A stretch of DNA of 33,664 nt, from contig PSPR01000006.1 of the NCBI GenBank assembly GCA_004195515.1, positions 1 through 33,664 of the forward strand. The letters run 5' to 3'. Numbering within the stretch: the stretch's first letter is position 1; each line of letters begins with the position of its first letter. The notes under the pieces are model-generated. The model saw only the letters and a list, made by a program, of their open reading frames with translations. It searched no databases and was not told the DNA's origin. Both the position numbers and the translations under genes were made by a program. The DNA comes from Methanobacteriota archaeon. GTDB taxonomy: Archaea > Thermoplasmatota > Poseidoniia > Poseidoniales > Poseidoniaceae. Below are positions 1 to 33,664 of this stretch, piece after piece.

Positions 1-1483
1 TTATAGTAGGACAATTATCAAAACCTGAAGGGTAAGTGTCTGAATCGGGATTTGCACCATCAAATACATGGACCAGAATATTAGAAGGAAACCAATTATA
101 ATCTACACCACTTGCATAAATTAGGCCATTATTATCGATGCTAATTCCGTTTAAATAATCAGTACCAATGCCAGCTGCCCATTGATAAGTGCCAGAAGAA
201 TTTAGGCTTGCTACAAATGAATGTCCACTTTTAGTAGTCGTCCACCAATCAATCTGATTGAAGCGTCCTGAAAAAATGATTTCACCGTTTGTGTTTATTA
301 GAACATCTGTTCCCCAACTGGCCCCACTGCTTGAACTGTTAGTCGTCGCCCAATCCCAGGTTCCATTAGCTAGTATTTTTGCAAAGAAAATGTCCTTAGA
401 ACTTGCATAAAGAGTTGTAGAGCCAAATGCTGCTTCCTCATCAATACTTCCAGTTAGATATGCATCGCCATTTGAGTCAACCGCAATGGCAGCACCGCTG
501 TCACCATAACTTGTCTCTGAACCTCCTGCTTTAACCAGCCAAATATTGGTTAGATTTGAGTGGAATTTAGCAACAAAGATGTCTGTCGAACCTGAAGATG
601 TAATACTATTGCCATCAATTGTAATCGTAGCTACAAATTGACCGGTTACAAAAATTTCACCATTAGAATTGAGATCCAATGCTAAGCCTTTATTGCTACT
701 ATATCCACCACTCGTTGAAAAGTAAACCGAATCTCCCCAAGTCCCATTTGATAATACTTTTGAGACAAATATACTATTGAAAACAGGTGTGTTGCCAATT
801 TTGCCGGCATCGGTATGTCCGGTGATAAAAATGTCATCGTTGCTATCGATTGCCAATCCTTCTCCACTCACATAATATCCACTTGTTTGATTCGATGCTA
901 TTGCCCATTGCCAACTACCGGTCTGGTTAATTTTTGCCACGATAATGTCTTGATACGAAGCATCACAAGTCAAGTCGATAGTTCCAAAGGTTGAATTTCC
1001 GCTACAATATCCGGTGATGGTTAGATCTCCATTTGAATCGATTTCGATATCTTTAGATTCATCATCCGAAGTGCTACCGGCCTTTGTTACCCAATCCCAA
1101 GTGCCAGTAGGGGTTAATTTAGCCACGAAAATATCTGTGCCCCCATAAGAAGTGACACTAGTCGAACCGAAAGTTGCTATTTGTTTGAAAAATCCAGTGA
1201 CATATGCATTTCCATTTGAATCGACCACAATTGCATGCCCTATGTCTTCACTATTACCACCGGCTGAATTGTTGAATTGAGTGCCAGCAGACCTTCCGCT
1301 AACTTGTGAAGTTGAGATTCCTAAATCTAATTCGGTTAAGGCATCATGCTGGGCAATACCTAGCCCAGATGAATCTAAGAAACCCTCATAATTTACATCT
1401 GCCGTTTCATTAACTGGAGAGATTAGACCTAGTAGAGGCAAGCCGGCAAAAAGTAGAATCAGTATCCAAGCACATGTGCGCAT
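1..1483 (-). CDS. Secreted SBBP-type beta-propeller repeat protein, 3' end cut by window edge
   Basis: The reading frame stays open from an ATG at 1483-1481 to the window edge, giving 494 residues with no stop. The first 20 or so residues (MRTCAWILILLFAGLPLLG) form a signal peptide, so the protein is probably exported. The rest repeats a unit of about 45-55 residues with the pattern D-S-N-G-(N/D)-x-(Y/F)-(V/I)-T-G, then F-G-S, then D-I-F-(V/F)-A-K-(L/I/F), then G-T-W-x-W, as in SBBP (beta-propeller repeat) proteins; six to seven blades are visible. The last visible residues (DSDTYPSGFDNCPT) look like the start of a calcium-binding thrombospondin type 3-like segment. An extracellular role such as binding or adhesion is inference. 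It is transcribed away from eL41. The start is the only ATG in front of the signal peptide. Confidence 0.85.
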   Translation of the reverse strand, partial: MRTCAWILILLFAGLPLLGLISPVNETADVNYEGFLDSSGLGIAQHDALTELDLGISTSQVSGRSAGTQFNNSAGGNSEDIGHAIVVDSNGNAYVTGFFKQIATFGSTSVTSYGGTDIFVAKLTPTGTWDWVTKAGSTSDDESKDIEIDSNGDLTITGYCSGNSTFGTIDLTCDASYQDIIVAKINQTGSWQWAIASNQTSGYYVSGEGLAIDSNDDIFITGHTDAGKIGNTPVFNSIFVSKVLSNGTWGDSVYFSTSGGYSSNKGLALDLNSNGEIFVTGQFVATITIDGNSITSSGSTDIFVAKFHSNLTNIWLVKAGGSETSYGDSGAAIAVDSNGDAYLTGSIDEEAAFGSTTLYASSKDIFFAKILANGTWDWATTNSSSSGASWGTDVLINTNGEIIFSGRFNQIDWWTTTKSGHSFVASLNSSGTYQWAAGIGTDYLNGISIDNNGLIYASGVDYNWFPSNILVHVFDGANPDSDTYPSGFDNCPTI

Positions 1484-1512
1484 GACCCGTCCTTTGGAGA
1501 TGAAGAATTTAA

Positions 1513-1524
1513 TAGTTTATACGA
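1513..1524 (-). promoter_or_regulatory. Candidate TATA element for the propeller protein gene
   Basis: On the minus strand an AT-rich TCGTATAAACT segment lies about 30-40 nt before the ATG at 1483, in an otherwise A/T-rich upstream region. This fits an archaeal TATA box giving a short or leaderless mRNA. Assigned by position and base content only. Confidence 0.35.
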
Positions 1525-1594
1525 ATTTAATAATATTTACATCCGCTTAGGCTACTCCTTTTGAATATTAATCTCAGGCTTGGCTACCCAAAGC

Positions 1595-1607
1595 CCTCAT
1601 ATAGAGG
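1595..1607 (+). promoter_or_regulatory. Candidate TATA box of eL41 within a short inverted repeat
   Basis: CCTC-ATATA-GAGG puts a TATA-like core between 4-nt inverted arms, 25-37 nt before the eL41 ATG. The GAGGAGG at 1604-1610 is 21 nt from the ATG, too far for a normal ribosome binding site, so the mRNA is more likely leaderless or short-leadered from this promoter. Confidence 0.45.
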
Positions 1608-1631
1608 AGGTTTGTCGCCGGACTGTTCACC

Positions 1632-1739
1632 ATGAAGCGAGGTTCACGGGCTTGGAAAAAGGCTGGCCAGCAGCGATGGAAATGGCGTAAAAAGAAACTA
1701 CGCCGTCGAAAGCGCGCTCGTCGTCAAGCAAAGCAATGA
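1632..1739 (+). CDS. rpl41e: Large ribosomal subunit protein eL41
   Basis: This is a 35-residue, extremely basic peptide beginning MKRGSRAWKKAGQQRWKW, followed by clusters of K and R. The pattern K-R-x-x-R-x-W-K-K-x-G-x-x-R-W-K-W-x-K-K, then R-R-x-K-R-x-R-R, matches archaeal L41e, usually about 25-38 residues. eL41 is a single arginine/lysine-rich helix that sits at the ribosomal subunit interface. The gene is easily missed because of its size. It lies just upstream of tRNA-Trp on the same strand (32-nt gap), so co-transcription is possible. Identity rests on composition and the W-K-W/R-R spacing, which is good evidence for this family although the peptide is short. Confidence 0.8.
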   Translation: MKRGSRAWKKAGQQRWKWRKKKLRRRKRARRQAKQ

Positions 1740-1771
1740 GTTTAGCTTATTTGGGTTTGAATACACCAAAA

Positions 1772-1944
1772 GGGAGTATAGTATAACCTGGTAGTATTGC
1801 TGGCTCCAATTGTTGAGAAGACTTCGAATGATTTGACTTTAAAATCGAATCCGAGAATAATCCACATACAGCCGTACACACAACATACAGTGGCGGATCA
1901 GAAGATACCAGCCGGACGGGGTTCAAATCCCTGTGCTCCCACCA
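1772..1944 (+). tRNA. trnW: tRNA-Trp (anticodon CCA) with a 97-nt intron, CCA encoded
   Basis: The acceptor stem pairs GGGAGTA (1772-1778) with TGCTCCC (1934-1940), then discriminator A1941 and encoded CCA 1942-1944. The D stem pairs GTAT with GTAT around a loop that contains GG. The anticodon stem pairs GCTGG (1799-1803) with CCAGC (1908-1912). The loop is C-T-CCA-A, so the anticodon at 1806-1808 is CCA (Trp). The T arm is CGGGG-TTCAAAT-CCCTG. The two halves of the anticodon arm are separated by an intron after nucleotide 37, the standard archaeal position and one often occupied in tRNA-Trp. Splicing needs the tRNA endonuclease and RtcB ligase, neither of which is in this window. Confidence 0.93.
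1810..1906 (+). other. tRNA-Trp intron with bulge-helix-bulge boundaries
   Basis: Exon 1 ends at A1809 (position 37) and exon 2 starts at A1907 (position 38). A bulge-helix-bulge can be drawn. CTCC (1804-1807) faces GAAG (1901-1904) with one C-A mismatch. A 3-nt bulge AAT (1808-1810) lies on the 5' side and ATA (1905-1907) on the 3' side. Both cuts then fall after the second bulge base, which supports these boundaries. In halophiles and Pyrococcus the tRNA-Trp intron is also a box C/D guide RNA; convincing C and D boxes were not found here. Confidence 0.75.
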
Positions 1945-1973
1945 CGTTAATTGCTTCTAATTGTATTCATGTT

Positions 1974-2040
1974 GGGAGCACTAGAGTTCGTGCTTCCTTC
2001 CTTGCAGTCAGTCCAGCACTCACCCCCTGTGCTCCCACCA
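1974..2040 (+). pseudogene. Degenerate tRNA-Trp-like remnant
   Basis: GGGAGCA (1974-1980) can pair perfectly over 7 bp with TGCTCCC (2030-2036), which is followed by A and CCA exactly as in the neighbouring tRNA-Trp. The 17 nt CCCTGTGCTCCCACCAC at 2025-2041 is identical to 1929-1945 of the real tRNA, and CCAGC (the anticodon 3' stem) also recurs at 2013-2017. No T loop, D arm or anticodon arm can be folded, so it is not a functional canonical tRNA. It could be a decayed duplicate or an attachment-site-like scar. The arms can also form a hairpin GGGAGCAC/GTGCTTCC at 1974-1998. Confidence 0.6.
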
Positions 2041-2060
2041 CTTCTATTGAATTTCTTAGT

Positions 2061-2088
2061 ATTGTTGAAAACAATTTAATTAATTTTT
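2061..2088 (+). terminator. Hairpin plus T-rich tract after the tRNA-Trp region
   Basis: ATTGTT-GAA-AACAAT (2061-2075) forms a 6-bp stem followed by TTAATTAATTTTT. Archaeal termination uses T-rich tracts, so this fits the end of the eL41/tRNA-Trp unit. The same AT-rich stretch might also act as promoter for the protease gene at 2139. Confidence 0.4.
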
Positions 2089-2138
2089 ACCAACATGTTG
2101 ATGACCATCGGGCCACCCATTAGTGTATAGGGAACACT

Positions 2139-4241
2139 ATGCGACGCCGATTTGCACTCCTTTGTTTAACCCTCTTGGTTCTACCTTTGACTGGTTCTTT
2201 GAGTACTGATAATCGCGATGAAGGCTGGTCGAGCGTTATTCCAACCATGAGTCCAATCGTCCACCAAAATGTAGACTGGTGGGATTATACCACCGTGGAC
2301 TCAAACCGGAATGGCATTTTTGATTCATTAGAAACCAATACCGGACCGGTTGGTATCGGTTTGTCTTACGGTCGAGAAATCACCGATTCCGATGTTGAAT
2401 TACTCAATGAAATGGGCTATTCTATCATCGATGTCATCGAATCGGTCGATGCATTATTGCTCGGAGTCATCGATTCAGAAGACATTTGGGTTTTGGCAGA
2501 AATCGATGGTGTAGTTATGGTCGAACGTTATGGTCAAGTCGTTTTTTATGGCGATATTCAGACACCAAATATCAAATCTGAGCCTTCTGACGATTACCCA
2601 CATGCGGCTTGGAATCATTCTGAAGGGCGAGGCATGGGCATCAATATCGCAATGGTCGATACCGGTGTCGATAATGAACACCCAGGTTTAAAGGACAAAT
2701 TTGTTGCAGGATATGATGCGGTTTGTTATCTACATACCGACCCTGAATGTCTTCTTGCTGGTGGTCAACAAGAAGACGGCTCATTCGACCCCGATGATGG
2801 AAATCAGCATGGGACCGCTTGCATGGGAATGGCAAGCGCAACCGGTTTAGACGCTAATGACGAACAAACCGGATTTGAGGGTTCTGCACCGAATGCTAGT
2901 TTGATCGATGTACGAATCGGAACCGATGCAGGAGCAGGCCCGTTCGAGAATTACGTTTTAGAACAAGAATTCTATGAATCAGCGATGAATGGAATTCAGT
3001 GGATTATCGACCACAAAGATACTGAATGGCCTGGTGTTGATGAAAGCAAATATGGGATCGACATCATCTCGCTATCTTGGGGAATAACCAGCCATGAAAC
3101 CGGCGGTTCCGATGGAGAGGATATGCATTCTAGAATTCTCAATGCAGCAACCGAAGCCGGAATTGTCGCCTCGATCGCCGCAGGAAACGATGGACCGGAT
3201 AATGACGGCTTATCCGGCATGGGCTCTTCTTCACTATCTATTACAGTCGGTGCGACCGATGATCTGAATACCGTTACTCGTGATGATGATACCATCGCAT
3301 CATACTCTAGTCGGGGGCCACGTCGAGATAATGGTGATAGCGATCCTATCAATGAGATGAAACCGGATGTGACCGCTCCTGGCTCCAATATTATTCAAGC
3401 CGAAGGTTGTGTGACCACCGGCGCTTGCAATAACAATGTCCCAGGTCAAGATGCGGCAAATAACGGCTATACCGGTCGTGGTTCAGGCACTTCGTACGCC
3501 ACTCCAGCAGTGAGTGGAGTTATCGCGTTGATGCTTGAAGCAAATGATGAAATCAATCCCTTGGTCGTTCGAGAAATCCTAAGAAGCACCGCTACTCGAA
3601 TGGGTGAACCAACTCAGCCCGAGATAGATCCACATTGGAATCGTGACTTCGGTTGGGGGCTGGTAGATGCCCATGATGCTACTTGGATGGCAAGCTATCT
3701 TTCGGAAATAGGAATGGAGACATCTTCGATGAATCTTGACCTACAAGCCCACTTCACCAATACAAGTATCGGGGGGGACGGGGAAGTCACCTATACCGGC
3801 ATGGCTTGGAGCAGAGGTGCAATCCTCGAAATGGTAGAATATTCGGTCGATGATGGTCAAACCTGGAGTGAGGTTTCATACGAAGTTGTAGAAGGAGAAT
3901 TAACCTCTTACGAGACATTTGCATTCACGTTTACAATCGATAGCGACATCTTGCCTCTTGGGACAAATATGGTAATCGTACGAGCAATCGATGATAGTGG
4001 AGCATCATCACTCATCGATTGGGAACAAGTCGAAGGCAAAGGGCTCGTAGATACTATGGCAGGTGCGTTCTCGATGGGGAGAATCTTATTCTTGTCGATA
4101 TTTGCAATCGCAGTCGCGAGTTTCGGAGTATTTGTATTCATTCAAAAGCGAGTAGATGAGCCTCATGAATTAGTTCTGACCAGCAACATTCCAGCAATTG
4201 TAAGCGACCAGCCTTTAGAAGCGGAACTCATCACAGAATAG
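2139..4241 (+). CDS. Subtilisin-like serine protease (S8) with C-terminal membrane anchor
   Basis: This 700-residue protein has an N-terminal signal peptide (residues 1 to about 22) and an acidic N-terminal region with a calcium-loop-like D-S-N-R-N-G-I-F-D (54-62). The S8 catalytic domain spans about 160-515. All catalytic residues are present: Asp174 in AMVDTGVD, His224 in GNQHGTA, oxyanion Asn350 in AAGNDGP and Ser452 in GSGTSYATPAVSG. After the domain comes a beta-rich segment (about 535-635), a membrane helix at about 648-668 and a short cytoplasmic tail. The expected location is the outer face of the membrane, degrading or processing extracellular proteins; the substrate is unknown. The ATG at 2139 is the only start that includes the complete signal peptide, and there is no clear Shine-Dalgarno. 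Confidence 0.95.
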   Translation: MRRRFALLCLTLLVLPLTGSLSTDNRDEGWSSVIPTMSPIVHQNVDWWDYTTVDSNRNGIFDSLETNTGPVGIGLSYGREITDSDVELLNEMGYSIIDVIESVDALLLGVIDSEDIWVLAEIDGVVMVERYGQVVFYGDIQTPNIKSEPSDDYPHAAWNHSEGRGMGINIAMVDTGVDNEHPGLKDKFVAGYDAVCYLHTDPECLLAGGQQEDGSFDPDDGNQHGTACMGMASATGLDANDEQTGFEGSAPNASLIDVRIGTDAGAGPFENYVLEQEFYESAMNGIQWIIDHKDTEWPGVDESKYGIDIISLSWGITSHETGGSDGEDMHSRILNAATEAGIVASIAAGNDGPDNDGLSGMGSSSLSITVGATDDLNTVTRDDDTIASYSSRGPRRDNGDSDPINEMKPDVTAPGSNIIQAEGCVTTGACNNNVPGQDAANNGYTGRGSGTSYATPAVSGVIALMLEANDEINPLVVREILRSTATRMGEPTQPEIDPHWNRDFGWGLVDAHDATWMASYLSEIGMETSSMNLDLQAHFTNTSIGGDGEVTYTGMAWSRGAILEMVEYSVDDGQTWSEVSYEVVEGELTSYETFAFTFTIDSDILPLGTNMVIVRAIDDSGASSLIDWEQVEGKGLVDTMAGAFSMGRILFLSIFAIAVASFGVFVFIQKRVDEPHELVLTSNIPAIVSDQPLEAELITE

Positions 4242-4259
4242 TTGCAGTAGGTGATTGAA

Positions 4260-4841
4260 ATGTGGTTCGAGGTTTTTTCATTTTTCGTGGGGGTCTTTTT
4301 TTCCCACGCTGCCTTTAGAATACCATTTTTATTGTTCCCTCGAATGAAGTCTTGGAACGAGCAATTCACATCTCATCCTGAGCCAGTCAATGTTGATGGC
4401 GAATTATTATTGAGAGTACTTCACATGAGGAATTTCTACTACTTAGGATTGTTTTTCACATTCATCCCACTCATTTTTGGTTGGCTAACCATCCAATATG
4501 GCAATGCTCCTCTCGGGTTTGGACTCTGGCTTTCAAGCGGTTGGTTATTGATTTCAAACATTAGTTCTCCACTTGCAGGCGAGGGCCCTCCTTGGACCAA
4601 AACCTTAGCGATGAAACTCCAATTGGTTCGAAATGAAGCCGAATCAGACAAGTCCTGTTGTCAATTTCCAGCGCCGGTTTGGGAAGTGACTGCGGTACGT
4701 TGTGCAATCTGCAGAAAAATCCTCCTCAATGAGCCTCGACCTGATCTCGGTCGACCACGTAGCGATGGCAAGATCAAGGGTCTGTTTCTACTAATTTTGA
4801 GTGGAGGGCGACCATTGGTTTCTCTCAATGAAGAAGAATGA
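4260..4841 (+). CDS. Membrane protein of unknown function
   Basis: A 193-residue protein that I do not recognise. It starts with a hydrophobic helix (about residues 2-24), has two more likely membrane helices (about 60-83 and 89-105), then a soluble part with Cys pairs (SCC and CAIC) that might bind metal or form a disulphide, and a hydrophobic C-terminal stretch. The ATG at 4260 is preferred over an in-frame GTG at 4251, because AGGTGA at 4248-4253 is well placed as its ribosome binding site and would overlap the GTG. It follows the protease by 18 nt and is probably co-transcribed, so a role next to the protease in the envelope is possible but unproven. Confidence 0.65.
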   Translation: MWFEVFSFFVGVFFSHAAFRIPFLLFPRMKSWNEQFTSHPEPVNVDGELLLRVLHMRNFYYLGLFFTFIPLIFGWLTIQYGNAPLGFGLWLSSGWLLISNISSPLAGEGPPWTKTLAMKLQLVRNEAESDKSCCQFPAPVWEVTAVRCAICRKILLNEPRPDLGRPRSDGKIKGLFLLILSGGRPLVSLNEEE

Positions 4842-4856
4842 TAGTGTTTCGAGATA

Positions 4857-4870
4857 ATTACTATTGTAAT
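4857..4870. terminator. Small hairpin after the 193-residue membrane protein
   Basis: ATTAC-TATT-GTAAT forms a 5-bp stem in an AT-rich stretch 15 nt past the stop codon. It is weak on its own and may act with the larger hairpin at 4888-4929. Confidence 0.3.
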
Positions 4871-4887
4871 TCATAATATGGCTAAGG

Positions 4888-4929
4888 CTAGTACTGATAA
4901 CATCAATTCACTAGTGTTGTCAGTACCAG
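4888..4929. terminator. Bidirectional hairpin between convergent genes
   Basis: CTAGTACTGATAACA (4888-4902) and TGTTGTCAGTACCAG (4915-4929) are 15-nt inverted arms with two G-T or mismatch positions and a 12-nt loop. The hairpin lies between two converging genes and 4 nt past the stop of the minus-strand gene, which suits a shared terminator or 3'-end protecting structure. Confidence 0.5.
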
Positions 4930-4933
4930 TTTG

Positions 4934-6208
4934 TTAACCAAACATATTTCCGAATCCTTCGAATTGTGAATCTTCAGTTCCGCCTTGATCTAGATCGAGA
5001 TCACCAACCTTTTCGTTAACCGTTGCCGCCTCATCGATGAAAGAGAATGCCTCGCTAGATGCTTCGGCGGTTTTCATAGTGCCATCGATTGCACTGGGTG
5101 CGGCTTGAGCCGCGCCAACCGCAGTTGTAGCGACGAGATTTGCTTTTTGTCCTAGCCCTGCTGCTCCTGCCGCGGCTATGCCAACCCCGACTCCAAGCGC
5201 GGTGCCAGCTACGGCACCGACGACTTTTCCGCTCTTGATGAGCATACCGCCATCGCCTTCTTCCTCTGGAGTCTTTATTGGCTTTTCATTGCCGATTCTC
5301 ATCCACTCAGGTGGTTTCCCGGAGCCACCACCAAGAACTGCCAATGTCGTAAATGCTGCCAAAGGCATGACCGCTAAAGCGGTCAGGAGATCAAGGAACG
5401 AGGTATCAGGAACACTTCCAATATGGAGCATATCTTCCATGAAAGATTGCTCAATGTTAATGTTTTGACCAAGATCTGCTCCAAGCCAAGACAAAACGAT
5501 TACGCTGGCTAATCTTCCCATCAACCACAGAACCAATACCGGCGCAAGCCAAGATAATCTGGTCATCGAGATAAGCCATCTTCTAGTAAACGCTGCAATA
5601 GTGATATGTTTTCTGGCAAAACTAGGGAAAAACCTCATCACAAAAATCAGTACGACCAAGTAGCATGCTAGAGCGACCTCTAGTCTTCTTTGTTCTTTAA
5701 TCCAAGTCTCTGGGATGAAAATAATTAGAGCCAGGGGTGCTACGACCAATAATAGTTGGAATGGAATTGCCAATAGGACCAGCCCACCATGGGTAGAGAG
5801 AAGGGAATGGCCTTTGACCATCCGATCTGAAACCATTACGGTCATCTTAGCGTGGGGCGAGCGTGAATGATTTTTTCTTGCTTGGCGCAAGCTTGCAGCG
5901 TCTCTTTTTACCCTTGTGAGGCCGAGGGTTGCTTTCCATCCGCCTCTCTCGATTACGAATAAGGGTGTGAAACCACCAGAAAAAAGGGCGAGAAGAAGCG
6001 CTAACATTCCATATGCTAAGGAGGCTGCAACGATCCAAGGAATCATTTGAGTTTGGAAAGACATGGTGAAATTCTCGGCACCAAAACTGAATTCGAACAG
6101 GTAAGTGATCGAGAATGCAGCCATAGGAGTGAGAAATATTTGGCAGAAAACCACTCCTGTTAACCAAATGCGGGCCGTTAACGGTCCTTTGTCTGCGAAC
6201 TCACCCAC
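4934..6208 (-). CDS. Polytopic membrane protein of unknown function with Gly/Ala-rich tail
   Basis: A 424-residue protein of no family I recognise. Likely membrane helices lie near residues 12-38, 54-82, 141-165, 176-195, 214-245 and 268-293. A basic cytoplasmic loop (about 92-125, rich in K, R, H and S) sits between the second and third. After about residue 325 a Gly/Ala/Val-rich hydrophobic segment (327-370) precedes an acidic C-terminus ending in GFGNMFG. The start is GTG at 6208, preceded by GGAGTGAT, a near-match to the GGAGGTGAT ribosome binding site. It diverges from the large exported protein at 6371 and shares a 162-bp control region with it. Confidence 0.7.
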   Translation of the reverse strand: MGEFADKGPLTARIWLTGVVFCQIFLTPMAAFSITYLFEFSFGAENFTMSFQTQMIPWIVAASLAYGMLALLLALFSGGFTPLFVIERGGWKATLGLTRVKRDAASLRQARKNHSRSPHAKMTVMVSDRMVKGHSLLSTHGGLVLLAIPFQLLLVVAPLALIIFIPETWIKEQRRLEVALACYLVVLIFVMRFFPSFARKHITIAAFTRRWLISMTRLSWLAPVLVLWLMGRLASVIVLSWLGADLGQNINIEQSFMEDMLHIGSVPDTSFLDLLTALAVMPLAAFTTLAVLGGGSGKPPEWMRIGNEKPIKTPEEEGDGGMLIKSGKVVGAVAGTALGVGVGIAAAGAAGLGQKANLVATTAVGAAQAAPSAIDGTMKTAEASSEAFSFIDEAATVNEKVGDLDLDQGGTEDSQFEGFGNMFG

Positions 6209-6301
6209 AAATCACTCCCCGATTGGAGATGGTATCAAAGGTTGCCCTCTTTTCCTGCTTCTTCGTGTTGATTTTCCGGCTTTGGATTTAATTCCAAGCC
6301 T

Positions 6302-6318
6302 TGTCCCCTATGGGGACA
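6302..6318. promoter_or_regulatory. Perfect inverted repeat in the divergent intergenic region, possible operator
   Basis: TGTCCCC-TAT-GGGGACA is a perfect 7-bp inverted repeat with a 3-nt spacer, 14 bp upstream of the candidate TATA box at 6333-6339 that serves the gene at 6371. It fits a dimeric regulator site or an RNA hairpin. No regulator gene is nearby. Confidence 0.4.
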
Positions 6319-6332
6319 GCAGAAGGCCACAT

Positions 6333-6339
6333 TCATATG
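6333..6339 (+). promoter_or_regulatory. Candidate TATA box of the 1095-residue exported protein
   Basis: TCATATG lies 32-38 nt upstream of the ATG at 6371, a normal spacing for a short-leader or leaderless archaeal transcript. No ribosome binding site is visible before that ATG, which agrees with leaderless translation. Confidence 0.4.
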
Positions 6340-6370
6340 GTTAGCGTTGTTCGCAAACCCGTTGATGTAA

Positions 6371-9300
6371 ATGCGCAAGGCAATCCCGTTCATATTCGTC
6401 CTGCTGATGCTGATGCAATCCATGCTTATCGTAGTCACACCTGTAAGTGCCGATACCGAAGGACGTGGAGGCAGTTCCGATGATTTTTTCGTTTCAAAAA
6501 TCACAGTTGCGAATGCTAGTGCAGTCAATAATTGGATTCAACCAAGCGGAACAATCTTGCAATATATCGAAGTCGGCGATACAGTCGATATTGAAGTTGA
6601 GGTAAAAAGAGGAGGAGGTGCACTTTCAGGCACCGATGCAACCGTAACAGTAGAGATTGTCCATCCGATTGGCTTCGTGGTCAATTCGACTAGTTGGCCC
6701 ACGGTCTCAATGCTCGGTGGCCAAACTCATACCGATTCATTCTCCTGGACAGCAACTGTCGCTCATTCAATATTGAATATTAGTACCAATGAACTTCAAG
6801 GTGGGTTAATAATCCGAGCAACGGTAACCAACAATCTCGATGACCGAAATGAAAATGATGTTATGGAACAAACTTTGCCGGTTGCTGTTGCTCAAGATGA
6901 GATGGAAGGTGAAGCGGATGGTGTTCCTTCAGTTGGGCAATCACTTATGTTCCCTGGGCGATACCCAGCAAATGGTGGTAGCGCTACCGGTAAAGGTATT
7001 TGGCAATCCGACAATAGTGATGGCGCAAAGGGAACTATTCACATGAAGCACGCAAACGATGGGTCAGATTACCCATCAGGCGCTCATGACCGCTTGATTT
7101 ACGGCCACCGGGGAACCAGTAATTGGCAATGTAACCAAGGAGCATATCTCGATGGTGATCTATCAAATAATGCCTATGGAAGCATGGCGGTATGTAAAAA
7201 CCAATTCGTTTCAGCAGCCTATGTTTCCGCTCAAGTCCATGTTCAAACTTGGGGAATGATGGGTGCAGGAGATTATGTCGCTCTCGAATTTTGGCGAAAT
7301 AATGGCGGTCCTGGAAATGAATTGACCCATAATTTCAGTGAAGATCTGCCTGGAACCAGCTCTGGCCAGTGGAGCAATATTTCTTGGGACCCAACCGAAT
7401 TGCTGGGTGGTCATTCTTATTCGTATGGGATTTTATTCCATTCGGATACCAGCGGTGCAGCTTCTGGCATGCATGTCGATGATTTCGTATTATTTGGTGT
7501 TGAAAAAGTGCCAGAATTCACACTTGATATAGACTGCGACTCACCGGATAGCGGTTATACTACTCCTCCAAATACAGTTCTTCCAATGCATTGTTATATT
7601 ACAAATAATGGCTACCAACCTGCAGCGGTATTGATCCAATCAGATGTTTCAAATCTAACTTGGATGTCTCCCATACCAATGATTAGAATCGATTCTGAAC
7701 ATCCCTCTCAACACGGTACAAGTATCAGTTTACCTCCGATTCCCGGCGGTAATGTTAGCGAGATGTGGATCAATCTATCGGTCCCAGCTGGTGCAGATGT
7801 ACAACAACAGGTTTGGCAGGTTTGGTGGACCGATAACGGTGGGACTGAACTAGGCGAATTGGGTCGAATTAGCTCCGATGTCGCCGTGACTGAACAATTT
7901 GGCGTTTATCTTTCTTCAAGCGCTCCTCTCATTGCCGATTCATTAGGGCCCGGAGAAACCGGTGAAATCCCATTCCGTCTCCAAAACTCCGGTAACAAAG
8001 AAGCAGGATTTACAATAACATCTAATTTCCCACTAGATGATGGTTGGACAGCCTTCGTTACCGATTTGAATAGTTCTATAGTTCAAATGCCTCTTCCTTT
8101 GGGTAAGGGCGAGCAAATCGACCTCTTTCTCAATGTAACAGCGCCCTCGAATTCCGCTCCAGGTGAAGTTCCATTTACACTTCGAGCGGTTTGCCCAACC
8201 TGCGGCCAATCCTTATTCGGCACCGATGTAATCTCCAAGAAAATCGAAGTTCCTACCTTGATCAATCTCGGGATGATTGCAGAATCATACGATTTAATAG
8301 GCTCGGCAAATGGACAAAACATAGTCGTTTATGTCGATCTATTCAACTTGGGCAATGCTGATGAGACTTATACCTTGGAAAGGGTTGAATCGAATTGGAA
8401 TTTACTTTCCTATCTTTCTTCGGATGAAACAACAGTTCTCGATGCGTGGGATGGAGAAACCTCGATTGCACTAAATTTGCCAATGCCGATTGGATTAGAA
8501 CCCGGTTTGTACACCGTTACCATCAAGGCTACTAGTGTAAGTGATCCGAGTGTAACCGAGCAGATTACAATCAATGTAGAGATAACCGATACCGCTGCGG
8601 TAGCCGTATCAGATGAGGTCGCCGACCAATCATTCATTCCAGGTGACCCATCTCAATCCATGAGATTTGAAGTTACCAATGCCGGAAACCAACCAGATAA
8701 ATTTAAAATGAGTTTAGACCCACCTGAAGGCATGAATGCTCATTTCGAGCAAATTCTCGATAATCAAACCCCTATGCTTGAACCGGGTGCTTCCTATAAC
8801 GTCACGGTCACATTTGATTTTGATGATGACATCGATGGTCAATTGATACTCAAAGTAATTGCAACAAGCGTAAATGAGCCAGATGTTTCATCGTTTGGCA
8901 AATGTACATATTTCGTAGGCTCTCAAAATTGGATTCGAATCATCGCTGATGAAACCACGGTTATCACCGAGCCGGGCGAATATGTTGTGGTAGTTAAAAT
9001 CAGGAACCAATATACCGACAGTCAAGGAGTTTCGATGTCGTTGGATCAACAAGGCTCTAACCGCTGGTATAGTGCTTCGATCGATACTTCAGATAGAGAT
9101 TTTACATTAGCGCTTGAACAAACTCGTGACGTGACAATCCGATTCGAGGTTACAGAATCTAGTTTGATGAATTTGGAAGAGGACTTCATTGATACCCATG
9201 TTCGGATTTGGGCGATCTCAAATACAGTCGAAGATGCAGCATCATTAGACCTCCAAGTAACCTTGACCAAGATGAAATCATCAGATCAAATTAACGATGC

Positions 9301-9658
9301 TGCCGATGGACAATCCTTCGATTGGATCGGCATCGCAACTTGGATTGTAGGTAGCAGCCTAATCATTGCGTTGGTAGCTGTTTTGATCGGTGTACTCAAC
9401 GGTGGCGAAGAAGAAGAAGAAGAACAGGATTGGGCCGAGGAGGGTTATGAAGACAATATTTCTGCAACATATGGCAATGTGGCAGCGGCCCCAACCATCG
9501 AACCGCCCAAGGAAATTCCAGTATTAGCTCCACCAACGCCAGTTCCGGAACCGGTGGCTCAAACTGGCCCAGCAATTCCTGCCGGCGGCCTACCTGAAGG
9601 CTGGACTACGGACCAATGGCAGCATTATGGTCAGCAATGGCTTGACAGTCAGAACTGA
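6371..9658 (+). CDS. Exported, membrane-anchored multi-domain beta-sandwich protein
   Basis: This 1095-residue protein has a signal peptide (1 to about 27), a region of about 185-375 that resembles a jelly-roll lectin/MAM-like domain (aromatic and Gly-rich, with paired Cys), and several CARDB/NEW3-like Ig-type repeats with the recurrent pattern G-N-x-(P/A/D)-(D/E)-x-(F/Y)-x-(L/I/M). A membrane helix at about 986-1009 is followed by a poly-Glu stretch, a Pro-rich linker and a C-terminal tail (GLPEGWTTDQWQHYG). The tail looks like a short amphipathic W-x-x-x-x-W motif. The topology is a large extracellular part with a small cytoplasmic tail. A surface structural, adhesion or binding role is inferred; no catalytic motif was seen. 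Confidence 0.85.
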   Translation: MRKAIPFIFVLLMLMQSMLIVVTPVSADTEGRGGSSDDFFVSKITVANASAVNNWIQPSGTILQYIEVGDTVDIEVEVKRGGGALSGTDATVTVEIVHPIGFVVNSTSWPTVSMLGGQTHTDSFSWTATVAHSILNISTNELQGGLIIRATVTNNLDDRNENDVMEQTLPVAVAQDEMEGEADGVPSVGQSLMFPGRYPANGGSATGKGIWQSDNSDGAKGTIHMKHANDGSDYPSGAHDRLIYGHRGTSNWQCNQGAYLDGDLSNNAYGSMAVCKNQFVSAAYVSAQVHVQTWGMMGAGDYVALEFWRNNGGPGNELTHNFSEDLPGTSSGQWSNISWDPTELLGGHSYSYGILFHSDTSGAASGMHVDDFVLFGVEKVPEFTLDIDCDSPDSGYTTPPNTVLPMHCYITNNGYQPAAVLIQSDVSNLTWMSPIPMIRIDSEHPSQHGTSISLPPIPGGNVSEMWINLSVPAGADVQQQVWQVWWTDNGGTELGELGRISSDVAVTEQFGVYLSSSAPLIADSLGPGETGEIPFRLQNSGNKEAGFTITSNFPLDDGWTAFVTDLNSSIVQMPLPLGKGEQIDLFLNVTAPSNSAPGEVPFTLRAVCPTCGQSLFGTDVISKKIEVPTLINLGMIAESYDLIGSANGQNIVVYVDLFNLGNADETYTLERVESNWNLLSYLSSDETTVLDAWDGETSIALNLPMPIGLEPGLYTVTIKATSVSDPSVTEQITINVEITDTAAVAVSDEVADQSFIPGDPSQSMRFEVTNAGNQPDKFKMSLDPPEGMNAHFEQILDNQTPMLEPGASYNVTVTFDFDDDIDGQLILKVIATSVNEPDVSSFGKCTYFVGSQNWIRIIADETTVITEPGEYVVVVKIRNQYTDSQGVSMSLDQQGSNRWYSASIDTSDRDFTLALEQTRDVTIRFEVTESSLMNLEEDFIDTHVRIWAISNTVEDAASLDLQVTLTKMKSSDQINDAADGQSFDWIGIATWIVGSSLIIALVAVLIGVLNGGEEEEEEQDWAEEGYEDNISATYGNVAAAPTIEPPKEIPVLAPPTPVPEPVAQTGPAIPAGGLPEGWTTDQWQHYGQQWLDSQN

Positions 9659-9685
9659 ATGCTCTCGACGATGGGTTGAAATCCA

Positions 9686-9699
9686 TGCGCTCGTGCGCA
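9686..9699 (+). promoter_or_regulatory. GC-rich hairpin in the thermosome 5' region
   Basis: TGCGC-TCGT-GCGCA is a perfect 5-bp stem just before the ribosome binding site AGGAG (9708-9712). No convincing TATA box was found between 9659 and 9720, so the thermosome promoter may lie inside the end of the preceding gene. Confidence 0.3.
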
Positions 9700-9720
9700 A
9701 GGATTGTAGGAGTTATCAAC

Positions 9721-11343
9721 ATGTACGGAAATGGGCAAGCACCAATCTTCATCCTCAAAGAAGGAACTCAACGCACACGTGGCCGTAGTGCTCAATCCAA
9801 TAATATCGCAGCTGCAAAAGCCGTCTCCGATGCAGTACGCAGTACTCTTGGTCCAAAGGGCATGGATAAAATGCTTGTAGATAGCATGGGCGATGTGGTC
9901 ATTACCAATGATGGTGCAACAATTCTCAAAGAGATGGATATAGACCATCCAGCGGCAAAAATGATCATTGAGGTTGCAAAAACTCAAGAACAGCATTGTT
10001 ACGATGGAACGACCACAGCTGTTGTTTTAGCAGGCGAATTACTGAAGCGATCGGAGGATTTAATCGAACAAAATGTTCATCCAACGGTTATTTGTGAAGG
10101 ATTCAGATTAGCTGCTGAAAAGGCAATTGATTGCTTGGAATTACATGGAATCGCAATCGATGGCGATGATGCGGTATTGATGGAGATTGCAAAAACCTCC
10201 CTAACTGGCAAATCCGCCGGCGCGGTCAAATCTTTCTTAGCAGATATTTCCGTACGTGCTGTAAAGTGTGTGGGCCATGAAGAAGATGGTGAGAGAATGG
10301 TTGATTTATCCGATATTAAGATCGAGAAACGTCAAGGCGGTTCGATTAAAGATTCAACCCTTATCGATGGATTAGTCCTAGATAAGCAGAGGGTTCACTC
10401 GGGCATGCCTCGCTCGATTAACGATACAAAAATTGCACTAATCAATAGTGCGATCGAGGTCAAGAAGACCGAAGTTGATGCAAAAATCCAGATCACCGAC
10501 CCAACCATGCTTGCAGCTTTCCTCGAGGAGGAAGAAGGCTACATCAAGTCCCTGGTTAGCAAAATTGAAGCGAGCGGTGCAAATGTCGTCATTTGCCAAA
10601 AGGGTATAGATGACCTCGCTCAACATTACATGTCTAAGGCCGGAATTTTTGCTATCCGTAGAGCAAAGAAATCCGATATGGAAGCGCTCTCAAAGGCGAC
10701 CAGCGGTCGGATTGTCACAAATATCGACGACCTTAGCCCAGCCGACCTTGGTCTAGCGGCGAAGATCGAAGAGCGCAAAATCGGCGAATCGGATATGACT
10801 TTCATCACCGGTTGCCCAGAAGCAAAAGCGGTATCTGTCCTTCTTCGTGGCGGAACCGAACATGTGGTCGACGAGATCCGGCGTGCTTTCGATGATGCGG
10901 TCGGTGTTGTTTCTGTAGCATGGGAAGATCGTGCTGTTTTGACCGGTGGCGGTAGTGTTTTGGCAGCGATTTCAAGAGATCTCCGAGCCTATGCCGAATC
11001 GATTGGCGGCCGTGAACAAATGGCAATCGAAGCCTTTGCAACCGCATTGGAAATCGTTCCAAGAACCCTTGCAGAAAATGCAGGTTTAGATCCGGTAACA
11101 ACTATTATTCAACTTAGAAAAGCTCATGCAGATGGACAAAAGCACGCCGGAATCAATGTTGACGAAGGCGGAGTAAAAGACATGCTCGAAGCAAATGTTT
11201 TGGAGCCAAAGCGAGTGGTCAACCAAGCGATTCAATCCGCAACAGAGACTGCGATTATGATTCTAAGAATCGATGACGTAATCTCTTCCAAAGGTGGGGC
11301 TGGCGGCGATATGATGGCTGGTATGGACGACTTCCAAATGTGA
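9721..11343 (+). CDS. ths: Thermosome subunit (group II chaperonin)
   Basis: A 540-residue group II chaperonin subunit of normal length. It forms a double-ring ATP-driven folding chamber in the cytoplasm. Visible signatures are [13 protein letters not shown] (42-54), [15 protein letters not shown] (59-73), the nucleotide-binding [14 protein letters not shown] from Asp95, and a Gly/Met-rich C-terminus. Position 94, normally Gly of the GDGTT motif, is Tyr here, while catalytic Asp95 and the Thr residues are kept. The ATG at 9721 is chosen because it directly precedes the conserved N-terminus ([14 protein letters not shown]) and has AGGAG 9 nt upstream; an in-frame start at 9676 would add 15 unconserved residues. 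The genes downstream on the same strand begin 117 nt later. Confidence 0.97.
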
Positions 11344-11375
11344 AGTTTGACCAAAAAATCCAATCACACAAATTT

Positions 11376-11449
11376 CTCCCTAAAGGGAGGCCGGTCGAAA
11401 ACCTTCAAAGACTCCTTACCAGTCGAGTCGATTGCTCAGTGCGAGCAAT
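11376..11449 (+). promoter_or_regulatory. Two-hairpin leader before the ferredoxin-flavodoxin fusion gene
   Basis: CTCCC-TAAA-GGGAG (11376-11389) and ATTGCTC-AGTGC-GAGCAAT (11431-11449) are perfect 5-bp and 7-bp hairpins in the 117-nt gap between the thermosome gene and the fusion gene. The second ends 1 nt before the ribosome binding site GGTGA (11451-11455). This arrangement could control translation or mark an internal promoter leader. The gap is also an in-frame open extension (TTG at 11347), but it shows no conserved protein character. Confidence 0.4.
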
Positions 11450-11460
11450 GGGTGAATCTC

Positions 11461-13422
11461 ATGCCAACCATCACAAAGGTCTGGATTGAAGAGGACTGTA
11501 TAACCTGTGATGCTTGCGAAGATATTTTGCCTGAGGTTTTCAGCATAACTGACGATTCTAGTTTCATCAAAGCAGAGGTTCGCGAGGACGGAAAGTTCGA
11601 CCGTAACACCGGCTTTTCAATGATAAAACCAGAGTTCCGAGCCGAATATTCCGATATTATTGAAGAGGCAGCAGAAGCTTGCCCGGTCGAGATTATCAAA
11701 TTCGAATATGAGGCTGTAGAAGCCGATGGAGCTCCTGCAACACCTGTGGAGGAAATCGTTGAAGCAACTCCAGTTGCAATCGAGACCTCAGCAGATGATG
11801 GGGTCTTGGCAGGGGTTCTAGCAGGTGACCGTTCTTTGGCGGTATTTTTTGGTTCACAGACCGGGAATGCAGCAGGCTTGGCTGAGAAGACCGTAAAGAT
11901 GGCTGCTAACTTCGGTTTGGATGCTAGCGTTATCGATATGGATGGTTATGATCAATCCAGATTATCTTCCCATAAGCGAGTTTTGATAATTACCTCAACT
12001 TGGGGAGAAGGTGAAATGCCGGATAATGCCGAGTCTTTGTGGATTGCTACATGTGCATCTAATCCCAGCCTTTCGGGAATTCATTATTCGATCTGTGCTA
12101 TCGGTGATACCTCATATGATGAATACTGTAAAGCTGGCCACGATTGGGATGGAAAATTTTCGGATCTCGGTGCAACCTGCATTCAAGCAATTCAAGAATG
12201 CGATGTAGATTTCGATGAGCCATGGGCTCAATGGGTTGATCAAGTCCTACCTCGCATCGCTTGCGTCGATGCTGATGGAGTCTTCCAAGAAGAATTGGTC
12301 GAAGCGATGATCGCATATGGCGCTGGCGATGAAGAAGTTCCAGCCGACGATGGTGACTTTAGCCCAGGGCAAATCGAACAGCCGGAGATTTCTTTGACAT
12401 TGAAAATATTCCGATATGACCCGATAAAGGCTCAAAGTGGTTATGATACAGTCGCTTGTGTTCTACCTGGACATGCAACCATTCAAGATGCTTTGATTGC
12501 CATCGCTCGTGAAATCGATGGATCACTTACATTCAACCAAGGCCAAATCGGAGGGCTTAGCCCGCTGACCGGCCTGAAAGCAAATGGGCGAATAGTTAGT
12601 GCTGATACCATGAGACTTTGTGATTTGGTTGCTGCTGATGGCACTTTAACCCTAGAACCACTTCCTGGATACGAGGTTGTTAAAGACCTCATGGTCTCTT
12701 ATGATCGCTACGATACCGACCGTGCAAACTCCAAACCTTGGATGGTTGCTGACCCTCGCCAAGGCGAGCGATTAGCTAGTGGAGCACCTATGGGTGTAAT
12801 GGCCTCGGCAAAAGCGACCGCACTACATGCTATGGCTGATGTTGGCGGATTACAAATGATCAATTCCATGTCTGATACCTACATGGTCGATGATAATTAT
12901 TCTGGCCCAGGGCTGAACCTACAACGCTGGGTTCGCTCCCAAGACCCTCGTAGTGGTAGTGGACACCAAAGATCGATGTTCGACCTCTTGCAAAAGAATG
13001 GCGGAGTTTGGGACGAAGCGGATATCTCTTCGATTTACCGCCATGGAATCGATGGTGCTCAAGCTGCTGATGCTCTTTACGCAGCCCGGGCTCGCCTATT
13101 GGCTGAGTTCAAGTTCACCGGCAAGCCCGGTCGAATGGTCAAAGGATATTCTCGCTCGGTCAAGTTGACTGGAAATGTCAACGAAACCTCACTTTACCGT
13201 TCGGTTCTAGGCCCGCTCGGACTTGGTTCGAATATCATGAACGGAGTTTCACTACGAATGATGCTCGGTTTCACTCGAAACGGTGGACCGATGATGCGTG
13301 GTTTCCAAGGTATGCTTGCACCACCAGCAGGAATTGGCAAAATTCCTGATATGATTAATTTCAAAGTGGATAATCACCACGAAATTGTGGCGATATTCAA
13401 TAAATTGGATAGGAGATTCTGA
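11461..13422 (+). CDS. Ferredoxin-flavodoxin-SdhB/TfrB-like fusion with lost Fe-S ligands
   Basis: A 653-residue fusion. Residues 1-85 are a single-cluster ferredoxin with Cys13, Cys16, Cys19 and Cys74-Pro. Residues 124-270 are a flavodoxin domain of the diflavin-reductase type with the FMN phosphate loop GSQTGNA (131-137) and STWGEGEMPDNA (179-190). Residues 310-417 follow the N-terminal domain of succinate dehydrogenase/fumarate reductase iron-sulfur subunits (LKIFRYDP, DGSLTF, LTLEPLPGYEVVKDLMV). However, the [2Fe-2S] loop that should hold four Cys reads FNQGQIGGLSPLTG. Residues about 465-550 follow the SdhB/HdrC C-terminal domain (YSGPGLNLQRW, GVW, HGID) with all cluster Cys gone. The ATG at 11461 is chosen for its GGTGA site and ferredoxin start. 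An electron-transfer or scaffold role is inferred. Confidence 0.8.
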   Translation: MPTITKVWIEEDCITCDACEDILPEVFSITDDSSFIKAEVREDGKFDRNTGFSMIKPEFRAEYSDIIEEAAEACPVEIIKFEYEAVEADGAPATPVEEIVEATPVAIETSADDGVLAGVLAGDRSLAVFFGSQTGNAAGLAEKTVKMAANFGLDASVIDMDGYDQSRLSSHKRVLIITSTWGEGEMPDNAESLWIATCASNPSLSGIHYSICAIGDTSYDEYCKAGHDWDGKFSDLGATCIQAIQECDVDFDEPWAQWVDQVLPRIACVDADGVFQEELVEAMIAYGAGDEEVPADDGDFSPGQIEQPEISLTLKIFRYDPIKAQSGYDTVACVLPGHATIQDALIAIAREIDGSLTFNQGQIGGLSPLTGLKANGRIVSADTMRLCDLVAADGTLTLEPLPGYEVVKDLMVSYDRYDTDRANSKPWMVADPRQGERLASGAPMGVMASAKATALHAMADVGGLQMINSMSDTYMVDDNYSGPGLNLQRWVRSQDPRSGSGHQRSMFDLLQKNGGVWDEADISSIYRHGIDGAQAADALYAARARLLAEFKFTGKPGRMVKGYSRSVKLTGNVNETSLYRSVLGPLGLGSNIMNGVSLRMMLGFTRNGGPMMRGFQGMLAPPAGIGKIPDMINFKVDNHHEIVAIFNKLDRRF

Positions 13423-13432
13423 GGTCAACATT

Positions 13433-14293
13433 ATGGTAAAATATTCTTATTATCCCGGAAATGTTGCCCGCCAGGCTAGTCAAGAGGTGGAGGATACAAT
13501 TCAACCATTGGCGAAATCTCTCGGTATCGAATTGATCGAAATGATTGGTTATAGTAGCGATGGCGGCGACATTATCAAGCAAGGCAATCCTGAGTTACAA
13601 CTGGCATTGAATGCTCGAAACTTTGCAATCGCTCAAAGGAATGGTCACAATATCATCACTCCTTGTGCTTCGGCCCAAGGAATTATGTTTGAAGCATTGA
13701 CCACCTTACAAAACGACCCGATCGCGTTAGCAAAAACCAATCGTGTCCTCGAGGACACGACCGGAATGACACTTGACCCATCAACTCTTGAAACCAATCA
13801 CCTGCTTCATATTCTAGTCGATGAGATCGGCTTGGATAAGGTCGAGGCCGCGGTTGTAAATCAACTAGATTTGGATATCGCATGCTATTATGGACCTCAT
13901 ATGCAAAGGGAAGGTGCTTGTGGAAATGACGATGTTTGGAATCCGAATTACATGGAGAAATTGATTACTGCTCTGGGTGGTCGTCCTGTGGATTTTCCGA
14001 GTAAAACCATGAGTGTAGGTAACCCCTCACTTCTTACCCTTGGAGAAAGTGTGATGAAAATGACCGCAAAAGTTCTAGCCGACTCCAAGAAGGCTGGTGC
14101 CCAGGTGTTGGTCAGCGCTTGTACCCTTTCACACTACAACTTGGATTCATACCAAGGCAAAGCAGGACGAATCGCAAAACTCGATACTGCATTGCCAGTG
14201 GTCAACCTAACCGAAATCATTGCATTTGCTCTGGGCCATCATATCGATAGATTCGCCCAATTACGTACTCGTGCACTAATCATCGGTTCGTGA
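13433..14293 (+). CDS. HdrB/SdhE-like CCG-domain protein lacking most cluster cysteines
   Basis: A 286-residue protein with the two-domain layout of heterodisulfide reductase subunit B, SdhE and TfrB: YYPG near the start, then LGIELIEMIGY, TPC, and in the second half YYG, ALGGRPVDFPSKT, GNP and SAC. In the family each domain carries Cys, Cys-Cys and Cys-x-x-Cys ligands for a noncubane [4Fe-4S] cluster. Here YYPGC is YYPGN, NCCG is SSDG, CxxC is C78-A-S-A, YYGC is YYGP, CCG is SVG, and CxxC is C230-T-L-S. Only the first Cys of each CxxC remains (Cys78, Cys230). It starts 10 nt after the fusion gene, with GAGGT at 13421-13425, so the two products probably form one complex. Normal heterodisulfide chemistry is unlikely. 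Confidence 0.8.
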   Translation: MVKYSYYPGNVARQASQEVEDTIQPLAKSLGIELIEMIGYSSDGGDIIKQGNPELQLALNARNFAIAQRNGHNIITPCASAQGIMFEALTTLQNDPIALAKTNRVLEDTTGMTLDPSTLETNHLLHILVDEIGLDKVEAAVVNQLDLDIACYYGPHMQREGACGNDDVWNPNYMEKLITALGGRPVDFPSKTMSVGNPSLLTLGESVMKMTAKVLADSKKAGAQVLVSACTLSHYNLDSYQGKAGRIAKLDTALPVVNLTEIIAFALGHHIDRFAQLRTRALIIGS

Positions 14294-14300
14294 AATTAGT

Positions 14301-16877
14301 TCAACCGTGCAAAAAGCGGTAAAGGTCTCTTGCTTGAATCGATGATACTCCATCGACTTCACTCAATTCCTTTTCAGTAAGTTGGCATAATCCATCGATA
14401 TCACCGGCTTTTTCCATCACTCTTTGAGCGGTTACCAAACCAATCCCTGGTAATTCAGCAAGAATTCGGCTGCGTTGCTTGAGAACTTCCAAGGTCCATC
14501 TCTTCGATAATGCGCCCTCGATCGCTTCGCCGTTAATAATCGATAGAACCTCCTGTGAGGCCGCTCGTAATGATTCTAGAATTGGATCTGGTGGTTTTCG
14601 TTTGCTATGTCCGACTAGTAGGTCGAGCATTCTTGCTTCCCGTTTTGCTGCGATTGAGACAAATCTTGCAGTACCCTCGGTCGATCCCGTCATCAATACA
14701 GGGATTCCCAAATCTAAGGTGAGCCATGCCATCGCTCCTTGAACCGCATTTGGGTGAACTCTATCGGTCTCATTTGATTCAATGATCATCAGCGGGCGTG
14801 CAGCCGCGCTCATCAATCTCTTCGCTTGATGAACCAATCTACCGTCCAAAAGAGAATCTACCAAATCTCTTGCACTTTTTCTCTCGATAAGAATGCGCTC
14901 CGAGATTCTAATGTCTCCAACCGGCAAGTGTTCCATGCTCACCTCATGACCCATGAGCTTGAGTAAAGATGGCAATGTCGAAGCCGATTCTCTATTGTCA
15001 ATGGCAATCAATTCGAGTGATTGATGTTCTATACCAAGGTGGTCGGTTTCGGTAATCGCTGCGGCTGCAGTTGCAGATTCCTCTTCCCTACTTGGTGATG
15101 AAGTGCCGTCTAGAACCGGCTCCCACCATTTAGGCTCGACTGTTTTGGCGGGTTCAGGGCTTGAATTTGCGAATTCGGCTAAGGATTTTTGGGCTCTCGG
15201 CCTATTGATTAATTCCGGACTTTTGGGTTTGGATTTTTGTTGTTTTGGCTCTACAACTTTGATTTCTGGTGGTCGATATAACCTCTCTTGCTCGGACTTT
15301 ATGAATGATTCAGCCGTTTGGCCATCGACGGTGAACAAGGATAAAATCTCGTTTGTAGGCGGTGCTCTTCGGGGTAATCTCGATTGCCGTTTCAATCGTT
15401 CTAAGGTTCTATACATCGCTTGCTCACGCTTGATTGACGCCATTTGAACATACTCGTCCCGGGTATTTTTTGAAATGAGTATATGGACATCACCTTTGCT
15501 TTGTCGAGCGGTCCTTCCCCGTCGTTGAATCGCCCTGATCGCACTAGGGACGGGTTCGTAAAGAATTACACAATCAGCCGCGGGAACGTCCAAACCTTCC
15601 TCGCCGACCGATGTTGCTACCAATACGTTGATCTCGCCGCTGCGGAAGCGATCCAATTGTTGCAATTGTTCCTTTTGCTTCATTCCAATATTTCCACTCT
15701 TACTAGATTGGCCGACAAATCTCCCAGCCTTCACTCCATCCAATTGCGATAAGATAGATATTAAATAATCAACAGTATCCCTATATTCGGTGAAAATTAT
15801 TACCTTGCCACCTATCTTTAGTTGGGTAGAGGTGAGTGAGCTTACCAATTGCGGTTTTGGATGGATCTCTTGCATTTGTCCACAGATTCGGTGGAAATTG
15901 CTAACCTCTGTCAATGATAGGAATCTCTTGGTTTTCCTGGCATTATCTCCTCTTGCTCTATCCAAGTATTGAATCGCGGTATTCAGGCCCTGAGTCTCGA
16001 TTAAATCCAATAATCTATGAAGTCGGCGCAAATCTCCAATTCGCTTTGCAGCATCATAACCTCGAGGGTCGCCTCGGCCGATAGCAGCACTTGCTCTACG
16101 CTGGGCTTCATCGATAGCGGCAGTAGTTATCCTTCCGGTGCGGATCAAGAATCCGCCTCGACGTAAGAATTCAGATTCCTCTGATTCACACATTCTAAGC
16201 GGTCGAATCAGATCGAGCAAATTTTCAGGCAAGGCCAAACGGTGTGATTCCACCTCCATTGCGGTAACATAAGGTGCTAGCAGATCATCTTCTTTTCGGG
16301 CGACATGTAATCTTTCGATTCCCAAGCGTTGAACGATTTCTATCACTCGCTCATCCTTTACGCCTGGTGAGGCTGTAGCGGCCAATACAAGGGCATTGGA
16401 ATTTGATTCCAAATACATATCACCCAATTGAGCCATCGAATCAGAACCGGTCGCATGATGGGCTTCGTCAACGATTAGCAAATCGATATCTCCAAGCAAA
16501 ATTCTGCCGTTTTGAGCATCGTTTCGAATAACGTGTGGTGTAGCCATCACTATTTTTGCATCGACCCATAATTGCTCTCGCTTGGCCGGCCTAACATCAC
16601 CGGTTAGAATGATGATCTTCTCTTCAGGTATCGCGATCATCTCACGAGCCATGCGCGCTTGTTGGGCTACCAAACCAGTTGTTGGCGCTACCAAGACAAT
16701 TTTGCCGGCTCCTCCTATCGCTTCGGCCATCGCCATCCATTGAACCGCGGTTTTTCCTAAACCGGTCGGCATTACCAATAGGGTCGATCCAGACAAAGCT
16801 TGTTTTGCTGCAAGCAATTGATATGCTCTCGCTTCAACACCTTCCCTGAGGTTGGGATGGCCGAGACTTGGAGGCAT
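14301..16877 (-). CDS. hef: Hef helicase-nuclease (XPF/FANCM family)
   Basis: An 858-residue protein with the full Hef layout. The superfamily 2 helicase has Walker A MPTGLGKTA (36-44), DEAH (137-140), ATASPG (167-172) and motif VI QRRGRTAR (451-458). A Pro/Lys-rich linker (about 535-615) leads to an ERCC4-type nuclease with GDIRISERILIERKSARD (654-671), carrying the D-x(n)-E-R-K-x(3)-D catalytic set, and a tandem helix-hairpin-helix end (about 805-857) containing LPGIGLVTA. Hef processes stalled replication forks and branched DNA and works as a dimer, often with PCNA. Length and motifs are normal for Euryarchaeota. It converges with the HdrB-like gene, leaving 7 nt between stops. The ATG at 16877 has no clear ribosome binding site, so the mRNA is possibly leaderless. 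Confidence 0.95.
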   Translation of the reverse strand: MPPSLGHPNLREGVEARAYQLLAAKQALSGSTLLVMPTGLGKTAVQWMAMAEAIGGAGKIVLVAPTTGLVAQQARMAREMIAIPEEKIIILTGDVRPAKREQLWVDAKIVMATPHVIRNDAQNGRILLGDIDLLIVDEAHHATGSDSMAQLGDMYLESNSNALVLAATASPGVKDERVIEIVQRLGIERLHVARKEDDLLAPYVTAMEVESHRLALPENLLDLIRPLRMCESEESEFLRRGGFLIRTGRITTAAIDEAQRRASAAIGRGDPRGYDAAKRIGDLRRLHRLLDLIETQGLNTAIQYLDRARGDNARKTKRFLSLTEVSNFHRICGQMQEIHPKPQLVSSLTSTQLKIGGKVIIFTEYRDTVDYLISILSQLDGVKAGRFVGQSSKSGNIGMKQKEQLQQLDRFRSGEINVLVATSVGEEGLDVPAADCVILYEPVPSAIRAIQRRGRTARQSKGDVHILISKNTRDEYVQMASIKREQAMYRTLERLKRQSRLPRRAPPTNEILSLFTVDGQTAESFIKSEQERLYRPPEIKVVEPKQQKSKPKSPELINRPRAQKSLAEFANSSPEPAKTVEPKWWEPVLDGTSSPSREEESATAAAAITETDHLGIEHQSLELIAIDNRESASTLPSLLKLMGHEVSMEHLPVGDIRISERILIERKSARDLVDSLLDGRLVHQAKRLMSAAARPLMIIESNETDRVHPNAVQGAMAWLTLDLGIPVLMTGSTEGTARFVSIAAKREARMLDLLVGHSKRKPPDPILESLRAASQEVLSIINGEAIEGALSKRWTLEVLKQRSRILAELPGIGLVTAQRVMEKAGDIDGLCQLTEKELSEVDGVSSIQARDLYRFLHG

Positions 16878-17215
16878 GTTCTCGACCTGTGTGGCGGGGG
16901 GTCAAGAGGATTTGCATAATTCCGTACCTTCTTATTGGCAGTTACCGAAAGGCTTGAAGACCGTCAGTTGTGATAGCCGTGCAGCGGCCCTATGGTCCAT
17001 TCAGAACCGAACCACTCATATATGGGTGGTAAGTCGGCGAACTGCTCAGATGGTGAGTGGCCAGACATAGCGGGCAATGCATTGCATCCCGATACTCTCG
17101 GTTCCAATCGTGGACTGAGAGCCGATGTCACGGCCTCTCCCTAGCCTGAAGAGCCTTCGAACGCCCCTAACGAGGGGGCCAATTCGTCGTAAAAAAACAT
17201 AGGAGGTCGAACAAT
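16878..17215 (+). promoter_or_regulatory. Promoter and structured leader of the ribosomal protein operon
   Basis: This 338-bp gap between hef (minus) and uL3 (plus) holds no convincing gene. ATATAT at 17018-17023 is the likely TATA box, at the centre of a near-perfect 20-bp palindrome (17011-17030), placing the transcript start near 17045-17050 and leaving a leader of about 170 nt. In the leader, CTCTCGGTTC (17095-17104) pairs with GGACTGAGAG (17112-17121). GAGAGCCG (17117-17124) can instead pair with CGGCCTCTC (17131-17139). CCCC-TAACGA-GGGG folds at 17164-17177. The ribosome binding site is AGGAGGT (17201-17207). The minus-strand TATA for hef is probably near 16905-16920. Confidence 0.6.
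17011..17030. promoter_or_regulatory. Palindromic TATA element of the uL3 operon
   Basis: ACCAC-T-CATATATG-G-GTGGT is a 20-bp inverted repeat with one mismatched pair, centred on the candidate TATA box. The dyad symmetry could be a repressor or activator site overlapping TBP binding. Assigned by sequence pattern only. Confidence 0.5.
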
Positions 17216-18235
17216 ATGGCAAAACGAAGTCATCCACGTCGTGGTAGCATGGCATTCAGTCCGCGCAAGCGCTCTGTTCGTCATTTTGGTCACGTAAAAT
17301 CGTGGCCTACAACCGAATCAACCGAAGTACGAGTGCAAGGATTTGCTGGCTGGAAAGCAGGCATGACTCACATTATGGCTCGTGATCTTAATCCAGATTC
17401 TGTCAGTGCAGGCCAGGAGATTAGAATTCCTGTAACCGTTGTCGAAGTCCCTACTATGAGGGTGCTCGGGGTTCGTGGTTACCAAATGACTCCATACGGC
17501 AAGCAAGCTGTTGGCGAAGCATGGGTCGACGCAGAACAAATCACCGATTCCTTCCCACAATTATTCCGCCGTCTTCACACCCGTAAAGAGCACGACGCAG
17601 ACAAGCATTTCGATGCTCTTTCCGCTGCTGACCTTTGCGAGGTGCGAGTAATCGCTGCTACCCAACCTCACTCGATCACTGGAACCCCTTCCAAGACTCC
17701 TGAAGTCATGGAATTAGGTTTGGATGGTGGCGACTCCGGCTCTCAACTAGAATGGGCTAGGGAACACCTAGGCCAAGAACTTTCGATTTCTGATGTATTT
17801 AGTGAAGGCGAATTCGTCGATGCTATCGGTGTTACCAAAGGATACGGATGGCAAGGTGTCATCAAGAGATTCGGTGGAAAATTACAATCTCACAAAAACT
17901 CCAAGAAACGCCGTCAACACGGTAACATGGGAGATTTCGGAACAGGGTATGTCCGTAAGACCATCCGTCAAGGTGGTCAAACTGGATACCACCAGCGAAC
18001 CGAATACAATAAGCGCATCTTGTCTATTGCAAGCGCAGAAGATAAAGCGATTACTCCATCCGGTGGATTCCTCCACTATGGTGAGGTCAATTCACAATAT
18101 TTATTGGTCAAGGGAAGCCTTCCTGGGCCTGCAAAGCGTTTGGTTAGATTCCGTGATGCTACCCGTGGTAGCCTCAAGGTAGATGCTCCATTCGAGATCA
18201 CTTACGTAAGTACTGCAAGCAAGCAGGGGGTCTGA
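17216..18235 (+). CDS. rpl3: Large ribosomal subunit protein uL3
   Basis: A 339-residue protein of archaeal/eukaryotic length and first gene of the operon. The N-terminus (AKRSHPRRGSMAFSPRKRS) is the conserved start of archaeal uL3; GWKAGMTHI and the HKNSKKRRQHGNMGDFGTGYV segment, which reaches the peptidyl-transferase centre, are present. uL3 binds 23S rRNA early in assembly. The ATG has a strong AGGAGGT 8 nt upstream. It follows the structured leader described at 16878-17215, which is where autoregulation of the operon would act. Confidence 0.98.
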   Translation: MAKRSHPRRGSMAFSPRKRSVRHFGHVKSWPTTESTEVRVQGFAGWKAGMTHIMARDLNPDSVSAGQEIRIPVTVVEVPTMRVLGVRGYQMTPYGKQAVGEAWVDAEQITDSFPQLFRRLHTRKEHDADKHFDALSAADLCEVRVIAATQPHSITGTPSKTPEVMELGLDGGDSGSQLEWAREHLGQELSISDVFSEGEFVDAIGVTKGYGWQGVIKRFGGKLQSHKNSKKRRQHGNMGDFGTGYVRKTIRQGGQTGYHQRTEYNKRILSIASAEDKAITPSGGFLHYGEVNSQYLLVKGSLPGPAKRLVRFRDATRGSLKVDAPFEITYVSTASKQGV

Positions 18236-18237
18236 AC

Positions 18238-19107
18238 ATGAAGGTAGCGGTTCACAATATACTCAACAACATCGAACAAGATGAACTAGATGCTGGTCGC
18301 CTCCAAGAGGTTTACGACATCAGTGTCGAAATGGGCAAGAAAGTTTCTTTGCCAGATGCATTCGAATCCGAAATCCGTACCGACATGGTAAAACTCGCAA
18401 TCGCAAGTGCTCGAGCAAACCGTCGTCAAGCATACGGTTCTAACGCTCATGGCGGAAAGAGAAAGCCAATGGCTGGAATGAAGCATTCGGTCGAATGGTG
18501 GGGCAAAGGTCGAGGTGTATCACGTATCATGCGTCGTACCGGACAACGTCGTGCAGCACAAAGTCCACACACTCTAGGTGGTCGCCGTGCTCATGGTCCA
18601 AAGGTCGAAAAAGACTGGTCTCGCAAATTAAACCGCAACGAACGCCGATTAGCTCGCGATTCCGCACTAAGTGCAACTACCGATATTGAGATGGTAAGCA
18701 ACCGTGGCCACCGCTTCGATAGTGGAATCAAGACCCTACCTATTATTCTTGGTGATTATTCCGAGAACGGTGAATCGATCGACATCGAATCCTTCAACCT
18801 AAACGGTGGAACCCGAAAGGTCAGCGCAATCTTCAACGCACTCGGTTTGGGCGATGACCTCTACCGAGCACGCAGTGGTCGCAAAATCCGTGCAGGAAAA
18901 GCAACCATGCGTGGAAGGGTCCACAAAGTACCAAAGAGTATTCTTTTGGTAGTCGCAAATAAGGACGGTCTTGCAAAGGCTGCCCGCAATCTCCCTGGTG
19001 TCGACGTAGTCGCTGCAAAGGATCTGTCTGCTGAGCATTTAGCTCCAGGTGGCGACCTAGGTCGTCTGACAGTATTCACCAAGGCTGCTGTGGAGGCAAT
19101 CAACTGA
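18238..19107 (+). CDS. rpl4: Large ribosomal subunit protein uL4
   Basis: A 289-residue archaeal uL4. The long Arg/Gly-rich loop that lines the exit tunnel is clear at residues about 60-120 (NRRQAYGSNAHGG, GVSRIMRRTGQRRAA, LGGRRAHGPK). The C-terminal globular part contains the conserved IRAGKATMRGR and VANKDGLAKAARNLPGVDVV. The start is 2 nt after the uL3 stop, with GGGGGT just upstream, so translation is likely coupled. Confidence 0.97.
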   Translation: MKVAVHNILNNIEQDELDAGRLQEVYDISVEMGKKVSLPDAFESEIRTDMVKLAIASARANRRQAYGSNAHGGKRKPMAGMKHSVEWWGKGRGVSRIMRRTGQRRAAQSPHTLGGRRAHGPKVEKDWSRKLNRNERRLARDSALSATTDIEMVSNRGHRFDSGIKTLPIILGDYSENGESIDIESFNLNGGTRKVSAIFNALGLGDDLYRARSGRKIRAGKATMRGRVHKVPKSILLVVANKDGLAKAARNLPGVDVVAAKDLSAEHLAPGGDLGRLTVFTKAAVEAIN

Positions 19108-19120
19108 GGAGGTGTGATGA

Positions 19121-19381
19121 ATGGTCAATCCGTATAATATCATCCTAATGCCGTGGATTACAGAGAAGGCAATGAGTGCTCGTGATTACGATAACCGTCT
19201 GGAGTTTATCGTTCGACGTAGTGCAACCAAAGGCGAGATCGCAGCAGCGGTAGAAATTCTATTCGATGCTGAAGTCGCTAAGGTAAACGTTCGAAATACC
19301 AAAAATGGTAAATTGGCTTCGGTCAGGCTCGCTGAGGGCTATAATGCAGATGAGGCTGCTATGCGCTTAGGCGCATTCTGA
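19121..19381 (+). CDS. rpl23: Large ribosomal subunit protein uL23
   Basis: An 86-residue protein of normal archaeal uL23 length, with LMPWITEKAM at the start, FIVRRSATKGEIAAAVE and VAKVNVRNTKNGK. It sits at the tunnel exit, where SRP and SecY dock. GAGGAGGTG lies 6-7 nt before the ATG. It starts 13 nt after uL4, in the usual order. Confidence 0.97.
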   Translation: MVNPYNIILMPWITEKAMSARDYDNRLEFIVRRSATKGEIAAAVEILFDAEVAKVNVRNTKNGKLASVRLAEGYNADEAAMRLGAF

Positions 19382-19395
19382 TGAGGTGAACTATC

Positions 19396-20112
19396 ATGGG
19401 TAAGCGAATCCGAGCACAGCGAAAAGGCTCCTCACCACGTTACCGTGTATCGAGCCACAGATTCCCTGGTAAGAACAGAATTCCACGCGTCGATGGCGTG
19501 GTTGGAGAAGTCACCGATTTGGTGCACAGTCCAGTTCACACCGCGCCATTATTGCGAGTTAAACTCCCAGATGGCGAGACCACATTATTGGTCGCAACAG
19601 AAGGTCTTGCAATCGGCTCATCGATTGCAATCGGCAATAACGTCTCTCTGAGACCGGGTAATATTACCCACTTGCTGAACATCCCTGAAGGTACAGCGAT
19701 CAACAATCTTGAACTTCGACCTGGAGACGGCGGCAAAGTCGCTCGAACAGCAGGTAACTCCGCATTGGTAGAAGCACACCTTGGAGATAGGGTTCGTGTT
19801 AGAATGCCATCAGGAGCTAGCAAAGACCTACCGGGCAAGTGCCGTGCAACTATTGGCGTCCTTGCTGGACACGGCCGATCTGAGATGCCTCTGCGAACAG
19901 CAGGTGCTGCTTATTACAAGGCTAAAGCCCGTGGAAAAGCATTCCCAAGAGTCAGCGGTGTTGCAATGAACCCTGTCGACCACCCTCACGGTGGAGGAAA
20001 TCATCAAGCGGTTCACGGACCAAACTCCGTGGCTCGTGGCACCCCACCTGGTGCAAAGGTGGGTAATATTGCTCCAAGTCGCACTGGTAGAGGCCGCGGC
20101 AAGAAAATTTGA
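19396..20112 (+). CDS. rpl2: Large ribosomal subunit protein uL2
   Basis: A 238-residue protein. The conserved C-terminal core VAMNPVDHPHGGGNHQAV (from about residue 189) with the essential His of the peptidyl-transferase region is intact, followed by a basic tail. GKCRATIGVLAGHGR and the N-terminal GKRIRAQRKG are typical of archaeal uL2. It binds 23S rRNA domain IV and bridges the subunits. The ribosome binding site GAGGTGA precedes the ATG; the gap to uL23 is 14 nt. Confidence 0.98.
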   Translation: MGKRIRAQRKGSSPRYRVSSHRFPGKNRIPRVDGVVGEVTDLVHSPVHTAPLLRVKLPDGETTLLVATEGLAIGSSIAIGNNVSLRPGNITHLLNIPEGTAINNLELRPGDGGKVARTAGNSALVEAHLGDRVRVRMPSGASKDLPGKCRATIGVLAGHGRSEMPLRTAGAAYYKAKARGKAFPRVSGVAMNPVDHPHGGGNHQAVHGPNSVARGTPPGAKVGNIAPSRTGRGRGKKI

Positions 20113-20123
20113 GGTGATCTATA

Positions 20124-20618
20124 ATGGCAAAGAAAAAGAAGTCCTTCATGACCCCTAAAGCGAGCCGTAGGAAAGCGCGCAAAAAACGCTCTTCTGCTAC
20201 CGGCCGCAAGCAAAAAGAATTCACTTACCGTGGATATGAGGTTGAGGAACTCAAGGCAATGCCATTATGGCCTTCCGAAGAGGATCCTGACTCACCGTCT
20301 ATCATCACCCTTCTAAAATCTAGAACACGCCGCTCTATCGCACGTGGTCTATCCGAAGAAAACGAGCATTTCATCGCTCGAGTGCGCCGCTCTACCGGTC
20401 GCACAGTTCGCACGCACCGCCGTGACGTTCCAATCCTACCTGAATTCGTCGGCAAGAGAATCGCTGTTCACGATGGACAGAAATTCGTCGAGATTGAGGT
20501 CAAGGCTGAGATGATCGGTCATTACCTAGGAGAGTTCGCTCCGACCCGCCGCAGTGTTACACACTCCGGACCTGGTGTCGGTGCTACCCGCTCTTCAGCC
20601 CACGTAGCACTAAAGTGA
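20124..20618 (+). CDS. rps19: Small ribosomal subunit protein uS19
   Basis: A 164-residue protein, somewhat long for archaeal uS19 because of a Lys/Arg-rich N-terminal extension (about residues 1-32). The core includes FTYRGYEVEEL, THRRDVPILPEFVGKRIAVHDG, GHYLGEFAPTRR and a C-terminal GATRSSAHVALK. It sits in the 30S head near the A-site tRNA and 16S 3' domain. The gap to uL2 is 11 nt, with GAGGTGAT as ribosome binding site. Confidence 0.96.
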   Translation: MAKKKKSFMTPKASRRKARKKRSSATGRKQKEFTYRGYEVEELKAMPLWPSEEDPDSPSIITLLKSRTRRSIARGLSEENEHFIARVRRSTGRTVRTHRRDVPILPEFVGKRIAVHDGQKFVEIEVKAEMIGHYLGEFAPTRRSVTHSGPGVGATRSSAHVALK

Positions 20619-20628
20619 GTTGATAATT

Positions 20629-21228
20629 ATGGGATATACTAAGAAAAACATGGACCGCAGATCCAAGAGAAAGCAACTCCCGCAAAAGGGTTACACTCAA
20701 CTATTGCAAGGCAGCCGTCTGGCTACCGCACGAACAGTAAACGCTGACCTTCACGTCAAGCACTTGTTCGAAATTGCTCGGGCGATCAAGCATCGCACTG
20801 CTGGCTCTGCAATTGAATTCCTTCACAACGTCCTAAAGATCGATAGTGACCGACCTGACATCCGCCGCAAGGCTGCTGCAGTGCCATTCACTCTCGGCTC
20901 TGGCAATCTAAAGCGCAAGCGCTCCGGCCCATCGATGGTCGGACACCGCCGTGGAAAGATGGGCCCTGGCCGATACCCGGTCAAGGCTAGCAGACTTATG
21001 ATCAAGTTGATCGAAAGCTGTATGGAAAACGCACGCCACCAATACGAAGACATCGACCCTGAGGAGATGGTCATCACCCATTGTGCGGCTCACCGTGGAC
21101 CTATCAAGAGAGGATGGATTCCTCGTGCTCGTGGACGCGCAAGTCCAAGCAATCACTACCGTGTCAATCTCGAGGTTTTCCTTGAGGACTTCAGCGCGGC
21201 TGAAGATGAGTTGGAGGACGACTTCTGA
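20629..21228 (+). CDS. rpl22: Large ribosomal subunit protein uL22
   Basis: A 199-residue archaeal uL22 with an acidic C-terminal tail (AAEDELEDDF). It contains the tunnel-lining hairpin region (ITHCAAHRGPIKRGWIPRARGRASPS) and the conserved SAIEFLHNVLK segment. The ATG at 20629 is chosen over an in-frame TTG at 20620, because GAGTTGAT then serves as ribosome binding site and the protein begins with the conserved MGYTKKN. Confidence 0.95.
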   Translation: MGYTKKNMDRRSKRKQLPQKGYTQLLQGSRLATARTVNADLHVKHLFEIARAIKHRTAGSAIEFLHNVLKIDSDRPDIRRKAAAVPFTLGSGNLKRKRSGPSMVGHRRGKMGPGRYPVKASRLMIKLIESCMENARHQYEDIDPEEMVITHCAAHRGPIKRGWIPRARGRASPSNHYRVNLEVFLEDFSAAEDELEDDF

Positions 21229-21239
21229 GGTGTTTTATC

Positions 21240-21911
21240 ATGGTTAACAATAAGAGTACACTACGAAAAATCATCGACAGAAATGTCGAGCGACATCTTG
21301 TCAAGGAATTCTTGATGAACAATACCAAGAAATCTGGATTTGGCGGACTCGAAATCCGCCGAACTCCAGCAGGAACTGAAGTTACCGTTAGGGCAGAGCG
21401 ACCAGGAATGGTTATCGGCCGAAAAGGTAAGATTATCAATGAATTACAAAAGCGCCTAAACGAGGAGTTTTCACTAGATAACCCTCGTCTAAAGGTCGAG
21501 GAAGTCGAAAACCCAGCATTAAATGCTCAAGTCATGGCAGAAAAGATCGCAAGCGCAATGGAGCGTGGCTGGTATTACCGCCGTGCAGGCCATTCGGCAG
21601 CACTTAACATCATGGAAGCAGGAGCTCGTGGAGTTTTGATCACCCTATCTGGAAAGTTGACCGGTAGTCGAAACCGAACTCAGAAATTCCTTCATGGGCA
21701 CATCAAATACTGTGGTGAAACCGCATTGACCCACATGGATAAAGGCCAAGCGGTCTGTATCAAGAAACTGGGAACCATCGGTGTAACCGTCGCAATCATG
21801 CGCAAAGGTACCAAATTACCACACGAAGTAACAATCTATACCGAAGAGGATTTGCGAATGCAAGCAGATGCAGCAGCCGCAGAGACTAGCAAAGAGGGGG
21901 AGTCACAATGA
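21240..21911 (+). CDS. rps3: Small ribosomal subunit protein uS3
   Basis: A 223-residue protein. The type II KH domain is clear, with GMVIGRKGKIINELQKRL as the GxxG loop region, followed by the C-terminal domain (AGARGVLITLSGKLTGSRNR, and the GTIGVTVAIM segment). It lines the mRNA entry channel of the 30S subunit. GAGGTG sits 8 nt before the ATG. Its end overlaps uL29 by 4 nt (ATGA). Confidence 0.97.
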   Translation: MVNNKSTLRKIIDRNVERHLVKEFLMNNTKKSGFGGLEIRRTPAGTEVTVRAERPGMVIGRKGKIINELQKRLNEEFSLDNPRLKVEEVENPALNAQVMAEKIASAMERGWYYRRAGHSAALNIMEAGARGVLITLSGKLTGSRNRTQKFLHGHIKYCGETALTHMDKGQAVCIKKLGTIGVTVAIMRKGTKLPHEVTIYTEEDLRMQADAAAAETSKEGESQ

Positions 21912-22105
21912 GTCACGTCAGCAATCGTGAATTAGCAACTATGGGTAAAGAGGCTATGGCCGACCGACTCACAGAACTACTTGAGGAACTTCTTCAACTT
22001 CGTGCAGAGCAGGCTTTGGGTGGAACTCCATCCAATATGGGAGCTTTCAAAGCAACCCGCCGCTCTATAGCTCGGATCAGGACCAAGATGGTTACGACCG
22101 AGTGA
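21908..22105 (+). CDS. rpl29: Large ribosomal subunit protein uL29
   Basis: A 65-residue two-helix protein, normal length. MGKEAMADRLTELLEELLQLRAEQALGG and KATRRSIARIRTKM match the family helices. It lies near the tunnel exit beside uL23. The start overlaps the uS3 stop as ATGA, with GGGGGAGT upstream, so translational coupling is likely. Confidence 0.95.
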   Translation: MSHVSNRELATMGKEAMADRLTELLEELLQLRAEQALGGTPSNMGAFKATRRSIARIRTKMVTTE

Positions 22106-22142
22106 AATTTTAAAAAAACAATCGAGATAAGGAGGTGAAAAA

Positions 22143-22442
22143 ATGGCAGCAATCTGTAACGTGTGTGGATTACCTGATGAATTATGTATTTGTCAAGAGA
22201 TCGCAAAGGAACAACAAACCGCAACCATCACCACCGATCGGCGTCGCTATGGCAAGATTGTGACCAAAGTGGAAGGAATCGTCGATTCTGCAATCGATAT
22301 CAATCAATTGGCAAAGTTGCTCAAAAACCGCTGCGCTGCAGGTGGAACCGTCAAAGGGCGTGTCATCGAATTGCAAGGCGATCACAAGAAGAAAGCAAGC
22401 GCTGTCCTGCGCGATAACGGATTTAATGTGGAGGTGCGATGA
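22143..22442 (+). CDS. sui1: Translation initiation factor aIF1 (SUI1 family)
   Basis: A 99-residue SUI1 protein. The N-terminal C-x2-C-G-L-P-x-E-L-C-x-C (Cys5, 8, 15, 17) is typical of archaeal aIF1. The fold core has RRRYGKIVTKVEGI, LAKLLKNRCAAGGTVK and the terminal NGFNVEVR. It monitors start-codon pairing on the 30S subunit. The gap to uL29 is 37 nt, A-rich, with a perfect GGAGGTGA 4 nt upstream of the ATG, suggesting strong independent initiation. Its position inside the ribosomal operon is conserved in Archaea. Confidence 0.95.
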   Translation: MAAICNVCGLPDELCICQEIAKEQQTATITTDRRRYGKIVTKVEGIVDSAIDINQLAKLLKNRCAAGGTVKGRVIELQGDHKKKASAVLRDNGFNVEVR

Positions 22443-22443
22443 G

Positions 22444-22707
22444 ATGGTCGTCGATACTTACCACCAACCTTGGATTGGATCCAACCTACGGGTTGCCTCC
22501 TCCACCGACTCGACTTTGGTCGGTCGTTCTGGGCTCGTCATCGATGAGACCAGAGAAACCATCACTTTGTTGGAGGGCGGCTCACAAGTCGTTCTCGGCA
22601 AGAAATCAATTAATTTTCAAATCGATGGAGATGAATCCATCATTGTCGGAGGGCTGGTACGGCAGCGCTCTGAGGACAGAATTAACCGTAACCATAAGAA
22701 GGAGTGA
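22444..22707 (+). CDS. rnp1: RNase P protein component 1 (Rnp1, Pop4/Rpp29)
   Basis: An 87-residue protein with the Rpp29 beta-barrel pattern: WIGSNLRVASSTDSTLVGRSG, LVIDETRETITLL, and the C-terminal GLVRQRSEDRIN. It binds RNase P RNA with Rnp21 and aids tRNA 5' maturation. The ATG at 22444 begins 1 nt after the aIF1 stop; GAGGTG at 22431-22436 is the ribosome binding site. Another open frame over the same DNA (from 22439) is a shadow. Its location between aIF1 and uS17 is the standard archaeal order. Confidence 0.93.
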   Translation: MVVDTYHQPWIGSNLRVASSTDSTLVGRSGLVIDETRETITLLEGGSQVVLGKKSINFQIDGDESIIVGGLVRQRSEDRINRNHKKE

Positions 22708-22712
22708 TCACA

Positions 22713-23048
22713 ATGCGTGATATTGGAGTTGACGTAAAAGTACCTACTGGTGAATGGGATGGCGATGCAAATTGTCCATTCAATGGAACCCTGCGCCTTC
22801 GTGGCCAGGTCTTAGAAGGAACTGTAGCAAGCATAGGAATGTCTAGTACAATCGTTATCGAGCGTCATAATGTTCGATATATGCAAAAGTACGAGAGATA
22901 CGAGAAGAGAACTAGTGCTATGAGCGCTCATCTTCCAGCTTGTATTGGAGAACTCAGCGTTGGAGACAACGTCAAGGTCATGGAATGCCGCCCTCTTTCA
23001 AAGACGGTTTCATTTTGTGTTATCGAAAATAACGGTGGTGTTGTCTGA
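22713..23048 (+). CDS. rps17: Small ribosomal subunit protein uS17
   Basis: A 111-residue archaeal uS17 with an N-terminal extension (MRDIGVDVKVP). It has the OB-fold motifs RGQVLEGTVASIGMSSTIVIE and the C-terminal GDNVKVMECRPLSKTVSFCVI. The ATG at 22713 is preferred over a GTG at 22704 because GGAGTGAT (22701-22708) serves it as ribosome binding site. Its stop overlaps the uL14 start by 1 nt. Confidence 0.96.
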   Translation: MRDIGVDVKVPTGEWDGDANCPFNGTLRLRGQVLEGTVASIGMSSTIVIERHNVRYMQKYERYEKRTSAMSAHLPACIGELSVGDNVKVMECRPLSKTVSFCVIENNGGVV

Positions 23049-23446
23049 TGAAGGGAATCGCAGGAAAGCAAACCCGTGGTCTACCGACCATGGCACGTCT
23101 TCAAGTCGCTGACAATACCGGAGCAAAAATTGCTCAGGTAATCAACGTTCGAAAACTAGGAGGGACAATGCGCCGTCTTCCAGCAGCTGGTGTAGGTGAT
23201 CTGATCAAGGTCTCTATCAAGCGTGGAACTCCAGAAACCCGTCGTCAAATGTTTGACGCTGTGGTAATCCGCCAACGCCGCCCATTCCGTCGAGTCGATG
23301 GAACCTGGGTTCAATTCGAGGACAATGCTTGTGTCATTACAAATGAGAAAGGCGATGTCCAAGGGTCCGATATCAAAGGACCTGTATCGAGAGAGGCAGC
23401 AGAACGCTGGCCTCGTATCGCTGCAACAGCAAAGCAGATCGTCTGA
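23048..23446 (+). CDS. rpl14: Large ribosomal subunit protein uL14
   Basis: A 132-residue uL14 of normal archaeal length. LQVADNTGAKIAQVINV, GVGDLIKVSIKRGTPE and VIRQRRPFRRVDGTWVQFEDNA are all conserved. It is at the subunit interface near bridge B8. It starts inside the uS17 stop codon (TGATG), a coupled arrangement. Confidence 0.97.
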   Translation: MKGIAGKQTRGLPTMARLQVADNTGAKIAQVINVRKLGGTMRRLPAAGVGDLIKVSIKRGTPETRRQMFDAVVIRQRRPFRRVDGTWVQFEDNACVITNEKGDVQGSDIKGPVSREAAERWPRIAATAKQIV

Positions 23447-23457
23447 GGTGATTTTGA

Positions 23458-23865
23458 ATGGTCAAGAGTAGCAAACCAGGAAAGCAAAGAAAGGAGCAAT
23501 ACAACGCTCCACTCCACATCAAGCGCAAGCGTGTTCGTGCTCGTCTTCAATTAGACAAGCCCGATACCCGTCTTGCTGGTGTACGAACGGTCACCATCCG
23601 TGTCGGCGATACTGCACGCGTAGTCCGTGGCGATTTCGCTCACGGCGGCAAGCGTGTCGGTGGAAAGCGCAAGGCAGACCCTCTTAGTGGCAATGTCATT
23701 CGCATAGATTCAAAGAAAAGCCGGATTTTCATCGAAGGTGCAACCTCGACAAAATCCGACAATAAAGAAGAGGGATTACCGGTCCACTCCTCGAATGTCG
23801 TTATCGTCAAACTCGACGAAACCGACAAGTTGCGAATGCAAAAATTGACCGAGGATAGGAGTTGA
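23458..23865 (+). CDS. rpl24: Large ribosomal subunit protein uL24
   Basis: A 135-residue archaeal uL24 with the KOW motif (VRVGD-like ATIRVGDTARVVRGDFAHG stretch at about 44-63) and a conserved N-terminal SSKPGKQRKEQYNAPLH. It initiates 50S assembly and lies near the tunnel exit. Ribosome binding site GAGGTGAT is 5-6 nt upstream of the ATG. Confidence 0.96.
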   Translation: MVKSSKPGKQRKEQYNAPLHIKRKRVRARLQLDKPDTRLAGVRTVTIRVGDTARVVRGDFAHGGKRVGGKRKADPLSGNVIRIDSKKSRIFIEGATSTKSDNKEEGLPVHSSNVVIVKLDETDKLRMQKLTEDRS

Positions 23866-23870
23866 ATCAT

Positions 23871-24572
23871 ATGGGAAGCAGCAGTCACTTGAAGCGTTTG
23901 GCCATCCCTCGTAGTTGGCCACTACCCCGCAAAACCACCGTATGGGTAACCCGACCTCGCGCCGGAGCTCATACTTTGGAGAGAAGTATGCCGATCAATA
24001 TCGTCATTCGTGATGTATTGGGCATGGCTCACTCCACTCGAGAGGTTCGAAGCATTCTCCACAATGGCTTGGCAAAGGTCGATGGTCGTGTCGTAAAAGA
24101 CACCCGTCGAGGCGTCGGCTTGATGGATGTCCTATCACTTGGCGAAGAAAATTTCCGCTGTGTGTTGGACACTAATGGTCGTCTTCGCTATCGAACTATT
24201 TCTTCTGAAGAAGCAGGTTGGAAAATCTGCCGAATCGAAGGAAAGACCACAATCAGTGGCGGTAGGACTCAAATTCATCTTCACGATGGTCGCAACCTGA
24301 TTGTCGCTGATGCGGCAGAACACAAATCTGGCGATTCGTTGAAGATTTCTCTTCCAGACCAAAAAGTCCTCGAGCATATCAAATTCGGTGAGGGTACTCG
24401 CTGTATGTTGGTCGGTGGTACTCACGTCGGTTTGCTAGCGGACGTAACAGGTCATAGCATCAAGCGTTCAAGTATGTCCAACGAAGTCGCATTCGACGGT
24501 TTCGTAACCACTGAAGAACTTGTCTTCAGTGTTGGTAAATCTTCCTTACCCGGTGTGGAGGTGGGTCAATGA
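23871..24572 (+). CDS. rps4e: Small ribosomal subunit protein eS4
   Basis: A 233-residue protein of the archaeal/eukaryotic eS4 family. The N-terminal SSSHLKRLAIPRSWPLPRK is diagnostic, followed by an S4 RNA-binding domain (STREVRSILHNGLAKVDGRVVKD) and a KOW-containing C-terminal half. The ATG at 23871 is chosen over an in-frame TTG at 23862, with AGGAG 9 nt upstream. The end overlaps uL5 by 4 nt. Confidence 0.96.
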   Translation: MGSSSHLKRLAIPRSWPLPRKTTVWVTRPRAGAHTLERSMPINIVIRDVLGMAHSTREVRSILHNGLAKVDGRVVKDTRRGVGLMDVLSLGEENFRCVLDTNGRLRYRTISSEEAGWKICRIEGKTTISGGRTQIHLHDGRNLIVADAAEHKSGDSLKISLPDQKVLEHIKFGEGTRCMLVGGTHVGLLADVTGHSIKRSSMSNEVAFDGFVTTEELVFSVGKSSLPGVEVGQ

Positions 24573-25093
24573 GCGATTCAAACCCAATGGCAATTCCGCG
24601 AATCACCAAAGTTGTAGTCAACATCGGTGTTGGCGAAGGCGGAGATCGCCTAAGCAATGCAGAATCCGTACTGAAACTGGTTACTGGAGCAACTCCAATA
24701 CGAACCCTCGGAAAGCAGCAAAACCGTGACCTAAAGGTCCGTGTTGGCTTCCCAATCGGCTGCAAAGCAACAATGCGAAACCAAGATGTAATCAAGAATT
24801 TCTTGACCCAAGCATTTTGGGTTCGTGAAAACATGATTCCTTCTTGGAATTTTGACCGAACAGGAAACCTTTCCTTCGGCATTCCAGATTATACTGACTT
24901 CCCAGACCAGAAGTACGACCCAGACATCGGAATCTTCGGCATGGACATCAACGTCGTGCTCGAGAGGCCTGGCCACCGTGTCAGCCGCCGTCGCCGTCGC
25001 TCTTCAAAAGTACCGGTAAGCCACCGAACCACGCCTGATGAATCCAGGGCTTGGTTTGTCGAAAATTACGGAATCAAAATCCTGGAGGAGTGA
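24569..25093 (+). CDS. rpl5: Large ribosomal subunit protein uL5
   Basis: A 174-residue archaeal uL5. [18 protein letters not shown] and [18 protein letters not shown] are the conserved N-terminal motifs, and [23 protein letters not shown]-type sequence follows. It contacts 5S rRNA and P-site tRNA. It starts in the eS4 stop (ATGA) with GGAGGTGGG upstream. Confidence 0.96.
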
Positions 25094-25095
25094 AA

Positions 25096-25248
25096 ATGGC
25101 ACGAGATCATGGAGAACAGATTGGAAGAACCATCGGTTGCCGCCGCTGTGGCCGCCGACGTGGAATGATCCGCCGTCACGGGCTTCGTCTTTGCCGACAA
25201 TGCTTCCGCGATATAGCACCTGAAATAGGTTTCAAAAAAATGAGTTGA
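25096..25248 (+). CDS. rps14: Small ribosomal subunit protein uS14 (zinc type)
   Basis: A 50-residue zinc-ribbon uS14. Cys15-x2-Cys18 and Cys33-x2-Cys36 form the Zn site ([19 protein letters not shown]). The ATG at 25096, 2 nt after the uL5 stop with GGAGGAGTG upstream, starts the conserved [11 protein letters not shown] longer in-frame start at 25051 lies inside uL5 and is rejected. Confidence 0.96.
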
Positions 25249-25260
25249 GGTGATTAAGAG

Positions 25261-25650
25261 ATGCAGTTCGACCCCCTAAATGACGCACTAGCTAAACTGT
25301 ATAATGCAGAGCAAGCTGGTAAATACAACGTAGAACTCTCGCCAGCGAGCAAATTGCTCGGTTCTGTGCTTGAGATCATGCAAATCTCCGGCTATGTCGG
25401 AGAGATTGAAAAGAATGAAAACGGCCGTGGTGGCACCTATAACGTGCATTTGCGCGGTGCGATCAACCAATGTGGTGTAGTCAAACCTCGCCACTCGGTT
25501 AGACGACAAGAATTCGACAAGTGGGAAGGGCGTTACCTTCCGGCTCAAGATTTTGGTCTGCTAATTCTAACTACAAATAGTGGTATTATGAACCACAAAG
25601 ACGCAAAGGAGAGCCGCATTGGTGGTAGACTCTTAGCATATGTGTACTGA
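25261..25650 (+). CDS. rps8: Small ribosomal subunit protein uS8
   Basis: A 129-residue archaeal uS8. DPLNDALAKLYNAEQAGK at the start, SKLLGSVLEIMQISGYVGEIE, and the C-terminal GLLILTTNSGIMNHKDAKES with GGRLLAYVY are family signatures. It binds 16S helix 21. GAGGTGAT precedes the ATG. Confidence 0.97.
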   Translation: MQFDPLNDALAKLYNAEQAGKYNVELSPASKLLGSVLEIMQISGYVGEIEKNENGRGGTYNVHLRGAINQCGVVKPRHSVRRQEFDKWEGRYLPAQDFGLLILTTNSGIMNHKDAKESRIGGRLLAYVY

Positions 25651-25662
25651 GGTGAATTATCG

Positions 25663-26202
25663 ATGGTAAAATTAGATAGAATTGAACACAATGTTGAGAT
25701 GCCAGAAGGCGTTTCAGCGAGCATCGCTGGTGACACCGTCACCATTACCGGCTCCAAAGGTTCGCTTTCACGAGATTTCGCTCACCACAAAGTAACCCTC
25801 ACCCAAGTCGGTGAAGGCCTTTTGGTGCAAGTGGATCTTCCTCGTAGAAAAGAAAAAGCCCTCGCCGGAACTTGGAAAGCTCACCTAAACAATATGATTA
25901 AGGGAGTTACAGAAGGATTTACATATAATTTGAAAGCCTTCTATTCTCACTTCCCAATGACACTTGCAGTCAAAGGAAATAATCTCGTAGTAAACAATTA
26001 CTTCGGAGAGCGTGTTCCACGATCTGCAGATATCCTCCCAGGGGTTGATGTCAAGATTTCAAAGAAGGTCGAAGTTACCGTTTCCGGAATCGATAAGGAA
26101 GCAGTTGGCCAAACCGCAGCAAATATCGAACGCTGCACAACAATCAAAAAGCGTGATCGACGTGTGTTCCAAGATGGAATTTATCTGCTGGAGAAAGCAT
26201 GA
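25663..26202 (+). CDS. rpl6: Large ribosomal subunit protein uL6
   Basis: A 179-residue uL6. The two repeated alpha/beta domains are visible, with GDTVTITGSKGSLSRDF and GTWKAHLNNMIKGVTEGFTY, and the C-terminal GIDKEAVGQTAANIE and KKRDRRVFQDGIYL. It lies near the sarcin-ricin loop and factor-binding site. GAGGTGAAT is the ribosome binding site, with a 12-nt gap to uS8. Confidence 0.97.
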   Translation: MVKLDRIEHNVEMPEGVSASIAGDTVTITGSKGSLSRDFAHHKVTLTQVGEGLLVQVDLPRRKEKALAGTWKAHLNNMIKGVTEGFTYNLKAFYSHFPMTLAVKGNNLVVNNYFGERVPRSADILPGVDVKISKKVEVTVSGIDKEAVGQTAANIERCTTIKKRDRRVFQDGIYLLEKA

Positions 26203-26215
26203 GGAGTGGATTTAG

Positions 26216-26929
26216 ATGAGTGATTACGAAAATATGAAGGTCGCAGAACTCAAGGAGCATCTCAAGGAGGCTGGTTTACCAGTCTCTGGAAAGAAAGCCG
26301 ACTTGATTACCCGCTTACAAGACCAATCTCCAGCACCTGTTGAAGAAGTGGTCGAAGAAACCGTCGCAGAATCCGAAGAGGAATCTACCGAAGAAGAATC
26401 CGAAGAGGAATCTACCGAAGAAGAATCTGAAGAGGAATCCGAAGAGGAATCTACCGAAGAAGAATTGGATGACGATGATTGGGATGACGAAGATGACCTC
26501 GAAGAGGAAGTTCACGTCGCCCGCCAAAAACCAGTTCTATCCGATGAATTGAAGGCTGCTCTCGCACTTCGGGCTGCCCAGAAGAAAGGAACCCCTTCCT
26601 TCCGCCGTACCGAATGGTACCGCTACCTTCGATTATCTCGTTCCGGTTGGAGAAAACCCCATGGAATGGATAACAAGCAACGCCGTAATTACAAGTACCG
26701 AAGTTCGTTGGTTCGAATCGGTCACGGTAAAGTTAACGCAGCAGCAGGACTTCATCCCTCTGGATTCGAAGAGGTAATGGTTCAGCGACCGTTTGACCTC
26801 GAAAAGATCGACCCTGAAACCCAAGCAGCTCGCATCGGCGCAACCGTCGGTGGGCGCAAGCGTGAGAACATCCATTCTCGTGCTGATGAATTGGGAATTA
26901 GAGTTCTAAACCGAAGGAGGGAACGCTGA
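26216..26929 (+). CDS. rpl32e: Large ribosomal subunit protein eL32 with N-terminal SAP domain and acidic linker
   Basis: A 237-residue protein, against about 130 residues for ordinary eL32. Residues 4-37 (MKVAELKEHLKEAGLPVSGK, then KADLITRLQ) match a SAP domain, a two-helix nucleic-acid-binding motif. Residues about 43-105 are almost pure Glu/Ser/Thr/Asp with a repeated E-E-S-T-E-E-E unit. Residues about 108-237 are a normal eL32: RRTEWYRYLRLSRSGWRKPHG, VNAAAGLHPSGFEEVMV and GATVGGRKRENI. The acidic DNA is itself repetitive (GAAGAGGAATC-type units). The end overlaps eL19 by 1 nt. The extension is in frame with a proper start (GAGGAGTG upstream), so it is real. Its role, perhaps chaperoning or rRNA contact, is unknown. 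Confidence 0.95.
   Translation: MSDYENMKVAELKEHLKEAGLPVSGKKADLITRLQDQSPAPVEEVVEETVAESEEESTEEESEEESTEEESEEESEEESTEEELDDDDWDDEDDLEEEVHVARQKPVLSDELKAALALRAAQKKGTPSFRRTEWYRYLRLSRSGWRKPHGMDNKQRRNYKYRSSLVRIGHGKVNAAAGLHPSGFEEVMVQRPFDLEKIDPETQAARIGATVGGRKRENIHSRADELGIRVLNRRRER
26373..26466 (+). repeat. Short tandem repeats coding the acidic eL32 linker
   Basis: Imperfect repeats of GAAGAGGAATC(T/C)(A/G)(C/A)CGAAGAAGAATC encode the Glu/Ser/Thr tract. Slipped-strand changes in copy number would change linker length in frame when whole units are gained or lost. Confidence 0.6.
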
Positions 26930-27387
26930 TGCAGATTACCAACCAAAAGAAAATGGCTGCTCAAATTCTAAAATGCGGTGTTAACCGTATTTGGATCAAC
27001 CCATCCTACCTCGACCAAGTCGCACAGTCGGTTCAAAAAGTCGACATTCGTGATGCAATCGAAAGCGGATGGATCAAGGCTCGAGCTATTCAAGGAACTT
27101 CTCGTGTTCGTGCTCTTCAACGTCTTAACCAGAAAAGAAAAGGCCGAAGAAAGGGTCAAGGAAAGCGCTCGGGAACTGCAAATGCACGAAACCCTCGCAA
27201 GACCCAGTGGATGGCAATTATCCGTTCTCAACGCCGTACTCTCAAAGAGATGCGCGAAGATGAGACCCTCGATCGTTCCCAATACCGCCACTATTACCTA
27301 AAGGCCAAAGGTGGCTCTTACCGCTCCATCGCACATATGAAGACCCAAATGGGTATCGAAGGTGTGGATTTCGGAGGTGAACAATGA
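26929..27387 (+). CDS. rpl19e: Large ribosomal subunit protein eL19
   Basis: A 152-residue eL19 of archaeal length. NQKKMAAQILKCGVNRIWINP at the start, the Arg/Lys/Gly-rich RKGRRKGQGKRSGTANAR segment and the C-terminal YRHYYLKAKGGSYRS are diagnostic. It begins within the eL32 stop (TGATG) and ends overlapping uL18 by 4 nt. Confidence 0.97.
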   Translation: MQITNQKKMAAQILKCGVNRIWINPSYLDQVAQSVQKVDIRDAIESGWIKARAIQGTSRVRALQRLNQKRKGRRKGQGKRSGTANARNPRKTQWMAIIRSQRRTLKEMREDETLDRSQYRHYYLKAKGGSYRSIAHMKTQMGIEGVDFGGEQ

Positions 27388-27899
27388 TGTCTCAAGGACC
27401 TCGCCAACGCAACCAATATCGCCGCCGAAAAACTGGTGAAACCGATTACCGCCGTCGCCTCAAGCTGCTTCGCAGTGGAATGGCACGTGCAGTCGTTCGT
27501 GTTTCCAATACCCGTGTTGTCTGTCAACTGACCAACTTTAGCGTTGTAGGCGACAAAGTCGAAGTTTCAACCACTGGAGATGATCTTGTCTCAAAATACG
27601 GTTGGCCAGAAGATGCAAGCCGCAAGAACTTGCCGGCATGTTACCTCACAGGATTCGCTCTGGGCAAGACCGCTCTAGCAGCAGGTCATGATGAAGCAGT
27701 ACTCGACATCGGATTAGCAGCAAGCGCAGCAGGATCCCGTGTATTCGCAGCACTCAAAGGTATGGTAGACGCAGGATTGGAAATTCCTCATGGGAATTCC
27801 GTCTTACCTGACGAAGATCGTATCAATGGTACACATATAGATGATTCAATCGCTTCCAAAGTAGAAGCAACAAAAGCAAATATTGAGGAGGCTTTCTAA
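27384..27899 (+). CDS. rpl18: Large ribosomal subunit protein uL18
   Basis: A 171-residue archaeal uL18. QYRRRKTGETDYRRRLKLLRSG and RAVVRVSNTRVVCQL, then the GSRVFAALKGMVDAGLEIPHG region, are conserved. It carries 5S rRNA onto the 50S subunit. Two adjacent ATGs (27384 and 27387) are both served by GGAGGTGA; the first overlaps the eL19 stop as ATGA. Confidence 0.96.
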   Translation: MMSQGPRQRNQYRRRKTGETDYRRRLKLLRSGMARAVVRVSNTRVVCQLTNFSVVGDKVEVSTTGDDLVSKYGWPEDASRKNLPACYLTGFALGKTALAAGHDEAVLDIGLAASAAGSRVFAALKGMVDAGLEIPHGNSVLPDEDRINGTHIDDSIASKVEATKANIEEAF

Positions 27900-27900
27900 A

Positions 27901-28668
27901 ATGAGTGATGACACATCAAAAATGGCACCTGGTCTGATAAAGGCCTTCGCTCCTGCTGAAGAAGAAGAAGGGGATGGCCGTCGCCGTCGCCGCAAGTCAA
28001 CAGCAGAGGAGTCTATTGCAGCATTGCGAAACTGGACTCCAAAAACCCGTCTCGGAAGAGAGGTCATGGCTGGAAGAATCGTTACTTACGATGCGGCTCT
28101 AGCTTCAGGACTTCCAATCCGTGAAGTCGAAATCGTCGATGCTCTCATCCCTAACCTAGAGGATGAAGTTATCAAAGTCAACATGATTCAACGCATGACC
28201 GACTCCGGTCGCCGTGTTAGATTCAATGTAATGGCATGCGTAGGCAACAAAGATGGATATGTTGGCCTCGCAATGGCAAAAGGAAAAGAGGTTGCAACCG
28301 CAATCCGCAAATCCTTGGTTGCTGCAAAACTCAATCTCATCCAAGTCCAACGTGGAAACGGCTCTTGGGAATCTTCGGTCGGTCCAGGTACTTCGGTACC
28401 GTTCAAGGTCGTCGGCCAAGCTGGATCTACTCGAGTCACTCTAATGTCTGCTCCAGCAGGTAAGGGACTCGTTATCGGTGAAACCGGCAAGCGTGTTCTC
28501 GAACTCGCAGGAATTACCGATGTTCTAAGTCGAACCAAGGGTCAAACCAGAACCACAATCAACTATGCAGCAGCAACATTCAATGCGCTTGCTGAAGTAA
28601 ATCGCACCAGGGTTACTGAAACCCAGCGTGCAAATCTATACATCGTTAAAGGAAGGATGCTAGAATGA
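27901..28668 (+). CDS. rps5: Small ribosomal subunit protein uS5
   Basis: A 255-residue archaeal uS5 with a charged N-terminal extension (acidic run EEEEGDG, then RRRRRKS). The RNA-binding core has IQRMTDSGRRVRFNVMACVG and DGYVGLAMAKGKEVATAIRK, and the C-terminal domain has GIRDV-like AGITDVLSRTKGQTRT. The ATG at 27901 is 1 nt after the uL18 stop with GAGGAGG upstream; an in-frame TTG at 27883 is rejected. Confidence 0.96.
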   Translation: MSDDTSKMAPGLIKAFAPAEEEEGDGRRRRRKSTAEESIAALRNWTPKTRLGREVMAGRIVTYDAALASGLPIREVEIVDALIPNLEDEVIKVNMIQRMTDSGRRVRFNVMACVGNKDGYVGLAMAKGKEVATAIRKSLVAAKLNLIQVQRGNGSWESSVGPGTSVPFKVVGQAGSTRVTLMSAPAGKGLVIGETGKRVLELAGITDVLSRTKGQTRTTINYAAATFNALAEVNRTRVTETQRANLYIVKGRMLE

Positions 28669-29135
28669 GTTGGATAGTAGTACGTGCCCGTTCAAACGTC
28701 AAGGTTGAACACTCGATTCGTGAAACCATGGATATGTTGAATTTAACCCGTGTCAATCACGCGGTAATTATTCCAGAGAATGCCCAGTACAGGGGCATGC
28801 TCCAAAAAGCCAAGGATTACATCACCTGGGGTGATGCTGATGCTGAACTTGTAGAGAAGATGTTGAGCGGCCGTGGCCGTTTGATAGGTGATAAGCCAAT
28901 CAGCGATGCTGATGTTAAGGAAGGAACCGAATTTTCGAATATCAAGGAATTCGCAAACGCAATCGCAGCAGACGAAGCATCCATGAAAGACATGCCTGAA
29001 CTCAAGCGTGTCTTCCGTCTCCACCCACCTCGTGGCCCAAAGGGCTGGGGTGGACTAAAGCGCACCTACGTAGTAGGCGGCGCACTCGGTCCTCGAGGAG
29101 AGGCCATCAGCGCTCTAGTTGAGCGTATGATCTGA
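28665..29135 (+). CDS. rpl30: Large ribosomal subunit protein uL30
   Basis: A 156-residue archaeal long-form uL30. WIVVRARSNVKVEHSIRETMDMLNLTRVNHAVII and the C-terminal FRLHPPRGPKGWGGLKRTYVVGGALG are family motifs. It starts in the uS5 stop (ATGA) with AAGGATG upstream. Confidence 0.95.
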   Translation: MSWIVVRARSNVKVEHSIRETMDMLNLTRVNHAVIIPENAQYRGMLQKAKDYITWGDADAELVEKMLSGRGRLIGDKPISDADVKEGTEFSNIKEFANAIAADEASMKDMPELKRVFRLHPPRGPKGWGGLKRTYVVGGALGPRGEAISALVERMI

Positions 29136-29146
29136 AGGTGATTATT

Positions 29147-29566
29147 ATGGGAAGAGCAAATAAATTCCGTGGACGCTGTCGCACACATGGTCGAGGTCAT
29201 AAGGCTGGCCGAGGCGCTGGAAAGCGTGGTGGCCGAGGTCTAGCTGGTATCAACAAACACCGTGTTATGACAAGAATCAAGTATATGCCAAACCATTGGG
29301 GTATGCATGGTTTTAACCGAGATCCAAGTCTAAGAACAGTCTACATCACCTGCAATGTAAGTGATTTAGAAGGTATGGCAGATGGCAAAGACACAATCGA
29401 TTTGACCGCAATGGGTATCGGAAAGTTACTCGGTTCTGGTCGAATTAGCAGCGCTCTGACCGTCAAGGTCGGGGAATGGTCCGCAAAGGCAGCAGAGAAA
29501 ATCGAAGCTGCTGGTGGTTCCATCCAAGGCGATGATGACAATGATGATGAACGGGATGAGGAGTGA
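29147..29566 (+). CDS. rpl15: Large ribosomal subunit protein uL15
   Basis: A 139-residue uL15 with the Gly/Arg/His-rich N-terminus (GRCRTHGRGHKAGRGAGKRG), GMHGFNRDP and an acidic C-terminal tail (DDDNDDERDEE) not usual in the family core. The ATG at 29147 is preferred over a GTG at 29138 since AAGGTGAT serves it. It contacts several 23S rRNA domains and is a late assembly protein. Confidence 0.93.
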   Translation: MGRANKFRGRCRTHGRGHKAGRGAGKRGGRGLAGINKHRVMTRIKYMPNHWGMHGFNRDPSLRTVYITCNVSDLEGMADGKDTIDLTAMGIGKLLGSGRISSALTVKVGEWSAKAAEKIEAAGGSIQGDDDNDDERDEE

Positions 29567-29580
29567 GTCTCTTACGAGAC
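29567..29580 (+). terminator. Hairpin between uL15 and secY
   Basis: GTCTC-TTAC-GAGAC is a perfect 5-bp hairpin starting right at the uL15 stop, in the 36-nt gap before secY. With no T-run it is more likely a processing or attenuation point that sets secY level than a full terminator. Confidence 0.35.
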
Positions 29581-29602
29581 GTATACTCCCCAACCTTCTT
29601 GA

Positions 29603-31606
29603 ATGAATGATATACACAACTCAAAATGGTGGAATGAACTTATGGGTAAACAATCTATTCCTTGGGCGGTCGCCCTCACCGGTATTCTATACTTCCTAAT
29701 GCTAGGATATTGGCAGTACGATGCGTTCGCTGCTAGCATGGGCTTCTCCGATATGGTAGTCTCTCAGATCGAGATCGATGGAGCAATTTTCGGATTTGTC
29801 TTTGGAATTGCGTATATGGCCTACATGATTTTATGTCTCACAAAAGACCTTCCGGAAGGTCTCAAAGAAGTGCCAATCATCGGTCGCTTTGGAAAAATGT
29901 TAGGTTGGGTTGCATTCCTTTGCGTCGCAATGTGGTACGCTCGTCCGCATACATTTGCAAATGGACAGCATGAAGAATTGGTTGGCTATCTTTTAGTCGG
30001 TGTCATTTTGCTCGGGTTCGGTGCTGCTAGTACATTGGTTTGTTTCATGTATAGTGGCGACCAATCTAGCCGACTTTATGGTCTACGGCGATTCGTCGAC
30101 ACTTACCCTGCAATCACAAAACCAGACCGCCACGTTCGTTTTAATGAGAAATTGTGGACTACTACACTTGTTCTAATAATTTACTTCGCAATGACAAATG
30201 TCATGCTTTGGGGTCTATCTGGAAGTGCACTCGATTTGTTTAGTGGATTCCGTTCGATCATGGCTGGCGCATCTGGAACCATCATGCATTTGGGTATCGG
30301 TCCAATCGTTACCGGTTCCATTATCATGCAATTATTCGCAGGAGCAAAAATTATTCGTCTCGATCTCCAAGAGTCTAATGACAAAGCAATGTACCAAGGT
30401 GTACAGAAATTATTGGTTCTATTGATGATTCCAATCGAATCTATTCCTCAAACATATGGTTTCCTTGACCCTACTCAAGAATTGATTACCAATTACGGTA
30501 TGGGCTGGGCGAACTTTGTAATCGTCGCTCAATTATTCGCAGGTTCATACTTGGTATTCTTGCTCGATGAATTGGTCAGCAAATGGGGAATTGGATCTGG
30601 TATATCCTTGTTCATCGCTGCAGGTGTAGCACAATCTACATTCGTCGGTACACTCTCACCAATGCCTGCTAACTCCGCTGCAGGATATAGCCTTCAAAAT
30701 CCTCCTTCGGGAACTTTACCAATGATTTTCTATATGTTCAGAGAAGCCACGAATGGTGAAATGATCGCTCAAAATGGCTTCGAAACGATATTGTTAACGC
30801 ACGTTAACCCAGTCGCAGCTTTATTCTCTTCTGTTGTGGTATTCCTAATTGTAGCATTCGCAGAATCGAGTAAACTCGAATTACCATTGACTCATGGGAA
30901 AGTCCGGGGCCATCGTGGAAAATACCCGATACGATTGGTCTACGCATCTAACATTCCGGTCATTTTGATGGCTGCTCTATTGGCAAATATCAATATGTTC
31001 ACCTTATTGTTCTGGAACCATCCCACACTGTCTAAAACACCAATTCTTGGTAAAGATGGCTGGGGTAGTATGTCCGAATATATTGGGACTTACGAGGCCG
31101 GTTCATCAACCGCTTCAGGTGGTTTTGCTTGGTATTCTTCAATGGTCAACGGCGTCAACGATTGGCTGATTCCAATGCTAAATCAACAAGGGGATGTTTA
31201 CGGCCATAGCCTCTGGCAAATGGGCGGTCACGTACTATTCTATCTGATTATCATGACCGTAGGTTCGATGGTGTTCGCTAAATTCTGGATCGACACCACC
31301 AATATGGGTTCCAAAGACGTTGCAAAGCAAATCGAGCGCACAGGAATGCAGATTCCAGGGTTCAGAAAGAACCCTATTGTTCTCGAGCGTATTCTCGAGC
31401 GATATATCCCGCCAGTCACCTACTTCTCAGGTGCTTTCGTAGGGTTATTAGCTGCAGGTGCTGACTTGTTAGGCACGGTGGGTAATGCCAGCGGTACGGG
31501 TCTTTTGCTTGCCGTAGGTATTATTTTACGAACATATGAGCAGATTCAAAAAGAACAGGCTATGGAAATGCATCCAATGCTCCGCCAGTTCTTCGGTGCT
31601 GACTAA
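29603..31606 (+). CDS. secY: Protein translocase subunit SecY with N-terminal four-helix extension
   Basis: A 667-residue SecY, against about 430-480 for typical archaeal SecY. The conserved SecY region begins only near residue 165 (PAITKPDRHVRFNEKLWTTT) and continues with GTIMHLGIGPIVTGSIIMQL (224-243, the plug/TM2 region), GIGSGISLFIAAGV, a lateral-gate helix region and the C-terminal TGTGLLL-like GNASGTGLLLAVGI. Residues 1-160 add about four hydrophobic helices (about 18-36, 61-79, 99-113, 126-149). An even number keeps the core topology. SecY forms the protein-conducting channel with SecE and Secbeta. The first ATG (29603) has no clear ribosome binding site; Met14 (29642) is an alternative start, and either keeps the extension. 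Confidence 0.93.
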   Translation: MNDIHNSKWWNELMGKQSIPWAVALTGILYFLMLGYWQYDAFAASMGFSDMVVSQIEIDGAIFGFVFGIAYMAYMILCLTKDLPEGLKEVPIIGRFGKMLGWVAFLCVAMWYARPHTFANGQHEELVGYLLVGVILLGFGAASTLVCFMYSGDQSSRLYGLRRFVDTYPAITKPDRHVRFNEKLWTTTLVLIIYFAMTNVMLWGLSGSALDLFSGFRSIMAGASGTIMHLGIGPIVTGSIIMQLFAGAKIIRLDLQESNDKAMYQGVQKLLVLLMIPIESIPQTYGFLDPTQELITNYGMGWANFVIVAQLFAGSYLVFLLDELVSKWGIGSGISLFIAAGVAQSTFVGTLSPMPANSAAGYSLQNPPSGTLPMIFYMFREATNGEMIAQNGFETILLTHVNPVAALFSSVVVFLIVAFAESSKLELPLTHGKVRGHRGKYPIRLVYASNIPVILMAALLANINMFTLLFWNHPTLSKTPILGKDGWGSMSEYIGTYEAGSSTASGGFAWYSSMVNGVNDWLIPMLNQQGDVYGHSLWQMGGHVLFYLIIMTVGSMVFAKFWIDTTNMGSKDVAKQIERTGMQIPGFRKNPIVLERILERYIPPVTYFSGAFVGLLAAGADLLGTVGNASGTGLLLAVGIILRTYEQIQKEQAMEMHPMLRQFFGAD

Positions 31607-32149
31607 TCATAATCTTTGATTTTGTCACTCGCTAGTTGGTAAATAATTGCCATCAACTGATATTTTGACCAATAATGCTGATGGATTGGCTACGCCAATA
31701 ATTCGCTCGAAAACGAGCAAATCAACCTTGTAACTAGTCGATTTGGTCTCGAGACCGAGTGTCCAAAATCTAAGATATTGACCCTCACTTCTCAACAAAC
31801 CCGCACCCGGCTAAACTCCTCCAAATCCTCCCCTCTAGCCCCCTCATTGCCGGCAACAAATTGCTTTCAACTGGAATATATTGACCAACAATTATGAGTG
31901 TTTTTCTGCACCCATGACCCATGCAGTTACTACCGATTTAACTACCCGTAATCCAATAAAAAAGCGTTCAACTTCTCCGATTCTAACACGAGTTAGCGCC
32001 AACAACCAAGCCCCAAAAAAAGGAATCACGATTCAAATAACCATCAAATCCTCAGATCTAAACCACCCCCTGATTCTCAATAAATGCCCCCTGCCAAGCC
32101 AACAAAAGAAGGGAAGCTTTTGAGAAGGTTGACTTGATTGGAGAGAAAT
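31607..32149 (+). other. Noncoding stretch after secY with small palindromes
   Basis: No supported gene. A T-rich AATCTTTGATTTTGTC just after the secY stop may terminate the operon. GCTCG-AAAA-CGAGC (31705-31718) is a perfect hairpin and GGTCTCGAGACC (31745-31756) a perfect 12-bp palindrome. ATATTGACC-like words recur near 31660, 31774 and 31876. The part 31795-31860 is C-rich. The last 60 bases serve as upstream region of the nuclease gene. Confidence 0.5.
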
Positions 32150-32758
32150 ATGTTCACCAAGTTCACTAGCATTCAGACCAATACTATCCGAGGAAACATC
32201 ATTGAATTATTAACCGCTCAACTATTGAGAAATTTCGGTTATCATGTAACTCAATTTGGCTTTGAGCATCTCGCTCAGGACTATTTAAATCGCTGTTATC
32301 TACCTACTGCGGATGCATCGTTATGGGAAGGTGACACCTACCAATTCCTCAGACGTTTACCCGACTTACTAGTTCAAGATCCAGGGACTAGTGAGTTAAT
32401 TCTAGTCGAAGTAAAATTCCGTAAAGATGGGATTCTTCGGCTGAAAGATCTTAGGGAATACCAAGCACCCATGGTGATAATTTTGGTATCTCCTCGGAAA
32501 ATTCAGTGTGCAACCTTAGCCGAGTATAAATCGGGTGTGCGCCTAGATGAGTCTACCAACCGTCTTCTGCATAGCAGAACCGATCTGTTTAGACTGTTTA
32601 AGCCTAGAAAAGTAAAGCAATTAGAGTGGGAACTTATAGAATATGCAAGAGCATTATTAGAAGCTACAACTCTTCCTACCTCTAAGAACATTCTAGGCCC
32701 CCAGACTAGCCCAGAATGGTCGTTTCAGCACCCAAAAAACGATGACAAAACAACTTGA
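32150..32758 (+). CDS. Putative PD-(D/E)XK-fold nuclease, orphan
   Basis: A 202-residue protein. An N-terminal helix with a Glu (GNIIELLTAQLLRNFGYHV) is followed by LPDLLV (about 88-93) and LILVEVKFRK (about 103-112). Pro-Asp, then about 15-20 residues, then Glu-Val-Lys, is the signature of the PD-(D/E)XK nuclease superfamily, which includes Holliday junction resolvases, Mrr and restriction endonucleases. The DNA substrate is unknown. The C-terminal 30 residues are polar and unstructured, and the last codons run into a tandem repeat that supplies the stop. The ATG at 32150 with GGAGAG 5-8 nt upstream is preferred over TTG at 32138. There is no methylase or partner gene nearby. Confidence 0.65.
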   Translation: MFTKFTSIQTNTIRGNIIELLTAQLLRNFGYHVTQFGFEHLAQDYLNRCYLPTADASLWEGDTYQFLRRLPDLLVQDPGTSELILVEVKFRKDGILRLKDLREYQAPMVIILVSPRKIQCATLAEYKSGVRLDESTNRLLHSRTDLFRLFKPRKVKQLEWELIEYARALLEATTLPTSKNILGPQTSPEWSFQHPKNDDKTT

Positions 32759-32950
32759 GTGAACTATTGTTATCCCAAGCCAGCATGATTTTCACTATCC
32801 ATCAGCGTAAATCAGGAGCAAAAAAAACTTGAGTGAACTATTGTTATTCCAAGCCAGCCATGATTTTCACTATACATCAGCGTAAATCAGGAGCAAAAAA
32901 AAACTTGAGTGAACTATTGTTATTCCAAGCCAGCATGATTTTCACTATAC
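32753..32950 (+). repeat. Tandem repeat, 74-76 bp unit, 2.6 copies
   Basis: Three near-identical units begin at 32753, 32827 and 32903, each starting ACTTGAGTGAACTATTGTTA. The first two units end in an A-run (6 and 8 A); the third stops after 48 bp. Differences are single substitutions (C/T), one extra C, and the A-run length. The first unit contains the nuclease stop codon (32756-32758). There is no spacer variation, so it is not a CRISPR array. Confidence 0.9.
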
Positions 32951-33165
32951 CTTATTCCCGGTTAATCCTAATCTACCTCTGGTCGGCCGTCTCGTTTTTT
33001 AACGGTGTTCTATTCATCAGCACAAACCACATGAAATCTTAGATATCATTTACGACATGCGCCAACGTGAATACGCCCTATTGAGGCTATTTTTTCATCA
33101 TAAAAGCGCGTCTCAGACAATCAAATTACCCCTTGGGTCTTCTTCTTGAATAATTTCAAATAATC
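32951..33165. other. Spacer between the tandem repeats and the structured element
   Basis: No gene is supported. It has mixed composition with a few T-runs (near 32996-33001 and 33092-33097) that could terminate transcription from the nuclease gene. Confidence 0.4.
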
Positions 33166-33396
33166 TTACCTGCTAGACTGGGGCGCAGTCCCTCGCTTTT
33201 CCACCCTCTTCTCACAGTCACCTTGATATACGGGTGGACGTTCGGCGGGTTGCTTGCGTCGTATGGGTCGGCGTTGGCGGCTGAGTCCTAACGGACTATG
33301 ACTGCCGCCATCTACCCTGACGCACAGCCGAAGCACATAGCGACTTTGAGAAACCACACCCTCCCAAGGGTCCGTGACCGCTCGCAGTCAGGTAGG
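33166..33396. ncRNA. Unassigned highly structured RNA-like element upstream of 16S rRNA
   Basis: About 230 bp closed by TACCTG (33167-33172) with CAGGTA (33389-33394) and ACTG with CAGT. Inside is a long rod: TTCGGC/GCCGAA (33241/33327), TGCGTC/GACGCA (33255/33319), GGGT/ACCC, GGCGGC/GCCGCC (33276/33304) and AGTCC-TAAC-GGACT. A second arm pairs CCACCC/GGGTGG (33201/33232). It is GC-rich against an AT-rich background. The strand is uncertain: on minus it would begin about 20 nt from the palindromic TATA at 33412. A minus-strand stretch resembles the RNase P RNA word ACxxCCACCCGxAxxxCAAGG, but the other RNase P core motifs and the SRP GGAAGG/AGCAG motif are not recognisable. It could also be pre-16S leader. 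Confidence 0.5.
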
Positions 33397-33411
33397 TGGT
33401 CAGTGTTCACG

Positions 33412-33429
33412 ACACAATATATTTTGTGT
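33412..33429. promoter_or_regulatory. Palindromic TATA element upstream of rRNA
   Basis: ACACAA-TATATT-TTGTGT has perfect 6-bp inverted arms around a TATA core. By symmetry it could drive rightward (rRNA leader) and leftward (structured element) transcription, or bind a dimeric factor. Confidence 0.5.
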
Positions 33430-33505
33430 GCAAGAATGAGTAATTAGTGCAAAGTGAACCTGTCAATTCAAAAACTTTAGGTCAGCGTATTCAAACGAAT
33501 ACTTT

Positions 33506-33518
33506 GTAAATATAAAAC
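33506..33518 (+). promoter_or_regulatory. Strong TATA box proximal to 16S rRNA
   Basis: GTAAATATAAAAC is the best TATA match in the region, about 60-70 nt before the 16S 5' end, predicting a start near 33540 and a leader of about 35 nt. Together with the site at 33412 it suggests tandem rRNA promoters. Confidence 0.5.
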
Positions 33519-33554
33519 AACAGCGACAAGTAGCCAAAGGATCGAGACAAGAGA

Positions 33555-33571
33555 GATGCTATTCTAGCATC
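33555..33571 (+). other. Perfect hairpin abutting the 16S 5' end
   Basis: GATGCTA-TTC-TAGCATC is a perfect 7-bp stem with a 3-nt loop ending about 4 nt before mature 16S. It may mark 5' processing or be part of the long-range precursor stem, whose other half would lie beyond the window. Confidence 0.5.
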
Positions 33572-33575
33572 AAGA

Positions 33576-33664
33576 AATCTGGTTGATCCTGCCAGAGGCG
33601 ACCGCTATTGGAGTTCGATTAAGCCATGCGAGTAGAAAGAAATTAGATTCTTTGCATACTGCTC
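33576..33664 (+). rRNA. rrs: 16S ribosomal RNA, 5' end only
   Basis: AATCTGGTTGATCCTGCCAG followed by AGGCGACCGCTAT and TTCGATTAAGCCATGCGAGT is the canonical archaeal 16S 5' end, including the central pseudoknot strand and helix 3 region. The gene runs off the window. The exact 5' nucleotide is set by analogy and may be off by a few bases. Whether 23S follows cannot be seen here. Confidence 0.97.

Follow-up and report, generated by a model that had tools for sequence, protein, structure and literature searches.

Complex II-type iron-sulfur subunits (SdhB) are textbook electron wires, and HdrC, the partner of HdrB in heterodisulfide reductase, does without the [2Fe-2S]-fold domain. In the E-type SQOR, SdhB carries a second [4Fe-4S] cluster in place of the [3Fe-4S] cluster, and SdhE carries a 10-cysteine motif (PMC2680327). 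Here we describe a gene pair in a window of 33,664 nucleotides (the whole stretch of DNA analysed) from an archaeon of the order Poseidoniales; its first member, hereafter X, joins a ferredoxin (Fd) and a flavodoxin (Fld) domain to an SdhB-like part (SdhB'), and its second is an HdrB- and SdhE-like subunit (HdrB' or SdhE').

The pair resembles the E-type SQOR and 8-methylmenaquinol:fumarate reductase SdhABE in its SdhB and SdhE/HdrB-like folds, in its SdhB-SdhE gene order and in sequence, but differs in that the locus lacks SdhA, that only 0 of 12 and 2 of 10 ligand cysteines are present in the two subunits, and that Fd and Fld have been added at the N-terminus. With heterodisulfide reductase HdrB-HdrC it has the HdrB fold in common (TM-score 0.86–0.88 for HdrB'), whereas no HdrA adjoins the pair, both non-cubane sites are lost in the window and the SdhB-type partner in X retains the [2Fe-2S]-fold domain. 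A third likeness is to CysJ and the diflavin reductases (NADPH sulfite reductase flavoprotein, P450 reductase), as the FMN domain of X and a separate FAD/NADPH protein both score best to cysJ, and Fld is fused to the FAD/NADPH protein in some relatives without Fd; unlike in CysJ, however, the halves are split over two loci, the FMN half sits on the SdhB' scaffold and CysI is absent from 61 genomes. Lastly, PDB 3kwl aligns in Foldseek to both the SdhB' and HdrB' halves, but is not known to carry Fd or Fld. All components of X-HdrB' are known folds, and the open-access library covered by our literature search yielded no described system with this architecture, in agreement with the first-pass annotation of this DNA, which knew of none. 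The pair may well represent an undescribed class of electron-transfer complex, a proposal that we place just short of an even chance: an Fe-S-free SdhB-SdhE scaffold with exchangeable Fd/Fld heads, acting in trans with a stand-alone FAD/NADPH reductase, present order-wide and seen at several stages of cluster loss.

Architecture of X and the loss of its cluster ligands

The gene for X occupies positions 11461–13422 (653 aa plus a stop codon at 13420–13422) and, like all features of the pair, lies on the + strand; a Shine-Dalgarno-like GGGTGA, read from the sequence, is found at 11450–11455, 5' of the ATG at 11461. The 653-aa protein is firmly identified as ferredoxin plus CysJ-type flavodoxin plus SdhB domain, with Pfam matches to Fer4_13, Flavodoxin_1 and Fer2_3, in that order and all above curated cut-offs. 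The [4Fe-4S] ferredoxin domain (residues 5–82, positions 11473–11706; Fer4_13 E 7e-9 over residues 10–80) has all four ligands, Cys13, Cys16, Cys19 and Cys74, which are kept in every aligned Fd-bearing relative. It is followed by the CysJ-type flavodoxin (FMN) domain (residues 121–270, positions 11821–12270; Flavodoxin_1 E 2e-26 over residues 128–250), in which the FMN motifs SQTGNA, STWGEGEMPD and GDTSYDEYC are present and conserved in the alignment of relatives, for which the best NCBIfam model is cysJ (E 1e-35), and which is the sole Flavodoxin_1 match in the window's genome. The intact N-terminal ferredoxin and FMN-type flavodoxin proposed in the first-pass annotation are therefore both borne out by these matches, cysteines and motifs.

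The remainder of X consists of a [2Fe-2S]-type fold (residues 313–416, positions 12397–12708; Fer2_3 E 9e-8) without its four cysteines, and of the SdhB' helical domain and C-terminal extension (positions 12709–13419) without the eight cysteines of two [4Fe-4S] sites. NCBIfam SdhB models match X as far as residue 518, and a profile search of the PDB finds SdhB 6lum_B (E 3e-16). The predicted model of full-length X (mean pLDDT 68, pTM 0.35) is good for Fd and Fld and of low confidence for much of the SdhB part, and in Foldseek it returned flavodoxin-type structures only among the matches listed. In genome G039, a natural Fld-Fld-SdhB'-HdrB' fusion is encoded as one 997-aa ORF (L128:4341-7331); its model (pLDDT 74.5, pTM 0.68) was predicted from an alignment of read-through rows, with TGA as W, solely to hold both subunits in one row. 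This model matches SdhB/FrdB chains with E 3e-8 to 3e-5, low TM-scores and an rmsd near 16, probably reflecting a different placement of the SdhB subdomains in the model, and HdrB chains with E 4e-16 and TMt 0.86–0.88. Together, the Fer2_3 and NCBIfam matches, the profile search and Foldseek place X on the SdhB fold and support the earlier suggestion that its C-terminal part retains the SdhB frame. Foldseek also aligns the fusion model with PDB 3kwl, an uncharacterised 514-aa Helicobacter pylori protein for which the hydrogenase-operon protein HydE is a candidate identity; the alignment extends across the SdhB' half as well as the HdrB' half (E 1e-12, TMt 0.55), and there is no significant sequence match (E 1.6). 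3kwl may be another SdhB-SdhE fusion, and its fold could be a second SdhB-SdhE example free of clusters.

Ligand columns were defined by alignment to six SdhBs from the same phylum, each with 12 cysteines (4+4+4). At these columns the window has Q,S,T,D / V,L,I,S / E,I,I,G, and no ligand cysteine is found either in the window (0/12) or in any of the 25 aligned relatives, which come from both families of the order; two stray cysteines, 333 and 387, in the window's SdhB domain are off the ligand positions, and in the helical and C-terminal columns the relatives have no cysteine in common. The earlier observation that every expected ligand has been replaced is hence confirmed, and extends to homologues, in which retained cysteines would have pointed to local decay or sequence error. 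The assignment of the third lost site to a [3Fe-4S] cluster does not stand, as the nearest relatives are of the E-type, with a four-cysteine motif for a second [4Fe-4S] cluster. In X, an SdhB has been stripped of its whole wire while the fold stays under strong selection.

Conservation of the pair and stepwise ligand loss in HdrB'

Poseidoniales are among the most abundant archaea of the surface ocean. An orthologue of X was detected in 60 of 61 Poseidoniales genomes (the window's genome and 60 relatives), the sole absentee, G011, being 59% complete, and a match to X is present in 246 of the 293 genomes of the class. A phylum-wide search outside Poseidoniales returned no match of comparable strength (best 5e-26, versus 1e-106 or better), and those of the weaker matches whose sequences were inspected proved to be SdhBs with cysteines. 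The domain order Fd-Fld-X, for which a search in other genomes had been proposed, recurs across the order. In the one measurable close pair (L024/L022) dN/dS of X is 0.022, most other pairs being saturated at synonymous sites. In the loci read across the order, the genes run surface protein, thermosome, X, HdrB', Hef-type helicase, ribosomal protein L3; the pair is thus under strong purifying selection at one fixed place across Poseidoniales. SdhA is absent from the X locus, and none of the genes that surround the pair throughout the order (surface protein, thermosome, Hef-type helicase, ribosomal proteins) points to a functional linkage.

The gene adjoining the thermosome gene across the order encodes, at 6371–9658 of the window, a 1095-aa protein, likely a surface protein, that matches no Pfam family with confidence; its position is conserved but its sequence diverges quickly, with about 30% identity between families and 62% within the genus. 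The Hef-type helicase/nuclease (DEAD, ERCC4 and HhH) at 14301–16877, on the opposite strand, is in some relatives only about 590 aa long, or split.

The HdrB' gene (13433–14293, 286 aa) follows X and is adjacent to it in the relatives read; the protein matches the NCBIfam model MFR_anch_SdhE (E 7e-35), and its family profile finds HdrB in the PDB (E 1e-51). A Shine-Dalgarno-like GAGGT at 13421–13425 overlaps the stop codon of X, suggesting translational coupling, and the TGA-G...ATG arrangement at the junction is found in most relatives.

The two non-cubane sites expected in HdrB' fall at positions 10, 42, 43, 78 and 81 (site 1) and 155, 194, 195, 230 and 233 (site 2). None of the relatives examined has kept site 2, which in nearly all of them reads x,S,V,C,S. 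Site 1 is fully retained (CCCCC, 5/5 Cys) in genera g2, g3, g6, g7, g8 and g17, apart from one g7 member with CCCSC; elsewhere the window's family has NSDC[AS] at this site, and the second family has NSCCT. Overall, the window retains 2 of 10 ligand cysteines (C78 and C230), and no relative has more than 6 of 10. In a midpoint-rooted FastTree phylogeny of the X and HdrB' proteins themselves, the genera with intact site 1 sit in both halves of the tree. Because of this distribution, and because the replacement residues differ, we infer from the tree that site 2 and all SdhB clusters disappeared first, in an ancestor, and that two or more losses of site 1 followed. Living relatives thereby display an intermediate, with one non-cubane site left, together with two end states.

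The earlier proposal of an old fold kept as scaffold is incomplete: an SdhB fold without ligands is indeed fused to intact Fd and Fld domains, but the unit is a two-subunit SdhB-SdhE remnant, whose HdrB-like partner lost its clusters stepwise.

Exchange of N-terminal modules and a stand-alone reductase

Four types of head are found on X, namely Fd-Fld, Fld-Fld, Fld alone and Fd alone. Fd is present in 39 of the 60 genomes with X, as Fd-Fld-X in all of them except G046 (Fd-X without Fld), and is replaced or absent in 21 (Fld-Fld-X or Fld-X); Fd is therefore not essential to X. Where site 1 of HdrB' is kept, the head is Fd-Fld in 12/12 cases, and where it is lost, Fd is absent in 18/33 (Fisher p 0.001, a description rather than a test, given counts taken by eye from related sequences). 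The Fld of X is the only flavodoxin domain of the genome in 35 of the 39 Fd-bearing genomes, the exceptions being G012, G015 and G033, which also have a free flavodoxin, and G046, which lacks any. Extra flavodoxin genes, in contrast, occur in 19/21 Fd-less versus 3/39 Fd-bearing genomes (Fisher p 1e-10, uncorrected for phylogeny), and in Fd-less genomes they are either free or fused to the FAD/NADPH protein, the latter fusion being present in 12/21 Fd-less and 0/39 Fd-bearing genomes (in G038, counted among the 12, it is presumed to span two contigs). The order thus offers a natural experiment on cofactor replacement and on the exchange of ferredoxin for flavodoxin.

The single Fd-X protein (L132:4327-5724, G046:C9) comes from a genome that is 91% complete and has no Flavodoxin_1 match, while its close relative G048 has Fld; the absence may be a real loss or an assembly collapse.

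A CysJ-type FAD/NADPH module is present in 57 of the 61 genomes, the four without a detected reductase all being incomplete. In the window's genome it is a protein of 418 aa (G000:C56, L206:3646-4899; cysJ E 3e-118) with no FMN domain, and open-frame lengths of about 420–510 aa indicate that most of the other reductases likewise have none; the genes for X and the reductase are not neighbours. We had considered that the CysJ-like protein is restricted to Fd-less genomes, an idea that was dropped, since nearly all genomes have the FAD/NADPH module, and the restriction applies to its fusion with Fld alone. A role as the CysJ partner in sulfite reduction was also ruled out, since the sulfite-reductase haem protein CysI (PF01077) was detected in 0/61 genomes, with control genomes positive.

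A tree of the flavodoxins clusters the N-terminal Fld1 of Fld-Fld-X with the Fld fused to the reductase twice, once within genus g1 and once, together with g20–g21, within the second family, so that the flavodoxins on the two proteins share an origin. This copying of a related Fld onto both proteins is the main reason why we propose that X and the reductase work together. The reductase can also act without X or Fld, since in Marine Group III-like genomes of the same class and another order (G061, G062, G063, G065 and G066) it is present in 5/5, X is absent, and flavodoxin is absent in 4/5.

Possible functions of the pair

The relic pair is probably a new electron-transfer hub. Its ancestor would have been an E-type SQOR with SdhB and an SdhE/HdrB-like subunit, from which SdhA and essentially all internal Fe-S clusters were lost; consistent with SdhABE ancestry, intact SdhA-SdhB-SdhE operons of the same phylum (12/12 and 10/10 Cys) align to both subunits. 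The remnant would now serve as a docking scaffold, with a new redox chain at the N-terminus of X that would comprise the CysJ-type FMN domain and, in most lineages, the [4Fe-4S] ferredoxin domain. Together with the CysJ-type FAD/NADPH reductase encoded on its own elsewhere in the genome, X would most likely make up a split diflavin reductase, in which electrons would travel between NADP(H), FAD on the reductase, FMN on X, Fd (or a second Fld) on X and a soluble ferredoxin or flavodoxin user or donor. Our guess as to direction, from reduced ferredoxin to NADPH, is based on general thermodynamics only. That X docks onto HdrB' and the reductase is inferred, as are the cofactor occupancy, the direction and the end acceptor. 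Speaking against a split diflavin reductase are the Fd-X genome with no flavodoxin anywhere, the Marine Group III-like reductases without X, the four relatives without a detected reductase, the separate locations of the X and reductase genes and the low confidence of the full-length model in much of the SdhB part. On balance, we judge it an even call whether X-HdrB' is a repurposed SdhB-SdhE scaffold on which a split chain of NADPH-FAD, FMN and [4Fe-4S] (or a second FMN) docks; this reading names a concrete reductase partner for in vitro testing.

The proposal in the first-pass annotation that the electron wire had been replaced by new cofactor domains is upheld as regards the lost wire and the added domains, but not as regards replacement in the same role: since a separate complex II is present, a new role for X is at least as likely as the old role with new cofactors.

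The pair might instead be a disulfide or thiol reductase, in which the Fd/FMN head feeds HdrB', and HdrB' reduces or senses a disulfide, ancestrally by way of the remaining non-cubane cluster and now by way of the conserved C78 and C230 in the two half-sites. We consider this unlikely, even though site 1, where kept in several genera, always accompanies Fd-Fld-X, nearly all members that have lost both sites still have C78 and C230, and the residues that took the place of the other ligands have become fixed in turn (N, S at site 1; S, V, S at site 2), suggesting a pocket that works; a cluster-free SdhB' leaves no cofactor path from the Fd/Fld head.

Similarly doubtful is an adapter that docks ferredoxin or flavodoxin to a membrane-bound or otherwise large enzyme (e.g. 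a complex I-like enzyme or a 2-oxoacid oxidoreductase), with SdhB' and HdrB' as the docking surface. The retention of the fold and of many invariant residues despite the loss of the clusters would be expected of such an adapter, and the exchange of heads fits one that needs only to match the soluble carrier, but no partner gene is linked to the locus among the thermosome, Hef-type helicase and ribosomal protein genes.

An iron-poor surface ocean would favour cluster loss and the replacement of Fd by Fld, and both the stepwise cluster loss and the head exchange are as expected if the pair still did the ancestral SdhBE job with fewer iron atoms. Such iron economy is nevertheless very improbable as the explanation: SdhA is missing from the locus, a separate SDH operon with a cysteine-bearing SdhB is present, and an SdhB without clusters cannot pass electrons along the old path. 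That X is a pseudogene or the product of a frameshift or assembly error, in favour of which the ligand loss alone speaks, has a negligible probability, being refuted by the orthologues across the order and class and by the dN/dS of about 0.02, as the pair is found order-wide at a fixed place under strong purifying selection.

As a separate observation, the canonical sdhA and sdhB of the window's genome (G000:C45:35789-38306, minus strand; L082 and L211) both appear frameshifted, with an SdhA open frame of 418 aa and an SdhB in overlapping ORFs of 171 and 142 aa, compared to about 257–272 aa for SdhB in sister genomes; these frameshifts are probably an assembly error.
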